From Gemmatirosa kalamazoonensis (GTDB taxonomy: Bacteria; Gemmatimonadota; Gemmatimonadetes; Gemmatimonadales; Gemmatimonadaceae): 64,000 nucleotides of DNA. Location: positions 3,022,220 through 3,086,219 of the forward strand of contig NZ_CP007128.1 of assembly GCF_000522985.1 (NCBI RefSeq). Reading direction: 5' to 3'. Made by a program: the position numbers and the translations under genes. Positions 1 through 64,000 of this stretch are shown piece after piece. The number at the start of each line of letters is the position of its first letter. The stretch's first letter is position 1. The notes beneath the pieces were generated by a model. That model saw only the letters and a program-made list of their open reading frames with translations. It searched no databases and was not told the DNA's origin.

Positions 1-416
1 GCCTGCGACGCGTCCTCGTAGGAGTCGAACACGCCGAGCGGCGTGACCCGGTTGTCGACGACGCGCGCGACGCCGTACGACTTGCGCAGCGGGTCGTACT
101 GCAGCACCACGTCCCACTCCTGGGTGCCGCGCAGGTCGTCGAACCACCCCGCGACCGTCCACAGCTCCACCCGGAAGTGCACGCGTAGCGGGAACCCGTG
201 CTCGAGCAGGTCGCGCATCTCGCGCTCGGCGAGCACCCCCGACATCAGCACGAGCGGGCCCTCCGTCGCGCGCGACGCGGGGTCGGGCAGCCGGATCTCG
301 ATCCCCGGCCGTCCGCCCTGCGCCGACAGCGGACGCACCACCCCCGGCGCCGTCGAGAACGCGACGACGGACGCGAGCGGGACGAGGAACCGTCGGCGGA
401 AGCTCGCCGCGGACAT
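1..416 (-). CDS. Secreted protein, DUF4390-like, 3' end outside window
   Basis: This is a partial gene that runs off the left edge; about 138 residues are visible. The ATG lies 10 bases past the stop of the D15-like barrel gene, so it is probably the last visible member of the minus-strand operon. The N-terminus (MSAASFRRRFLVPLAS) is basic then hydrophobic and reads as a signal peptide ending near LSAQ. The mature part has a pattern of the type LLEHGFPLRV, then WFDDL, then LQYDPLRKSYGV and a final VFDSYEDA. That order of short motifs resembles the DUF4390 family, which is often found beside NtrY/NtrX-type two-component genes; that resemblance is from memory and not a search. No function is assigned. 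Confidence 0.6.
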   Translation of the reverse strand, partial: MSAASFRRRFLVPLASVVAFSTAPGVVRPLSAQGGRPGIEIRLPDPASRATEGPLVLMSGVLAEREMRDLLEHGFPLRVHFRVELWTVAGWFDDLRGTQEWDVVLQYDPLRKSYGVARVVDNRVTPLGVFDSYEDASQ

Positions 417-426
417 CACGCGTGGG

Positions 427-2205
427 TCAGAAGCGGCGCCGGACGCGCACGAACACGTTCGCCGGTTGACTCGGCCGCGACACCGACTTCGCGACGTACA
501 GGCCGAAGCTCGCCACGTCCGCCACGCCGCCGCTCCCGAAGTCGATCCCTGCGCCGACGTCGGAGAGGAAGGTGCTCAGTGGCGGGAACTTGCTCGCCGG
601 GTACACGAGATCGCGGTATGCGTCGCCCACGAGCCACCCGCGTCCCGCGTCGGCGAACACCACCCAGCGCGCCGCCGTGTGCACCGCCACGTGCTCCCAC
701 AGCGCGTCGCCGAACGGGAGACCGAGATGCACGGCGCCGCGCATCTCCAGCTGCGCGAGCGCCATCCGCTCGCACTGCGCGGGAGATCCCGACGGCTGCA
801 GCCCGAGCAGGCCGCACTGACCGAGGTCCGTCGCGCTCGACGTCGGCTTGCGGAAGTCGAACCCCGGCAGCGCACCCGGCCCCGACACCGACAGTCGTCG
901 CTCGAGCGGCAGCGGGTCGCCGGCGAGCCATCCGCCGAGTACCAGGCGCGCGTTGAGCTGCACGTCCGGCGACAGCCGGTTGTACCGCCGCGCGTCGAGG
1001 AACCCGCGCGCGTACCGGTGGCGCCCCGGCTTCGCGTCGCGCGCGCCGGGCAGCGGCACCGGCGAGAACACCGGCGATACGTCCGCCGCGACCGGCCCGA
1101 ACGTCGTCACGTCGCCGACGCCGTGCTCGTAGTCGGCGTCGAGGTACCAGCCCGCCCACGGCGTCGCCTCGTCGTTGCGCGTGTCGATGTGCACCGTCGC
1201 GTTCGCGACGTGCATGCGCGCGTCGTCCAGCTGCGGGTTCGGCCGCCACGACGCCGTGTTGCGGAACAGCGTCCACGGGTCGCGCGCGGCGCGGCTCGCC
1301 CATCGCTGGTCGCCTAACGAGAGCGTGAGCGTGCGGTCGTCGCCCGCGTGCAGCGACGCGTACGCGGTGCCGCCGTGGCGGCCGTAGTAGTCGCGGAAGT
1401 CGCGGTGCAGGAAGAACGTCGCCAGCCCCACCTCGCCGTCGCCGAGCTGCCACGACTCCACCGGCGCGATCTCGTCGTACAGCCGCGCGCCGACGCGGAT
1501 CCCGCGCGAGCGGCCGAACGCCAGCTCCGTCTTCACGAGATGCCCGACCGACGCGCTGTCCTTCGCGCCGTCGAACCCGCCGGACGTGCGGTAGATCACG
1601 AACGCGTCGATGCGCGCGCGCAGCGGGCCGCTGGAGTGCACGAGCGTGGGGCCGACCATGATCGGCAGCCCCTCGACGCGGTTGTACGTGTGCGCGGACG
1701 TCACCGTGAGCCCGGCGTAGTTGCGACGCGCGCCGCCGCTGAGCCACCGCCACCACCGCATCGTCCCTTCCTCTTCCGGCGTCTCCGCGACGATCCGCTC
1801 GCCGTCGCGGTGGAAGTAGAGCACCTGGCGATGGATCTGCAGCTCGCCGCCGATGAACGCCTGCCCGCGCCCGTCGACGATCCCGCCCACGACGGTCACG
1901 TCCCCGTCCACCCGCGCGCCGCGCTGGAACGTGACGTCCGCGTTGATCGCGAGCAGCCGTCCCGTGATGTGCCCCGCCACCGTCACCGGCCCGCCGAGCG
2001 ACGCGACGTCCCCCGTGATCGTGCGTCCCGAGTCCACGGTGAGCGGACCGACCACGCGCGTCGTCGTCGGCGCGTTGTACAGCTCCACCACCGCGCGCGC
2101 CACGTCGCGCGGCAGCGACGGCTCGTCGCGCTCCGACACCTGGGCGCGGAGTGCGGGCGCCGCGAGCAGCACGGCGAGCAGAAGTCGCAGGATTCGCTGG
2201 ATCAT
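427..2205 (-). CDS. Bactofilin-like/D15-type outer-membrane barrel protein
   Basis: A 592-residue protein with a clear signal peptide (MIQRILRLLLAVLLAAPALRAQ). Residues about 50-120 have short repeating turns of the form ITGDV, VAGHITG, RVDGDV, VVGGIV, GQAFIGG. That is the right-handed helix pattern of bactofilin or polymer-forming domains. From about residue 160 to the end it looks like an outer-membrane beta barrel of the surface-antigen/BamA-TamA type, with FADAGRGW near the end, a glycine-rich final hairpin and a terminal Phe. The predicted location is the outer membrane with the N-terminal domain in the periplasm. It starts about 13 bases after the corrected stop of the NtrC-type regulator and probably belongs to the same operon. 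The cargo or partner is unknown. Confidence 0.75.
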   Translation of the reverse strand: MIQRILRLLLAVLLAAPALRAQVSERDEPSLPRDVARAVVELYNAPTTTRVVGPLTVDSGRTITGDVASLGGPVTVAGHITGRLLAINADVTFQRGARVDGDVTVVGGIVDGRGQAFIGGELQIHRQVLYFHRDGERIVAETPEEEGTMRWWRWLSGGARRNYAGLTVTSAHTYNRVEGLPIMVGPTLVHSSGPLRARIDAFVIYRTSGGFDGAKDSASVGHLVKTELAFGRSRGIRVGARLYDEIAPVESWQLGDGEVGLATFFLHRDFRDYYGRHGGTAYASLHAGDDRTLTLSLGDQRWASRAARDPWTLFRNTASWRPNPQLDDARMHVANATVHIDTRNDEATPWAGWYLDADYEHGVGDVTTFGPVAADVSPVFSPVPLPGARDAKPGRHRYARGFLDARRYNRLSPDVQLNARLVLGGWLAGDPLPLERRLSVSGPGALPGFDFRKPTSSATDLGQCGLLGLQPSGSPAQCERMALAQLEMRGAVHLGLPFGDALWEHVAVHTAARWVVFADAGRGWLVGDAYRDLVYPASKFPPLSTFLSDVGAGIDFGSGGVADVASFGLYVAKSVSRPSQPANVFVRVRRRF

Positions 2206-2218
2206 CGTCGTCTGACGG

Positions 2219-3615
2219 TCACGGCCCGCTGATGCCGAGCCGCTTCATACGCCGGTAGAGGCTCGGGCGATCCGTCTGGAGGCGGCGCGCCGCCTCCGCG
2301 ACGTTCCCCGCGGCCGCCGCGAGCGCGCGCGCGAGATCAGCTCGCGCTCGTAGTCGTCCAGCGCCTCCGTGAGCGGCACCTCGCCGTCGACGCTTCCCCG
2401 CGCGGCATCGCGTGGGGCCGGCACGGCGGCGAGCGCCGACGTCGGCGTGTCGTCCACCGGCAGCACCTCGCGCACGTGCCACCCGGTCACGCGCTCGCCG
2501 CCGTGCAATATCGCGAGCCGCTCCACGATGTTCGCCAGCTCGCGCACGTTCCCCGGCCAACGATAGCGCGCCAGCGCCCGCATCGCGTCCTCGCCCCACT
2601 GCGGCGCCGGTGCCCCCGACCGCGCGCGGTAGAGCGCGGTGAAGTGCGTCACGAGCGCGGGCAGATCCTCCAGTCGGTCGCGCAGCGGCGGCAGCGCCAC
2701 CGGCACGACGTTCAGGCGGAACAGCAGATCGTCGCGGAACGTCCCCTCGCTCGCGCCGCGCGCGAGGTCCTTGTTCGTCGCCGACACGATGCGCACGTCG
2801 ACGCGGATCGGCTTTCCGCCGCCCACGCGCTCGATCTCGCCGGCCTCGATCGCGCGCAGCAGCTTCGCCTGTGCCTCCGCGCCGAGGTCGCCCACCTCGT
2901 CGAGCAGCAGCGTGCCGCCGCTCGCGAGCTCGAACCGCCCGATGCGCCGCTCGGTCGCGCCGGTGAACGCGCCGCGCTCGTGGCCGAACATCTCGCTCTC
3001 CACGAGGTCGCGCGGGATCGCCGCACAGTTCACGCGCACGAACGGCTTGTCGCGCCGCGGGCTCGCCGCGTGGATCGCCGCCGCCGCGAGCTCCTTCCCC
3101 GTGCCGCTCTCGCCCGTGATCAGCACGCGGGCGTCGCTCGACCCCACGCGCGCGAGCAGCTCGCGCAGCGCGTGCATCGGTGCGCTGTCGCCGATCATCG
3201 TCCCGGCGAGCCCCAAGTCCTCGCGCAGCGCGCGTGCGGCGCGCCGTGCCTGCCGCAGCTCAAGCGCCGCCGCGAGCGCGAGCAGCACGCCCTCGGGCGT
3301 CAGCGGCTTCTCGAGGAACGTGAACGCGCCGAGCTTCGCGGCACGCACTGCGTCGGCGAGCCCCGCGCGTCCGCTCATCATCACGACCGGCACGTCCGGG
3401 AAACGCTCGCGCAGCTTCTCCAGCACCACGAGCCCGTCGAGCTCCCCCGGCATCATGAGGTCGAGCAGCGCGACGTCCGGCTCCGCGGCCGCCGCCTGCG
3501 CGAGCCCGCTCGCCCCGTCCGCCGCGTCGCGCACTTCGTAGCCCTCCGACGCGAGCAGCGCGCCGACCATCCGGCGGATGTTCGGCTCGTCGTCGACGAG
3601 CAGGACGCTCGGCAT
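2219..3615 (-). CDS. NtrC-family sigma-54 response regulator, frameshifted near its C-terminus
   Basis: The receiver domain spans residues 1-115 with acidic D8/D9, phosphoacceptor D52 (LLDLMMPG) and K103. The AAA+ domain follows, with Walker A near 168-175 (GESGTGKE), an intact GAFTGA loop at 215-220 and Walker B near 234-241 (GGTLLLDE). The GAFTGA loop is the sigma-54 contact, so this should be a bona fide enhancer-binding activator. The reading frame drifts at an alternating CG tract (2323-2333) and stops at 2245. Removing one CG unit restores a normal Fis-type helix-turn-helix (NVAEAARRLQTDRPSLYRRM) ending at 2219. Its start overlaps the stop of the upstream gene (TGATG). The cognate kinase is the first gene of the operon. 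Whether the frameshift is real or an assembly error cannot be decided here. Confidence 0.88.
2323..2333. repeat. Alternating GC tract at the response-regulator frameshift
   Basis: Eleven bases of uninterrupted G-C alternation. Taking out one dinucleotide puts the Fis helix-turn-helix back in frame with the AAA+ domain. Confidence 0.75.
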
Positions 3616-4208
3616 CAGTGCGGCGTTAGGACGCGCCCCCCCGCCTCCGCGCGCGTGGGCCCCGCGACGCGCGCCGGCGGATCCGGAAGTCGCTCGGTGA
3701 GGAGCATCGCCGAGTACCGTTGGGCCTCCGCGGCGCGCTCCACCTCGAGCGCGATCGACTCCACCGTCTGCTCGATGCGCTGCAGCCGCGGCGCGTCGTC
3801 CGTGCGGCGCGTGGTCGCGCGCCGGAACATGCGCCCCATCGTGTGCAGCACGATGTACAGCATGAGCGCGGCGAGCGATGCCGCGACCGCGCCGCCCACC
3901 GCGCCGAGCACGAGCAGGTCGTCCTCCTGCAGCGGGCGGCCGTTGATCTTCACCATCGCGTCGCGTCCCGATTGCGACGTCGACGCCACCCGCGTGATCG
4001 CGTCGTTCAGCGCGCGCGGGTCGACGACGGGGCGCCCGTTCACCGTCACGGTCACCTTGCCCTCGGGCGTCGTCGTCACAGTCGTCACGCGTCCGCGGTC
4101 GGTGATCGTCGTCGAGCGCCCGTCCGGGCTCGTGATCACCTGCACGCCGCCGCGCGTCGTCACCTCCACGCCGCGGCCGAACGAGTCGTCGTTGGATTGT
4201 GTCGGCAT
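3615..4208 (-). CDS. Membrane-anchored two-component accessory protein, paralogue 3
   Basis: A 197-residue protein of unknown function. Residues 1-75 are rich in short Thr/Val strands (GVQVITSPDGRSTTITD and similar). One transmembrane helix follows around residues 100-125 (GAVGGAVAASLAALMLYIVL), then a charged coiled-coil-like tail. The tail carries the motif shared with both upstream neighbours: IEQ.vEsiAlEVERaaEAQRY....LLTERLP..PAR. Only 3 bases separate it from the preceding gene, and its stop overlaps the regulator start, so it is translated with them. The layout suggests a periplasmic or surface strand domain tied through one helix to a cytoplasmic coiled coil, or the reverse. It may sense or scaffold for the kinase; that role is inference from context. 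Confidence 0.75.
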   Translation of the reverse strand: MPTQSNDDSFGRGVEVTTRGGVQVITSPDGRSTTITDRGRVTTVTTTPEGKVTVTVNGRPVVDPRALNDAITRVASTSQSGRDAMVKINGRPLQEDDLLVLGAVGGAVAASLAALMLYIVLHTMGRMFRRATTRRTDDAPRLQRIEQTVESIALEVERAAEAQRYSAMLLTERLPDPPARVAGPTRAEAGGRVLTPH

Positions 4209-4211
4209 CGG

Positions 4212-4919
4212 TCAGCGAACCTGTTCGGCGGCAGCGATCGAGCGCGCCGGCGCTTCCGGCAGCCGCTCGGTGAGCAGTCTCACGGAGTAGCGTTGCGCCT
4301 CCGACACGCGCTCCACTTCCACGGCCATCGTCTCGATCGCCTGCTCGATGCGGTCGAGCCGGCGCGAGAGCTCCGGATCCGACGGGGCCGGCGGCGCCCC
4401 GCGACGGTCCATCCGCCGCGCGAACGCGCGCGAGAGCGGGAAGCCGATGATGACGATCGCGAGGATGCTGAGCACCATCCCGATCAACTGTATCACGCCG
4501 TCCGGCAAGTCGCCGCGCGGCGGCCCGAACGGCCCCATCGGCGGTTGCGCCGCGATCGCGCGCGACGCCGCCCGCGCCGCGTCGCGCCCGATCGCCTGTG
4601 GGTCGATCACCGTCGTGACCTTGCCGTTCTCGCGGATCGTCGTCACGCCGCTCGGATCCGTGGAGATCGTCGTCGTCTTGCCGTCGTGCTGGATCGTCGT
4701 CTGCTGCGTGCCTTCCTGATCGGACGACGTCACCACGCCCCCCGTCGGGGCCTGCGCCGCGAGCACGGGGCGCACGTCGACGGAGGCGTGCCCCGCGCGT
4801 CCGGCGGCGCGCTCCGCGTCGCGCGCGGCGTCACGCGCGCGCGCCAGCTCGCTCGCCACGCGCGCGTCGGGGACCGGCGGCGGAGCCGGGGTCTGTGGCT
4901 GCACGTGTAAGACGCTCAT
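4212..4919 (-). CDS. Membrane-anchored two-component accessory protein, paralogue 2
   Basis: A 235-residue protein if it starts at the ATG that overlaps the previous stop (ATGA); an upstream ATG at 4955 in the same frame is less likely. The N-terminal part is Pro/Ala-rich, followed by Thr-rich strand repeats (TTIQHDGKTTTIS, VTTIRENGKVTTV). There is one transmembrane helix near residues 145-165 (VIQLIGMVLSILAIVIIGF) and a tail with IEQAIETMAVEVERVSEAQR and LLTERLPEAPAR. This tail matches the tails of the genes on either side, and the Thr-rich strands match those of paralogue 3. Function is unknown. It lies between a histidine kinase and its NtrC-type regulator, which implies a part in that signalling pathway. 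Confidence 0.75.
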   Translation of the reverse strand: MSVLHVQPQTPAPPPVPDARVASELARARDAARDAERAAGRAGHASVDVRPVLAAQAPTGGVVTSSDQEGTQQTTIQHDGKTTTISTDPSGVTTIRENGKVTTVIDPQAIGRDAARAASRAIAAQPPMGPFGPPRGDLPDGVIQLIGMVLSILAIVIIGFPLSRAFARRMDRRGAPPAPSDPELSRRLDRIEQAIETMAVEVERVSEAQRYSVRLLTERLPEAPARSIAAAEQVR

Positions 4920-5221
4920 CGCGGCCGCTCCTCTCGCTGCGCGCTCTCGGCCCACGGCGCGCCGCCCGGTGCGACCTCGGCGCTCGTGCGCTCGGCGAGC
5001 AGCTTCGTCGTGAATCGCTGCCCCTCGGAGATGCGCTCCACCTCCACCGCGATCGCGTCGATCGCCTGCTGCATCTGCGCGAGTCGCGCGCTCAGCTCCG
5101 GCGGCACGCCGCTCGGCGCGCTCTCGATGCGCCGCGCGTAGGCGCGCGCCAGCGGGATGCCGATCACCATCACCGTCGCGGCGATGATGCCGACGATCGG
5201 AATGAGGAAGGGATAGATCAT
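4916..5221 (-). CDS. Membrane-anchored two-component accessory protein, paralogue 1 (short)
   Basis: A 101-residue protein with the same architecture as paralogues 2 and 3 but without the Thr-rich N-terminal domain. A transmembrane helix starts at once (MIYPFLIPIVGIIAATVMVIG), then a basic stretch, then the shared coiled-coil motif (MQQAIDAIAVEVERISEGQR followed by LLAERT). Its ATG overlaps the kinase stop (ATGA), and its own stop overlaps the start of paralogue 2 in the same way, so translation is coupled across the set. A longer open frame reaching to 5707 is only read-through over the kinase gene. Function is unknown. Confidence 0.75.
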   Translation of the reverse strand: MIYPFLIPIVGIIAATVMVIGIPLARAYARRIESAPSGVPPELSARLAQMQQAIDAIAVEVERISEGQRFTTKLLAERTSAEVAPGGAPWAESAQREERPR

Positions 5222-6473
5222 GCGCTCACGCTCCACGACTCGGCCGACGCCGGCGGACCGGCGACGGGCAGGATGAATCGGATCTCGGTGCCGCGCCCCT
5301 CGGCGCTCTCCGCCTCCACCGCGCCGCCGTGCGCCATCACGGTCTGTCGCGCGATCGCGAGGCCGAGCCCCGTGCCGCTCGGCTTGTGTGTCACGTACGG
5401 ATCCCAGATGCGCGGCAGCAAGGTCGGCGCGATGCCGCACCCGGTGTCCGCGACGGCGACCACCACGGCCGTACAGTCGCGCAGCCGTGTCGGTGACACG
5501 CGGACCGCGATGCGTCCGCCGCCCGCGCACGCGTCCACCGCGTTCAGCAGCACGTTCGACAGCGCGCGCGCGCCAGCGCGTCGTAATGTCCACGCACGAG
5601 CGGCACATCCGGCGCCACGTCGACGTCCACGGGGAGCGACTCGGGCACCGTCGTCTTCGCCGCCCAACGCGCGAGCTCCCCGACGTCCACCTCCGATGCC
5701 GGACCATCGGGCAGGCGACCGAACTGGCCGAAGCTGCGCGCCATCGCCTCCAGCCGCGCCGTCTCCGCCGCGAGCACGTCCACCGCGTCCGCCTGCGCCG
5801 GCGTCGCGTCGCGCCGCAGCCGATCGATCGCGAACCGGATCGGCGTGAGCGGGTTCTTGAGCTCGTGCGCGACCTGGCGCGCCGTCTCGCGAAACGCCGC
5901 CGCGCGCTCCGCTTCCAGCGCGCGCGCGCGTCCGAGCTCCAGCTCGCGCGCCATCGTGCGCATGCGGTCGCGCAGCGTTCCGAACTCCGGTGCGCCGCGC
6001 GGCTCCGGCTCCTCGGGGAGCGACCGGCCGGCCTGCACGAGCGCCGTCCACCGCACGAGCTGATCGAGCGGTCGGCTGAGCTGCCGACTGAGATGCCCCG
6101 CCACGCGCGACGCGACCACCGTCAGCACCAACGCGCCGAGCACGCCCACGACCAGCACCGCGCGCACCACGCGTGGGGCGACGAAGCTGTAGCGGCGCGC
6201 GAGCTCGAGCGACCGACGCAGCTCCTGCTCGTGCGCGTCGAGGTCACGGCGCTCCGCCGCCCCGAGCGCCGCGCCGCTCGCGGCGCGGGCGCGTGCGACG
6301 GCCAGCGCGCGTTCGCCCGTCGTCGCTGCCCGCTCCCACGCCGCGCTCCCGCTCACGAGCGGCAACGCGCGGCTCACCGTTCCCGCCCACAGCAGCGTCA
6401 GGAGCACCGACGGACATACGGCGAAGAGCAGCAGGATGGTGAACAGGCGCGAGCGGAACCGGTAACGCTTCAC
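5218..6473 (-). pseudogene. NtrY-like sensor histidine kinase, frameshifted
   Basis: The intended protein is about 417 residues. It has a first transmembrane helix at 8-30, an extracytoplasmic loop, a second helix at 103-123 (VVRAVLVVGVLGALVLTVV) and a HAMP-like linker. The H box follows with H203 (QVAHELKNPLTPIRFAIDRL), then the N box (NVLLNAVDACAGGG), the G1 box (DTGCGIAP), an F-like box and the G2 box (GTGLGLAIARQ). The H-box wording with KNPLTPI is typical of NtrY-type kinases. The frame breaks at the alternating GC tract 5562-5573, just before the N box. Dropping one GC unit restores a complete kinase. It is the first gene of the operon and is divergent from yjbQ. All catalytic boxes are present, so the break may be an assembly error or tract-length variation rather than decay. 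Confidence 0.85.
5562..5573. repeat. Alternating GC tract at the kinase frameshift
   Basis: Twelve bases of G-C alternation. The upstream frame ends soon after it in a stop, while the kinase N box continues in another frame. A change of one dinucleotide joins them. A 13-base tract of the same kind at 5918-5930 in the same gene is in frame. Confidence 0.75.
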
Positions 6474-6575
6474 TGGAACGCCGTACGCTGTGCGCGCGGA
6501 TGGGGTTTCCAGAACTTACCCCTCCGCCCACCTTCCGGCGACTCCTGAGCGAAGCGAAGGACCTGCCCTCGTGCC

Positions 6576-6998
6576 ATGAAGACCCACACCGCGTACCTGA
6601 CGTTCGAAACCCAGAAGCGGCAGGAGATCATCGACATCACCGACGAGGTCGAGGCCTGCCGCGCCGCCGCCGGCATTCGCGAGGGGTTCGTGCTCGTCTC
6701 CGCGATGCACATCTCCGCCTCCGTCTTCGTGAACGACCACGAGCCGGGGCTCTGGCAGGACATCCTGCAGTGGCTCGAGCAGCGCATCGCGCCGTGGTCC
6801 CCCGATGCCTACCGGCACAACGCCGGCACCGGCGAGGACAACGCCGCCGCCCATCTGCGCTCGCTCACCGTTGGGCACGAGGTGATGGTCCCCGTCACTG
6901 CGGGGCGGCTCGACTTCGGTCCGTGGCAGCGCGTGTTCTACGGCGAGTGGGACGGCCAGCGCCCGAAGCGCGTGATCCTGAAGGCGATGGGCGAATGA
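6576..6998 (+). CDS. yjbQ: YjbQ/UPF0047 family protein
   Basis: A 140-residue protein covering the whole UPF0047 family length. Recognisable features are the opening beta strand with DITDEVE, the VSAMHISASVFVNDHEPG segment, the HN.gtGEDNAAAHL motif and the C-terminal VPVTAGRLDFGPWQRVFYGE with the PKRV ending. Family members form trimers with a metal-binding site built from conserved His and Asp/Glu residues, and some show weak thiamine-phosphate-synthase activity in vivo, though the true role is debated. The gene stands alone, divergent from the kinase operon and about 100 bases upstream of the acyl-CoA ligase. No strong Shine-Dalgarno sequence is visible before the ATG. Confidence 0.93.
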   Translation: MKTHTAYLTFETQKRQEIIDITDEVEACRAAAGIREGFVLVSAMHISASVFVNDHEPGLWQDILQWLEQRIAPWSPDAYRHNAGTGEDNAAAHLRSLTVGHEVMVPVTAGRLDFGPWQRVFYGEWDGQRPKRVILKAMGE

Positions 6999-7097
6999 CC
7001 CGCGGCGCCGCCGCTGCGTGGCCGCGTCGCGGCCTCTACCTGGCGCCCGCCGCGTGACTTAGCTTGCGCGGTTGATGATCCCGCCCGTAGCCCACTG

Positions 7098-8693
7098 ATG
7101 GCCGAGAACTGGACGCTGGCCCAGGTGTTCGCGCGCCGTGCCCACGAGCACCCGGAGCGCCTCGCCGCCGTCGCCGCGAACGGGCGCACGCTCACCTACG
7201 GTCAGCTCGACGCGCGCGCGTCGGCCATGGCCGCGGCGCTCTCCGAGCTCGGCATCGGTGCCGGTGACCGCATCGCCGTCAACATGCCGAACTGCCTCGA
7301 GTGGCTCGTCGCGCTCGGGGCCACCGCGAAGCTCGGCGCCGTCGTCGTGCCGGTGAGTCCGCGGCTCAACTTCCACGAGTTGAAGTACCAGCTTCGGCAC
7401 GCGGAGGTGTCCTGCGCGTTCACCGTCGAGCGGCTCGGCGGGATCGACTTCCTGCAGATCTTCGAGCAGTTCATCACCGAGCTTCCCGACCTGCAGTATT
7501 TGGTCACGGTTGGTGACGAAGATCTCTGGTACGACGACCGCATCTTCCAGTTCGAGGATCTGCTCTCGAAGGGCGAGGGGCGGCCGGCGCCGTCGGGCGC
7601 CGACGTCGGCGACGACGCCGACGTGGCGCTCATCTACACCTCGGGCACCACCGGCAAGCCGAAGGGCGTGCGCCTCGGCCACCGCGGCGTCGTCGAGACC
7701 GCGGTGCGCACCGGCGAGGCGATCGAGATCGACCCCACGGACCGCGTGTTCGCCGCGGTGCCGATCTTCGCCATCTTCGGCTTCAGCGTCGCCGTCGGCG
7801 TGCTCGCCTCCGGCGCGACGCTCGTGCTCCAGCCGGAGTTCGATGCGCGCGATGCGCTCGCGCTCATCGTGCGCGAGCGCGTCACCGTGCTGCACGGCGT
7901 GCCCACCACCTTCCACCTGCTCATGCGGGAGCCGAGCTTCGACGGCGCGCGTCTGCGTCAGGCGGGGCTGCGCACCGGCATCGTCGCCGGCAGTCCGGTG
8001 AGCGAGGATCTCGTGCGTCGCATTCGCCGGTGGTGCGACGTGCAGGTGGCGTACGGCCTCACCGAGACCGGCCCCACGGTGACCGTCACGTGCTTCGCCG
8101 ACCCGGCGGACAAGCGCGCGACCACCGTGGGGCGTCCGCTTCCCGGTGTCGAGGTCATGGCGGTGGACGTGCTCACCGGACAGCTGCACGGTCCCGCGGA
8201 GGCCGTCGGCGAGATCGCGGTGCGCGGCCCCGGCCTCATGCTCGGCTACGCGCGCATGCCGGGCGAGACTGCCCGCTCGTTCACGCCCGAGGGCTTCTTC
8301 CTCACCGGTGATCTCGGCATCATCGACGAGGACGGCTATCTCCGCGTGATCGGGCGGCGAAAGGAGACGATCCTGCGCGGCGGCTTCCAGATCTTTCCCC
8401 GCGAGGTGGAGGATCGGCTCCGCGCACACCCTGGCGTCGACGACGTCTGCGTGATCGGCGTTCCCCACGACGTGCTCGGGGAGCTGATCTGCGCGTGCAT
8501 CGTCCCCGTCGAGGGCGCCGTCATCACGGGCAACGAGATCAAGGCGTTCGCCCGTGACACGATGGCCGATTTCAAGGTCCCAGACATCGTGCGCTTCTTC
8601 GACGCTTTCCCGATGACCGGGAGCGGGAAGGTGCGGCGCCGAGAGCTCGAGCGCACCGTCGCGCTCGACCCCACTGTCCTCACAGGTACATGA
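7098..8693 (+). CDS. Acyl-CoA synthetase / AMP-dependent ligase
   Basis: A 531-residue member of the ANL (class I adenylate-forming) superfamily, with the normal length for a fatty- or aryl-acyl-CoA ligase. The P-loop-like A3 motif [14 protein letters not shown] is near residue 180. The A5 motif ([11 protein letters not shown]) is near 318, and A7/A8 ([18 protein letters not shown], then KETILRGG) near 400. The catalytic A10 lysine is in [10 protein letters not shown] close to the end. It should activate a carboxylic acid with ATP and transfer it to CoA. The substrate cannot be read from the sequence; FadD-like medium/long-chain or cyclohexanecarboxylate-type substrates fit equally. Its stop overlaps the start of the NYN gene (ATGA). 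Confidence 0.88.
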
Positions 8694-10864
8694 GCTCACG
8701 CTTCCAGCCGCCGCGCGCCTCCGCGCCGGTCGCCCCCGTGCACCGCGGCCCGCAGGCCATGCCGCAGGGCGCCGGTGCGGCGCCGTACTCGTATCTCGCC
8801 CACGCGCCTAACGCTGCGCTCCTCATCGACTTCGACAACGTCACGATGGGGATCCAGAAGGACATGCAGAGCGAGCTGCGCAACCTGCTGTCCTCCGACA
8901 TCATCAAGGGCAAGGTCTCGGTGCAGCGCGCGTACGCCGATTGGCGGCGCTACCCCGGCTACATCGTCCCGCTCACCGAGAACTCGATCGACCTGATCTG
9001 GGCGCCCGCGTACGGGTCGGCGAAGAAGAACGCCACCGACATCCGCCTCGCGGTCGACGCGATCGAGCTCGTCTTCACCCGCCCCGAGATCGGCACGTTC
9101 ATCCTGCTCTCCGGCGACTCCGACTTCTCGAGCCTCGTCATCAAGCTCAAGGAGTACGGCAAGTACGTCATCGGTGTCGGCATCCGCGAGAGCTCGAGCG
9201 ACCTGCTCGTCCAGAACTGCGACGAGTACTACAGCTACAACGCGCTCGCGGGGCTCGTGCGCGCCGGCGACGAGGAAGTCGTGCGGTGGGACCCGTGGGA
9301 GCTCGTCACCGAGGCGATCGGCCGCATGGCGCGCAACGGCGACGTCATGCGCGCCGACCGCCTCAAGCAGGTCATGCAGGACGTCGATCCGTCCTTCGAC
9401 GAGAAGGATCTCGGCATGTCCAAGTTCTCGCGCTTCGTGCACGAGGCCGCGGGACGTGGGCTCATCACGCTCACGCGGCGCGATGACGGACAGTACGAGA
9501 TCGGGCCCGCGGAGGCCGCCGCGCCCGAGGCGCGTGCTGCCCAACGCCGCGAGGAGCCGCGCCGCGAGGAGCGTCGCCCGCAGCCGCCGCGCGAGGAGGT
9601 GGAGGTCGAGGGTGCCGAGGCGCCGGCGCGCGAGGGGCGTCGCGAGGAGCGTGGCCGCGGTCGTCGCAGTCGGCGTGGTCGCGGTCGCGACGCCGAGCGC
9701 GCGCCGCGCGCCGCGACCGACGTCGGCGGCGAGGTCGAGGAGCCGTCGCGCGAGACCCCGCGCACCGCGCCCACGGCGGCTCCGGCCGCGCCCGCGATCG
9801 GCGTCAGTGGCGAGCGGCTCACGCGCAACGAGGCGTTCGATCTCGTGCGTCGCGCCGTGGAGTCGCTCGTGCCGTCGACCGACGAGAGCGTCGGTGCGGA
9901 CGCCGTGCGCACGCGCGCGCACGAGCTGCTCGGGCGCGACAGCGAGAGCCTCACGTCGCGCATGTTCGAGCGCATCCTGCGCGACGCCCACGACGCAGGC
10001 TTGCTCGATCTGCGCCGTCGCGGCGACACGTTCGAGCTGTCGCGTGCTGCGGCGACGGAGTCGGTCGCCGACCAGCTCAATCGCGCCGCCGCGGCGTCGC
10101 AGCTGCCCGCCGCGACCGCCGCACCGAGTGGCTCGGCCACGCCGCGCGGCATGGGTCCGCGCGGTCTCGCGCGCGGACGACTCGGCGGACGGGGTGCGGC
10201 GCCGCCGCCCGATCTGCTGTCCGTCGGTGTCGTGCGCGTCGACACGCCGACCGATACCGCGCACTTCGCGCCGCCGCTCGAGACCGCAGCGCCGCAGCCG
10301 CCCGTCGCGCTCGAGGATGGCGGCGCCGCGGCGACGGCGCCCGCCGCGGAGCCATCGTCGGCTGCGCCCGCGGAGGGTGCTGCGGCTGGCTCGCGTCGTC
10401 GTGGTGCACGCGGTGGACGTGGTGCACGCAAGAGCGCCGCAAAGACGGCCGCCGCGCCTGCGCCGGCACCAGCACCGGCTCCCGCCGCGCCGCCGGCCAC
10501 GACGTCGGCGCCGACGAGCGCCGCATCCGGTGGTGCGCGCGGTCGCCGCGGTCGCGGTGCGAAGAAGGCCGCGAATGCCGCGACGGCGCCGAGCGCGCCG
10601 AGCGCCGCCGCTGCGGCGCCCACACCAGCGCCCACGCCGGCGCCGAGGACCGCGACGCCCGCGGCGACGAAGCGCGGCACGCCCGCCGCCGGGGCGACGA
10701 AGCGTGGTCGTGGACGCGGTGGCGCAGGCGCTGCGCCCAACGCGTCCGCGGCGCCGGCGCCGAGCGCACCGGCCGCGAGCGCGCCTCCCGCGAGCGAGGG
10801 CGCCGCGCCCGCGCGTGGTGCACGCGGGGCCCGCAAGCGTCCCGCCGCGAGTCGCGGCGCGTGA
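8690..10864 (+). CDS. NYN-domain (LabA/OST-HTH type) RNA-binding protein with long disordered tail
   Basis: A 724-residue protein. Residues about 40-180 form an NYN/PIN-like nuclease fold with the expected acidic signature: LIDFDNV, then [10 protein letters not shown], then [12 protein letters not shown]. The segment from about residue 200 to 265 ([11 protein letters not shown] to DDGQYEIGP) is an OST-HTH/LOTUS-type winged helix. A second similar module lies around residues 380-455 ([17 protein letters not shown] onward). The rest is low-complexity Ala/Pro/Arg/Gly with RGG-like basic patches ([31 protein letters not shown]). NYN plus LOTUS implies an RNA-targeting factor or ribonuclease. It is translationally coupled to the acyl-CoA ligase, but a functional link is not evident. 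The tail has strong GC skew but stays in frame. Confidence 0.85.
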
Positions 10865-10915
10865 GCCGACGGAGCGGGGCGGGGCAGCGTACCGCATCGC
10901 CCCGCGCACGACGAG

Positions 10916-10951
10916 CGACGGTCCCGCCGGCAGCTGCCGGCGGGACCGTCG
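10916..10951. terminator. Perfect 36-bp palindrome after the NYN gene
   Basis: Two exact 18-base arms (CGACGGTCCCGCCGGCAG and its complement) meet without a spacer. It sits 50 bases past the NYN stop and just before the glycosylase. It could act as a terminator stem, though only a weak T-containing tail (TGTCGTTAGG) follows. Confidence 0.55.
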
Positions 10952-11592
10952 TGTCGTTAGGCACGCCGCTCCCCGTGTCGTTCTACGACCGCGACCCGCG
11001 CGTCGTCGCGCGCGAGTTGCTGGGCACCGTGCTCGTGTGCGACTCGTCGGAGGGCCTCACCGCCGGCGTCGTCGTCGAGACCGAAGCGTACCTGGGCGAA
11101 GACGATCCTGCGTGTCACGCGGTGGTCGGCCGCACGTCGCGCACGTGGCACCTGTTCGGCCCGCCCGGCACCGCATACGTCTACCGCATCTACGGCATGC
11201 ACTGGTGCGTGAACGCGGTGACGCTGCCGGAAGGCATCGGCTGCGCGGTGCTGCTGCGTGCCCTGGCGCCGACGCTCGGCATCGACCTCATGCGCCGCCG
11301 CCGTCCGCGCGCGCGCCGCGACCGCGACCTGACTAACGGTCCGGGCAAGCTGTGCGCGGCGCTCGGCATCGATGGACGCCTCGACGGCGCGCCGCTCGAC
11401 ACGGGCGCGCTCACTCTGCGCGCCGGCACGCCGCTCCCCGACGCGCGCGTGGAGGTCACGCCGCGCATCGGCATCACGCGCGCGGCGGACCTCCCCTATC
11501 GCTTCCTCGTGCGCGACGACCCGTTCGTGTCGCCGACGCCCGCGCGCTTCCCGCGTGCGCCTTACCGCTCGAAGGCCGACGCGAGGTTGTAG
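10951..11592 (+). CDS. 3-methyladenine DNA glycosylase (AAG/MPG family)
   Basis: About 213 residues of an alkyladenine-DNA-glycosylase fold. Visible family signatures are the opening LPVSFYDRD.RVVARELLG, the catalytic-loop region VVVETEAYLGEDDPACHA (Glu as the general base), GTAYVYRIYGMHWCVNAV and LTNGPGKLCAALGI. It removes alkylated and deaminated purines in base-excision repair. The frame is open back to a GTG at 10861 that overlaps the NYN stop. However, those 30 extra codons run through the perfect palindrome at 10916-10951 and lack family similarity, so the GTG at 10951 (or 10975) is the more likely start. The 3' end overlaps the convergent outer-membrane gene by 31 bases. Confidence 0.88.
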   Translation: MSLGTPLPVSFYDRDPRVVARELLGTVLVCDSSEGLTAGVVVETEAYLGEDDPACHAVVGRTSRTWHLFGPPGTAYVYRIYGMHWCVNAVTLPEGIGCAVLLRALAPTLGIDLMRRRRPRARRDRDLTNGPGKLCAALGIDGRLDGAPLDTGALTLRAGTPLPDARVEVTPRIGITRAADLPYRFLVRDDPFVSPTPARFPRAPYRSKADARL

Positions 11593-12254
11593 CGCAGTCC
11601 GGCCTCGATTTGCGACGAGCCGCCGCGGTTCAGCAGCGAGCGCTCGCGAGCCGACGAGAGGTTCCCCTGCACGAACACCGCGGCCGCGCCGAACTGCGCC
11701 TGCGCGCCCGCCACGATGAACGGCGTCACGAAGCTCTGCCCCGCGTCGAGCGCGTCGCGCACGTACACCACCTGCTGCTGCGTGGTGAAGTCGCCGATCG
11801 GCGTCGCGCTGCGGATCACCTGCACCGCGAGCCCGAGCCCCGCGTACGGCCGCACGCGGCCGTATTGCACCGGCGCCGCGAGCGCCGCCGCGGAGTACCG
11901 GCGCGCGTCGTGGAGCGACACTCGGCGCACGCCGTCGGTCGCGTACGGATCCGCGACCACCGACGTGCGATCGAAGAACGACTGCTCGGCGGACACGAGC
12001 AGCGCGCCCTGACGATGCGTGACGAGCCACTCCGCGCCCGTCACCGGTGCCGTCACGCGCCCGTCGACGAGCGTGCCGAAGCGAGTGACGCCGCCCTTCG
12101 CGCCCCAGTACCACGAGTCCTCGAACACGTGGCGCGGGTTCGGAAGGCCGACGGCGGCACCCTGCGCGAATGCGGGGCGCGAGAGCGAGGCGAGAGCGAC
12201 GCCGAGCGCTCCGAGATGGAGCGCGGCGCGGGCCGGATGACGCGGACGCAGCAT
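11562..12254 (-). CDS. Secreted outer-membrane-barrel-like hypothetical protein
   Basis: A 230-residue protein with a signal peptide (ALHLGALGVALASLSRPAFAQ). The mature part is a run of alternating amphipathic strands with aromatic girdle residues (WYWGAKGGVTRFG, VRPYAGLGLAVQV, FIVAGAQAQFG). It ends with a strand of the form IEAGLRYNLASAF. This fits a small beta barrel of about 8-10 strands. No family is recognised. It is convergent with the glycosylase gene and overlaps its 3' end. It is divergent from the HIRAN gene, with about 200 bases between them that hold no further gene. Confidence 0.65.
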   Translation of the reverse strand: MLRPRHPARAALHLGALGVALASLSRPAFAQGAAVGLPNPRHVFEDSWYWGAKGGVTRFGTLVDGRVTAPVTGAEWLVTHRQGALLVSAEQSFFDRTSVVADPYATDGVRRVSLHDARRYSAAALAAPVQYGRVRPYAGLGLAVQVIRSATPIGDFTTQQQVVYVRDALDAGQSFVTPFIVAGAQAQFGAAAVFVQGNLSSARERSLLNRGGSSQIEAGLRYNLASAFER

Positions 12255-12456
12255 GGTGCGGGTCTCTGGGGACTGATCGCGTGCCGCGCGTCGGCGCGGC
12301 GCATCGTCATGGGGACGAGGTGCCGGCCGCTCCGGTCACGCCGCGCTGGTGTGGCATCGACGCGACAGGAGCTCCGCGCCCGCTGGCGCATCCATGGTTT
12401 GTGACGGAAGTTGCGTCGGTAAGCACTCCGCCCAGTTCCGCGACCGGAGGACCTCC

Positions 12457-12792
12457 ATGCAGACGGCGCCGCCGTACGCGCCCGCTTATCCCGAGCCGTT
12501 CCGTACCGCCGTGCTCGGGACGGTCTTCGGCAAACGCACAGAGGTCGTGCACCGCCTGCAGCGCGGCGACCGCCTCATCCTCGTGCCCGATCCACCCGTC
12601 GCGCAGATCCCCGCCGTGTGGGTGCACGCAGCGGGAGGCGACGTGGTCGGTCACCTCCCGCTGCAGATCGCCGCCTGGCTCGCGCCCTGGATGTTCGCCG
12701 GTGGTCGATGCGGCGCGTGGGTGGAGAAGGTCGGATCCGACGACGTCGAGAGCTGGCGCCGTCTCGTCGTGCGCGTCGAGTGTCGAACGTGA
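12457..12792 (+). CDS. Stand-alone HIRAN-domain-like protein
   Basis: A 111-residue protein starting at an ATG seven bases after a strong GGAGG (12446-12450); the open frame extends upstream to 12349 but that part lacks a ribosome site. The body follows the HIRAN pattern: a first strand VLGTVFGKRTE, then LQRGDRLILVPDPP, then a strand with a small-residue turn (AVWVHAAGGDVVGHLPLQIA), a helix LAPWM and closing strands. HIRAN domains bind single-stranded DNA ends and are usually fused to helicases such as HLTF, or found alone near repair genes. The resemblance is by eye and moderate. Its convergent neighbour downstream is kbl. Confidence 0.6.
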   Translation: MQTAPPYAPAYPEPFRTAVLGTVFGKRTEVVHRLQRGDRLILVPDPPVAQIPAVWVHAAGGDVVGHLPLQIAAWLAPWMFAGGRCGAWVEKVGSDDVESWRRLVVRVECRT

Positions 12793-12807
12793 CGCGCACG
12801 ACGTGAC

Positions 12808-14013
12808 CTAGATCACGCCGAGCGCGCGTCCGACCTTTCTGAAGGCCGCGAGCGCGAAGTCCATGTCCTCGCGCGTGTGGGCCGCGCTGAGCTGACAGCG
12901 CACGCGCGCCTGTCCGTGCGGCACCACGGGAAAGCCGAATCCCGTCACGAACACGCCCTCGTCGAGGAGGCGGTTGCTCATCTCGATCGCCTTCGCCGTC
13001 TCGCCCACGATGATCGGCACGATCGGCGTCTCGCCGGCGAGCGGTGAGAACCCCGCCTCGGTGATCGCCTCGCGGAAGTAGCGCGCGTTCTCGCGCAGCT
13101 GCCGCACGCGCTCCGGATGCTGTTCCGCGAATCGGATCGCCTGCAGCGAGCTCGCCGCCACCGTCGGCGGCAGCGCGTTCGAGAAGAGCTGCGGACGCGA
13201 GCGCTGCGTCATCATGTCGACGAGCGCGGACGAGGCCGCGATGAAGCCGCCCGCCGCGCCGCCGAGCGCTTTGCCGAGCGTCGACGTGATGATGTCGACC
13301 TCGCCGAGCATGCCGAAGTGCTCGGCCGTGCCGCGTCCCGTCTCCCCGAGCACGCCCGTCGCGTGCGAGTCGTCCATTGCCACGATCGCGCCCTCGTCCC
13401 GCGCGATCTGCGCGATCTCCGGCAGCTTGGCGATCGAGCCCTCCATCGAGAACACGCCGTCGGTCCAGATGATCTTTCGCCGCGCCCCGCGGTTCGCCGC
13501 CAGCTTCGCGCGCAGGTCGTCCAGGTCGCCGTGCTTGTAGACCGCCGTCGTGCACTTCTTGATCGCCTTCGCGAGCCGGACCGAGTCGATGATCGACGCG
13601 TGATTCAGCTCGTCCGAGACGACGAAGTCTCCCGACTCCACGATCGTGGACGTGAGCGCCTCGTTCGCGTTCCACGCCGACACGTACGACAGCGAGGCCT
13701 CCGTTCCCACGAAGCGGGCGATCGCTTCCTCGAGGTCGCGGTGGACCGTGAACGTACCGCAGATGAACCGCACGCTCGCCGTTCCTGCGCCGAACTGCCG
13801 CAGCGCGTCGATCCCCGCCTCCACCACGCTCGGCTCGTTCGACAGGCCGAGGTAGTTGTTCGACGACAGGATCACGACCTCGCCGCGTCCTTCCATCTGC
13901 ACCCGCGCCGCCTGCGGCGACTCGAGGTGGTTGAGCTGCTTGTACACGCGATCGGCCTTGAGCTGATCCAGCTCGGCCTGCAGCGCGCCGGTGAACTCCG
14001 TGTTGATCGACAT
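12808..14013 (-). CDS. kbl: Glycine C-acetyltransferase (2-amino-3-ketobutyrate CoA ligase)
   Basis: A 401-residue PLP enzyme of the alpha-oxoamine synthase family, the usual length for Kbl. The motifs are NNYLGLSN near the N-terminus, DELNHASIIDSVRL, the aspartate loop MDDSHATGVLG and the PLP-lysine segment TLGKALGGAAGG. It cleaves 2-amino-3-ketobutyrate with CoA to glycine and acetyl-CoA, the second step of threonine breakdown. tdh, the first step, lies upstream on the same strand with a small ankyrin gene between them. BioF and ALAS are related folds, but the tdh linkage argues for Kbl. A GGAG sits a few bases before the ATG. Confidence 0.95.
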   Translation of the reverse strand: MSINTEFTGALQAELDQLKADRVYKQLNHLESPQAARVQMEGRGEVVILSSNNYLGLSNEPSVVEAGIDALRQFGAGTASVRFICGTFTVHRDLEEAIARFVGTEASLSYVSAWNANEALTSTIVESGDFVVSDELNHASIIDSVRLAKAIKKCTTAVYKHGDLDDLRAKLAANRGARRKIIWTDGVFSMEGSIAKLPEIAQIARDEGAIVAMDDSHATGVLGETGRGTAEHFGMLGEVDIITSTLGKALGGAAGGFIAASSALVDMMTQRSRPQLFSNALPPTVAASSLQAIRFAEQHPERVRQLRENARYFREAITEAGFSPLAGETPIVPIIVGETAKAIEMSNRLLDEGVFVTGFGFPVVPHGQARVRCQLSAAHTREDMDFALAAFRKVGRALGVI

Positions 14014-14024
14014 GCGCTCCGTCC

Positions 14025-14326
14025 TCAGCGCGCGCCCGCGGCGCGCAGTCGGTCGACCACCTCGCGATGCCCCGCCGCGTCGGCGAGCGCCAGCGGCGTG
14101 CGCCCTTCGGCGTCGCGTACGTTCGGGTCGGCGTTGTTGTGCAGCAGCGTCTCCACCGTCGTCACGTGGCCGTTCGCCGCCGCGAGATGGAGCGCGGTCC
14201 GCCCGGCCGCATCGCGCGCGCGCGCGTCAGCCGGTTGTCCATCGACAGCACCGCCGCCACCTCGTCCATGTCCCCCGCCGCGGCCGCGGTGAGGATGTCC
14301 TCGTGGTCCTCGTAGTCGCTCGTCAT
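14025..14326 (-). pseudogene. Small ankyrin-repeat protein, frameshifted
   Basis: It is too short and broken to appear as one open frame. From the ATG at 14326 it reads MTSDYEDHEDILTAAAAGDMDEVAAVL, then hits an alternating CG tract (14213-14226). Removing one CG unit continues into clear ankyrin consensus: GRTALHLAAANGHVTTVETLL, then DPNVRDAEGRTPLALADAAG, then the stop at 14025. The intact protein would be about 99 residues with two to three ankyrin repeats. It begins 4 bases after the tdh stop and ends 11 bases before kbl, so it is part of the threonine operon. Ankyrin repeats mediate protein-protein contacts; a scaffold or regulator of Tdh/Kbl is possible but unproven. Confidence 0.72.
14213..14226. 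repeat. (CG)7 tract at the ankyrin frameshift
   Basis: Seven CG units in a row. Six would keep the ankyrin repeats in frame. Confidence 0.8.
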
Positions 14327-14330
14327 GGCC

Positions 14331-15356
14331 TCACGTGATCTCGAAGATGACCTTGCCCGCCTCGCCGCTCCTGATGACGTGCATCGCGTCCTCGAACCCC
14401 TCGAGCGGAAACCGGTGCGTGATCACCGGCGTCGGATCGAACTCGCCCGAGCGGAGGAAGCGGGTCATCTGGTGCCACGTGTCGTACATTCGCCGCCCCA
14501 CCACGCCGTAGATCGTGATCCCCTTGAAGATCACCTCCGACGCGAGGTCCAGCTCGATCGGCTTCGACGGAATCCCGAGCATCTGCACGCGGCCGCCGAC
14601 GCGCACGAGATCCAGCGCCTGGTGGATCGCCGACGGGACGCCGCTCATCTCGAGCACGACGTCGACGCCGTAGCCCGCCGTCGATCGACGCACCGCCTCC
14701 GCGACCTGACCGGGGTGGAGGATCTCGTGGGCGCCCATCTGCTGCGCGAGCTCGAGCCGCCGGTCGTTCACGTCGGAGGCGATGACGTGCGACGCTCCCG
14801 CTGCGCGGCAGATGCCCACGGCGAAGATGCCGATCGGACCGCACCCCGTGACGAGCACCGTCGCCCCCGGGATCTCCGCCGTCAGCGCGGTGTGGAACGC
14901 GTTCCCCATCGGGTCGTGGATGCCGCCGACGTCGTACGAGATCGACGCGTCCAGGTGCCAGATGTTGGACGCCGGCATCGCGATCAGCTCCGCGAAGCAG
15001 CCGTCCCGGTCGACGCCGATGATCTTCGTGTGCGGGCAGACGTGCGAGTTCCCCGTCCGGCAGAGCAGGCACATCCCGTCGACGATGTGGCCCTCCGCCG
15101 TCACGCGGTCGCCGACCTTCACCGTCTCCACGAGCGCGCCGACCTCCACGACGTCGCCGGCGAACTCGTGCCCCACGACGAACGGCGGCTTGCACCGCGC
15201 GCTCGCCCACGCGTCCCACTGGTGGATGTGCACGTCGGTGCCGCACACGCCGGCGCGTCGCACGCGGATGAGAACCTCGTCGTCCCGGACGCGCGGCTCG
15301 GGGACCTCGCGCAGCGAGAACCCTGGCGCTGCCCGGTCTTTCACCAATGCCTTCAC
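14331..15356 (-). CDS. tdh: L-threonine 3-dehydrogenase
   Basis: 341 residues from a GTG at 15356, exactly the usual length of bacterial Tdh; the frame is open far upstream but that part has no similarity. It is a zinc-dependent medium-chain dehydrogenase. Visible features are the catalytic zinc region (AGVCGTDVHIHQWD, GHEFAGDVVEVG), the structural zinc cysteines (DGMCLLCRTGNSHVC), the Rossmann glycine motif VTGCGPIGIFAVG and an NAD-selecting aspartate in IASDVND. It oxidises L-threonine to 2-amino-3-ketobutyrate, which kbl downstream converts to glycine. A 650-base non-coding region lies upstream and probably holds its promoter. Confidence 0.94.
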   Translation of the reverse strand: MKALVKDRAAPGFSLREVPEPRVRDDEVLIRVRRAGVCGTDVHIHQWDAWASARCKPPFVVGHEFAGDVVEVGALVETVKVGDRVTAEGHIVDGMCLLCRTGNSHVCPHTKIIGVDRDGCFAELIAMPASNIWHLDASISYDVGGIHDPMGNAFHTALTAEIPGATVLVTGCGPIGIFAVGICRAAGASHVIASDVNDRRLELAQQMGAHEILHPGQVAEAVRRSTAGYGVDVVLEMSGVPSAIHQALDLVRVGGRVQMLGIPSKPIELDLASEVIFKGITIYGVVGRRMYDTWHQMTRFLRSGEFDPTPVITHRFPLEGFEDAMHVIRSGEAGKVIFEIT

Positions 15357-16008
15357 GGCGGCTGCTCCGCGATCTGTACGTGATGGTGGCGCCGCGGCGC
15401 GAGCCGCCCGGCGCGCCCGAAAGCTGACACGGTACCCCGCGCCGTTCCAGCGGTCGGCGTGACGTCGCCGCGTCGACGCGTCTCGCCCGCGCGCGCGCCG
15501 TCCGCGGCGCGCGCGCATCGTATCGCACCCGCGACGCCATCGCCGTGTCGCGCGACGGCGTGCGGCGAGTGCTCGCGCGACGTCGTGAGGCTGCGCGAGC
15601 GGTCGCGCGAGGGTTGCGCAAACCGTGCGCACTGGTATTGCGTCTAAGTGCGCCAATATCTAACTTCGCGTATCGCTACGAAGTCATGCACGATAGTTGC
15701 ATTATGATCGTAGAGGCGCGGGGCGGTGGTCGAGTTACTTCTCGCGCGTTCGACCGTCCGATAGCGAGCGGCGCGAGGATGACGGAGGACGACGCGCCGC
15801 GAGCAGCGCTGAACGACACGCAGGACCGCAGTGCAGTGAGCAGGTCGAGCGACTCGGGCGGTGCGCCGCCGGAGTCGCGAGGTGGGACTCCCTGCCGACG
15901 CGATCAGCGAGACGCAGGGGAGGGAGCGCCGCCGATGTTGGGCGGCGTGTCACGGCCGACGGTCCACCGGGGGACCGCGGATCGTTCACTCGCACAAGGA
16001 GCGACACG
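15357..16008. other. Intergenic region between tdh and the histone-like gene
   Basis: I see no gene in these 652 bases. The first half is CG-rich. At 15640-15715 the composition turns more AT-rich, and an imperfect inverted repeat (CTACGA...TCGTAG, 15676-15713, with an inner TCAT/ATGA pair) stands out. A second short hairpin (CGCCGCC...GGCGGCG) lies near 15925-15950. Promoters for the divergent tdh and the plus-strand lysine-rich gene are probably here, but no convincing -35/-10 pair was found. Confidence 0.5.
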
Positions 16009-16350
16009 ATGGCTGCTTCCAAGACGTCGTCGAAGGGCGGCGCGAAGAAGGGCGCGCGCAAGGGCGGCGCGAAGAAGGGCGGCGCGAAGAAGGGCGGCGC
16101 CAAGCGCGGCTCGGCCAAGAAGGGTGGCGCGCGCAAGGGCAGCGCGAAGAAGGGCGGCGCCAAGCGCGGCGGCGCGAAGAAGTCGACGGCGAAGCGCGCC
16201 TCGGCGAAGAAGGGCGGCGCGCGGAAGGGCGCATCGAAGGGCGGCGCGAAGCGCGGCTCTGCGAAGAAGGGCGGCGCGCGCAAGGGCGGCCGCAAGAGCG
16301 CCGGCTCGTCGGGCGCCGCGGCCGGTGGCGCCACCGGTGGCGCGGCGTGA
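16009..16350 (+). CDS. Lysine/alanine/glycine-repeat histone H1-like DNA-binding protein
   Basis: 113 residues starting at an ATG eight bases after AAGGAG. The whole protein is a degenerate repeat of about five residues (GGAKK, GGAKR, GSAKK, GGARK). There are almost no acidic residues, and the end is neutral (SSGAAAGGATGGAA). Such tails resemble histone H1 C-terminal domains and the AlgP/Hc1-like or HupB-tail proteins of bacteria, which bind and compact DNA or bind RNA. It has no globular domain, so function is assigned by composition only. A strong terminator hairpin follows it. The repeated codons (ggcggcgcgaagaag) form an internal DNA repeat prone to length change. Confidence 0.75.
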   Translation: MAASKTSSKGGAKKGARKGGAKKGGAKKGGAKRGSAKKGGARKGSAKKGGAKRGGAKKSTAKRASAKKGGARKGASKGGAKRGSAKKGGARKGGRKSAGSSGAAAGGATGGAA

Positions 16351-16390
16351 TCGTCGCGCGTCGCGACTAACGGTAGGTCCGATAACGACT

Positions 16391-16423
16391 GAAGCCCCGC
16401 CTCAGGCGGGGCTTCATCGTTTT
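16391..16423 (+). terminator. Rho-independent terminator after the histone-like gene
   Basis: An 11-bp stem (GAAGCCCCGCC / GGCGGGGCTTC) with a 3-base loop, followed by ATCGTTTT. Confidence 0.8.
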
Positions 16424-16453
16424 CGGGATCCTGCTTCTATGCGGCGTGCACGC

Positions 16454-16615
16454 TCACGCGGCGCGCGGCTCCGTGGCGTCGTTGGTCGCGATCGGCTCCG
16501 GCCCCGGCGCCCACTCGAACGCCGCGAACCGCGGCGGCGCGTCGTACGACTTCCCGGCCGAGATGACGATGCCCATCGCTTCCTGCACGTCGCTCTTCTG
16601 ACGTATCTGCTTCAT
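16454..16615 (-). CDS. 53-residue peptide of unknown function behind a sigma-54 promoter
   Basis: The peptide starts MKQIRQKSDVQEAMGIVISA, continues with a proline/aromatic core (YDAPPRFAAFEWAPGPEP) and ends IATNDATEPRAA. A GGAGA lies 7 bases before the ATG, which fixes the start; the longer open frame upstream lacks a ribosome site. There is no signal peptide or membrane helix. The basic N-terminal half and the Pro/Trp/Phe C-terminal half could be a leader and core of a modified peptide, or simply a small regulator. Upstream lies a -24/-12 promoter (16669-16684) and two dyad sites, so expression probably depends on sigma-54 and an enhancer-binding activator. The family is not recognised. Confidence 0.55.
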   Translation of the reverse strand: MKQIRQKSDVQEAMGIVISAGKSYDAPPRFAAFEWAPGPEPIATNDATEPRAA

Positions 16616-16668
16616 GTCCGATTCTCCGGTATGAGTACGTCCGGTGGCTCCGGACCACGCGCCCATAA

Positions 16669-16684
16669 GGCAGCGACGGTGCCA
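16669..16684 (-). promoter_or_regulatory. Sigma-54 (-24/-12) promoter for the 53-residue peptide
   Basis: Read on the minus strand the site is TGGCACCGTCGCTGCC. It has GG and GC exactly 12 bases apart and the TGGCAC...TGC core of the sigma-54 consensus. The start of transcription would fall near 16658, about 43 bases before the ATG. Confidence 0.6.
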
Positions 16685-16758
16685 CGTCGGACGCTTTCGT
16701 TAAGTCGTTGGACGGCAAGATCTTGGAAATGTTAACGGCCGCCTCGCGGGCGGCCGGG

Positions 16759-16775
16759 TGTCGCGATCCGCGACA
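16759..16775. promoter_or_regulatory. Dyad operator 1 (TGTCGCG-ATC-CGCGACA)
   Basis: A perfect 7-base inverted repeat with a 3-base spacer, centred about 109 bases upstream of the predicted sigma-54 start site. It has the same arms as dyad 2, 33 bases away. Confidence 0.65.
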
Positions 16776-16791
16776 TTCCGAGGACACGAGG

Positions 16792-16808
16792 TGTCGCGGA
16801 ACGCGACA
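16792..16808. promoter_or_regulatory. Dyad operator 2 (TGTCGCG-GAA-CGCGACA)
   Basis: An inverted repeat identical in its arms to dyad 1, extended by one more G-C pair, and centred about 142 bases upstream of the predicted start. The 33-base spacing is about three helical turns, so both sites face the same side of the DNA. Confidence 0.65.
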
Positions 16809-16815
16809 CCCGCGG

Positions 16816-17604
16816 TCACTGCGCGAGCGCCGACTTCCGCGCGAGAAACGTCGTGCCGAGCGCGCTCGCCGCGCCGCCGCCGTCGCGCTCCACGCTCACC
16901 GCCCAGCCGTCGTAGCGCGCGCGCAGCTCCTCCACCGACAGCGCCGCCGAACCCGCGACGAGCGTCGACACCAGATGCACACCGCCGTCGAGCGTCGCGC
17001 TCTGGAGCAGCTCGATCGCCGCCGCGCGCTCGCTCGGCGTGAGATGCTCGAACGCGGTCGGCGTGCACACCACCACGCGCAGCGCGACGTCGGGCGCCCA
17101 CTGCGCGAGATCGCCCACGCAGCCGCGCACACGCTCGCTCAGCCCCGCGACTTCCGCCGCGTGCATCACGCGCTCCACCGCGTCCGGCTCGTGCGCGAGC
17201 GCGGTCACCGCGCATCCGTGCGCCGCCGAGTACATCGCCGCGCCCTCGCCGTCGACACCCGCCACGAGCACGTGGCTTCCGTCCGACTGCGCGAGCTCGC
17301 GCGCGAGCGCGCTCGTCGGCGCGAGGCCCCAGTGCTCCGGTCGGCGATACTCGGCGAGGATCTTCAGCCGGCGCTGCCGCCATACGCGGTAGCTCGGAAG
17401 CCGGAGCCGACGCGAGATGATGCGATCGACTTCCTCCCACAGCACCATCTCCGTCAGCGTCGTCTGCGCCTGCTCACGCAGCCGCGCGACCGCCTCGTCG
17501 CCGATCGACAGCAGTGCCGTGCGCGAGATCGTATCCTTGTACAGCTCGATCTCGCGCTCGACGAACAGCTCGTATTCGTGCTTGAGGGAACGCGGCGCGG
17601 ACAT
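16816..17604 (-). CDS. Class I SAM-dependent methyltransferase-like protein
   Basis: A 262-residue protein. The first 100 residues are helical and charged (KHEYELFVEREIELYKDTIS and a WEEVDRIISRRLRLPSYRVW stretch). From about residue 112 a Rossmann-type methyltransferase core begins: VLVAGVDGEGAAMYSAAHG as the glycine-containing motif I, AHEPDAVERV as the acidic motif II, CVGDLAQWAPD as motif III and VVVCTPTAFEHL as motif IV. The substrate is unknown. It lies on the same strand as the small peptide gene, 200 bases upstream of it, with the two dyad sites between them. It is divergent from fpg. The peptide has its own promoter, so a shared operon is uncertain. Confidence 0.65.
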   Translation of the reverse strand: MSAPRSLKHEYELFVEREIELYKDTISRTALLSIGDEAVARLREQAQTTLTEMVLWEEVDRIISRRLRLPSYRVWRQRRLKILAEYRRPEHWGLAPTSALARELAQSDGSHVLVAGVDGEGAAMYSAAHGCAVTALAHEPDAVERVMHAAEVAGLSERVRGCVGDLAQWAPDVALRVVVCTPTAFEHLTPSERAAAIELLQSATLDGGVHLVSTLVAGSAALSVEELRARYDGWAVSVERDGGGAASALGTTFLARKSALAQ

Positions 17605-17704
17605 GAAGCTCGGGCGAGCGGAGGGGAGGGCGACGTCCTAACCTAGACGCGCACCGGGACCGCGCAAGCGGCGGTGCCACGTGTCGCGCATCACGCACTT
17701 CCTC

Positions 17705-18490
17705 ATGCCCGAGCTGCCGGAAGTTGAAGCCGCGGCGCGCCTCCTGCGCGAGGTGGCCGTTGGCCGCACCATTCGCGCCGTGCACCGTTCGCACGCCGCG
17801 ACGCGTCGCGCGCTCCCCGACGACGCCGTCACGCGCCTCGTTGGGCGCCGCGTGACCTCGGTCGAGCGGCGCGGCAAGCATCAGCTGCTCACGCTCGACG
17901 ACGGCGCGGTGGTGCACGCGCACTTCCGCATGAACGGCGACTGGCACGTCGGGTCGGCGAGCGACGAGCCGCCGCGCCATGCGCGCGCCGCGCTCGACTT
18001 CGACGACGGCTTGCGTCTCACGCTCGTCGATTCGCGCGCGCTCGCCACTCTGTCGCTGCATTCCCCCGGTGCGTCGCCGCTGCCGACGCTCGGCCCTGAG
18101 CCCACCGACGCCGGCTTCGACGCTGCGTCGCTCGGCGCCGCGCTTCGCGGCCGCCGCGGTCCGATCAAGCCCGTGCTGCTCGATCAGCGCGTGGTCGCGG
18201 GCCTCGGGAACATCTACGCTGCGGAAGCGCTCTGGCGCGCGCGTGTCAGTCCGCGTGCGCCGGCGAACGGCATCGGACCGGCGCGACTCGCGCGTCTCGC
18301 CGCCGCCATGCGCGACGTGCTGACCGAGGCGATCGAGAAGCCCGGCCGCTATCGCACCGGCGAGGCCGCGGTGACGATGCACGTCTACGATCGCGAGGGA
18401 GAGCCGTGCACGCGGTGCGGCACCATGATTCGCCGCATCGTGCAGGCCGGTCGCTCGACGTACTTCTGTCCGCGCTGTCAGGCGCGCTGA
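17705..18490 (+). CDS. mutM: Formamidopyrimidine-DNA glycosylase (Fpg/MutM)
   Basis: 261 residues from the ATG that gives MPELPEVE. This start is required because the catalytic nucleophile is the proline after the removed methionine; an in-frame upstream start at 17681 would destroy it. Also visible are Glu3, the RRGKHQLLTL and HFRMNGDW segments, the helix-two-turns-helix region with GLGNIYAAEALW, and the C-terminal zinc finger (CTRCGTMIRR, then STYFCPRCQ). It excises oxidised purines such as 8-oxoguanine and cuts the backbone by beta,delta-elimination. It converges on rlmI with 13 bases between the stops. Nei is the alternative paralogue, but the motifs favour Fpg. Confidence 0.94.
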   Translation: MPELPEVEAAARLLREVAVGRTIRAVHRSHAATRRALPDDAVTRLVGRRVTSVERRGKHQLLTLDDGAVVHAHFRMNGDWHVGSASDEPPRHARAALDFDDGLRLTLVDSRALATLSLHSPGASPLPTLGPEPTDAGFDAASLGAALRGRRGPIKPVLLDQRVVAGLGNIYAAEALWRARVSPRAPANGIGPARLARLAAAMRDVLTEAIEKPGRYRTGEAAVTMHVYDREGEPCTRCGTMIRRIVQAGRSTYFCPRCQAR

Positions 18491-18503
18491 GTGCCCGCGT
18501 GTT

Positions 18504-19670
18504 TCAGTCCGCGACCTCGAGCAGCGCGCCTTTGATGTAGCCCGTCTCGGGGATCGACAACACCTCGGGATGGTCGATCGGCTGACCGCGCAGCTCGCGC
18601 AGGATCACGCGCCGGCCGCTGTCCGCCGCCGCGTCCTCGAGCATCTCGAGGAACAGCGGCTTCGTGAGGTGATAGCTGCAGCTCGCCGTGAACAGCAGGC
18701 CGCCCGGCGCGAGCAGACGCATCGCGCGCAGGTTGATCTCCTTGTATCCGCGCAGCGCGGTGGGAAGCGCGGCACGCGTCTTCGCGAACGCCGGCGGGTC
18801 GAGCACGATCGTGTCGTAACGCGCGCCGGCGCGCTCCTCGTCGCGAAGAAAGTCGAACGCGTTCGCCTCCCGCGTGTCGATGTTCGTGAAGCCGTTGCGT
18901 TGGGCGTTCTCCCGTGCGCGCCGCAGCGCGGCCTCCGACATGTCGAGCGCGGTGACGTGCTCCGCGCGCCGGGCGAGATGCAGCGCGAACGAGCCGTGGT
19001 AGCTGAAGCAGTCGAGCGCGCGCCCGCGCGCGACGGCGCCGACGAGCGCGCGGTTCTCGCGCTGATCGAGGAACGCGCCGGTCTTCTGTCCCGTCCACGG
19101 CGCGGCGAGATACCGCACGCCATGCTCCTCGACCTCGATCTCCTCCGGCACCGAGCCGGCGAGGAGCACCGTCTCGCGCGGCAGCTCCTCCTTGAGGCGC
19201 AGCGCCGCGTCGTTGCGCGCCAGGATGCCCTCGGCGCCCGTGTGCTCCAGCAGCGCGTCGATGATCGCGCCGCGAAACGCCTCGAGGCCGGCGCTCATGA
19301 GCTGCACGACGAGCCACCGGTCGTAGCGGTCGCACACGAGCGACGGGAGCCCGTCGCCCTCGCCGTGCACCAGGCGATGGGCCGAGGCGTGCTCGCGGAG
19401 CCCGGCGCGGCGGTCGAGCGCGCGCGCGAGGCGTTCCAGCCACCAGGCGGCGTCGAGTGGCTGGTCGGGGCGGCGATCGACGAGCCGGAGCGAGATTTCT
19501 GAGGCCGGGCTCCAGAGTGCGGTCCCGAGCGGGCGGCCTCGGCCGTCTCGAACGGTGACGGCGCCTGCTGGGCTCGTCGGTGGCTCGGCGACGTCGCTGC
19601 GGTAGATCCAGGGATGCCCGGAGGCCAATCGTTGGGCTCCCCGGTTCGAGACGACGGCGACGGTGCGCAT
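18504..19670 (-). CDS. rlmI: 23S rRNA m5C methyltransferase, RlmI family
   Basis: 388 residues from the ATG at 19670 (a TTG at 19679 is an alternative). An N-terminal PUA-like domain comes first (VAVVSNRGAQRLASGHPWIY). Then come a central beta region with EHGVRYLAAPWTGQKTGAFL and a Rossmann methyltransferase core (ALDCFSYHGSFALHLA, VTALDMSEAAL). The catalytic motifs are VLDPPAFAKTRAAL and TASCSYHLTKPLF, the latter containing the conserved Cys. This architecture matches RlmI, which methylates C1962 of 23S rRNA. The gene is divergent from, and immediately next to, the promoters of the 23S gene in this window. Other SAM-dependent RlmI/RlmK-like enzymes share the fold. Confidence 0.85.
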   Translation of the reverse strand: MRTVAVVSNRGAQRLASGHPWIYRSDVAEPPTSPAGAVTVRDGRGRPLGTALWSPASEISLRLVDRRPDQPLDAAWWLERLARALDRRAGLREHASAHRLVHGEGDGLPSLVCDRYDRWLVVQLMSAGLEAFRGAIIDALLEHTGAEGILARNDAALRLKEELPRETVLLAGSVPEEIEVEEHGVRYLAAPWTGQKTGAFLDQRENRALVGAVARGRALDCFSYHGSFALHLARRAEHVTALDMSEAALRRARENAQRNGFTNIDTREANAFDFLRDEERAGARYDTIVLDPPAFAKTRAALPTALRGYKEINLRAMRLLAPGGLLFTASCSYHLTKPLFLEMLEDAAADSGRRVILRELRGQPIDHPEVLSIPETGYIKGALLEVAD

Positions 19671-19709
19671 GTGCCGCAAGCTAGGCGGGCGGCGCGGCGG
19701 GTGTGCCCG

Positions 19710-19738
19710 TTGACAATCGCCGTGTAAACAGGTAAGAT
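19710..19738 (+). promoter_or_regulatory. rRNA promoter P1
   Basis: TTGACA and TAAGAT separated by exactly 17 bases, pointing at the 23S gene. This is a near-consensus housekeeping promoter. Confidence 0.8.
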
Positions 19739-19808
19739 TCGGACCCTTCGCGATGCGCTTGTGGCTTGCGCCGGTGGCGCGGACGCGACGGGGCGGAGCG
19801 GCAGTCGG

Positions 19809-19837
19809 TTGACTCTGACCGCCTAACTGCGTAAAAT
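19809..19837 (+). promoter_or_regulatory. rRNA promoter P2
   Basis: TTGACT and TAAAAT separated by 17 bases, about 100 bases downstream of P1 in the same direction. The heptamer GCCTAAC lies in the spacer. Tandem promoters are usual for rRNA operons. Confidence 0.78.
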
Positions 19838-19838
19838 G

Positions 19839-20085
19839 GTAAGCTCTCCGCGACGCTCTCGAGCGAGCTCGAAACGGCGCGGCGCTGATTGAAAATTGAT
19901 GGATCGAGGAGCGGTCGACCGCTGCAAGGCGGTGGGCCGCGTGGGAAGCGAATTCTCATCGGGCGAGGCGGCAACGACGTGAGTCGTCGCCGACGTCGAA
20001 CGACGAGAAGGAGATTGCACAGATCTCACATATGTGGAATCGCTGTGAAGCGATTCCTGCGCGTGCTGTGCTTGACGGTTCATGT
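19839..20085 (+). other. 23S leader with a perfect GNRA-capped hairpin
   Basis: This is non-coding leader between P2 and the 23S gene. It contains an exact 9-bp stem with a GTGA tetraloop (GGAATCGCT-GTGA-AGCGATTCC, 20036-20057). That may serve in precursor processing or antitermination. There is no trace of 16S rRNA or of a spacer tRNA. Confidence 0.6.
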
Positions 20086-23053
<2,968 letters not shown>

Positions 23054-23194
23054 CTCCCTGATACCAACTGCATAGCACGCGAAATGTTCGCACGGCCGCG
23101 CGCACCAGCGCGCCGCCATTCCCACACTCCTCGATCCATCATCTCTCATTCCCGGTCGGCGGTGCCTCGCGCGCCGCGGATCGGAGACAAGATC

Positions 23195-23310
23195 GCTGGC
23201 GACTAGAGCGCAGGGGCCACACCCGTTCCCATCCCGAACACGGCCGTTAAGCCCTGCAGCGCCGATGGTACTCCGCCCGAGAGGGCGCGGGAGAGTAGGC
23301 CGTCGCCGGC
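23195..23310 (+). rRNA. 5S ribosomal RNA
   Basis: About 116 bases with terminal helix GCTGGCGAC/GTCGCCGGC, the conserved loop with CCCATCCCGAACACGGCCG and the GAGAGTAGG segment near the 3' end. It follows the 23S gene by 140 bases and precedes a strong terminator. Confidence 0.93.
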
Positions 23311-23317
23311 ACCCCTG

Positions 23318-23358
23318 ACGCCCCGGATTGCACTCGCAGTCCGGGGCGTTCTTTTTTT
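23318..23358 (+). terminator. Terminator of the 23S-5S unit
   Basis: A 10-bp perfect stem (ACGCCCCGGA / TCCGGGGCGT) with a 12-base loop, followed by TCTTTTTTT. Confidence 0.92.
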
Positions 23359-23480
23359 GCCCCATGCGTAGGGAACTCAGCCATTGCGCATCGGCGAGCG
23401 CTCTGTACTGTAGCGGATCACGCGTTGGGTGGTCGGCGCCGGCCACGCTCCGCGCATCGACTCACGTACTGACCCTCACC

Positions 23481-24365
23481 ATGGCACTCCTCCCGCGGCG
23501 CGCTCGCGTCGTCCTGCCCCTGCTCGCCATCGCCATCGGCGCGTCCTCGGCGATCGCTCAGCCCCGCCTGCTCGTCAACGTCAACGACGCCGGCCGCTAC
23601 GTCTACGGCGGCCTGCACTACGGGGGCCAGCAGTGGGCCACCATGACGTCCACGCTGAACCGCGTCTTCACCGGCGGCGTCACGACCACCAACACCCTGC
23701 TCGACCTGTCGCAGATGCTGACCTACGATGCGCTGTGGGTCGATCAGCGATTCCAGACGACGGCGTCCGCCGCCGAGATCGACAACCTGAAAGCCTACGC
23801 CGCGACGGGTCGCCGCGTCGTCGTCATGGGTGAGAATGCCGCCTGGGGTGGGTGGAACCAGCAAATCCTCGGCGCGTTCGGCGGCATCGAGGGACCGCTC
23901 GGTGGCTACGGCATCCTCGACTACGGCTCGCCGAGCGGCGGCCTGACGGGCGCCGGCTGCCTGTACGGCAGGAACGTCAGCGTCCAGCCGAACGCACTCA
24001 CGCAGGGCGTGTCGGCCATCTCGCTCGCCTGTGGCGGGTACGCGATCGGCGGCGTCCAGCTCTTCGCGTACAACGTCGCGACGCTGTGGGGCTCCACGCA
24101 GAACGTGCTCACGGTCCTCGACGCCAACATCTTCGACGACCTGTTCGCGGGCTACGACGCCCCTGTCTTCCGCGATCGCGTCGCCACCTGGCTCTCGGCG
24201 AGCCGGCCCACGCTGACGACGGCGAGTCTGCGCGTCGCCACGCTCAACGCCGCCGTCGCGCCGGTCGGCGCGCAGGTCGTCAGCCCGGAGCCGACGACGC
24301 TCCTGCTCCTCGCCGGCGGCATCGTTGTACTCTCGGTCGCGACACGTCGCACGCGTCGCAGCTGA
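23481..24365 (+). CDS. Secreted PEP-CTERM protein
   Basis: 294 residues. The signal peptide is MALLPRRARVVLPLLAIAIGASSAIAQ. The middle has an alpha/beta pattern like a class I glutamine-amidotransferase or ThuA-type fold: MLTYDALWVDQRF, then ASAAEIDNLKAYAATGRRVVVMGENAAW. No catalytic triad is evident. The last 28 residues form a PEP-CTERM sorting signal: SPEPTTLLLLAGG, a hydrophobic helix, then ATRRTRRS. In other bacteria such tails are cut by an exosortase and the proteins go to the cell surface or extracellular matrix. No exosortase gene is in this window. The gene follows the rRNA terminator by about 120 bases. The start fits the signal peptide; the frame is open further upstream. Confidence 0.78.
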   Translation: MALLPRRARVVLPLLAIAIGASSAIAQPRLLVNVNDAGRYVYGGLHYGGQQWATMTSTLNRVFTGGVTTTNTLLDLSQMLTYDALWVDQRFQTTASAAEIDNLKAYAATGRRVVVMGENAAWGGWNQQILGAFGGIEGPLGGYGILDYGSPSGGLTGAGCLYGRNVSVQPNALTQGVSAISLACGGYAIGGVQLFAYNVATLWGSTQNVLTVLDANIFDDLFAGYDAPVFRDRVATWLSASRPTLTTASLRVATLNAAVAPVGAQVVSPEPTTLLLLAGGIVVLSVATRRTRRS

Positions 24366-24388
24366 TCGTCGGCGGCGCTCGACAGCGC

Positions 24389-24421
24389 GCGGGCGGTCCT
24401 CCCTTGCGGGGGGCCGCCCGC
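24389..24421 (+). terminator. Hairpin after the PEP-CTERM gene
   Basis: An 8-bp GC stem (GCGGGCGG / CCGCCCGC) around a 17-base loop, without a T run. Confidence 0.4.
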
Positions 24422-24489
24422 TTCGTGCGTGCAACAACGGTAGCGCCCGCGTCGACGCGTGAAGTACGCGTCTTGCTCTTCGCGAGCCC

Positions 24490-25281
24490 GTGTATCGACT
24501 CGTTCTCGCCACCGCCGGGGCGCTTGCCGGCGCGACCGTTGCCCACGCGCACCACCGCCGTCGCCGCGCCGAACGTCTCGCCGCGGCGACGCTCGAGACA
24601 CTGCTGAACGCCGTCGACGCGAACGACGCCGTCACCGGTGCTCACGTTCGGCGCGTCGCGGCGTACTCGCTCATCGTGGCCTGCGCGTTAGGCCTCGACA
24701 AGCACCGCCAGCGTGAGATCGAGCGCGTGGCGCTCTTTCACGACATCGGAAAGCTGCACGCCGCGCTCTTTGACATCATCCACGACGCCAGCGGGCTGAC
24801 GAAGGAAGAGCGCCGCGCGGTCGCGACGCATCCGCAGCGTGGCGCCGAGGTGCTGGAGCCGCTCGCGACGTTCTATCCCGCGCTCGCCGAGGGCGTGCTC
24901 GCGCATCACGAGCGGTGGGACGGCAGCGGCTACCCGCGCGGGCTGAAGGGCGAGGCGATCCCGCTCACGAGCCGGATCGTCGCGCTGGCCGATACGTTCG
25001 ACGCCATCACGGCGCCGCGTCGGTACCACCGCGGCGAGAACGTCGCGAAGGCGCTCGACGTCATTCGCAACGGCAGCGGCACCCAGTTCGATCCGGTGCT
25101 CGCGGACGTGTTCCTGCGCCAGTCGGTCGTGGACGAGATCACGGAGGCGATGCGCCACGCGCACGCCAAGGCGCGTAGACGCCCGCGCCCCAACCGCCGT
25201 CGCTCCGCGGAGCGCGGCGCACCGGACGTCAGCTTCCGGTGGCGCGACCAGATCGTGCGGCCGCGCGCCGAGCATCCCTGA
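24490..25281 (+). CDS. HD-GYP domain phosphohydrolase
   Basis: 263 residues from a GTG. A hydrophobic N-terminal stretch (LVLATAGALAGATVAHAHH) may be an anchor. The HD-GYP domain covers about residues 30-225: VTGAHVRRVA, then LFHDIGKLH with the metal-binding HD pair, then THPQRGAEVL, then LAHHERWDGSGYPRGLKGEAIPL with the GYP signature, and later VALADTFDAI. HD-GYP proteins hydrolyse cyclic di-GMP or related cyclic dinucleotides. There is no receiver or sensory domain. The C-terminus is very basic (ARRRPRPNRRRSAERG). It converges on mltG with 16 bases between the stops. It pairs conceptually with the EAL gene at 49614, but they are far apart. Confidence 0.88.
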   Translation: MYRLVLATAGALAGATVAHAHHRRRRAERLAAATLETLLNAVDANDAVTGAHVRRVAAYSLIVACALGLDKHRQREIERVALFHDIGKLHAALFDIIHDASGLTKEERRAVATHPQRGAEVLEPLATFYPALAEGVLAHHERWDGSGYPRGLKGEAIPLTSRIVALADTFDAITAPRRYHRGENVAKALDVIRNGSGTQFDPVLADVFLRQSVVDEITEAMRHAHAKARRRPRPNRRRSAERGAPDVSFRWRDQIVRPRAEHP

Positions 25282-25297
25282 CGCGCGACGCCACCCG

Positions 25298-26341
25298 TCA
25301 GCGCGGCGTCGTCGCGCTCGACGCTCGCGTCACCGAGTCGCGCAGGCGCCGCGCGCGCTGCACCGCGGTCTCGTGCTCCGCGAAGGTCGTGCGGAACTCG
25401 TGATGGCCATCGGGCTCGGCGACGAAGTACAGGAACGGCACCTTCGCCGGCGCTACCGCCGCCGCGAGGCTCGGCGCACCCGGCGAGCCGATCGGCCCGG
25501 GGGGCAGCCCCGCCACCTTGTACGTGTTGTACGGCGAGTCGATCTCGAGATCCTTGTAGAGCACGCGTCCGACATGGTGGCCGAGTGCGTACTGCACCGT
25601 CGGATCGGCCTGCAGCCGCATGCCCTTCCTCAGCCGGTTGTAGTACACCGCCGCGATCACCGGGCGCTCCTCGGGACGACGCGCCTCGCGCTCGACGATC
25701 GAGGCGAGCGTCACCGCCTGATGACGCGAGAGCGCGAGCGTCTGCAGCTGCGCGTCCCACTCGGGATGCCACGCCGCCTCGAAGCGCTCCACCATCTGCG
25801 ACACGGCCTGCCGCGCCGTGGTGCCGTCGGGGAACGTGTACGTGGCGGGAAACAGGTACCCCTCGAGCGTGGGGGTGGGGATATCGAGGCGGCGCAGCAG
25901 CGACGTGTCGCGCACCGCGACTTCCGCGGAGTCGGGCGGCACGCCTAACGATCGGGCGAGCTGGGGCACAATCTGTCGCAGCTCCCATCCCTCCACGACC
26001 GTGATGACGTGCACGATGCCGCGCCCCGACACGAGCGCGCTCACGAGGTCGTGGTAGGAATCGCCGCGCCGGAGCTGGTAGGTGCCGGGCTTGATGGAGC
26101 GATCGCGCTCCGTCGCCTTGGCGTAGAGTCGGAACAGCAGCGCCGAGCGCACCACGCGCTTCGCGGCGAGCGACTCCGCGGCGACGCGGAACGACGCGCC
26201 GCGCGGGATGACGACGCGCGCGGCGCCGGATCCCGGCGCGCGGGTGAGGAACACGAGCGCGGCGACGACGAGCGCGACAACGCCGACGGCGATCAGCAGG
26301 ACACGCCGTGGGGGTCGCCCCTTGCGGCGCTTACTCCCCAT
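25298..26341 (-). CDS. mltG: Endolytic murein transglycosylase MltG (YceG-like)
   Basis: 347 residues starting at MGSKRRKGRPPRR; this ATG overlaps the ruvX stop by 11 bases. A basic cytoplasmic tail and one transmembrane helix (VLLIAVGVVALVVAALVFL) come first. A LysM-like subdomain follows (VVIPRGASFRVAAESL), then the catalytic domain with ASIVEREARRPEERPVIAAV carrying the active-site Glu. Other family signatures are YNRLRKGMRLQADPTVQYAL, DSPYNTYKVAGLPPGPI and the Phe/Tyr-rich end PFLYFVAEPDG. It cuts nascent glycan strands in the periplasm and helps set their length. It is the last gene of rho-ruvX-mltG; the ruvX-mltG neighbourhood occurs in many bacteria. Confidence 0.93.
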   Translation of the reverse strand: MGSKRRKGRPPRRVLLIAVGVVALVVAALVFLTRAPGSGAARVVIPRGASFRVAAESLAAKRVVRSALLFRLYAKATERDRSIKPGTYQLRRGDSYHDLVSALVSGRGIVHVITVVEGWELRQIVPQLARSLGVPPDSAEVAVRDTSLLRRLDIPTPTLEGYLFPATYTFPDGTTARQAVSQMVERFEAAWHPEWDAQLQTLALSRHQAVTLASIVEREARRPEERPVIAAVYYNRLRKGMRLQADPTVQYALGHHVGRVLYKDLEIDSPYNTYKVAGLPPGPIGSPGAPSLAAAVAPAKVPFLYFVAEPDGHHEFRTTFAEHETAVQRARRLRDSVTRASSATTPR

Positions 26342-26768
26342 CGGGAAGCGCGAGCGCGTGCTGCAGCAGCACGGCGGCCGCCATCGCGTCGACGTCGCCC
26401 TTGCGATCGCGCGTGGAGCCGCCGAGCGTGCGGATCGTTCGGAGCGCGGCAGCCGTCGTGAACCGCTCGTCGACGAGCCGTGCGGGGAGGCCGGTACGCC
26501 GCTCGAGCTCCGCCGCGATGTGGCGCGCCTCCTCGGCGCGGGGCGTGTCGTTGCCGTCACCATCGAGCGGCAGGCCGACCACGAAGCCGCACACCTCGAG
26601 CGCCTCGGCCCGCCTAACGAGCTCCGCGATCGGCAGCCGCTTGCCGGCACGCCGCGCGACGAAGCCGGCCGGCGAGGCGATCATGCCTAACGGGTCGCTC
26701 ACCGCCAGCCCGATGCGCCGCTCGCCGTGATCGATGGCGAGCAGGCGCCCCTTCGGCAGCCGGGACAC
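26331..26768 (-). CDS. ruvX: Putative pre-16S rRNA nuclease / Holliday junction resolvase (YqgF/RuvX)
   Basis: 145 residues, the standard family length. An RNase H-like fold is visible: GRLLAIDHGERRIGLAVSDP with the first catalytic Asp, CGFVVGLPLDGDGNDTPRA, LVDERFTTAAA with the catalytic Glu, and KGDVDAMAAAVLLQHAL with the last Asp. In E. coli YqgF matures the 5' end of 16S rRNA; resolvase activity is also reported for relatives. It lies 7 bases after rho and overlaps mltG, so the three are co-transcribed. Confidence 0.93.
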   Translation of the reverse strand: MSRLPKGRLLAIDHGERRIGLAVSDPLGMIASPAGFVARRAGKRLPIAELVRRAEALEVCGFVVGLPLDGDGNDTPRAEEARHIAAELERRTGLPARLVDERFTTAAALRTIRTLGGSTRDRKGDVDAMAAAVLLQHALALPDGE

Positions 26769-26775
26769 GGCCGCG

Positions 26776-28068
26776 TCACCCCTCCGCCATCGACGCGAAG
26801 AACTCCTTGTTGTTCTTCGTGCGCGACATGCGCGTGAGCAGGAACGTGATGGCGTCCTCGGAGTTCATGCCGCCGAGGAAGTTCCGCAGCAGGAAGATGC
26901 GGTTCGTCTCGTCCTTGTCGAACAGCAGCTCCTCGCGGCGCGTCCCGGACTTGTGCACGTCGATTGCCGGGAAGATGCGGCGCTCGGCGATCTTGCGATC
27001 GAGCACGAGCTCCATGTTGCCGGTGCCCTTGAACTCCTCGAAGATCACCTCGTCGGCGCGCGAGCCCGTCTCGATGAGCGCCGTGGCGACGATGGTGAGC
27101 GATCCGCCGCCGTCGATGTTGCGTGCGGAGCCGAAGAAGCGCTTCGGCTTCTCGAGCGCCTTCGCGTCGACGCCGCCGGAGAGGATCTTCCCGGAGTGCG
27201 GCACGATGGTGTTGTGCGCGCGCGCGAGCCGCGTGATGGAGTCGAGGAGGATGACGACATGCTTGCCCGACTCGACGAGCCGCTTCGCCTTCTCCAGCAC
27301 CATGTCCGCGACCTGCACGTGGCGGTCGGCGGGCTCGTCGAACGTGGAGCTGATGACCTCCGCGCCCGGTACGTTCGTCTGCATGTCGGTGACCTCCTCC
27401 GGGCGCTCGTCGATCAGGAGGATGATCAGCGACACTTCGGGGTGGTTCTCGACGATCGCGTTCGCGAGCTTCTGCAGCAGGATCGTCTTGCCCGCGCGCG
27501 GCGGCGCGACGATGAGCCCACGCTGTCCCTTGCCGAGCGGTGCGATGATGTCGCACAGCCGCATGCTGAGATCCCCGTCCTTCGGCTCCAGGTGGATCCG
27601 CTCGTCGGGGTAGCGCGGCTTGAGGTTGTCGAACGCGATGCGCTGCTTCGCCTTCTCCGGCTCGTCGCCGTTCACGCGCTCGACCTTGAGCAGCGCGAGA
27701 TACTTCTCCCACTCCTTCGGCGGGCGCACCTGGCCGACCACCGAATCGCCGGTGCGCAGGTCGAAGCGCTTGATCTGCGACGGCGAGACGTAGATGTCGT
27801 CCGGCCCGTACAGGTAGTTCCAGTCCTGGCTGCGGAGGAAGCCGTAGCCTTCGGGAAGGACCTCGAGCACGCCGTCGCCGCGCAGCAGCACGTCCGCGTC
27901 GAGGAGACTCTGCTCGATGCGGAAGATCAGCTCCTGCTTCCGAAGCCCGGAGTGGTTGGAGACGTTGAGCTCGTCTGCCAGCGCGTGGAGCTCGGGCAGC
28001 GACTTGCGCTTCAGCTCGACGATATCGACGAGGGGGGATTCGGCCCCCGGAATCACGTCACCGGGCAC
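26776..28068 (-). CDS. rho: Transcription termination factor Rho
   Basis: 430 residues, close to the usual length of about 420. The N-terminal helical Rho_N domain is [20 protein letters not shown]. The RNA-binding cold-shock-like domain follows, with [10 protein letters not shown] and [21 protein letters not shown]. The ATPase domain has Walker A (APPRAGKT), the [13 protein letters not shown] segment, [15 protein letters not shown] and the Q/R-loop region near [18 protein letters not shown]. It unwinds RNA and ends transcription at C-rich sites, a plausible major mode in a genome with few T-tailed hairpins. It is the first gene of rho-ruvX-mltG. Confidence 0.97.
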
Positions 28069-28185
28069 GGGAGGAAAGGAGGGAGGGGAAGTGCGGCCCG
28101 GGAGGGGGGTCGCGAAAGTAAGCCGGCGAGAAACAGAGGGTCAAGAATCGCGTGCTGCCGAGCGACGACCGAGCGGCGAGCGCGA

Positions 28186-29145
28186 TCAGAAGGCGAGATA
28201 CCGGAGTGGATGACGCTTGAGATCCGCGATGAGCGCGGCGAGCTCCGCGCGAGTCTGCGTCACGGATTGCGTGAGTGCCTGGTCATGTTGCAAACGGCCG
28301 GCCGTTCCCTCCGACCGGGCGAGCACAGTCGCGACGGTGTCGAGCTCCGCCCGGACTGCGGCGACGGCACCCAGCAGCGTGGAATCGCGCCGGAAGCGCC
28401 CGAGCGACTGCTGCGAGGGCGGCGCGGCGATGAGCTGGCGGACGCTGTCCGCGCGGGCGAGCGCCTCCCGGGCGTAGTGTGACGCGCCGTCGCGGGCCAT
28501 GAGCCGTCCGACGGGCCCGCGCGACGATCGGACGCGCGTCATGAAGCCGCTGGCCGTGCCCATCGCGCGGGTCATCGTCGAGGCGCCGTCGATGCCGAAC
28601 GCACCCAGCGTTCCGCGCGTGGCGCGCAGCTGGGCGTCGAGCAGCTTCACGTTCGTCAGGATGAGCGGCAGCTCGCCGGTCGCGTCCTGGAAGTCGCTGC
28701 GTGCGCGATCCATGTCGGTCTCGGGCGGGGACCGCAGCGTGTCGTCGGGGCTGACGGGCGGCTGTCGCGCGTCGCCGAGCGCGATGGTGACCACCGGCGC
28801 GCCGATGAGGTTTCCTCCAGGGTGGACCCCGACGTCCGCGCCGCGACGGATGACCGACCGCACGTTCTCGAGCACGTGCAGCGTGAGCAAGAGTCGCTGG
28901 GCGGTGTCGGAGGAGGGCGGGAGATAGTCGATCGCGTCGACGACGCCGACGCGTTTCCCGGCGACCCAGACCTCGCTGCCGGAGCTCAGGCCGCGCGCCT
29001 CCTGCACGGTGGCGAACAGCCGGAACTTCGCGCCGTGGACGGTGCCGACGCGCGCGAACAGGAGGACGGCCGCGACGCCTCCGGCGAGCAGCGCGATGGC
29101 GAGGAGGCCGGGGAGGAGGTCGGACCACCGACGCGGCCGCGGCAT
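28186..29145 (-). CDS. MCE/MlaD family lipid-transport periplasmic protein
   Basis: 319 residues with one N-terminal membrane anchor (LLPGLLAIALLAGGVAAVLLF). An MCE domain spans about residues 35-125 (KFRLFATVQEARGLSSGSEV, WVAGKRVGVVDAI, and PGGNLIGAPVVTIALG at its end). After it the protein is helical with charged residues (LLDAQLRATRGTL, and a closing coiled coil with LTQSVTQTRAELAALIADL). MlaD-type proteins form periplasmic hexamers that move phospholipids between membranes. A matching MlaF-like ATPase is at 31396 on the other strand, but no MlaE permease is visible in the window. It lies 90-120 bases downstream of the tRNA cluster and its terminator, on the same strand. Confidence 0.85.
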   Translation of the reverse strand: MPRPRRWSDLLPGLLAIALLAGGVAAVLLFARVGTVHGAKFRLFATVQEARGLSSGSEVWVAGKRVGVVDAIDYLPPSSDTAQRLLLTLHVLENVRSVIRRGADVGVHPGGNLIGAPVVTIALGDARQPPVSPDDTLRSPPETDMDRARSDFQDATGELPLILTNVKLLDAQLRATRGTLGAFGIDGASTMTRAMGTASGFMTRVRSSRGPVGRLMARDGASHYAREALARADSVRQLIAAPPSQQSLGRFRRDSTLLGAVAAVRAELDTVATVLARSEGTAGRLQHDQALTQSVTQTRAELAALIADLKRHPLRYLAF

Positions 29146-29196
29146 GTCCGGGCGGAGGGCAAGTGGTGGACCACGCCGAGCGCGACCGAAACGCCG

Positions 29197-29229
29197 GCGG
29201 GGGCCTCGCTCGATGAGCGAGGCCCCCGC
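29197..29229 (-). terminator. Terminator of the tRNA cluster
   Basis: A perfect 15-bp stem (GCGGGGGCCTCGCTC and its complement) with a GAT loop. On the minus strand it is followed by CGGCGTTTC. It lies between tRNA-Arg(CCG) and the MCE gene. Confidence 0.75.
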
Positions 29230-29262
29230 GGAGGTGGCGCTCGATGAATCAGATGGACCGAC

Positions 29263-29335
29263 GCGCGTGATAGGATTCGAACCTATGACCTTCGGCTCCG
29301 GAGGCCGACGCTCTATCCAACTGAGCTACACGCGC
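29263..29335 (-). tRNA. tRNA-Arg (CCG)
   Basis: A 73-base cloverleaf: acceptor GCGCGTG/CACGCGC, D arm GCTC...GAGC, anticodon loop CTCCGGA and T loop TTCGAAT. CCA is not encoded. Confidence 0.95.
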
Positions 29336-29343
29336 AGAAATCG

Positions 29344-29386
29344 AAAACCCCTGCGACCTGAGGTGGCGACCTCAACCCGCAGGGGT
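29344..29386 (-). terminator. Internal hairpin between tRNA-Pro and tRNA-Arg(CCG)
   Basis: A 9-bp outer stem (ACCCCTGCG / CGCAGGGGT) enclosing a second 6-bp stem (TGAGGT / ACCTCA, GGCG loop). On the minus strand it is followed by TTTT. It looks like an intrinsic terminator or attenuator within the cluster. Confidence 0.6.
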
Positions 29387-29395
29387 CTCCGCCAG

Positions 29396-29470
29396 TCGGG
29401 GCGACTGGATTTGAACCAGCGACCTCCTGCTCCCGAAGCAGGCGCTCTACCGGGCTAAGCTACGCCCCGA
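29396..29470 (-). tRNA. tRNA-Pro (CGG)
   Basis: A 75-base cloverleaf: acceptor TCGGGGC/GCCCCGA, anticodon stem CCTGC/GCAGG with loop TTCGGGA, T loop TTCAAAT. CCA is not encoded. Confidence 0.95.
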
Positions 29471-29507
29471 TCTAACACACATCGTCACCAACACCGTCAC
29501 ACACAAC

Positions 29508-29580
29508 GCGCCCAGAAGGACTCGAACCTCCAACCTTCTGATCCGTAGTCAGATGCTCTATCCAATTGAGCTATGGGCGC
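29508..29580 (-). tRNA. tRNA-Arg (ACG)
   Basis: A 73-base cloverleaf: acceptor GCGCCCA/TGGGCGC, anticodon stem TCTGA/TCAGA with loop CTACGGA, T loop TTCGAGT. The A34 is expected to become inosine. Confidence 0.95.
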
Positions 29581-29623
29581 TTGTCCCGCTGTCGAACACA
29601 TCCAAAAAATATCGACTGCGGAT

Positions 29624-29696
29624 GGGCGGTACAAGACTCGAACTTGTGACCTCCACGATGTCAACGTGGCGCTCTAACCAACTGAGCTAACCGCCC
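29624..29696 (-). tRNA. tRNA-Val (GAC)
   Basis: A 73-base cloverleaf: acceptor GGGCGGT/ACCGCCC, anticodon stem CCACG/CGTGG with loop TTGACAT. Confidence 0.95.
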
Positions 29697-29736
29697 GCAC
29701 GTCGGGTACAAGCTAACGGCGACGTGGTCCTGCAGA

Positions 29737-29808
29737 GCGGGAAACGGGACTCGAACCCGCGACCCCAACCTTGGCAAGGTTGTGCTCTACCAACTGAGCT
29801 ATTCCCGC
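29737..29808 (-). tRNA. tRNA-Gly (GCC)
   Basis: A 72-base cloverleaf: acceptor GCGGGAA/TTCCCGC, anticodon stem CAACC/GGTTG with loop TTGCCAA. Confidence 0.95.
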
Positions 29809-29880
29809 GTTCCCAACGTTTCCCGATCGCGCTCGCCGAGTGGACGTGCACCTTCCGACGAAGCCACGATGAGCCGGGCA

Positions 29881-29953
<73 letters not shown>

Positions 29954-30375
29954 GGCTCGCGAGGGCCGCGCACGCATTCGACTGCGTCGACACGCGTCCC
30001 TCAGGAACCACGAAGTCTACCCGGGGGTACTTTCGAAGTCAAGCTGAAGGGGTGGCGGCTGAACGCGGGGCCAGTATCTTGCAGCGCTCATTCGGGGTCG
30101 CCCGTAGACTTCCGAACGAGTATCACGCCTCCCACTCACATCGTGCTCTGCTGTCGGTGTGACGTCATCGCGTGGCAAACAATTCGTGGCACCGCGCGCG
30201 TGACGTCGAAGCTCGCTGGACCGGTGATGCGTAGGACCATCTCCCGTCTCACCGCCGCTCGCGCACCGTAGCGGCGTCGCAGGTCGCCGGATCGCAGGAC
30301 GCGATTGGCGCGCGGGGCGCCAGCCGCCGCAGCACTCACATACATCATACGCGAAAGCGTCTAAGGATACCCTCG
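29954..30375. other. Intergenic region between the tRNA cluster and the sigma factor gene
   Basis: About 420 bases without a gene. It must hold the divergent promoters of the tRNA cluster and the sigma factor. A TATCTTGC at 30069 resembles a -10 element and recurs before the MlaF-like gene at 31384, but no matching -35 was found. Confidence 0.45.
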
Positions 30376-31263
30376 ATGACCGAAGTCAAGCGCAAGCGCC
30401 GCCGCGCCGCGCCCGCCGGTATCGCGCCGAGCGAGCCGGAGCGCGACATCCTGGACCAGTACCTCTACGAGGTCAGCACCTATCCCCTGCTGAAGGGCGA
30501 CGAGGAGCTGGAGCTCGCCCGTAAGATCCGGGCGGGTGACCAGGATTCGCTGCAGGAGCTGGTCAAGCGCAATCTCCGCTTCGTCATCTCGGTCGCGAAG
30601 AAGTATCAGAACCGTGGTCTGCCGCTCATCGACCTCATCGGCGAGGGGAACGTCGGCCTGCTCACCGCGGCCCGGAAGTTCGATCCCGATCAGGGCGTGA
30701 AGTTCATCTCGTACGCGGTGTGGTGGATCCGTCAGGCGATCCTCAGCTCGCTCGCGCGCCAGGGACGCACGGTGCGCGTGCCGCTGAACCGCACGGCCGA
30801 TCTGTCGCGCATCATCAAGGCGAGCGAGATCCTGCGGCAGAAGCTCCGCCGTGAGCCGAGCCCCGAGGAGCTCGCGCAGCTCACCGGGCTGTCGGTCGAC
30901 GTCGTGCAGTCGCTCGCCGCGCTGAACACCGGCGACGTGCGGCTCGACGCGCCGATGGACCCGGAGGGCGATCGCTCGCTCATCGAGCGGTTCGTCGCCG
31001 ACGAGATGCCGGACACGGAAGAGGAGGCGATGAATCGCTTCCTCACCGACGAGATCGAGGCCGCGCTCAACACGCTGCCGCCGCGCGACGCGAAGGTCCT
31101 CCGCCTGTACTTCGGGCTCGAGGGCGGCCGCGAGCACACGCTCGAGGAGATCGGCTCGATGCTCGGCGTCACGCGCGAGCGCGTCCGTCAACTCCGCGAC
31201 CGCGCGCTGAAGCGGCTGCGCGAGGGCGACGTCGGCCGAGCGCTGGGCAGCTTCGCGGCCTGA
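30376..31263 (+). CDS. RNA polymerase sigma factor, RpoD/SigA type (short)
   Basis: 295 residues. Region 1.2 starts at residue 22 (ERDILDQYLYEVSTYPLL). Region 2 has NLRFVISVAKKYQNRGLPL, DLIGEGNVGLLTAARKFD and the -10-binding FISYAVWWIRQAI. Region 3 follows (REPSPEELAQLTGLSV), then region 4.2 with HTLEEIGSMLGVTRERVRQL. Region 1.1 and the non-conserved region are missing, so this is the short form that serves as primary or group 2 sigma in Bacteroidetes-type relatives. The two rRNA promoters here have near-consensus -35/-10 boxes that this type of sigma should read. The N-terminus is basic (KRKRRRA). A perfect hairpin follows the gene. Confidence 0.92.
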   Translation: MTEVKRKRRRAAPAGIAPSEPERDILDQYLYEVSTYPLLKGDEELELARKIRAGDQDSLQELVKRNLRFVISVAKKYQNRGLPLIDLIGEGNVGLLTAARKFDPDQGVKFISYAVWWIRQAILSSLARQGRTVRVPLNRTADLSRIIKASEILRQKLRREPSPEELAQLTGLSVDVVQSLAALNTGDVRLDAPMDPEGDRSLIERFVADEMPDTEEEAMNRFLTDEIEAALNTLPPRDAKVLRLYFGLEGGREHTLEEIGSMLGVTRERVRQLRDRALKRLREGDVGRALGSFAA

Positions 31264-31298
31264 GCGCGGGGCGAAGGGACTCTACGTGGAAGCGACAG

Positions 31299-31333
31299 CG
31301 AGGGGGAGCCGGCGGCGTGCCGGCTCCCCCTCG
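31299..31333 (+). terminator. Terminator hairpin after the sigma factor
   Basis: A perfect 15-bp stem (CGAGGGGGAGCCGGC and its complement) with a 5-base loop, followed by TGTCGTTCG. The tail is the same TGTCGTT that follows the palindrome at 10916-10951. Confidence 0.7.
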
Positions 31334-31395
31334 TGTCGTTCGTGCATGCCCCGCGCGTCCTGTCCGCCGCTGGGGACGAGCGGTATCTTGCGATC

Positions 31396-32187
31396 GTGAT
31401 CCAGCTCAAGAACGTCTACAAGGCTTTCGGGCCGAAGAAGGTGCTGCAGGGGTTCACGCTCGACGTTCCGGAGGAAGAGACGATGGTCATCATCGGCTAC
31501 TCCGGCACCGGCAAGAGCGTCGCGATCAAGCACATCGTCGGGCTCCTCGATCCGGACGCCGGCGAGGTGTGGGTCGACGGGCAGCGCGTCGACACGCTGC
31601 CGCGCCGCGAGCTGTACAAGCTGCGGTCGAAGATCGGATACGTGTTCCAGTTCGCCGCGCTGTTCGACTCGCTGACGATCGGCGAGAACGTGGCGATGGG
31701 GCTCCGCAAGCAGGGCGAGCTCTCCGAGAAGGAGATCGGGTTCCGCGTGGCGGAGGCACTCTCGCTCGTCGATCTACCGGCGGTCGAGCAGCGCTTCCCG
31801 GCGGAGCTCTCGGGCGGCATGCGCAAGCGGGTCGGGATCGCGCGCGCGATCGCGCTGCGCCCGAAGTACATCCTCTACGACGAGCCGACGACGGGGCTCG
31901 ACCCGGTGACGAGCGCGGTCATCGACCAGCTCATGGTGCGCATGCGCGAGAAGCTCGGCGTGACGGGGATCGTCATCACGCACGACATGCGCAGCGCCTA
32001 CACCGTCGGCACGCGCATCGCGATGCTGTACCAGGGGCGGGTACGCTGGGAGGGGACCGTGGCGGAGATCCACGAGACCGAGGACCCGATCGTGCGGCAG
32101 TTCATCGAGGGGCGCGCCACGATCAACGAGGCGGGCGACACCGGAGAGTTCGCGGCCGCGGTCGAGAGCTCGGCCGACGAGGACTGA
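31396..32187 (+). CDS. ABC transporter ATPase, MlaF-like
   Basis: 263 residues from a GTG giving VIQLKNVYKAFG; an earlier ATG at 31333 lies in the terminator stem and is unlikely. ABC motifs are Walker A GYSGTGKSVAIK, Q-loop VFQFAALFDSL, signature LSGGMRKRVGIARAIAL, Walker B ILYDEPTTGLDP and H-loop VITHDMRSA. The wording, with Ser-Gly-Gly-Met-Arg-Lys-Arg and PTTGLDPVTS, is typical of MlaF/Ttg2A ATPases that power MCE lipid transport. Its likely partner is the MlaD-like protein at 28186-29145, although they are not in one operon. It is followed after 2 bases by the Nudix gene. Confidence 0.88.
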   Translation: MIQLKNVYKAFGPKKVLQGFTLDVPEEETMVIIGYSGTGKSVAIKHIVGLLDPDAGEVWVDGQRVDTLPRRELYKLRSKIGYVFQFAALFDSLTIGENVAMGLRKQGELSEKEIGFRVAEALSLVDLPAVEQRFPAELSGGMRKRVGIARAIALRPKYILYDEPTTGLDPVTSAVIDQLMVRMREKLGVTGIVITHDMRSAYTVGTRIAMLYQGRVRWEGTVAEIHETEDPIVRQFIEGRATINEAGDTGEFAAAVESSADED

Positions 32188-32189
32188 CG

Positions 32190-32693
32190 ATGGAAGGCGG
32201 AGCCGCGCCGATGCCCGAGAGCGAGTCCGTGCCGCGTCAGCGCGCTCGCGAGGAGGTGTCGGCGGGCGGCGTGGTGTTCCGCGTGGTGGGGGCGCACGAC
32301 GGCGCAGGGGTCCCGCACTACCTGCTGATCCGCGACAGCTACCGGAACTGGGGCTTTCCGAAGGGGCACCTGGAGCCGGGGGAGGGCCCGGAGCGGGCGG
32401 CGGTGCGCGAGGTCTCCGAGGAGACCGGGCTCGACGCGCTCGTCGTGGAGGGGGCGATCGACACGATCGACTGGTACTTCCGCTTCCGCGGGCGGCTGAT
32501 CCACAAGGTCTGCCACTTCTTCCTGATGCGGAGCGACAAGGCGACGACCTGTCCGCAGCGCGCCGAGGGGATCACGGCGTGCCGGTGGGCGCCGTTCGAG
32601 GAGGCGGTGACCCTGGTGTCGTACGCGAACGCGCGGACGGTGCTGGAGCGCGCGAACGCCATGGTGCAGGGGCTCCCGACCGGCCTGACCTGA
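32190..32693 (+). CDS. Nudix hydrolase
   Basis: 167 residues starting 2 bases after the ATPase stop. The domain opens with EEVSAGGVVFRVV and YLLIRDSYRNWGFPKGHLE. The complete Nudix box is GHLEPGEGPERAAVREVSEE with TGL after it. It then has a WYFRFRGRLIHKVCHFFLM strand pair as in diadenosine-polyphosphate hydrolases of the MutT/Ap4A group. It should cleave a nucleoside diphosphate linked to some group X; the exact substrate is unknown. The gap of 118 bases to atpA contains a possible promoter. Confidence 0.9.
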   Translation: MEGGAAPMPESESVPRQRAREEVSAGGVVFRVVGAHDGAGVPHYLLIRDSYRNWGFPKGHLEPGEGPERAAVREVSEETGLDALVVEGAIDTIDWYFRFRGRLIHKVCHFFLMRSDKATTCPQRAEGITACRWAPFEEAVTLVSYANARTVLERANAMVQGLPTGLT

Positions 32694-32734
32694 GCGCGTG
32701 ACGAGCGTGGGGGTGCGGTTGTCTTGCGCCCCGA

Positions 32735-32754
32735 CTTGTGATTATTTTCACAAG
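32735..32754. promoter_or_regulatory. AT-rich inverted repeat upstream of atpA
   Basis: CTTGTGA-TTATTT-TCACAAG, a perfect 7-bp dyad with a 6-base spacer, about 60 bases before the atpA start. It overlaps a weak promoter candidate (TTGTCT, 17 bases, TTATTT). It could be an operator or a leader hairpin. Confidence 0.45.
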
Positions 32755-32811
32755 CTTTGCTGTTTCGGCTCCCCGTGAGCCCTCCGCTCCGCGCTCTTTT
32801 CCTCTCCTGAT

Positions 32812-34392
<1,581 letters not shown>

Positions 34393-34404
34393 GGGCGACG
34401 ACAC

Positions 34405-35268
34405 ATGGCCAAGGGTCGGGAGCTCAAGGGTCGGATCAAGTCCGTCGAGAACACGCGCAAGATCACGCGCACGATGGAGATGGTCGCGACCTCGAAGATG
34501 AAGCGGTCGCAGGACCGCGTCGCTGGAGCGCGGCCGTACGCGGCGGCGCTCGGCGAAGTGATGTCGCAGCTCTACTCGCCGGACCTCGCGGAGCGCTTCC
34601 CGCTGCTGCGCCAGCCGGCGCGGGTGCGGCGCGCCGCGGTGCTGCTCCTCACGGCGAACCGCGGGCTGGCCGGCGCGTTCAACGCGAACCTCATCAAGGA
34701 AGCGCGCACGACGATCGGCCGCCTCGAGCAGCAGGGGACGGAGGTGGAGCTGCACGTCGTGGGGCGCAAGGGAATCGGCTTCTTCCGCTACGTGGGGCGC
34801 AACGTCGCCACGCAGCGGACCGACATCTCCGATCGTCCGACGGCGGAGGATGCCGCGTCGCTCGTCGACGGGCTGATGGCGGAATTCGTGGCCGGCCGGC
34901 TCGACGCCGTGTACGTGATCTTCGCGAAGTTCAACTCCGCGCTGTCCACGCCGCCGACGACGACGCAGGTGCTCCCCGTGGAGCCGCCGCGCCGCGAGGC
35001 CGGCGCGATGCAGCGCGACTACATCCTCGCGCCGTCGCCGGAAGAGATCCTCACGGAGCTGCTGCCGAGCTATGTGCGCAACATGGTCTACCGCGCGCTG
35101 GCCGAGACGACGGCGGCGTTCTACGGCGCGCAGCGCACGGCGATGAAGAGCGCGACGGACAACGCGGGCGAGATGCTGAACGTGCTGAAGCGCACGTACA
35201 ACCGCGCGCGCCAGGCGCAGATCACGCAGGAGATCGCCGAGATCGTCGGCGGCGCTGCGGCTCTCTAG
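34405..35268 (+). CDS. atpG: F1F0 ATP synthase subunit gamma
   Basis: 287 residues with both ends conserved: the N-terminal helix [28 protein letters not shown] and the C-terminal [32 protein letters not shown]. The central Rossmann-like part starts at [14 protein letters not shown]. It is the rotating shaft of the enzyme. It begins 12 bases after atpA. The 36-base gap to atpD contains one copy of the GTTAGGC heptamer. Confidence 0.97.
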
Positions 35269-35280
35269 GACTGACGTTAG

Positions 35281-36738
<1,458 letters not shown>

Positions 36739-36748
36739 GGAGACCATC

Positions 36749-37006
36749 GTGCTGCGAGTCTCGATCATCTCGCCGGAGCGTGTGCTCTTCGAAGGGGAGA
36801 CGGACACCGTCGTCGCACCGGCGTTCGACGGGGAGGTGGGCGTGCTCACGTCCCACGCGCCGATGATGACGCTGCTCGGCCGCGGCGAGCTGCGGCTCGG
36901 GGCCGCGGGCGGCCCCAACACCCGCCGGTTCACCGTGGAGGGCGGGTTCATGCAGGTGGTCGACAATCAGGTGCGGGTCGTCACGGAGCGGGCGGCGGAG
37001 GTCTGA
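36749..37006 (+). CDS. atpC: F1F0 ATP synthase subunit epsilon, short form
   Basis: 85 residues from a GTG. Only the N-terminal beta-sandwich is present: LRVSIISPERVLFEGETD, VGVLTSHAPMMTLLGRGEL, and FTVEGGFMQVVDNQVRVVTE. The C-terminal helical hairpin that brakes ATP hydrolysis in E. coli (about 50 residues) is missing. Short epsilon subunits of this kind are known in Chlorobi and Bacteroidetes, so this is probably natural and not a truncation. The stop is followed by a terminator-like hairpin at 37054-37089. Confidence 0.92.
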   Translation: MLRVSIISPERVLFEGETDTVVAPAFDGEVGVLTSHAPMMTLLGRGELRLGAAGGPNTRRFTVEGGFMQVVDNQVRVVTERAAEV

Positions 37007-37053
37007 GCGGCCCCGCGCGGGGGCACCCGCGCACCTGCGGAAATCACGTCTCA

Positions 37054-37095
37054 GCGACGGCGTCGGGCCAACGGTCCCGGCGCCGTCGCCGTTTG
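37054..37095 (+). terminator. Terminator of the atpAGDC cluster
   Basis: A 16-base stem (left arm GCGACGGCGTCGGGCC, with one wobble and one mismatch), AACG loop, then CGTTTG. Confidence 0.65.
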
Positions 37096-37353
37096 ACACA
37101 TACCGTCGGCGCCCCGTGTGAGTGTGTGACCGATCCCGGCGCGCGGTGGTCCCCACATGCACCGGCGCACGGCCGAGCGGTCACTCCCTCGGCGGGCGAT
37201 GCCCAGCGCTGCAGGCCGCGTCCGTGGAGACGCATGCCGAACCCAAGATCGGAGGCCATCGCTCCCGCGCCGCCTGGTGCCGGAGCGCTCCTCGTGCGGC
37301 GGGCAGGAACCGCCGCGAGTCACGAAAGCCCCAGGTGAACGGAGGATCAGGAG
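37096..37353. other. Leader region of the first SusC gene
   Basis: I see no gene. A TTGACA lies at 37092-37097, but its -10 partner is poor. The sequence GTGTGACCG near 37125 recurs upstream of the second SusC gene. Confidence 0.4.
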
Positions 37354-40300
37354 ATGACGCGTTGGTCCAAATGGCTGTTCCTGCTGACCATGGCGGCGCC
37401 GCCGAGCGTCGCGCTGGCGCAGCAAGGAACCGGGGTAGTCACCGGCCGCGTGACCCAGTCGGGGTCCGGGCAGCCGATTCCCGCCGCACAGGTGCAGATC
37501 GTCGGCACGACGCTGGGCGGGCTGACGAACGACCAGGGCCGATTCACGATCCGTGCGGTCCCCGCGCGCGGCGTCACGGTGCGCGTGCTGCGCGTGGGCT
37601 ACGGTGAGCAGAGCCGGGCGGTCACCGTGCCGGCGAACGGCACGGCGACAGTCGACTTCACGCTCAACGTCGTGTCGGTGACGCTGACGCCGGTCGTCGT
37701 GAGCACCGCCACGGGCGAGCAGCGCTCCGTGGAGATCGGCAACTCCGTGTCGCAGATCAACGCGGCGAAGGTCACCGAGACGGAGCCGATCCGCAGCGTC
37801 GAGGACCTGCTAAACGCGCACGCCGCGGGCGTCGTGGTGACGACCGGTACGCAGACCGGCACCGGGTCGCGCATCCGCATCCGCGGCCAGAGCTCGCTCA
37901 ACCTGAGCAACGATCCGATCTACGTCATCGACGGGATCCGGATGACGAGCAACCTGGGGAGCAACGCGTTCGGCACCGGCGGGTCGAACGCCAGCCGCAC
38001 GGGCGACATCAACCCCGACGAGATCGAGAGCATCGAGGTCGTGAAGGGGCCGTCGGCGGCGACGCTCTACGGCACCGACGCGGCGAACGGCGTCGTCGTC
38101 ATCACGACGAAGAAAGGGCGGGCCGGTCCGGCGCGGTGGACGGTGTACGGCGAGAGCGGCCTGCTCACGGACCAGAACACCTACCCGTACAACTACACGA
38201 TCGCGGGGCACACCGCGACATCGTCGGCGTACCGCGAGTGCACGCTGCCGCAGCTCTCGACGAAGGCGTGCATCATGGACAGCCTGCGCGTGTACGCGGC
38301 GGCGCACGACCCGGACGCGACGCCGATCGGCAACGGCGACCGCTACCAGACCGGCGCGCAGCTGAGCGGCGGCAACGAGGTGCTCCGCTACTTCCTCTCC
38401 GGCGAGCGCGAGGGGGAGACGGGCACGCTGACGCTCCCGACGTTCGAGCGTCAGCGCCTCGACTCGCTCGGCTTGGCGATCCCGGACTACACGAGCCGGC
38501 CGAACAACCTGGCGAAGAACACGTTCCGCATGAACCTCAACGCGACGGTCAACCCGAAGCTCGACCTGTCGCTGCAGTCCGGGTTCATCAACCTCGCCCA
38601 GCGCTACACGCTCGAGTCGAACGCGACGGCGGGCCTCGGCTCGCACCTGTTCGGCGGCCCGGGCTACGAGGGGAACTGCAACGTCGCGGTCACGCCGGCC
38701 ACGCCGTGCCACGGCTACCGCGCGTGGACGCCGGCGTACACGTGGTCGGAGAAGGTCGGCCAGAAGGTCAACCGCTTCATCGCGAGCGCGGACGCGAACT
38801 GGCGCCCGTTCACGTGGAACCTGACGCACGTGACCGTCGGTAACGACCTCACGGACCGCGTCGACGACGACCTCCGCCTGCGCGGTCAGGGACCGCCGCT
38901 GAGCGCGACGTACCGCGACGGCTACAAGGGCGACGGCCGGGCAGACATCCGCAACACGACCGTCAACATCACGAGCTCGGCGACGTTCACGCCGAAGCCG
39001 TGGCTGAACACGCGCACGTCGATCGGCACGAACTACGTGAACTTCCAGCAGGACCAGAACATCGCCGAGGGGCAGAATCTGCCGCCGGGCGCGCAGACGG
39101 CGACGGCGGGCGCGAACCCGACGGTGACCGAGGCGACGACGCTGCAGAAGACGCTCGGCTTCTTCGTCGAGGAGGCCGTGGCGCTGAACGACCGGCTGTT
39201 CCTCACCGGCGCGCTGCGCTCCGACCAGAACAGCGCGTTCGGCACGAACTTCCAGCGCGTGATCTATCCGAAGGCGAGCGTGTCGTGGCTCGCGTCGCAG
39301 GAGGGCTTCTTCCCGAAGGCCGACTGGTTCAACTCCCTGCGACTGCGCTTCGCCTACGGCGCGTCGGGCGTGCAGCCGGGGCCTAACGACGCGCTGCGCA
39401 CGTTCTCGGCGACGGCGGTTCGGTCGGGCGCGACGGACATCCCTGCAGTGACGAACAACCTGCTCGGCAACGCGGACCTGAAGCCGGAGCGGAGCGCGGA
39501 GTTCGAGGGCGGGTTCGAGGCGAAGTTCTTCAACAACCGCCTCGGCCTCGACTTCACGGCGTACCAGCGCAAGACGCGCGACGCGCTCATCGCGGCCATC
39601 GTGGCGCCGTCGGCCGGCACGGGCGCAACGACGGTCCGTCGGAACCTCGGTGCGATCCGCAACCAGGGCCTCGAGCTGCTCGCGAACGCGCAGCTCGTGG
39701 ATCAGCGCGTGTTCGGCTGGGACGTCAGCGTGAACGCGTCGACGAACTCGAACAAGCTGCTCAGCCTCGGCGGCACGCCGCGCCAGATCCTCACCGAGCG
39801 GCAGGTGGTGGAGAACTACCCGCTGTACGGCTGGTGGGCGCGACCGATCACGAGCTACATCGACAAGAACGGCGATGGCATCCTGACGTACAACGCGGAC
39901 CCGAACCTCAACGAGGTGTTCGTCGGGGACACGGCGGAGTTCCGCGGGTACACGCAGCCGCGCCACCTCGTCACGCTGACGAACGGCTTCGAGTTCCTGA
40001 ACCGCCGCCTGCGCCTGCAGTCGCTGCTCGACTACCGCGGCGGCTACAAGGCGTACAACAACACGGAGCGCATCCGCTGCGTGAGCCGCAACAACTGCGC
40101 GGGCCTCATGAACCCGGGCTCGAGCCTGGAGGAGCAGGCGGCGGTCGTCGCGACGCGTGACCACCCGGCGAAGACGCTCGACGGCTTCTTCGAGGACGGC
40201 ACGTTCCTCAAGCTTCGCGAGATGACGCTCTCGTACACGCTGCCGCAGGCGTTCGCGAGCCGGATCCGCAGCCGCAGCGCGGCGCTCGTGCTCACCGGCC

Positions 40301-40443
40301 GCAACCTGGCGACGTGGACGAAATACCGCGGTGTCGATCCGGAGAACGACTACACGGTGACCGGCGGCGGCGACGCCCCGTCCGACTTCCAGACGGTCGG
40401 TCCGGCGACGTACTGGATCGCGCGCATCTCCCTCGGCTTCTGA
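37354..40443 (+). CDS. SusC/RagA-family TonB-dependent outer-membrane receptor 1
   Basis: 1029 residues with a signal peptide (WLFLLTMAAPPSVALAQ). A CarboxypepD-regulatory-like domain spans about 27-110 (GVVTGRVTQSGSGQPIPAA, TNDQGRFTIRAV). The TonB plug follows with SVEDLLNAHAAGVVV, SRIRIRGQSSLNLSNDPIYV, IDGIRM and the SusC signature DINPDEIESIEVVKGPSAAT. The long beta barrel ends in ARISLGF. It forms a lidded importer with the SusD lipoprotein encoded 24 bases downstream. The substrate, an oligosaccharide or peptide, is unknown, and no polysaccharide enzymes are nearby. A GGAG precedes the ATG. Confidence 0.93.
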   Translation: MTRWSKWLFLLTMAAPPSVALAQQGTGVVTGRVTQSGSGQPIPAAQVQIVGTTLGGLTNDQGRFTIRAVPARGVTVRVLRVGYGEQSRAVTVPANGTATVDFTLNVVSVTLTPVVVSTATGEQRSVEIGNSVSQINAAKVTETEPIRSVEDLLNAHAAGVVVTTGTQTGTGSRIRIRGQSSLNLSNDPIYVIDGIRMTSNLGSNAFGTGGSNASRTGDINPDEIESIEVVKGPSAATLYGTDAANGVVVITTKKGRAGPARWTVYGESGLLTDQNTYPYNYTIAGHTATSSAYRECTLPQLSTKACIMDSLRVYAAAHDPDATPIGNGDRYQTGAQLSGGNEVLRYFLSGEREGETGTLTLPTFERQRLDSLGLAIPDYTSRPNNLAKNTFRMNLNATVNPKLDLSLQSGFINLAQRYTLESNATAGLGSHLFGGPGYEGNCNVAVTPATPCHGYRAWTPAYTWSEKVGQKVNRFIASADANWRPFTWNLTHVTVGNDLTDRVDDDLRLRGQGPPLSATYRDGYKGDGRADIRNTTVNITSSATFTPKPWLNTRTSIGTNYVNFQQDQNIAEGQNLPPGAQTATAGANPTVTEATTLQKTLGFFVEEAVALNDRLFLTGALRSDQNSAFGTNFQRVIYPKASVSWLASQEGFFPKADWFNSLRLRFAYGASGVQPGPNDALRTFSATAVRSGATDIPAVTNNLLGNADLKPERSAEFEGGFEAKFFNNRLGLDFTAYQRKTRDALIAAIVAPSAGTGATTVRRNLGAIRNQGLELLANAQLVDQRVFGWDVSVNASTNSNKLLSLGGTPRQILTERQVVENYPLYGWWARPITSYIDKNGDGILTYNADPNLNEVFVGDTAEFRGYTQPRHLVTLTNGFEFLNRRLRLQSLLDYRGGYKAYNNTERIRCVSRNNCAGLMNPGSSLEEQAAVVATRDHPAKTLDGFFEDGTFLKLREMTLSYTLPQAFASRIRSRSAALVLTGRNLATWTKYRGVDPENDYTVTGGGDAPSDFQTVGPATYWIARISLGF

Positions 40444-40466
40444 CACTCACGATGGACTGCACCTTC

Positions 40467-41888
40467 ATGACGAAGCGAATCCCGACCCGGCGCGGGTGGA
40501 CGCTCGGCGGGTTGGGCGCCACGCTCGCGCTGGGCGCGATGCTGTCGGCGTGCAACAGCCCGACCGATACGCTGCTCCAGGCAACCGATCCCGACATCAT
40601 CAACCCGGGCGACGTGCAGAACGCCGACGGCGCGCTGGCCTTGTACTACGGCGCGCTCAAGCGGCTCCAAGACGCGACGGCGGCCGGCGGCACGAACGGC
40701 AACGAGAGCACGTGGCTGTTCGGGGGCCTGCTCGCCGACGAGTGGTCGACCAGCTCCACCTTCGTGCAGAACGACGAGGGCGACGAGCGTTCGATCCAGC
40801 TCAACAACTCCACCGTCACGTTCGAGTTCCGAACGCTCTCGCGGCTCCGCACGTCGTCGAACCAGGCGATCGCCGCGATGAAGCAGTACCGCGCGAGCGA
40901 GAGCAGCCGCATCGCAGAGCTGTACATGACGCGCGGCTTCGCCGAGTTGCAGATGGCCTCGGACTTCTGCAACGGCATCCCGCTCAGCGAGGGGACGACA
41001 GAGACGATCACCTACGGCAAGCCGCTGACGAACGCCGAGGTGTTCACGGTCGCGGCGGCGTCGCTCGACTCGGCCATCGCGCTGGCGACGGCGACCGACG
41101 CGGCGACGGTGACCGTGCGCAACGCTGCGCGCGTGCTGAAGGCGCGCGCGCAGCTCGGCCTCGGGCAGATCGCCGAAGCCGGAGCGACGGTGAGCGCGGC
41201 GGCGATCCCGTCGACGTTCACGTACGACATCCAATTCTCGCTCACGACGCGCGACAACGGCCTGTGGTCGCAGGCGGCGAGCCAGTACCGCTACACGGTG
41301 GGCGACTCGCTCGAGGGCAACGCGCACAACCTGCTCGTGAAGAACGCGATCCCGTTCTTCTCGGCGAAGGACCCGCGCGTGCCGGCGAGCTACAAGGTCG
41401 CCGCGAACGGCAAGGACACGACGAAGGCGCAGGACGGTAAAACCTTCGTGCGCGTGACGACGCTGTGGAACCAGACGACGTCGGTCGCGCTCGCGAACTA
41501 CCTCGACGCGCAGCTCATCCTCGCCGAGGCGCGCCTGAAGGCGGGCGATGCGGCGGGGATGCTGCAGATCCTGAACGCGCTCCGCGCGAACCCGCCGAAG
41601 ATCGGCGAGGTGCAGCCGTCTGCGATGCCGGCGCTCACGGATCCCGGCACCGCGGACAAGCGGCTCGATCTGCTCTTCCGCGAGAAGGCGTTCTGGACGT
41701 TCAGCCGCGGCCAACGGCTCGGCGATCTGCGCCGGCTCGTGCGGCAGTACGGTCGTGCGCCGGAGAACACGTTCCCGGTGGGCGAGCACTACCGGGGCGG
41801 CAACTACGGCGCCGACGTGAACCTGCCGGTGCCGCAGGACGAGCAGAACAACCCGAACTTCACGCAGTGCCTCGACCGCAAGGCGTGA
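40467..41888 (+). CDS. SusD/RagB-family outer-membrane lipoprotein 1
   Basis: 473 residues from the ATG at 40467; an ATG five codons earlier (40452) is equally open. The lipoprotein signal is LALGAMLSAC with the lipidated Cys. The mature part has the TPR-rich SusD pattern: NPGDVQNADGALALYYGAL near the start, TRGFAELQMASDFCNGIPLSEG in the middle and LFREKAFWTFSRGQRLGDLRR near the end. It also has the SusD-typical NFPV-like closing segment (NTFPVGEHYRGGNYG). It caps the SusC barrel encoded just upstream and captures the nutrient. A strong terminator follows. Confidence 0.9.
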   Translation: MTKRIPTRRGWTLGGLGATLALGAMLSACNSPTDTLLQATDPDIINPGDVQNADGALALYYGALKRLQDATAAGGTNGNESTWLFGGLLADEWSTSSTFVQNDEGDERSIQLNNSTVTFEFRTLSRLRTSSNQAIAAMKQYRASESSRIAELYMTRGFAELQMASDFCNGIPLSEGTTETITYGKPLTNAEVFTVAAASLDSAIALATATDAATVTVRNAARVLKARAQLGLGQIAEAGATVSAAAIPSTFTYDIQFSLTTRDNGLWSQAASQYRYTVGDSLEGNAHNLLVKNAIPFFSAKDPRVPASYKVAANGKDTTKAQDGKTFVRVTTLWNQTTSVALANYLDAQLILAEARLKAGDAAGMLQILNALRANPPKIGEVQPSAMPALTDPGTADKRLDLLFREKAFWTFSRGQRLGDLRRLVRQYGRAPENTFPVGEHYRGGNYGADVNLPVPQDEQNNPNFTQCLDRKA

Positions 41889-41910
41889 CCCGCGGCGACG
41901 CACGGAGGTG

Positions 41911-41956
41911 AGAGTGGGCGGCCGGCTCGGTGAGCCGCCCGCCCACTCTTTTTTTT
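41911..41956 (+). terminator. Terminator after SusC/SusD pair 1
   Basis: AGAGTGGGC pairs with GCCCACTCT, and an inner GC stem extends it; eight T follow. Confidence 0.93.
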
Positions 41957-42166
41957 CGGTGCGCGGTACCTGTCGGGTGACGAGGCGCGTAGCTTCGTGC
42001 TGAGCCGCTCACCGGTGTGACGTAAGGTGTGACCGTCGCCGTCGACTTCGGGTCCACGGGATCGGTCGATGGTGTCACGTACCCGCACGCAGGACGATCG
42101 TCGGCCGTGCGTGCGGGCATTCCTGTTCGAACTCCTAACCAGTGACAGGGCATGGGGAGGACCGAC

Positions 42167-45100
42167 ATGCGGTACGCATCACGGGGGATGCTCGCGGGAG
42201 TGCTGATCGCTGCCAGCGCGGTCACGCTCGGAGCCCAGCAGCAGACGGGCATCGTGGCGGGCCGGGTCACCGAACGCGGGTCGAACGCGCCGCTCGTCGC
42301 CGCGCAGGTGATGATCGTGGGCACGACGCGCGGGACGGTGACGGGCGAGGACGGCCGGTATCGACTCACCGGCGTGCCCGCGGGGAGCGCGCAGCTGCGT
42401 GTGCTGCGCATCGGCTACCGCGCCGTGACGCAGCCGATCACCGTGACGGCGGGGCAGACGACGACGGCCGACGTGCAGCTCGACGCGTCCGCGGTGAGCC
42501 TCGACCAGATGGTCGTCTCGGCCACCGGCGCGACGGAGCGCAAGCGTGAGAACGGCAACGACGTCGGCGTCATCAAGCCGGGCGACAAGGTCAGCATCGC
42601 CGCGACGCCCACACTCTCGGCCGTGCTGACCGGCAAGACCGCCGGCCTCACGGTGACGCAGGGCGCCGGCTCGCCGGGCGCGAGCTCGCGCATCCGGATC
42701 CGCGGGTCGAACTCGGTGTCGCTGTCGAACGAGCCGCTGCTCATCATCGACGGCGTGCGCGTGAACAACGACGTCGCGGCGTCGTCGCTCGGCGTCGGCG
42801 GCCAGCAGACGAACCGGTTCGACGACATCAACCCCGAGGACATCGAGTCGATCGAGGTGCTCAAGGGGCCGGCCGCCTCGGCGCTGTACGGCACCGCGGC
42901 CGCGAACGGCGTGATCCAGATCGTGACGCGCAAGGGGCGCACGGGGAAGACGCAGTGGCGCGCGTACGGACAGTACGGAACGCTGCAGGATCCGACCGAC
43001 TACCCGTCGAACTACTTCACGGCGGGCTTCAACGGGGCGAGCGGCTCGACGGCGTTCAACGGGAACTGCATCCTCGACCTGCAGACGCGCGGGCTGTGCC
43101 GCGCGGACCAGACGATGTCGTTCAACCCGCTCACGTTCTACAGCGTGCAGGGGACGGGGCATGCGCGCGACTTCGGCGCGAGCGCGTCGGGCGGCGGCGA
43201 CGCGGCGCAGTACTTCGTGAGCTACGACGGCAACTTCACGCAGGGCACGTACGCACCGAGCAAGGTGCGCATGAACAGCGGGCGCGCGAACATCAACGCC
43301 CGGCTCCGCGGCAACCTCACCTCGCAGTTCACGACGAACTACGTGGACCGCCGCATCGGCCTGCCGTACAACGACAACAACATCTACGGCGTGGTGCCCA
43401 ACGGCGTGCTCGGTAAGGCGGGGAACTGCGTCGCCGGGAACACCTCGCCGGCGTGCGTGGTGAGCGGAGTGCGCGACACGCTCGGCTCGGGCTTCTACTC
43501 GCGGTTGCCGAGCACGTTCTACTTCGTGTCGAACGAGCAGGCGGTACGGCGGTTCATCGCCGGCAACAACACGACGTGGCAGCCGTTCTCGTGGCTCACC
43601 GGCGTGGCGCAGCTCGGCATCGACGCGGACAACTCCGCGGACCTGTACCTGAATCCGGCGAACATCGTCACCGACATCAACCAGGGCCTGGCCGAGGGCG
43701 CGCGCACGCGCCGCGCGTACGGGAACTACAACTACAACGCGAACGGCAGCTTCACGGCGACGCGCAACCTCCTCACGTCGCTGCAGAGCCAGACGTCCGC
43801 GGGCGGGCAGTTCGTCGACGAGCGGCGCAACTGGACGCAGGGCACGGGGCGGCAGCTCGTTCCGGGCACCGGGTCGCTCGCCACGGTGGGCGCGGGGAAG
43901 GACGTGAACGAGCTGAATCAGGAGATCAAGACGGTCGGCGGCTATGTGCGCGAGCAGCTCGCGTGGCGCGACCGGCTGTTCGTGACCGGCGCGCTACGCG
44001 CCGACGAGAACAGCGCGTTCGGTAAGGACTTCAAGCTCGCGTACTATCCGGCGGCGAGCCTGTCGTGGGTGATCTCGGAGGAGCCGTTCTTCCAGAGCAT
44101 TCCCGGGGTCGGGAGCTCGAGCGTGCTCGATCAGCTCCGGCTGCGCACGTCGTACGGCCGCTCCGGGCAGCGCCCCGGCTTCCGCCAGGCGGACACGTAC
44201 CTCAGCGCCGTCTCGGTAGCGAACGTCGGCGGGCAGGAGCTCACCGCGGTGGTCATCGGCGGCACCGGCAACGCGGGGCTCAAGCCGGAGATCTCCGACG
44301 AACAGGAGATCGGGTTCGACGCCAGCTTCCTGAAGAACCGTCTCGGCATCACGTACACGTTCTTCAACAAGGTCACGCGCGACGCGCTGATCGCGCAGAC
44401 GCTCGCGCCGTCGCTCGGTGTCAGCACCTCGCGCTTCGTCAACCTGGGCAAGGTCTCGAACAACGGCCACGAGCTGCAGGTCAACGCGACCGCGGTGGAC
44501 CTGAAGAACGCGAAGTTCACGGTCGATCTCACGGGTTCGATCCTGCACAATGAGCTGAAGCAGCTCGGCGGCGTGCCGCCGATCTTCTTCAACGGCAGCC
44601 GCCAGCGTCACCAGGAAGGCTACCCGCTCGGCGCGTTCTTCCAGCGCAAGTACACGTTCCAGGACAAGAACGGCGACGGGATCATCAGCCGCGTGGGGTG
44701 CACCACCGCGGTCACTCAGACGGACCCGTCGTGCGAGCTCGTACTCGCCGATACGTCGACGGCGGCGCAGTTCATCGGCAGCGTGCTGCCGACGCGCGAG
44801 TTCTCCGTCACGCCGACGCTCACGCTGTTCCAGCATCTGCGCGTCGGCGCGCTGATCCAGCACCGCGGCGGCAACTACGCGTACAACGAGACCGAAGAGT
44901 TCCGCTGCACGGCGTCGTCGATCCGCAACTGCCGCGCGATCAACGACCGGACGGCGCCGCTCGAGGACCAGGCGGCCGCGATCGCGTACACGCTGGGCGG
45001 CACGAGCGCGGGCTACATCGAGAAGGCGGACTACACGAAGTTCCGGGAGCTGTCGATCGGCTACATCGTCCCGCGGAGCCTCCTGCGCTTCGGCGGCTTC

Positions 45101-45268
45101 GACGCCGCGACGGTCACGGTGGCCGGGCGCAATCTCGCGACGTGGACGAAGTACAAGGGCTTCGATCCGGAGGTCAACGCGGCGGCGGCGACCGGCTTCT
45201 CGCAGTTCGACTTCCTCACGCAGCCCCAGCTGCGCATGTGGACCCTGCGCGTGGACCTGACCTTCTGA
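42167..45268 (+). CDS. SusC/RagA-family TonB-dependent outer-membrane receptor 2
   Basis: 1033 residues if it starts at MRYASRG, which has GGGGAGG at the right distance; an in-frame ATG at 42152 lacks one. The signal peptide is MLAGVLIAASAVTLGAQ. The CarboxypepD-like domain covers IVAGRVTERGSNAPLVAA to EDGRYRLTGV. The plug follows with PTLSAVLTGKTAGLTV, SRIRIRGSNSVSLSNEPLLI and DINPEDIESIEVLKGPAAS. The C-terminal strand is TLRVDLTF. It resembles receptor 1 throughout, pointing to duplication of the whole pair. The SusD partner starts 25 bases after the stop. Confidence 0.93.
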   Translation: MRYASRGMLAGVLIAASAVTLGAQQQTGIVAGRVTERGSNAPLVAAQVMIVGTTRGTVTGEDGRYRLTGVPAGSAQLRVLRIGYRAVTQPITVTAGQTTTADVQLDASAVSLDQMVVSATGATERKRENGNDVGVIKPGDKVSIAATPTLSAVLTGKTAGLTVTQGAGSPGASSRIRIRGSNSVSLSNEPLLIIDGVRVNNDVAASSLGVGGQQTNRFDDINPEDIESIEVLKGPAASALYGTAAANGVIQIVTRKGRTGKTQWRAYGQYGTLQDPTDYPSNYFTAGFNGASGSTAFNGNCILDLQTRGLCRADQTMSFNPLTFYSVQGTGHARDFGASASGGGDAAQYFVSYDGNFTQGTYAPSKVRMNSGRANINARLRGNLTSQFTTNYVDRRIGLPYNDNNIYGVVPNGVLGKAGNCVAGNTSPACVVSGVRDTLGSGFYSRLPSTFYFVSNEQAVRRFIAGNNTTWQPFSWLTGVAQLGIDADNSADLYLNPANIVTDINQGLAEGARTRRAYGNYNYNANGSFTATRNLLTSLQSQTSAGGQFVDERRNWTQGTGRQLVPGTGSLATVGAGKDVNELNQEIKTVGGYVREQLAWRDRLFVTGALRADENSAFGKDFKLAYYPAASLSWVISEEPFFQSIPGVGSSSVLDQLRLRTSYGRSGQRPGFRQADTYLSAVSVANVGGQELTAVVIGGTGNAGLKPEISDEQEIGFDASFLKNRLGITYTFFNKVTRDALIAQTLAPSLGVSTSRFVNLGKVSNNGHELQVNATAVDLKNAKFTVDLTGSILHNELKQLGGVPPIFFNGSRQRHQEGYPLGAFFQRKYTFQDKNGDGIISRVGCTTAVTQTDPSCELVLADTSTAAQFIGSVLPTREFSVTPTLTLFQHLRVGALIQHRGGNYAYNETEEFRCTASSIRNCRAINDRTAPLEDQAAAIAYTLGGTSAGYIEKADYTKFRELSIGYIVPRSLLRFGGFDAATVTVAGRNLATWTKYKGFDPEVNAAAATGFSQFDFLTQPQLRMWTLRVDLTF

Positions 45269-45293
45269 GCCGCGACCGGAGACGACTTCAGTC

Positions 45294-46730
45294 ATGACCT
45301 ACACGCATGCCTTTCTGCGCCGCGGCGCGCTGCGCGGGGCCGTCCGCGGCGCCGCGGCCGGCTCGCTCGCCGTCGCGGCCAGCGCGCTTTCTGCCTGCGA
45401 TCTGAACAAGACGCTGCACGTCACCGACGTCGATGTCGCGACGCCGGGCGCGGTGGCGAACAAGGCCGGCCTCCCCGTGGTGTACGCCGGCGGCCGCGCC
45501 GACTTCTCGGTCGCGTTCGGCGGAACAGACCACGCGGTGACGATGCCCGGGCTACTGACCGACGAGCTGCGCGACATCGACACGTTCCCGACGCGCATCG
45601 AGGTGGATCAGCGCAACATCACCACGGTCGCCGGCGGCCTGCAGACGACGAACGGCACCATCGGCACGTGGTATCGCAACATGCACCAGGCGCGCGCGTC
45701 GCTGGAGCGTGCGACGGCCGCGTTCGCGCAGTTCGACGCGTCGAACCCACAGCGCGCCGAGCTGCACGCGCTCGACGGCTTCGTCTACGTGATGTTCGCC
45801 GAGGACTTCTGCAACGGCATCGCCTTCTCGAAGCTCGACGAGACGGGCGCCACGACGTTCGGCGCGCCGCAGACGACGACGCAGGTGCTCGACCGCGCGA
45901 TCGCGCAGTTCGACTCGGCGACCGCCGTCGCCAAGGCGGGGACGCCCGAGGCGTACCTGGCGCAGCTCGGAAAAGCGCGCGCGTTGCTCGACCAGAACAA
46001 GGTCGCCGAGGCCGCGGTCGCCGCGGCGAGCGTGCCGGTGACGTTCCAGTACCAGGTGGCCTACTCGGAGAACAGCAACCGCGAGAACAACGGGGTGCAC
46101 GTGAACACCGGCCCCGTGTCCAAGCGGTTCGCGGTCGCCGACAAGGACGGCATCAACGGGCTCGCGTTCCGCACGCTCGGCTGGAACCAGGCGACGGGCA
46201 CCGGCGACATCCGCGTCCGCTGGTACCAGTCGGGGATCGGGCAGGACGGCGCCTCCCCGGCGTACTACACGCTGAAGTACGCGAACCGTTCGGCGCCGAT
46301 CACGCTCGCCGACGGCATCGAGGCGCAGCTCATCATCGCCGAGAATCAGCTGAAGAACAACGACGTCACCGGCTACCTGAAGACGCTGAACGATCTGCGC
46401 GCGAACACGACGCTCCTCGGCCGCGCGCCGATCACGCAGTCGGGGCAGACGGCGACGGCGCTGCCGGCGCTCACCGATCCGGGCACCGTGGCGGGGCGCG
46501 TCGATCAGCTGTTCGCCGAGCGCGCGTTCTGGCTCTACCTCACCGGCCATCGCCTCGGCGACATGCGCCGGCTGATCAAGTATTACGGTCGCAACGCGGA
46601 GTCGGTGTTCCCGACGGGCACGTACACCGGCGCCGCCGGCGGCACGTTCGGGAAGGACGTGAACTTCCCCGTGTACGTGGACGAGCAGAACAACACGGCA
46701 GCGCCGCAGTGCACGGATCGCAACCCGTGA
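45294..46730 (+). CDS. SusD/RagB-family outer-membrane lipoprotein 2
   Basis: 478 residues with a long basic start and lipobox SALSAC. The SusD pattern is present: VDVATPGAVANKAGLPVVY, WYRNMHQARASLERATAAF, DGFVYVMFAEDFCNGIAF, FAERAFWLYLTGHRLGDMRR and the closing NAESVFPTGTY with FPVYVDEQNN. It is the partner of receptor 2. The two domains of SusD align in order with lipoprotein 1 but with many substitutions, so the ligand may differ. Confidence 0.9.
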   Translation: MTYTHAFLRRGALRGAVRGAAAGSLAVAASALSACDLNKTLHVTDVDVATPGAVANKAGLPVVYAGGRADFSVAFGGTDHAVTMPGLLTDELRDIDTFPTRIEVDQRNITTVAGGLQTTNGTIGTWYRNMHQARASLERATAAFAQFDASNPQRAELHALDGFVYVMFAEDFCNGIAFSKLDETGATTFGAPQTTTQVLDRAIAQFDSATAVAKAGTPEAYLAQLGKARALLDQNKVAEAAVAAASVPVTFQYQVAYSENSNRENNGVHVNTGPVSKRFAVADKDGINGLAFRTLGWNQATGTGDIRVRWYQSGIGQDGASPAYYTLKYANRSAPITLADGIEAQLIIAENQLKNNDVTGYLKTLNDLRANTTLLGRAPITQSGQTATALPALTDPGTVAGRVDQLFAERAFWLYLTGHRLGDMRRLIKYYGRNAESVFPTGTYTGAAGGTFGKDVNFPVYVDEQNNTAAPQCTDRNP

Positions 46731-46849
46731 CGCGATAGCACGGGGCAGGGCGCACGACCCGGGACGACGAACGCGATGTTCGCCGCCCCGGGCCGCGTCC
46801 GGGGCCGCGTCCGGGGTCGCCGCACGACAGTTGCATCGGCGAGCGGGCG

Positions 46850-47590
46850 ATGAACGCTCGCGAATCTCTATCGTGCGCGCGCCGCGGTCGGCGCGCCCTC
46901 ACGGCACTGCTGCTCGGGGCCGCGCCGTGGCCGGCGATGGGTCAGCTGCCCGGCCTTCCCGTGTTCCAGGGCGCGTTTCCCGCGCCGGGGCTCGCGGTCG
47001 GCGCCGACGTCGGGCGGGACGCGGGCCGGACGATGCTCGCCGGCGCCGTGGGATACGGCCCGCGCTCGGGCCGCTTCGGGCTCGTGGCCGGCGCCGGCGT
47101 GTTCACCGCGTCGGCGCCCGGCTTCGGCGGCTCGCGCTTCGCGTACGGCGCGCGCTTCGCGCTCCGGGCCGTGCAGTTCGCGAACCAGCGGCTGGCGATC
47201 ACTCCGTTCGCCGGCTTCGGGTCGACGCGCGCGCGGCTCACCAGCGGTACGGTGGCCGGGCTGCCGGCGACCCCGCCGGACATCGGAAAGGTGATGCAGA
47301 TGGACCGCATCCCCCTCGGCATCGCGGCCGGGGGGCGCTTCCGGATCGGAGACGCGCGCGCGCTCGCGCTGTCGCTGGCGCCGGCCTACACGCTCGACCG
47401 ACGCACGGGCGGCTCGCTCGACGCGACGAAGTGGAACCTCCGGGTCGCCGCCGTCGCCGACCTCGCGCTGACGTCGCGGCTGGGCGTGAGCCTGGCGAGC
47501 GAGTTCGGTCAGTCCACGAGCCTGCCGGAGCCCGGGCCGACCGGATCGCAGATCGGACTCGGCGTCTCGTTCGCGTTCGCGCGCCGCTGA
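46850..47590 (+). CDS. Secreted small outer-membrane-barrel-like protein
   Basis: 246 residues. A basic start and a hydrophobic stretch (ALTALLLGAAPWPAMGQ) form a signal peptide. The rest is alternating small and aromatic residues in short strands (RFGLVAGAGVFTASAPGFGG, LAITPFAGFGSTRA, LALSLAPAYTLDRR). It closes with IGLGVSFAFARR, in keeping with an 8- to 10-strand barrel. The family is not recognised. It follows SusC/SusD pair 2 by 119 bases and precedes another barrel-like gene. The ATG is preceded by GCGAGCGGGCG without a clear Shine-Dalgarno. Confidence 0.6.
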   Translation: MNARESLSCARRGRRALTALLLGAAPWPAMGQLPGLPVFQGAFPAPGLAVGADVGRDAGRTMLAGAVGYGPRSGRFGLVAGAGVFTASAPGFGGSRFAYGARFALRAVQFANQRLAITPFAGFGSTRARLTSGTVAGLPATPPDIGKVMQMDRIPLGIAAGGRFRIGDARALALSLAPAYTLDRRTGGSLDATKWNLRVAAVADLALTSRLGVSLASEFGQSTSLPEPGPTGSQIGLGVSFAFARR

Positions 47591-47729
47591 CCCCGCCGAG
47601 GCGTCGCGAGCCGAGCGCGGCGCACGTCACGCCGTGCGCTGCCGGCGGGGCCGCCATTGCTTCTAGATTGCGCGCGCCGGCGGGCGCGCCCGCCGATTCC
47701 GCCCATCCCGTCCCTTCGCGCACGCGCTC

Positions 47730-48377
47730 ATGTCACGCTGTCGCACGCTCGCTGTCCTCGCCGCCCTCACGCTCGCGCCGCTCGGCGCGGCACGCGCGCA
47801 GGCGTGGTTCTATCCGTCGTTCCAGGTGCCGAGCACCACGGAGCGGGAGTACAACTTCGGCGCGGCGGCCGCGTCGGGCGCCGCGTTCGTGTTCCAGTGG
47901 CGCGAAGGGTTCGCGCCCGGCTCGCAGCTGTCGCTCGACGCGGGGCTCGCGGACCCGAGCGGACCGTCGAACACGCTGCTCGTCGTCGCCGGGAACTATG
48001 CGCGCGAGCTGTCGCGGGCCACGGCCACGCAGCCGCTCGATCTGCTGCTCACCGCGGGGCTCGGCCTCGCCGCGGGCGACGGCCCGGCGCTGGTGCGGAT
48101 CCCGTTAGGCGTGTCGGTGGGGCACACCTTCCCGCTCGAGGGCGGGATGTCGATCACGCCGTACGTCCACCCGCGCGTGTCGCTCGACGTGTGGACGCGG
48201 GAGCGCGGCGGCGATCGCAGCTATCTGTCGCTCGACTTCGACGTGGGAGCGAACTTCGCGCTGACGCCGGAGACGTCGCTCCGCGGGAGCTTCATCTTCT
48301 CGGGGAACAGCGCGGCGTCCGGCAGCGGATTCGGGATCTCGCTGGCGATCACGCCCCCGGGGCTGCGGAAGCGGTAG
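47730..48377 (+). CDS. Secreted small outer-membrane-barrel-like protein
   Basis: 215 residues with signal peptide LAVLAALTLAPLGAARAQ. The mature protein starts with WFYPSFQVPSTTEREYNFG, followed by amphipathic strands (GAAFVFQWREGFAPGSQLSL, ISLGVSVGHTF-like and YVHPRVSLDVW). It ends GFGISLAITPPG. It is probably a small outer-membrane barrel. No family is recognised. It contains one GTTAGGC used as Pro-Leu-Gly. It converges on a lipoprotein gene; a hairpin lies at the junction. Confidence 0.6.
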   Translation: MSRCRTLAVLAALTLAPLGAARAQAWFYPSFQVPSTTEREYNFGAAAASGAAFVFQWREGFAPGSQLSLDAGLADPSGPSNTLLVVAGNYARELSRATATQPLDLLLTAGLGLAAGDGPALVRIPLGVSVGHTFPLEGGMSITPYVHPRVSLDVWTRERGGDRSYLSLDFDVGANFALTPETSLRGSFIFSGNSAASGSGFGISLAITPPGLRKR

Positions 48378-48381
48378 CGGT

Positions 48382-48417
48382 CGGCGACGCCGGGCGGGCG
48401 ACGTCAGGGCGTCGCCG
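48382..48417. terminator. Hairpin between convergent genes
   Basis: CGGCGACGCC and GGCGTCGCCG arms, 10 bp, with a 16-base loop. It overlaps the 3' end of the lipoprotein gene and has no T run. Confidence 0.4.
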
Positions 48418-48988
48418 TCTTCACGAGGATCGCGTTCGCGATGCGCCGCTCGAGCGAGCCGGTGGTCACGCAGCGCACGGGATCGCCGCTCGTCGCCATC
48501 GGGCGCGCGTTCGCGGTGACCATCGACGAGACGTTCGCCTGGCCGTTCGCGGCGGGAGAGACGACGGTCGAGACGTCGAGCGAGACCTCGTAGGTGTTCG
48601 CCTTGTCGTCGCCGGTGATGTCGGTGCCGCACGTGATGATCTGCGACAGCCGCAGCTTGCCGAGGCGCCCGCGCAGGCGCGTGCCCTTCGACATGATCTG
48701 CTTCGCCGGATCGACGTAGCCGGTGACCGGGATCTGCAGCTCGCCGTACACCGCGGGAAGCTTGCTCCACGCGACGTCGGGCGCGGCCTTGATCGTCTGC
48801 ACGACCGAACGATCCTCGGCCATCGTGCGCGCCTCCATCGCACCGTCGGCCGTCTCGACGCGCGTGGTGGTCGGCGTGAGCGCGACCTGCTCGGGCGACG
48901 GGTTGCTCGCGGCGGGCGCGCAGGCGGCGAGGGCGAGCAGGGCGGCGCTCGAAGCGAGTCGGAAGGCAGCGGGAAGCGAGCGGTGCAT
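48404..48988 (-). CDS. Putative lipoprotein of unknown function
   Basis: 194 residues from the ATG at 48988; the open frame continues upstream but without a signal. The lipobox is LLALAACAP. The mature part starts with a Thr-rich linker and a strand TTTRVETADGAMEART. Two or three further strand pairs follow: KLPAVYGELQIPVTGYVD, LSQIITCGTDI, TYEVSLDVSTVV and VRCVTTGSLERRIANAI. The alternating pattern suggests a compact beta sandwich in the periplasm. The family is not recognised. The gene is divergent from the receiver-domain protein at 49211. Confidence 0.6.
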   Translation of the reverse strand: MHRSLPAAFRLASSAALLALAACAPAASNPSPEQVALTPTTTRVETADGAMEARTMAEDRSVVQTIKAAPDVAWSKLPAVYGELQIPVTGYVDPAKQIMSKGTRLRGRLGKLRLSQIITCGTDITGDDKANTYEVSLDVSTVVSPAANGQANVSSMVTANARPMATSGDPVRCVTTGSLERRIANAILVKTATP

Positions 48989-49210
48989 CGGCGTCTCGGA
49001 GGCGGGAGCGGCAGGAGAAGCCCGCGCGGGGGCATCGCGGGGTACGTTGCAACGATGCTGGCCAGACGCTGGAAATGCCAGAGTGCGTCGTCGGCGTTGC
49101 TCCCAGCGCGCGCGGTCGCTAGCGTCCGGCGCGCAGCAGGAGACGTCCCTTTCGGGTTCACCGGGCGCGGGAATTGCCCGCCGTGTCCGGTACCCCTCCG
49201 ATCGCCAAGC

Positions 49211-49603
49211 ATGAGTGACGCACCGCTGCCGTCGGTCCTCGTGGTCGACGACAATCACGACAATACCGAGATCATCCAGCGCTATCTCGAGGCGCGCGGC
49301 TACCCTGTGTCGGTCGCGCACTCCGGCGACGAGGCGCTGGCGATGCTGGAGCAGGTGCGCCCTTCGCTCGTGCTCCTCGACGTGATGATGCCGGGGCGCG
49401 ACGGCTGGGAGGTGTGCCGGCTGATGCGATCGCATCCCGTGCTCGGGCGGCGGCTGCGCATCATCATGGTGACGGCGCTCGACGAGTGGGACGATCGCCG
49501 TCAGGCACTACAGACGGGCGCGGACGACTACGTCGCCAAGCCGTTCGACCTCCCGAAGCTGGCGAGCACGGTCGAGCGGAACGCGGCGATGCTGGCGCGC
49601 TGA
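49211..49603 (+). CDS. Single-domain response regulator (receiver)
   Basis: 130 residues, a CheY-like receiver only. Acidic pair in LVVDDNHDNTEII, phosphoacceptor in VLLDVMMPGRDGWE, Thr in IIMVTAL and Lys in DYVAKPFDLPKL. There is no output domain. It lies 10 bases upstream of a GTG-started EAL-domain gene and is probably co-transcribed with it, so it may signal to cyclic-di-GMP turnover. The start at 49211 follows the family alignment; the open frame runs far upstream over the convergent genes. Confidence 0.88.
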   Translation: MSDAPLPSVLVVDDNHDNTEIIQRYLEARGYPVSVAHSGDEALAMLEQVRPSLVLLDVMMPGRDGWEVCRLMRSHPVLGRRLRIIMVTALDEWDDRRQALQTGADDYVAKPFDLPKLASTVERNAAMLAR

Positions 49604-49613
49604 GCACGGGCTG

Positions 49614-51352
49614 GTGAACGAGCCGATCCCCGCGCGCCACGACCCGGCGCCCCCCGCCGGAGGAACCACGGCCCCAACCGACTCCGGGTACGCCCCGGTC
49701 CTCATCACCGACTCGTACGATCCCGCCGTCGCCGAGGCAGCCTCGCAGCTCGGCGGCTGGCGCGTCGACGTGCGTCCCGCGCGCGAGCTCGCCGCCGCGG
49801 TGGCGCACGCACCCGACGCGCGCGCGGTGATCGTGACGACCGACAACCCGAACGCGCTGCGCGACGTGTTCGAGCAGGCGCGTCGCGCGGGCGTCGCCGT
49901 GGTCGTCGGGTGCGTGGACGAGACGATGCGTCGGCGTGCCGCCGAGCTGCGCGCCGACGACTGGTATCGCGTGCCGGCGCCGCCGGACGAGATCGCGGCG
50001 CGCGTCCGCACGGCCACCGCGCGTGCCGCGCCGACCGGCGCCGCGCTGTCGGACCGCATCGAGCGCGCGGAGTACGAGCAGATGCTCTACGACGCGCGCA
50101 CGGGGCTGCCCACGCTCCCCGTCGCAATCGAGCGGTCGCGCGCGCTCATCAAGGAGCGCGGCGAGGTGGTGGTGCTGTACCTGAACTTCGTGCGCTACTC
50201 GAAGCTCGAGGAGATCTACGGCTGGGAGAAGCTCGACGCGGTGCTGGAGACGACGGCGGCGGCGGTGCGCGAGCTGCTCGCCGAGTCCACGTTCGCGGCG
50301 TCGAAGGCGCTCGTGTCGTTCACGAACGACGCCGACGTGGTGCTGCTGCACGTGCCGGCGCCGGACCGGAAGTCGACGAGCGACGCCGAGATCACCGAGC
50401 TGTCGTCGCGGCTGGGCGCGCACATCGCGCGCAAGCTCGAGGCGGCGCACGGCGAGGAGGTCGCCGCGTTGTGCGACATCTACGTCGGCGTGGCGCACGT
50501 ATACTACAACCCGAAGGTGCGGCTGGAGCGGCTCATCTACCGCGGCATCCGCGAGGCGGCGATCGCCGCGAAGAGCGTGGAGGAGCGCGAGCGTGCGCAC
50601 AAGGTGGCGGATCTGCGCTCGAGCCTGCGCGAGCGGCTCGTGTACGTGGACTACCACCCGATCGTGGAGGCGACGACGCGCCGCGTGTTCGGCTACGAGG
50701 CGCTCGCGCGCGGCGTCATGCGCTCGCTACGCAGCCCCGAGGTGATGTTCGAGGTGGCGGCCGAAGCCGACCTGCTGTGGGAGCTGAGCCGCCTGTGCCG
50801 CGCGCGCGCGCGATCGAGGAGATGCCGGTGCGCCTCAAGCATGGCGAGCTGCTGTTCCTCAACGTCGACCCGCACGACTTCGCGGACCCGGAGTTCTCGG
50901 AGACGGCGTTAGGCGTGTCGGATCCGCGGCGCGTCGTCATCGAGATCACCGAGCGCACGGCGATCAAGGACTACCCGAAGTTCCGCGAGCGGCTGAAGGC
51001 GTTCCGGGAGATCGGATTCCGGTTCGCGGTGGACGACGCGGGGAGCGGCTACGCGGGGCTCGGCTCCATCGCGAACCTCGAGCCGGACTTCATCAAGCTC
51101 GACATGTCGCTCATCAACTGCATCGACACGAACTTCATCAAGCAGAACCTGGTGGAGACGATGGTGCGGTTCGCGAACGACCAGGGCGCGATGGTGATCG
51201 CCGAGGGCGTGGAGCGCGCCGAGGAGTTCGAGACGGTGCAGTCGCTCGGCGTGCATCTGGTGCAGGGGTTCTTCCTGCACCGTCCCGAGCGGCCCGACGG
51301 TCAGCCCTCGGCGACGGCGCCGGCGGAGTCCGTGGCGCCGCCGGCCGCGTGA
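49614..51352 (+). pseudogene. EAL-domain cyclic-di-GMP phosphodiesterase with degenerate GGDEF, frameshifted
   Basis: The intended protein is about 578 residues from a GTG. Residues 25-130 look like a divergent receiver (APVLITDSYDPAVAEAAS). A degenerate GGDEF domain follows, where the GGDEF box is replaced by KALVSFTNDADVV. Then comes an EAL domain with the complete catalytic set: FGYEALAR, LFLNVDP, VIEITERTA, AVDDAGSGYAGL, DFIKLDMS, VIAEGVE and QGFFLHRP. The frame breaks in a (CG)7 tract (50799-50812), just after VAAEADLLWELSRLC. Six CG units restore it. With all catalytic residues kept, the break may be recent, switchable or an assembly error. Its 3' end overlaps convergent waaA by 52 bases. 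Confidence 0.85.
50799..50812. repeat. (CG)7 tract at the EAL-gene frameshift
   Basis: Fourteen bases of alternating C-G. The upstream frame loses similarity here and the EAL domain continues in another frame. Confidence 0.8.
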
Positions 51353-52647
51353 GCGCGGCCTAACAGCCCCTCGATCAGCGCCCACGTGCGCGTGTCGGCG
51401 CCGAGTCCCGCGCGCACGACGTCGCGCGCGGCGGTGCCGGCGTGCGCGCGCAGCGCCTCGCTCGTCATCCAGCGGCGGATCTGCTCGGCCAGCGCGCGCG
51501 AGGTGGCCGCGGTGGCGGCGCCGCCCGCGGCCAGCAGCAGCCCGGCATCGCGGCTCTCGGTATGGCGCGGCCCGAAGCAGACGGGAAGCCCACACGCCGC
51601 CGGCTCGAGCACCGAGTGCAGCCCCGCCTCGTGGAAGCCGCCGCCGACGAACGCCGCGCTCCCCGCCGCGTAGAGCTCCGCCAGCACGCCGACGCGGTCC
51701 ACGAGCACGACGTCGGCATCGCGCGCCGCGCCGCTCTCGACGTCGCCGAGGCGCGCGAGCGGGGCGCGGTGCGCGGCGGCCCACTTCTCGACGGCCGAGA
51801 GGTGCGCGTCGGTGGGCTCGTGCGGCGCGATGACGAGACGCGCCTTCGGGTTCTGGCGTCGCACCGCGACCCACGCCTCGAGCAGCACCGTCTCGTCGGC
51901 CGGCCACGTGCTGCCGGCGACGAGCGTGAAGCGGTCGCCGAGCAGCGGCGCGAGGAACGGGGCCGAGCGGTCCACGGCTTCGGCGCGCCGCCACGCCTGG
52001 TCGAAGCGCGTGTCCCCGGTGACGGCCACGCGGTCGGCGCGGACGCCCAACGCCGTTAGGCGCGCGGCATCCTCGTCGCTGATCGCCCCGACCGCGTCGA
52101 GCACCTCGTAGGCGCTGTGCAGCGCGAGCCGCGCCAGCGGCCCGCGGCGCGACGAGCCCTCGCTCAGCGTCGCGCTCACCAGGCCCACCTTCACGCGCCG
52201 CCGCGCGGCCGTCGCGGAGAGCAGCGGCCACACGTCGAGCTTCGCGAACACGAGCGCCGACGGGCGCAGCGCGTCGAGCGCGGCCACCGCGTCGCCGCCC
52301 GTGTCGAACGGCAGGTAGTCGGCGAAGTCGACGTCGAGCGTCTTCGCGAAGCGCTCGGCGCTGGGCGAGTAGAACGTGTACGCGAGCTGCAGATCGGGTC
52401 GGAGACGGCGCGCCAGCTCGAGCACGGGACGCGCCTGCAGTCCCTCGCCCACGCTCGGCGCGTGCATCCAGAGCAGCGGCCGGCTCGTGTCGCGACCGTT
52501 CGCGCCCCACGCCGCGAACCGCTTGCGGATGCCGCGCCGCGCCCGCAGCGCGCGGCGCACCTTGCTCTCCCCCGCGGGGACGAGCGCGGCGGAGACGCGC
52601 GCGAGCTGCCCCGCGGCCGCGTAGACCGGCCGGATGAACGGGTTCAC
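51301..52647 (-). CDS. waaA: 3-deoxy-D-manno-octulosonic acid transferase
   Basis: 448 residues from a GTG that overlaps the stop of the DsbA-like gene (GTGA). It is a GT-B glycosyltransferase. The N-terminal half has LLWMHAPSVGEGLQARPVLE with the conserved catalytic Glu, LAYTFYSPSAERF, DYLPFDT and VFAKLDVWPLL. The C-terminal half has LVAGSTWPADETVLLEAW, LVIAPHEPTDAHL, AFVGGGFHEAGLHSVLEPAA and GLPVCFGPRH. It adds Kdo to lipid A, which indicates a lipopolysaccharide-bearing outer membrane. The last 17 codons overlap the convergent EAL gene. Confidence 0.93.
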   Translation of the reverse strand: MNPFIRPVYAAAGQLARVSAALVPAGESKVRRALRARRGIRKRFAAWGANGRDTSRPLLWMHAPSVGEGLQARPVLELARRLRPDLQLAYTFYSPSAERFAKTLDVDFADYLPFDTGGDAVAALDALRPSALVFAKLDVWPLLSATAARRRVKVGLVSATLSEGSSRRGPLARLALHSAYEVLDAVGAISDEDAARLTALGVRADRVAVTGDTRFDQAWRRAEAVDRSAPFLAPLLGDRFTLVAGSTWPADETVLLEAWVAVRRQNPKARLVIAPHEPTDAHLSAVEKWAAAHRAPLARLGDVESGAARDADVVLVDRVGVLAELYAAGSAAFVGGGFHEAGLHSVLEPAACGLPVCFGPRHTESRDAGLLLAAGGAATAATSRALAEQIRRWMTSEALRAHAGTAARDVVRAGLGADTRTWALIEGLLGRAHAAGGATDSAGAVAEG

Positions 52648-53387
52648 CGCGCCGTCTTGAGCGCGGAGTCGAGCGCCTGACGGAAGATCGGCAGCGGCTG
52701 CGCGCCTTCCACCTTCACGTTGCTCGGCACGAGGATGAACGTCGGCGTGCTCGCGACGCCGCTCTTCTGCATCCGGTACTGATCCGCCTCGACGAGCGCG
52801 CGCATGACGTGCGAGCGCGTGCACCTCTGGAAGCGCGGAACGTCGATGCCGACCGCGCCGGCGAGCGAGTCGAACTTCGCGCTCTGATCGCCCGCCTTCG
52901 CCCAGCTGTCCTGCGACTGGAACAGCGCCGTGTGGTACTCCCAGAACTTGCCCTGCGCCGACGCGCACATCGCCGCCTCGGCGGTCGGCTGCGCCTGCAC
53001 GTGGATGTCGAGCGGGTAGTTCATGTAGGCCATGCGGATCTTGCCGGCGTCGACGTAGTCCTTGCGCAGGGCCTCGTACGTCTGGTCGTGCCACATCTTG
53101 CAGTACGGGCACTGGAAGTCGCTGGCGATGATCATCCACACCTTCGCGCCCGGCGCGCCGACGATGCGGCCGCTGTCGGCGGCGGCGCGCAGGGCGACCG
53201 AATCCGCCGGCATGGATCCCGCTTTCGCCGTCTCGCCGCTCGCCGTCGCGCTCGCGTTCGTCGGCCGCGCTTCGGCGGCGGGCGTCGCGGACTTGCCGTC
53301 CGCGGACGACCGGCACCCCGGCGCGACGACGAGAAGCAGTGCGGCGAGCGCGCGTGGAGCGCTGACGATGGGGGAGGAGATGCGCAT
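52644..53387 (-). CDS. DsbA-like thioredoxin-fold lipoprotein
   Basis: 247 residues if it starts at MRISSP (53387); the frame opens 12 codons earlier at a GTG (53423). The N-terminus (ALAALLLVVAPGC) reads as a lipoprotein signal. A Ser/Ala/Thr-rich linker follows. The thioredoxin-fold domain has IIASDFQCPYCKMWHDQTYE with the CPYC active site, MAYMNYPLDIHVQAQPTAEA, and the cis-Pro loop GVASTPTFILV. It is of the DsbA/BdbD or Thioredoxin_4 type, which oxidises or isomerises disulfides in the periplasm. It is translationally coupled to waaA. It is divergent from the TPM gene with about 70 bases between. Confidence 0.85.
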   Translation of the reverse strand: MRISSPIVSAPRALAALLLVVAPGCRSSADGKSATPAAEARPTNASATASGETAKAGSMPADSVALRAAADSGRIVGAPGAKVWMIIASDFQCPYCKMWHDQTYEALRKDYVDAGKIRMAYMNYPLDIHVQAQPTAEAAMCASAQGKFWEYHTALFQSQDSWAKAGDQSAKFDSLAGAVGIDVPRFQRCTRSHVMRALVEADQYRMQKSGVASTPTFILVPSNVKVEGAQPLPIFRQALDSALKTAR

Positions 53388-53460
53388 GATCACGAGAGAG
53401 GAAGGAAAGCGGGTCCGCGACACACGGCCGGCTCCGGCGCCGTATTAAGATACACGCCTC

Positions 53461-54300
53461 ATGCACGCGATAGCCTCCATCCTCGTCGCGCTGCTCGCGC
53501 TGCTGCAGCTGCAGATCCCGGCGCCGACGGGCTTCGTGAACGACTTCGCCCACGTGCTGTCGCCGGAGGCGCAGGCGCGCATGGAGGCGATCGCGCGTCA
53601 GGTGCAGGAGCGCTCGCGCGGCGACATCGCCGTCGTCACGCTCCCGAACCTCGGCGGCCGGCCGGTCGAGGAGGTCTCGCTCCGCATCCTCCGCGAGTGG
53701 GGGGTGGGTGCCAAGGCGGCGATCGGCGAGCAGGCGCGCAACGCCGGCACGGTCATCCTGCTCGTCCCGAAGGAGACGAGCGACGATGGCGCGGGCCACT
53801 GCCGCATCGAGGTGGGGCAGGGGGCGGAAGGGTTCCTCACCGACGCGGACGCGGGGACGATCTGCCGCGACGCGACGCCGCTGTTCCAGCAGCGCGACTA
53901 CAGCGGCGCGCTCACGCAGATCACCGTGCGGGTGGCGGAGGAGTACGCGCGCGCGTTCAACTTCGCGCTCGACAGCGCCGACACCGCGCTGCCGCCGCTG
54001 CCGACCGACGTCGGCGACCGCGCCCCGCGCGGGCGCGGCGGCATCAATCCGATCGTCGCGCTCGTCGTGTTCTTCGTCCTCCTCAGCGTCTTGGGTGGGT
54101 TGGGGGGACGGCGCCGGAGCGGCTGCGGGGGATGCATCCCGATCTTCATCCCGATGGGCGGCGGCGGCTGGGGCGGCGGGGGCTGGAGCGGCGGTGGCTG
54201 GGGCGGCGGGGGCGGCTGGGGCGGTGGTGGGGGCGGCGGCTTCGGCGGCTTCGGCGGCGGCGGTGGTGGCAGCGGCGGTGGCGGCGGATCGAGCTGGTAA
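53461..54300 (+). CDS. TPM-domain membrane protein (YgcG-like)
   Basis: 279 residues. A signal-like start (AIASILVALLALLQLQIP) is followed by the TPM domain: FVNDFAHVLSPEAQARMEAI, DIAVVTLPNLGG, LRILREWGVGAK, GTVILLVPKET, CRIEVGQGAEGFLTDADAG. A transmembrane helix lies near residue 200 (NPIVALVVFFVLLSVLGGLG). The end is almost pure glycine with Trp and Phe (GGGGWGGGGWSGGGW onward), typical of this family. TPM proteins occur with LemA and are linked to envelope stress or photosystem repair in other organisms; the activity is unclear. LemA lies two genes downstream. Confidence 0.88.
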   Translation: MHAIASILVALLALLQLQIPAPTGFVNDFAHVLSPEAQARMEAIARQVQERSRGDIAVVTLPNLGGRPVEEVSLRILREWGVGAKAAIGEQARNAGTVILLVPKETSDDGAGHCRIEVGQGAEGFLTDADAGTICRDATPLFQQRDYSGALTQITVRVAEEYARAFNFALDSADTALPPLPTDVGDRAPRGRGGINPIVALVVFFVLLSVLGGLGGRRRSGCGGCIPIFIPMGGGGWGGGGWSGGGWGGGGGWGGGGGGGFGGFGGGGGGSGGGGGSSW

Positions 54301-54317
54301 CGGACTGGAGCCGACTC

Positions 54318-55037
54318 ATGGCGAAGATGACCCTCGACGATCTGGTCGCGCAGTTGAAGGCCGCCTACGGGCCGGCCCTGCGCGCGGTCGTGCTGTACGG
54401 CTCCGCGGCGGCGGGCGAGCACCGGCCGGGACGATCCGACTACAACGTGCTGGTGGTCGTCGAGTCGCTCGGCATGCCGCAGCTGCGCGCGGTCGCGGCG
54501 ACGGCGCGCGCGTGGGGTGAGGCGGGCCATCCGCCGCCGCTGACACTCACCGTGTCGGAGTGGCTCTCGTCGTCCGACGTCTTTCCGATGGAGTACGCCG
54601 ACATCCTGGAGCGCCATCGCGTGCTGCACGGCGACCTGCCGCTCGCCGGCATCACGGTGCAGCCGGCGGACCTGCGCACGCAGGTGGAGCAGCAGGCGCT
54701 CGGCAAGCTGCTGCAGCTGCGCGGGGGGATTCTCGCCACGGGCGGCGTGCAGAAGAACCAGCTCGCCCTGCTCGAGCAGAGCCTCAGCACGCTGATGGTG
54801 GTGTTCCGCGCGGTGACGCGGCTGCACGGCGGCCGGCCGCCGGCGGACTACGAGGCGCTCGCCACGCAGGTGGGCGCGGAGGCCGGCTTCGACCCTGCAC
54901 CGTTCGTGCGGGTAGTACGACACGTGCGCGGCACCGAGAAGCTGCCGCCCGACGCGGCGGAGGGGATCCTCGCCGCCTATCTCGACGCACTCGGTGCGCT
55001 CGTCGCGCACATCGACCGCTACACGGCGGGGCGCTGA
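54318..55037 (+). CDS. Nucleotidyltransferase-fold protein
   Basis: 239 residues. A minimal nucleotidyltransferase-like fold is visible in the first 70 residues: LRAVVLYGSAAAGEHRPGRS followed by DYNVLVVVE. This keeps the GS...G...SD pattern with only one of the two usual acidic residues (D-Y-N instead of D-x-D), so catalysis is doubtful. After about residue 125 it is helical (QVEQQALGKLLQLRGGILA, LLEQSLSTLMVVFRAV), reminiscent of the helical substrate-binding part of kanamycin-type or MNT-HEPN pairs. It sits between the TPM gene and lemA, 17 bases after the former. Confidence 0.68.
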   Translation: MAKMTLDDLVAQLKAAYGPALRAVVLYGSAAAGEHRPGRSDYNVLVVVESLGMPQLRAVAATARAWGEAGHPPPLTLTVSEWLSSSDVFPMEYADILERHRVLHGDLPLAGITVQPADLRTQVEQQALGKLLQLRGGILATGGVQKNQLALLEQSLSTLMVVFRAVTRLHGGRPPADYEALATQVGAEAGFDPAPFVRVVRHVRGTEKLPPDAAEGILAAYLDALGALVAHIDRYTAGR

Positions 55038-55085
55038 AGCATGGGCGCTGACGCATCACCCGAGCACACACTCCGAGGACCACAC

Positions 55086-55745
55086 ATGCCTGGACGTCGC
55101 ACGCTTCGACGCGCGCAGATCGCGCTGGCCGCCGTCGCGCTGCTGGGGGGGACCGGGTGCGGCTACAACCGCATCCAGCAGCTCGACGAGCAGGCCAACA
55201 CGGCCCAGCACAACATCGAGACGCAGCTACAACGCCGGGCCGACCTGATCCCGAACCTGGTGGCGACGGTGAAGGGCTACGCGCAGCAGGAGCAGATCAT
55301 CTTCACGCGCGTCGCCGACGCGCAGCGCGGCCTCACGGGGGCGCTGGCGGGCCACGATCCGTCGCAGATGGCGCAGGCGAACGACAACCTGACGCGGGCG
55401 CTCGTGCCGATGCTCACGCTCGTGCAGGCGTACCCGCAGCTGCAGTCGAACCAGCAGTTCCTGAAGCTGCAGGACGAGCTGACGGGCACCGAGAACCGCA
55501 TCGCGGTCGCCCGGACGGACTACAACTCGGCGGTCCGCGAGTACAACACGACGATCCGCACGTTCCCGTCGGCGATGACGGCGAAAGTGACGGGCGCGAA
55601 GCCGCGGGCGTACTTCGAGGTGACGAACCCCGCGGCGCGCGAGGCGCCGACGGTGGACTTCTCGCAGCCGGCGGCGCCCGGCGCGGCGACGCCCGCCACG
55701 CCCGCCCCGCCGCCGCCCGCGCCGAGCGGCGCGAAGACGCCGTAA
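55086..55745 (+). CDS. LemA family protein
   Basis: 219 residues from the ATG preceded by GAGGA; an earlier ATG at 55041 is less likely. The N-terminus (IALAAVALLGGTGCGYNRIQ) has a lipobox-like GTGC. The LemA core is clear: QLDEQANTAQHNIETQLQRR, ADLIPNLVATVKGYAQQE, VPMLTLVQAYPQLQSNQQFL, LTGTENRIAVARTDYNSAVR and EYNTTIRTFPS. The C-terminus is a Pro/Ala-rich extension. LemA proteins are helical-bundle envelope proteins of unclear role, usually encoded next to TPM proteins, as here. A perfect hairpin terminator follows. Confidence 0.92.
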   Translation: MPGRRTLRRAQIALAAVALLGGTGCGYNRIQQLDEQANTAQHNIETQLQRRADLIPNLVATVKGYAQQEQIIFTRVADAQRGLTGALAGHDPSQMAQANDNLTRALVPMLTLVQAYPQLQSNQQFLKLQDELTGTENRIAVARTDYNSAVREYNTTIRTFPSAMTAKVTGAKPRAYFEVTNPAAREAPTVDFSQPAAPGAATPATPAPPPPAPSGAKTP

Positions 55746-55765
55746 GCGGGGCGGGCCCCCCGTTC

Positions 55766-55807
55766 GCGCCCCCGTCACGATGCGTCGTGACGGGGGCGCA
55801 ATCGTTT
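55766..55807 (+). terminator. Terminator after lemA
   Basis: A perfect 15-bp stem (GCGCCCCCGTCACGA and its complement) with a TGCG loop, followed by AATCGTTT. Confidence 0.8.
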
Positions 55808-56171
55808 CGGCGCCGAACGCCGGACTTCGTGACGAATCGCGCAGCGCGGTGATGAAGTTCTCTTAGCGTGGGTGACGGGCACTTAGGCCGCAGGGTCCTC
55901 CCAACCGAGCGACCATTCTTGCGCCCGCTTTCAATGTGGCGCAGAATCCCGCGCCAGGGCTCGTCAAGCGTTTCCGTCGAACGTCGTTCGTACGTCGCCG
56001 AAGCACGCTGTCGCCAGTCGGACCGCTGTTCCACGAAGCCGTCCGCCGCGTCGCCCGCCGCGCGTCCGCCGCGCGTCCGCCGCAGCTCCGCGCGGGCGGT
56101 TGTCCCGGAACGCCTGCCGCACCTTGGCCGCAGGCGGCCCTTCGTCCCGTCCCCAAGACGTTGGAGGAGGC
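55808..56171. other. Leader region of SusC 3
   Basis: About 360 bases with no gene. The last 15 bases hold a very strong ribosome site (GGAGGAGG). No convincing promoter pair was found. Confidence 0.45.
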
Positions 56172-59100
56172 ATGAGACTCGCGCCTTGCCGCTCGCTCGC
56201 CGCGCTCGGCTGCCTGCTGCTGCCGGCGGCGCTCGCAGCCCAGGAGCCCGCGACCATCACCGGCACGGTGACCGGGGAGAGCGGACCGCTCGCTGCGGTC
56301 GCCGTCTCGATCCCGGAGCTCGGCGCCGGCGGCGTGACCCGCGAGGACGGCCGCTACAGCTTCACCGTGCCCGCCGCGCGCGTGCAGCGGCAGTCGGTCA
56401 CCCTCACCGCCCGCCGCGTCGGCTATCGCCCGAAGAGCGTCCGCCTCACGCTCGTCGGCGGCCCGACGACGCAGGACTTCGTGCTCGACGTGAACCCGCT
56501 GCAGCTCGGCGAGGTCGTCGTCACCGGCGCAGGCACGACGACGGCCGTCGAGAAGCTCGGCAACGTCCGCAACCAGGTGAAGTCCGAGCTGATCACGCGC
56601 TCGAACGAGCCGAACGTGGTGCAGGCGCTTGCGGCGAAGGCGCCTAACGTCCAGGTGAACGCGTCGTCGGGCGATCCGGGGGCGTCGAGCCGCGTGCAGA
56701 TCCGCGGGCTGCGCACGCTGATCGGCAACATCGAGCCGCTGTTCGTGATCGACGGCGTGCCGGTGACGAACTACACGTTCTCGACGACCGACCTGAACCC
56801 GGTGGACGCGGGCAACACGGGTGTCGGCGGGCAGGCGGAGTTCGGCACGCAGGAAGGGACGTCGGCGCCGAACCGCATGTTCGACATCAACCCCGACGAC
56901 ATCGAGAACGTGGAGATCCTGAAGGGGGCCGCGGCGGCGGCGATCTACGGCGCGCGCGCGCGGCGAACGGCGTGATCCTCATCACGACGAAGCACGGACG
57001 CGCAGGCGAGACGCACGTCACGCTTCGCAGCCAGGGCAGCTTCGACGACATGACGAAGGTCTATCCGCTCCAGCGCTCGTTCGGGCAGGGGCTCAGGAAC
57101 GTCGCCGCGGGCGTGTGCGAGGACATCACGAAGAGCGCCTGCGTACGCTCGTGGGGCCCGCGCATCGCTGGGGCTCCCACGTACGACCACGCGAACGAGG
57201 CGTTCACCACCGGGCACATCGTCGACAACACCGCGAGCATCACGGGGGGCTCCGAGCGGACGACGTTCTTCCTGTCCGGCGGCTACATGCACCAGGAGGG
57301 GATCTTCGTCGGACCGAACAACTACTACAACCGCGCCACCGCGCGACTGAACGGCTCGCACAAGATCGCCGACAACCTGACGCTGAGCGGCAACGTGATG
57401 TACGCCGACTCGCGTGGGCACACCGTCCAGCGCGGCAACAACGTGAACGGGCTGCTCCTCGGCCTGCTCCGAACGCCCCCCAACTTCAACAACCTACCGT
57501 ACCTCGATCCGACCACGGGGCTGCACCGATCGTTCCGGTTGCAGAACCCGACGCTCGAGACGCAGGGGCAGAGTCGCGGGTTCAACAACCCGTTCTACAC
57601 GCTGTACGAGGAGCTCAACAATCAGCAGACCGCTCGATCGCTCGGCAACGTCGGTGTCGACTACCAGGCGCTGAAGTGGCTCAAGTTCAACTACTCGCTC
57701 GGCGCCGACTATGCGAACGACGAGCGGCTCGAGGGGTGCCCGCAGGAGTGCTCGGACGTCGCCGTCGGCGGCCGCATCACCGAGGGGAAGATCGTCAACT
57801 ACCAGATCGATCATAATCTCACGGGGACGGCCACCTGGTCTCTGTCGGAGAACTTGAAGGGAACGCTCACCGCCGGCCAGAACCTCAATTCCCGCAACTT
57901 CCGCGTGCTCTCGCAGGTGGGCCGCACGCTCATCGCGCCGCAGCCGTTCAGCGTCCTGAACACGCTCTCGCGCGATCCGCCGAGCGACTACCAGACGCAG
58001 GTGCACACCGAGTCGTACTTCGGGCAAGCGACGCTGGACGTCGCGAATCAGCTCTTCCTCACCGGCGCGCTGCGCGACGACGGCTCGACGACGTATTCGG
58101 AGAACAATCGCCGCGCGCTGTTCCCGAAAGCGAGCGCTGCGTGGACGTGGTCGGAGATGTACAAGCCGTCATTCGTGACGTTCGGCAAGCTGCGACTGTC
58201 GTATGGCGAGGCGGGCAACGAGCCGCTGCCGTACTTGACGTCGGTCACGTTCAGCGGCACGAACTTGCTCGGAGGTGTCGCGCAGGGCACCGGCTTCACG
58301 CCGACGCAGAGCGGCCTCGGTGGCCTCGTCTTCACGTCCACGAAGCCGTCGACGGATCTGAAGACCGAGCGCACGAAGGAGCTCGAGGGCGGCTTCGACA
58401 TCGGCATCTTCCGCGAGAAAGCGGACCTCAGCTTCACGATCTACAAGTCGCGCACCGAGGACGCCATCCTGCCGATCCCGCTCGCGCCGTCAGCGGGCTA
58501 TGCCACGGAGTACAAGAACGGCGGCACGCTCGAGAACCGCGGCCTGGAGGCGTCGCTCAACATCCGCCCCTTCGCCCGCAAGGATCTGTCGTGGGAGATC
58601 GGGCTGAACTGGGGCCAGAACCGGTCGAAGCTCGTCGCGCTCGAGGGCGCGGACTTCCTCCCCGTGCCGGGGCGATTCGTCGGCAACGTGTTCATGGTGG
58701 GCCAGCCGCTCGGCGTGATCCGCAGCGAGGGCATGGTGCGCTGCGGCATCAGCCCGGACAACGCCGTGGAGGGGCTCAATCTGTCGACGGTGTGCGCGGG
58801 CAAGCCGACGGGTGCGCTCTACATCGACAACGGCGATCACTGCAACGACGCTGGTATGCCGTGCGAGGACTCGAAGCTCCGCATCCTCGGCGATCCGAAC
58901 CCGAAGTGGACGGGCGGGATCAACTCGTCCTTCAAGTTCCGGCGCCTGTCGCTCGGCACGCAGGTCGACATTCGGCACGGCGGCAAGGTCTGGAACGGCA
59001 CGAAGGGCGCGCTGTGGAGCTACGGCACGCACAAGGACACCGAGTCGCGCGCGATCTGCACATCACTCTCGTCGAGCGACTGCACCGGTAACATGCAGAC

Positions 59101-59488
59101 GTTCGGCACGGCCGGCTGGTTCCCCGGGCCGGTCGCGGGCCCGGGCGCCGGAACGGCCGTGCCGATCGGAGAGAATTGGTACCGCGGCCCGATCGCGCCG
59201 TGCGCGTTCACCGGGATCGACGAGCAGTGCCTGGAGGACGGCGGGTTCGTGAAGCTGCGCGAGATCTCCGTTGCGTACACTTTCTCCGCGCGGCTGGTGC
59301 GCCGCTCCCTCGGGGTCTCGTCGATGGACTTGCGCCTCGCCGGGCGGAACCTCCACACGTGGACGAAGTACACCGGGCTCGATCCAGAGACGGACGTGAG
59401 CCAGGCGAACTCGCGCGTGCTTGGGGCCGACTACTTCAATCTCCCGATGACGCGCTCGGTCGTCATCACCCTGACACTCAACCGCTGA
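56172..59488 (+). pseudogene. SusC/RagA-family TonB-dependent outer-membrane receptor 3, frameshifted
   Basis: The intended protein is about 1104 residues, starting at an ATG right after GGAGGAGG. The signal peptide is SLAALGCLLLPAALAAQ. A CarboxypepD-like domain follows (ATITGTVTGESGPLAAV, REDGRYSFTV). The plug has EKLGNVRNQVKSELI, SSRVQIRGLRTL and DINPDDIENVEILKGAAAAA. At IYGARA the frame is lost in an alternating GC tract (56950-56962). One GC unit fewer continues as NGVILITTKHGRAG and the rest of the barrel to the end (SVVITLTLNR). The related receptor 4 has the same motif with an intact frame (AIYGARAANGVVLITTKRG). The break removes the barrel, so no receptor would be made from this sequence as given. 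Confidence 0.9.
56950..56962. repeat. Alternating GC tract at the SusC 3 frameshift
   Basis: Thirteen bases, GCGCGCGCGCGCG. The homologous site in receptor 4 (near 62467) is shorter and in frame. Confidence 0.82.
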
Positions 59489-59504
59489 GCCGGAGGACCA
59501 CCGC

Positions 59505-60884
59505 ATGCGACTGAAGATCAGCGCGGCCACCTCCAGGCTCGCGGCCGGCCTCGCCGTCGCCGCCATCACGTTAGGCGCCTGCCGCGGCTTCCTCGAGGCG
59601 GACAAATCCGTCGCGGACCCGAACAATCCGACCGCCGCCGCCACGAACCAGCTGCTCGTCGGCGCCTCCGCGAACCTCATGGGGCTCGAGGAGAGCTCGA
59701 TGGCGATGATCGTCTGCCAGTGGGTGCAGCAATGCGGCGGCGTCGGCGGACGCTTCGTCGAGCAGCAAGCGCAGTACGTCGGCGTCAACTCCGACAGCTT
59801 CGACGCCACCTTCTCCAGCCTCTACACGGGAGGCGGGCTGATCCAGCTGCGCGAGATCCAGAGCCGCGCGGACAAGGCGGGCGACAAGGTGACGAAGGGC
59901 ATCGCCGAGGTGATGGAGGCGATGGTCATCGGCTTCGGCGCCGACATCTGGGGTGACATTCCGTACCGTGAGGCAGCGGGCGACAATCCTATGCCGGCGT
60001 TCGACCCGCAGATGCAGATCTACGATGACCTGCAGGGCGTGTTGGACAAGGCCATCACGGACCTCGCCGGCGGCGGCAACGGCCCCGGCGCGGCGGACCT
60101 GTTCTACGGCGGTGACAAGGCGAAGTGGACGGAGCTCGCGAACACGATCAAGGCGCGGCTCTACCTGCACACGGTCGAAAAGCTCGGCAACGCGCAGTAC
60201 GCGAAGGCGATCGCCGCGGCGCAGAAGGGGATCAGCACGCCGAACAACGACTTCAAGGATCCGCACACCGATGCGACGACGGAGCGCAACATGTGGGCGC
60301 AGTTCCAGCTGTCGTCGTTCGGGCAGGATCTCGTCGCCGGCAAGCCGCTCGTCGACATCATGAAGGCGCAGGACGATCCACGGTTGAGCGAGTACTTCGG
60401 CAAGAACCCGTCGGGGGGATATGGCGGGTATGACCAGGCGCTGGCGAACACGCCCCCCGATCAGATCTCGCCGATCGCTGGGTCGGATCGAGCGAGCAAC
60501 GGCGGCTTCTCGATCCCGATCGTCACGTTCGACGAGAATCAGCTCATCCTCGCCGAGGCGAGCTTCGTCACGAGTGGTGCGTCGGCGGCGGCGCCGTTCC
60601 TGAATCGGGTGCGCGCCCTTCACGGGAAGCCAGCGATCGGATCGCCGACGCTGCAAGACATCATGTACGAGAAGTACATCACGACGTTCGAGAACCCGGA
60701 AGCATGGAACGACTACAAGCGGACCTGCCTCCCGAGCCTGAGGCCCGCGCTGAACAAGTCGGCCATTCCGGGACGGTTCTACTACGGGTCGACCGAAACG
60801 CAGACGAACTCGAACGCGCCCGACGACTCCGGGCTAAACCTGTTCGCGATGCGCAACGCGAACGACCCGAATTCATGCCGGTGA
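59505..60884 (+). CDS. SusD/RagB-family outer-membrane lipoprotein 3
   Basis: 459 residues, starting 16 bases after receptor 3 with GGAGG before the ATG. The lipobox is AAITLGAC. The SusD-like pattern is KSVADPNNPTAAATNQLLVGA, FGADIWGDIPYREAAGDNP, YDDLQGVLDKAITDLAGGG, then KWTELANTIKARLYLHTVEK, NQLILAEASF and YEKYITTFENPEAWNDYKR near the end. This is the SusD-like/RagB subtype often annotated as SusD_2, which differs from lipoproteins 1 and 2. Its being intact argues that the pair is in use and that the receptor break may be artefactual. Confidence 0.9.
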   Translation: MRLKISAATSRLAAGLAVAAITLGACRGFLEADKSVADPNNPTAAATNQLLVGASANLMGLEESSMAMIVCQWVQQCGGVGGRFVEQQAQYVGVNSDSFDATFSSLYTGGGLIQLREIQSRADKAGDKVTKGIAEVMEAMVIGFGADIWGDIPYREAAGDNPMPAFDPQMQIYDDLQGVLDKAITDLAGGGNGPGAADLFYGGDKAKWTELANTIKARLYLHTVEKLGNAQYAKAIAAAQKGISTPNNDFKDPHTDATTERNMWAQFQLSSFGQDLVAGKPLVDIMKAQDDPRLSEYFGKNPSGGYGGYDQALANTPPDQISPIAGSDRASNGGFSIPIVTFDENQLILAEASFVTSGASAAAPFLNRVRALHGKPAIGSPTLQDIMYEKYITTFENPEAWNDYKRTCLPSLRPALNKSAIPGRFYYGSTETQTNSNAPDDSGLNLFAMRNANDPNSCR

Positions 60885-61363
60885 CGAGGCACAGGCGGAC
60901 GCCGGTCGCGCTCCCGCGCGCGACCGGCGTCTTGCTCACGCTGGTGACGGCTGCGGGATGCTACGACTACGTGCCCCTGTCCACCGGCGCGGAGCGGCCG
61001 GCTGCCGAAGTGGAGCTGACGCTGACGGATTCCGGCGCGGTCGTGCTCGCGCGCGATATTGGCCGCGCGAGCACGGCGATCGACGGCACGCTCGTGAGCG
61101 GCGGCGATGCGAGCGCGTACACTATCGCCGTGCGGCAGGTGCGACGTCGGGATGACGACCCCGCGCCGTGGCGCGGCGAGCACATCGTCGTACCGCGGCC
61201 GCTCGTGGCCGAGGTGCGCGAGCGCCGACTGTCGCGCACGCGGACCGCGCTGGCGACGGTGGGCACCGCGGCAGGCGTGCTGCTCGCGCGCGCCGCGATT
61301 CGTGGGCTCGGCGGCTCGAATGCGGGGCAGTCGGGTCCAGGAACGAACCCCGGTCCGAAGTAG
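60875..61363 (+). CDS. Small putative lipoprotein following SusD 3
   Basis: 162 residues from an ATG that overlaps the SusD stop by 10 bases (a GTG two codons later is an alternative). The signal TGVLLTLVTAAGC gives a lipobox-like end, and mature CYDYVPLSTGAERPAAEVEL follows. A few strands come next (LTLTDSGAVVLARDIG, ASAYTIAVRQVRR, IVVPRPLVAEVRERRLS), then a hydrophobic Ala-rich stretch (ALATVGTAAGVLLARAAI) and a Gly/Pro tail. The family is not recognised. The overlap makes it the third gene of this SusC/SusD unit. Confidence 0.68.
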   Translation: MPVTRHRRTPVALPRATGVLLTLVTAAGCYDYVPLSTGAERPAAEVELTLTDSGAVVLARDIGRASTAIDGTLVSGGDASAYTIAVRQVRRRDDDPAPWRGEHIVVPRPLVAEVRERRLSRTRTALATVGTAAGVLLARAAIRGLGGSNAGQSGPGTNPGPK

Positions 61364-61728
61364 CCGAGCCCGGGGGCTTTACCGACGGCCCCCTGTTTGG
61401 CGAAAGTTCTCCCATGCCGCCGACGGCCCAGCCGTTCGCTCGTTACAGGCGGCCGCTGGAGATGTCGGGGTGGACGATGGCGATGCCGTAGCACAGCGCG
61501 GTCTTGCGAGTCCGGCCACGGCCCTCCGACACCTACGTGTTGGGGGCCGTCGTGCATTTCTGGTGGGGTGACGTGATCCAGAAGTGACGAACGGCGGCCG
61601 CGCTCGGTGACCGCCGCGCCGTCGCGCTGGTCCGCCGCCATTGCAGGCTCACGCGCGCGGACGTCCGCGCGCACCGGCGTGCCGGTCGCGGACCGGCGCC
61701 GAACCTCGTTCATATCCTTGGAGTCACG
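61364..61728. other. Intergenic region before SusC 4
   Basis: No gene is seen in 365 bases. It holds short GC hairpins (AGCCCGGGGGCTTT near 61366-61382; an ACGGCCC...GGGCCGT structure near 61520-61555) and an inverted repeat TTCTGG...CCAGAA near 61558-61586. Confidence 0.4.
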
Positions 61729-64000
61729 ATGCATCGACAGTGGAGTCGAGTTCTCGCGCTCGCCGGCGCGGTCGCGGCATGTCCCGCGGTCGTACGCGCG
61801 CAGACGGCGGCCACGATCGCGGGCCGCGTCACCGGTGAGGCCGGGCAGCCGCTCGTCGCAGCGAGCGTCTTCATCCCGTCGTTGAACTACGGCACGACCA
61901 CGCGCACGGACGGCACGTACTCGTTCACGGTGCCGGCGAACCGCGTGTCGGGGCAGACGGTGGCGATCACCGCGCGCGTCGTCGGTTATCGCGCGGAGAC
62001 GGTGCAGATCACGCTGCGCGGCGGCACCATCACGCAGAACTTCACGCTGGCCACCGCGCCCGCGCAGCTGTCCGCCGTCGTCGTGACGGGCGCCGGCACG
62101 GTGACGACGCGCGAGCGCCTCGGCAACGTCATCAACTCGATCGACACGACGGCGATCCAGCGCGCGTCGGCGCCGCAGAACGTGGTCGCGGCGCTCGCCG
62201 GCAAGGCGCCGAACGTCGTCGTGCGCGAGCAGTCGGGCGAGCCGGGGTCGTCGGCCTCGATCAAGATCCGCGGCGTCGCGACGGTGACGGGCGGCGCGAG
62301 CAGCCAGCCGCTGTTCGTCGTCGACGGTCAACCGATCGACAACTCGACGGTCTCCACGAACGGCGGTGACCAGAGCACGGTGACGCAGAACCGCGCCGCG
62401 GACATCAACCCGAACGACATCGAGTCGATCGAGATCCTGAAGAGCGCCGCCGCCGCCGCGATCTACGGCGCGCGCGCCGCGAACGGGGTCGTGCTCATCA
62501 CCACGAAGCGCGGACGCGCGGGCACGACGAGCTACACGCTCAACTCGACGAACACGTTCGACAACATCATGAAGAAGGACATCCTGCAGCGCTCGTACGC
62601 GCAGGGTGCGAACGGCACGGCGGCGACGTGCACGGTGCTGAACTGCACCCCCGATCGCCGCTCGTGGGGGCCCGCGGTCAGCGGCCCGACGTTCGATCAC
62701 ATCGACGACATCTTCGACACGGGCACGACGTTCGACGAGAACCTCAACGTCACCGGCGGCACCGAGCGCACGCTGTTCTTCGTCTCGGGCGGCCTGACGC
62801 GGCAGAACGGGTTCATCGTCGGCCCGAACAACTACTACAACCGCGCGACGGCGCGCCTGAAGGCGTCGCACCGGCTGTTCAACTCGCTGAACGTCGGCGG
62901 CAACTTCTACTACGTCGACACCCGCGGCGGCTACGTGCAGAAGGGCTCCAACATCTCGGGGCTGCTTCTCGGCTCGCTGCGCACGCCGCCCAACTTCGAC
63001 AACCGGCAGTACATCGACTCGGCGACGGGCCTGCACCGCTCGTTCCGCTTCCCGCGTCCGGCGCCGACGAGCCTCACGCGGTCGCGCGGCTACGACAACC
63101 CGTTCTTCGTCCTCAACAACCCGGGCAACAAGAGTGAGCTCGGGCGCGTGAACGCGCAGGTCAACCTCGACTGGCGTCCGCTCGACTGGCTCCGCGTCCA
63201 GGAGACGTTCGGCGCGGACAACTACGACGACGATCGCGTCGAGGCGCTGCCGCTGACGTCGTCCAACCGCCCCGACGGTCAGGTCACGCGCTTCCAGCAG
63301 ACGAACCTCGAGATCGACCACAACCTGCTCGTCACCGCGAACTACACGATCCGGCCGAACTGGTGGACCGGCACCGTGTCCGCGGGGCAGGAGCTGAACT
63401 CGCGGCGCTATCGCAGCGTGTACGTGAACGGCGTGACGCTCAACGCGCCCCAGCCGCTCGACCTGCAGAACACGCTCTCGTACCAGCCGAGCGAGTTCCG
63501 CTCGCTGCAGCACATCCAGGGCTACTTCCTGCAGGGCACGGCCGACCTGTGGAACCAGCTCTATCTCACGGGGCTCGTCCGCGACGACGGCTACTCCACG
63601 TTCGGCGCATCGAAGCGCACGGCGCTGTTCCCGAGCGCGAGCGTCGCCTGGTCGTTCTCGCACGCCCTCGGCAACAGCGACGAGCGCGGCGCGTTCAGCT
63701 TCGGCAAGCTGCGCTTCGGCTACGGACAGACCGGGCGTGAGCCGCCGGTGTACGCGACGATCAGCGCGTTCTCGACCGGCAGCGCGTCGCTGAACGAGGG
63801 CTTCGGCAGCGGCTACGGGGACTTCATCAACGCGTCGCAGAGCGGCCAGGGCGGCCTGGTGAACGGCTTCGTGCTCGGCAACAACGACCTGCGCCCGGAG
63901 CGGTCCACGGAGCGCGAGTTCGGCGCGGACCTCGGCTTCCTCGATCAGCGCGTCACGCTCGGTGTCACGTACTACAACAAGCGCTCGACGGACGTCATCA
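61729..64000 (+). CDS. SusC/RagA-family TonB-dependent outer-membrane receptor 4, 3' end outside window
   Basis: About 757 residues are visible, from an ATG preceded by TTGGAG. The signal peptide is SRVLALAGAVAACPAVVRAQ. A CarboxypepD-like domain follows (ATIAGRVTGEAGQPLVAA, TRTDGTYSFTV). The plug has RERLGNVINSIDTTAIQ, SIKIRGVATVTGG, DINPNDIESIEILKSAAAAA and AIYGARAANGVVLITTKRG. Barrel strands then run off the right edge. It is closely similar to receptor 3 in the plug and early barrel (shared FVSGG or FLSGG, GPNNYYNRATARL, LRTPPNF), so 3 and 4 form a separate subfamily from 1 and 2. A SusD partner would be expected just outside the window. Confidence 0.92.
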   Translation, partial: MHRQWSRVLALAGAVAACPAVVRAQTAATIAGRVTGEAGQPLVAASVFIPSLNYGTTTRTDGTYSFTVPANRVSGQTVAITARVVGYRAETVQITLRGGTITQNFTLATAPAQLSAVVVTGAGTVTTRERLGNVINSIDTTAIQRASAPQNVVAALAGKAPNVVVREQSGEPGSSASIKIRGVATVTGGASSQPLFVVDGQPIDNSTVSTNGGDQSTVTQNRAADINPNDIESIEILKSAAAAAIYGARAANGVVLITTKRGRAGTTSYTLNSTNTFDNIMKKDILQRSYAQGANGTAATCTVLNCTPDRRSWGPAVSGPTFDHIDDIFDTGTTFDENLNVTGGTERTLFFVSGGLTRQNGFIVGPNNYYNRATARLKASHRLFNSLNVGGNFYYVDTRGGYVQKGSNISGLLLGSLRTPPNFDNRQYIDSATGLHRSFRFPRPAPTSLTRSRGYDNPFFVLNNPGNKSELGRVNAQVNLDWRPLDWLRVQETFGADNYDDDRVEALPLTSSNRPDGQVTRFQQTNLEIDHNLLVTANYTIRPNWWTGTVSAGQELNSRRYRSVYVNGVTLNAPQPLDLQNTLSYQPSEFRSLQHIQGYFLQGTADLWNQLYLTGLVRDDGYSTFGASKRTALFPSASVAWSFSHALGNSDERGAFSFGKLRFGYGQTGREPPVYATISAFSTGSASLNEGFGSGYGDFINASQSGQGGLVNGFVLGNNDLRPERSTEREFGADLGFLDQRVTLGVTYYNKRSTDVI

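Follow-up and report, generated by a model that had tools for sequence, protein, structure and literature searches.

A conserved sigma-54-type promoter with paired upstream sites precedes the gene of a ~50-residue orphan peptide in Gemmatimonadaceae

The window analysed here is a stretch of 64,000 nucleotides (C2:3022220-3086219) from a Gemmatimonadaceae genome of 7.48 Mb in four contigs. On its minus strand lies the gene of a 53-residue peptide (MKQIRQKSDVQEAMGIVISAGKSYDAPPRFAAFEWAPGPEPIATNDATEPRAA, 16454..16615), which is present in a single copy in this genome and conserved family-wide. It is preceded by a Shine-Dalgarno-like GGAG (16624..16627, 8 nt 5' of the ATG, as read from the sequence), a sigma-54 -24/-12 promoter (TGGCACCGTCGCTGCC, 16669..16684; family consensus TGGCAc-N5-gTGCt), an IHF-like site of the form CAANNNNTTR (CAACGACTTA, 16701..16710) located 26 bases 5' of the -24 box, a GC-rich hairpin (16736..16756), and two putative upstream activator sites, one proximal (TGTCGCGGATCGCGACA, 16759..16775) and one distal (TGTCGCGTTCCGCGACA, 16792..16808). 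Directly upstream, on the same strand, is the gene of a 262-residue methyltransferase-like protein with a TehB fold (16816..17604). Also on the minus strand are the gene of a candidate activator, an NtrX-like response regulator with a sigma-54 AAA+ domain (2219..3615), and, near it, that of a sensor histidine kinase with HAMP, HisKA and HATPase_c domains (5218..6473). A plus-strand gene for a lysine-rich, histone-H1-like protein with KKGGAK repeats (16010-16350) is convergent with the peptide gene, and a strong terminator lies at 16390-16416.

The preliminary description of the locus had reported a sigma-54 site, two dyads in an enhancer-like layout and a small open reading frame with a ribosome site, and these observations are confirmed. 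The minus-strand site at 16684-16669 has the 12-base spacing between -24 GG and -12 GC and comes close to the consensus TGGCAC-N5-TTGCW; the two dyads (TGTCGCG-GAT-CGCGACA at 16759-16775 and TGTCGCG-TTC-CGCGACA at 16792-16808, minus strand) are exact, and their spacing is 33 bp from start to start. A longer open reading frame listed by the ORF program begins at an ATG at 16666, upstream of the predicted transcript start. The genome encodes rpoN and at least one activator, as a sigma-54 promoter demands: rpoN, whose absence the preliminary description had said would count against this reading, is there as a single gene, accompanied by 12 strong matches to sigma-54 activators. Nor are the dyads spread at random, since TGTCGCG-N3-CGCGACA has three exact copies genome-wide, two of them at the peptide locus, and the reversed control pattern has none. 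The expected pairing of dyads with -24/-12 sites stands at the peptide locus and fails at the third copy (G000 C2:199501, L001:1501-1517), which is found upstream of a gene for an ADOP-type permease; the 260 bp to each side of it contain no convincing -24/-12 site. The best evidence against chance is the recurrence of the layout among relatives, not the statistics of the window alone.

Recurrence upstream of similar small peptides had been proposed as strong support, and it is found throughout the family and in sister families. Among the first 30 loci, a site of the TGGCAY-N6-TGCW type is found 5' of nearly every homologue. In the 21 loci that were fully read, 18 TGTC...GACA pairs lie 5' of the promoter (0.76 in dinucleotide shuffles), and 13 of these loci have at least one pair (0.74 in shuffles). 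A hold-out of 40 further loci, sister families included, has the same layout in most cases, TGTC falling near -87 and GACA near -77; the layout is missing in a few distant hold-out loci (for example L115, L118, L124 and L127). The cleanest set comprises 80 public loci found solely through the upstream methyltransferase-like gene, 78 of them with enough room for a scan that ran as far as the peptide and kept the top-scoring site, in the real sequences as well as in the shuffled and reversed ones. Promoter scores of at least 9 were reached in 65 of these 78 loci, many of which are related and so do not count as 78 independent events; shuffles gave 4.9 such loci and the reverse strand 7.

In the same set, the positions of TGTC cluster at -87/-88 and -120/-121, those of GACA at -76 to -78 and -110 to -112. 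The paired sites of relatives are about 34 bp apart, at fixed distances of about -88 and -121 relative to the -24 box. At the proximal position 66 of 70 loci have a TGTC or GACA half site, and at the distal position 63 of 70 do. This pairing at a conserved helical spacing and distance is what is expected of a sigma-54 enhancer. The window's dyads have the form TGTC-N9-GACA, and most relatives have N5 or N7. CAANNNNTTR is the core of the IHF consensus; it is found between the paired sites and the promoter in 40 of 70 loci, as against 3.5 after shuffling, and its position is almost always -25/-26 or -40/-41. An IHF site located between the activator site and the promoter is a usual feature of RpoN promoters (PMC7962754). 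With this recurrence, rpoN and the 12 activators, the regulatory reading of the locus, as first proposed from the enhancer layout, is supported.

The 5' leaders of the peptide genes have features of their own. One is a hairpin with a constant seven-base loop, ACCGTTC, on variable complementary stems of 6-18 bp, seen in 8 of 70 leaders (L247, L250, L254, L264, L270, L284, L287 and L299) as compared with 0.44 in shuffles; variants with CCGTTC are seen in other leaders. Going by its sequence, this hairpin is a possible element of control at the RNA level; with just 8 of 70 leaders carrying it, we dropped it as a universal feature. In leaders of the Gemmatimonas group (L229-L243), a GGAGG Shine-Dalgarno sequence sits in the loop of a small conserved hairpin, GGGTGGAGGNTCACCC, immediately 5' of the ATG.

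The conserved part of the peptide reads EPxGIVISRGSRxExxPRFSAYVWGPxPE and is flanked by a short, mostly charged N-terminus and a variable tail that usually ends in AA. A search with the single sequence gave matches at E <= 0.1 in 62 of 99 related genomes, mostly in its own family. A profile built from 30 homologues was run against 395 genomes of the phylum and detected the peptide in 163: in nearly all members drawn from its own family and in part of two sister families of the order, with weak matches in other families of the class. Third codon positions take 240 of 354 changes, and dN/dS is about 0.15 over 13 independent close pairs; to judge from these substitutions, the peptide is a real protein family under purifying selection. 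Pfam, NCBIfam, PHROGs and PDB hold no relative of it, and a search of public genomes with the single peptide sequence returned no match. The AlphaFold model (pLDDT 72, pTM 0.19, no secondary structure assigned) would be more in keeping with a disordered binding peptide than with a small enzyme. Homologues inspected by eye showed neither a hydrophobic N-terminal signal nor a double-Gly leader with an exporter. The suggestion that the product is secreted, modified or a signalling peptide is so far unsupported, no hydrophobic N-terminus and no universal modification enzyme having been found, and secretion or modification has no positive evidence. The peptide is most likely a conditionally made, disordered effector or adaptor inside the cell.

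The gene order around the peptide is largely constant. In all 21 loci first examined, the methyltransferase-like gene lies directly upstream, with an RlmI-like gene farther upstream; 19 of the 21 also have an Fpg-like gene of opposite orientation, and Tdh and Kbl lie downstream in 17. In the public set, the peptide follows within 350 bp of the methyltransferase-like gene in 76 of 78 loci, and the adjacency extends to sister families. Nearly all relatives that could be named through this neighbour belong to Gemmatimonadaceae or Gemmatimonadetes, and Roseisolibacter is the nearest of them (71% identity). The neighbour has the TehB fold (TehB-like by profile, TehB as top match in Foldseek, AlphaFold pLDDT 91). 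Its sequence has VLVAGxxxEG in place of the DxGxGxG of SAM motif I, and its most conserved part is a helical N-terminal domain of about 90 residues. Among possible modification enzymes encoded near the peptide, this degenerate methyltransferase-like protein alone is constant.

By linkage and co-occurrence in the sequenced genomes, the NtrX-like response regulator appears to be the best candidate for the activator. A helix-turn-helix of this class, with a C-terminus of the form ...VAEAARRLxTDRxNLYRRMKRLG, was found in 91 of 99 genomes, and in all 39 genomes with both genes on one contig the NtrX-like gene lies 3' of the peptide gene on the same strand, at a median distance of 14 kb (range 9-41 kb). 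The peptide was detected in about 70 of the 91 genomes with the NtrX-like gene and in one (G008) of the eight without it, in hand counts that ignore kinship. G048, at 1.8 Mb the smallest of the complete relatives, has just two activators, one of them NtrX-like. Long-range linkage and co-occurrence may also reflect plain old gene order and shared ancestry. In relatives the AAA+ domain and the helix-turn-helix share one open frame; in the window the receiver and AAA+ domains are intact, and the helix-turn-helix is out of frame after a run of CG dinucleotides near 2320. The kinase at 5218-6473 is likewise split over two frames by an apparent frameshift, and both breaks could be sequencing error, phase variation or decay.

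A search for further targets in the window's own genome with the double site gave 26 matches, apparently mostly in coding regions, compared with 10 for the control. A search of 128 family genomes for the proximal site and promoter at their fixed distance recovered the peptide locus and apparently sporadic matches, with no obvious recurrent second target among matches that were not sorted gene by gene; the motif is thus without confirmation at a second promoter. Exact sigma-54 sites in two small genomes numbered 16, below the 47 of the reversed control, and the only further target-like genes there were ECF-sigma-like and HtpX-like. A consensus -24/-12 site lies 66-67 bases 5' of an ECF-sigma-factor-like open reading frame in L212 (G048) and L224 (G198), with GACA at -89, and a similar site lies 5' of an HtpX-like gene in L213.

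Other readings of these data have to be weighed, beginning with the regulatory region. The dyads might belong to the terminator of the upstream gene or serve as an operator for a repressor, with a match to -24/-12 that arose by chance, as the distal dyad begins 7 nt past that gene's stop codon and the two near-identical palindromes of the window can fold jointly as one long RNA hairpin. In relatives, however, the terminator is a hairpin of its own with a T-run, the TGTC...GACA sites do not shift relative to the -24 box, and the promoter motif is conserved with GG and TGC constant. On this conservation we rejected the dyads as a terminator, and the reading as a whole is very improbable; by its position and that of the T-run hairpins in relatives, the third inverted repeat of the window (16736-16756), between dyads and promoter, is instead the probable terminator of the methyltransferase-like gene. 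That an activator other than the NtrX-like one drives the promoter is a possibility of more weight, if still not the one we favour. A second class (with the helix-turn-helix ...NVAETARVLEMPRSNLYKK...) is present in G048 and most genomes checked and so is an equal candidate by presence, both classes being widespread, and the NtrX-like frame is broken in the window. On the other hand, linkage to the peptide locus was observed for the NtrX-like gene alone (same strand, 39 genomes), and G031, which lacks an NtrX-like gene, also lacks the peptide.

As to the product, a special case of the reading that we prefer is that the peptide binds and switches the TehB-fold neighbour, as activator, inhibitor or missing active-site element. 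The adjacency in nearly all loci and in sister families argues for such a partnership, as do the well-predicted fold, the degenerate cofactor site and the strongly conserved N-terminal helical domain; yet a terminator-like hairpin separates the two genes, the peptide has its own promoter, and co-location may be old synteny. The idea is tentative. Less likely still is a precursor of the RiPP type, which the methyltransferase-like protein or, in some lineages, a neighbouring metallopeptidase, ATP-grasp enzyme or TldD/TldE would modify and cleave before its export as an antimicrobial or signal. The small size, the variable tail and the nearly constant methyltransferase-like gene upstream are in keeping with this, and in about 30 loci a Peptidase_Mx-like metallopeptidase gene and then a D-Ala-D-Ala-ligase-type ATP-grasp gene lie directly 3' of the peptide gene on the same strand, 40-1450 bases past it (L041, L044, L052, L292 and about 26 others). 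TldD/TldE pairs face the peptide gene in about 28 loci (L040, L042, L051, L054, L246, L302 and others), and some loci have both pairs. But the metallopeptidase is missing from the window's genome and from many other peptide-bearing genomes and is therefore not needed in general, which led us to reject maturation by metallopeptidase and ATP-grasp as the general case; ATP-grasp and TldDE genes accompany the peptide in part of the loci, not wherever it is found. Further, conservation is in the centre of the peptide and not in its tail, without familiar leader motifs; the methyltransferase-like protein lacks the usual SAM motif I; the conserved neighbourhood has no exporter gene; and curated families give no match. 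A RiPP precursor is accordingly unlikely.

The layout of promoter and upstream sites, its conservation, the coding peptide, the constant neighbour and the linkage to the NtrX-like gene, all established computationally, are best joined in one reading, to which we give a probability of roughly three in four: a conserved, dedicated sigma-54 unit in which an NtrX-like activator and an IHF bend control a ~50-residue peptide that acts as an intracellular binding partner. We infer that sigma-54 RNA polymerase waits as a closed complex at 16669-16684, and that an enhancer-binding protein in dimeric form, most probably the NtrX-like regulator, binds and oligomerises at the two TGTC...GACA dyads, which are spaced by about three helical turns. 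Bending of the DNA at the intervening IHF-like site would then let the activator's ATPase open the promoter for actual transcription. A ~50-residue peptide without an autonomous fold would be translated from a short leader, made only while the activator is on, and would most likely act inside the cell as a binding partner—an adaptor or inhibitor—through EPxGIVIS...PRFSAYVWGP. In a more specific form, a one-target sigma-54 circuit, Gemmatimonadota class-wide, would have an NtrX-type system switch on a disordered 50-residue peptide as allosteric partner of the cofactor-degenerate TehB-fold neighbour; this would be a new kind of stress-switched peptide regulator if true, and we consider it rather doubtful.

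Gemmatimonadota, an abundant group in soil and freshwater, have hardly been studied genetically. Here a conserved orphan small protein of the phylum gains a full regulatory region, a candidate regulator and a candidate partner, which makes its input signal and function directly testable. The same promoter 5' of peptide relatives in nearly every Gemmatimonadaceae genome points to a dedicated on-demand switch open to experiment, and the TGTC-N5..9-GACA pairs are a putative binding motif with which other targets of the regulator might be found. As far as our searches reach, the peptide family, its dedicated control and its link to the NtrX-like regulator and the TehB-like neighbour are new: at the level of titles and abstracts, the literature on sigma-54 or RiPP peptides in Gemmatimonadota does not describe the family, and no counterpart of the TGTC...GACA pair at a fixed distance was found in the literature searched.

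Several parts of the locus resemble known systems. The neighbour's C-terminal domain is similar in fold and sequence to the tellurite methyltransferase TehB, from which the protein differs by its degenerate SAM motif I and its extra conserved N-terminal helical domain of ~90 residues. In Rhodobacter, control of the cell envelope is a role of NtrX from the NtrYX system (PMC7240162). Our candidate appears to share the make-up of receiver, AAA+ and Fis-type HTH and lies near a HAMP/HisKA kinase; unlike in that system, the window's activator keeps the GAFTGA loop for sigma-54, and both window genes look frameshifted. PilR sites of Pseudomonas pilA promoters contain TGTC at about -120 to -80, a possible parallel to the TGTC-containing sites described here, which lie at a similar distance from a sigma-54 promoter; the target here is no pilin. 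The promoter type itself is textbook: sigma-54 promoters with tandem upstream activator sites and an IHF site are those of the glnA, nif and pilA type, in which, as here, the -24 GG and -12 GC are 12 bp apart and paired dyads lie 80-125 bp upstream in helical spacing with an IHF-like site between; what sets this one apart is its target, an uncharacterised peptide of ~50 residues.
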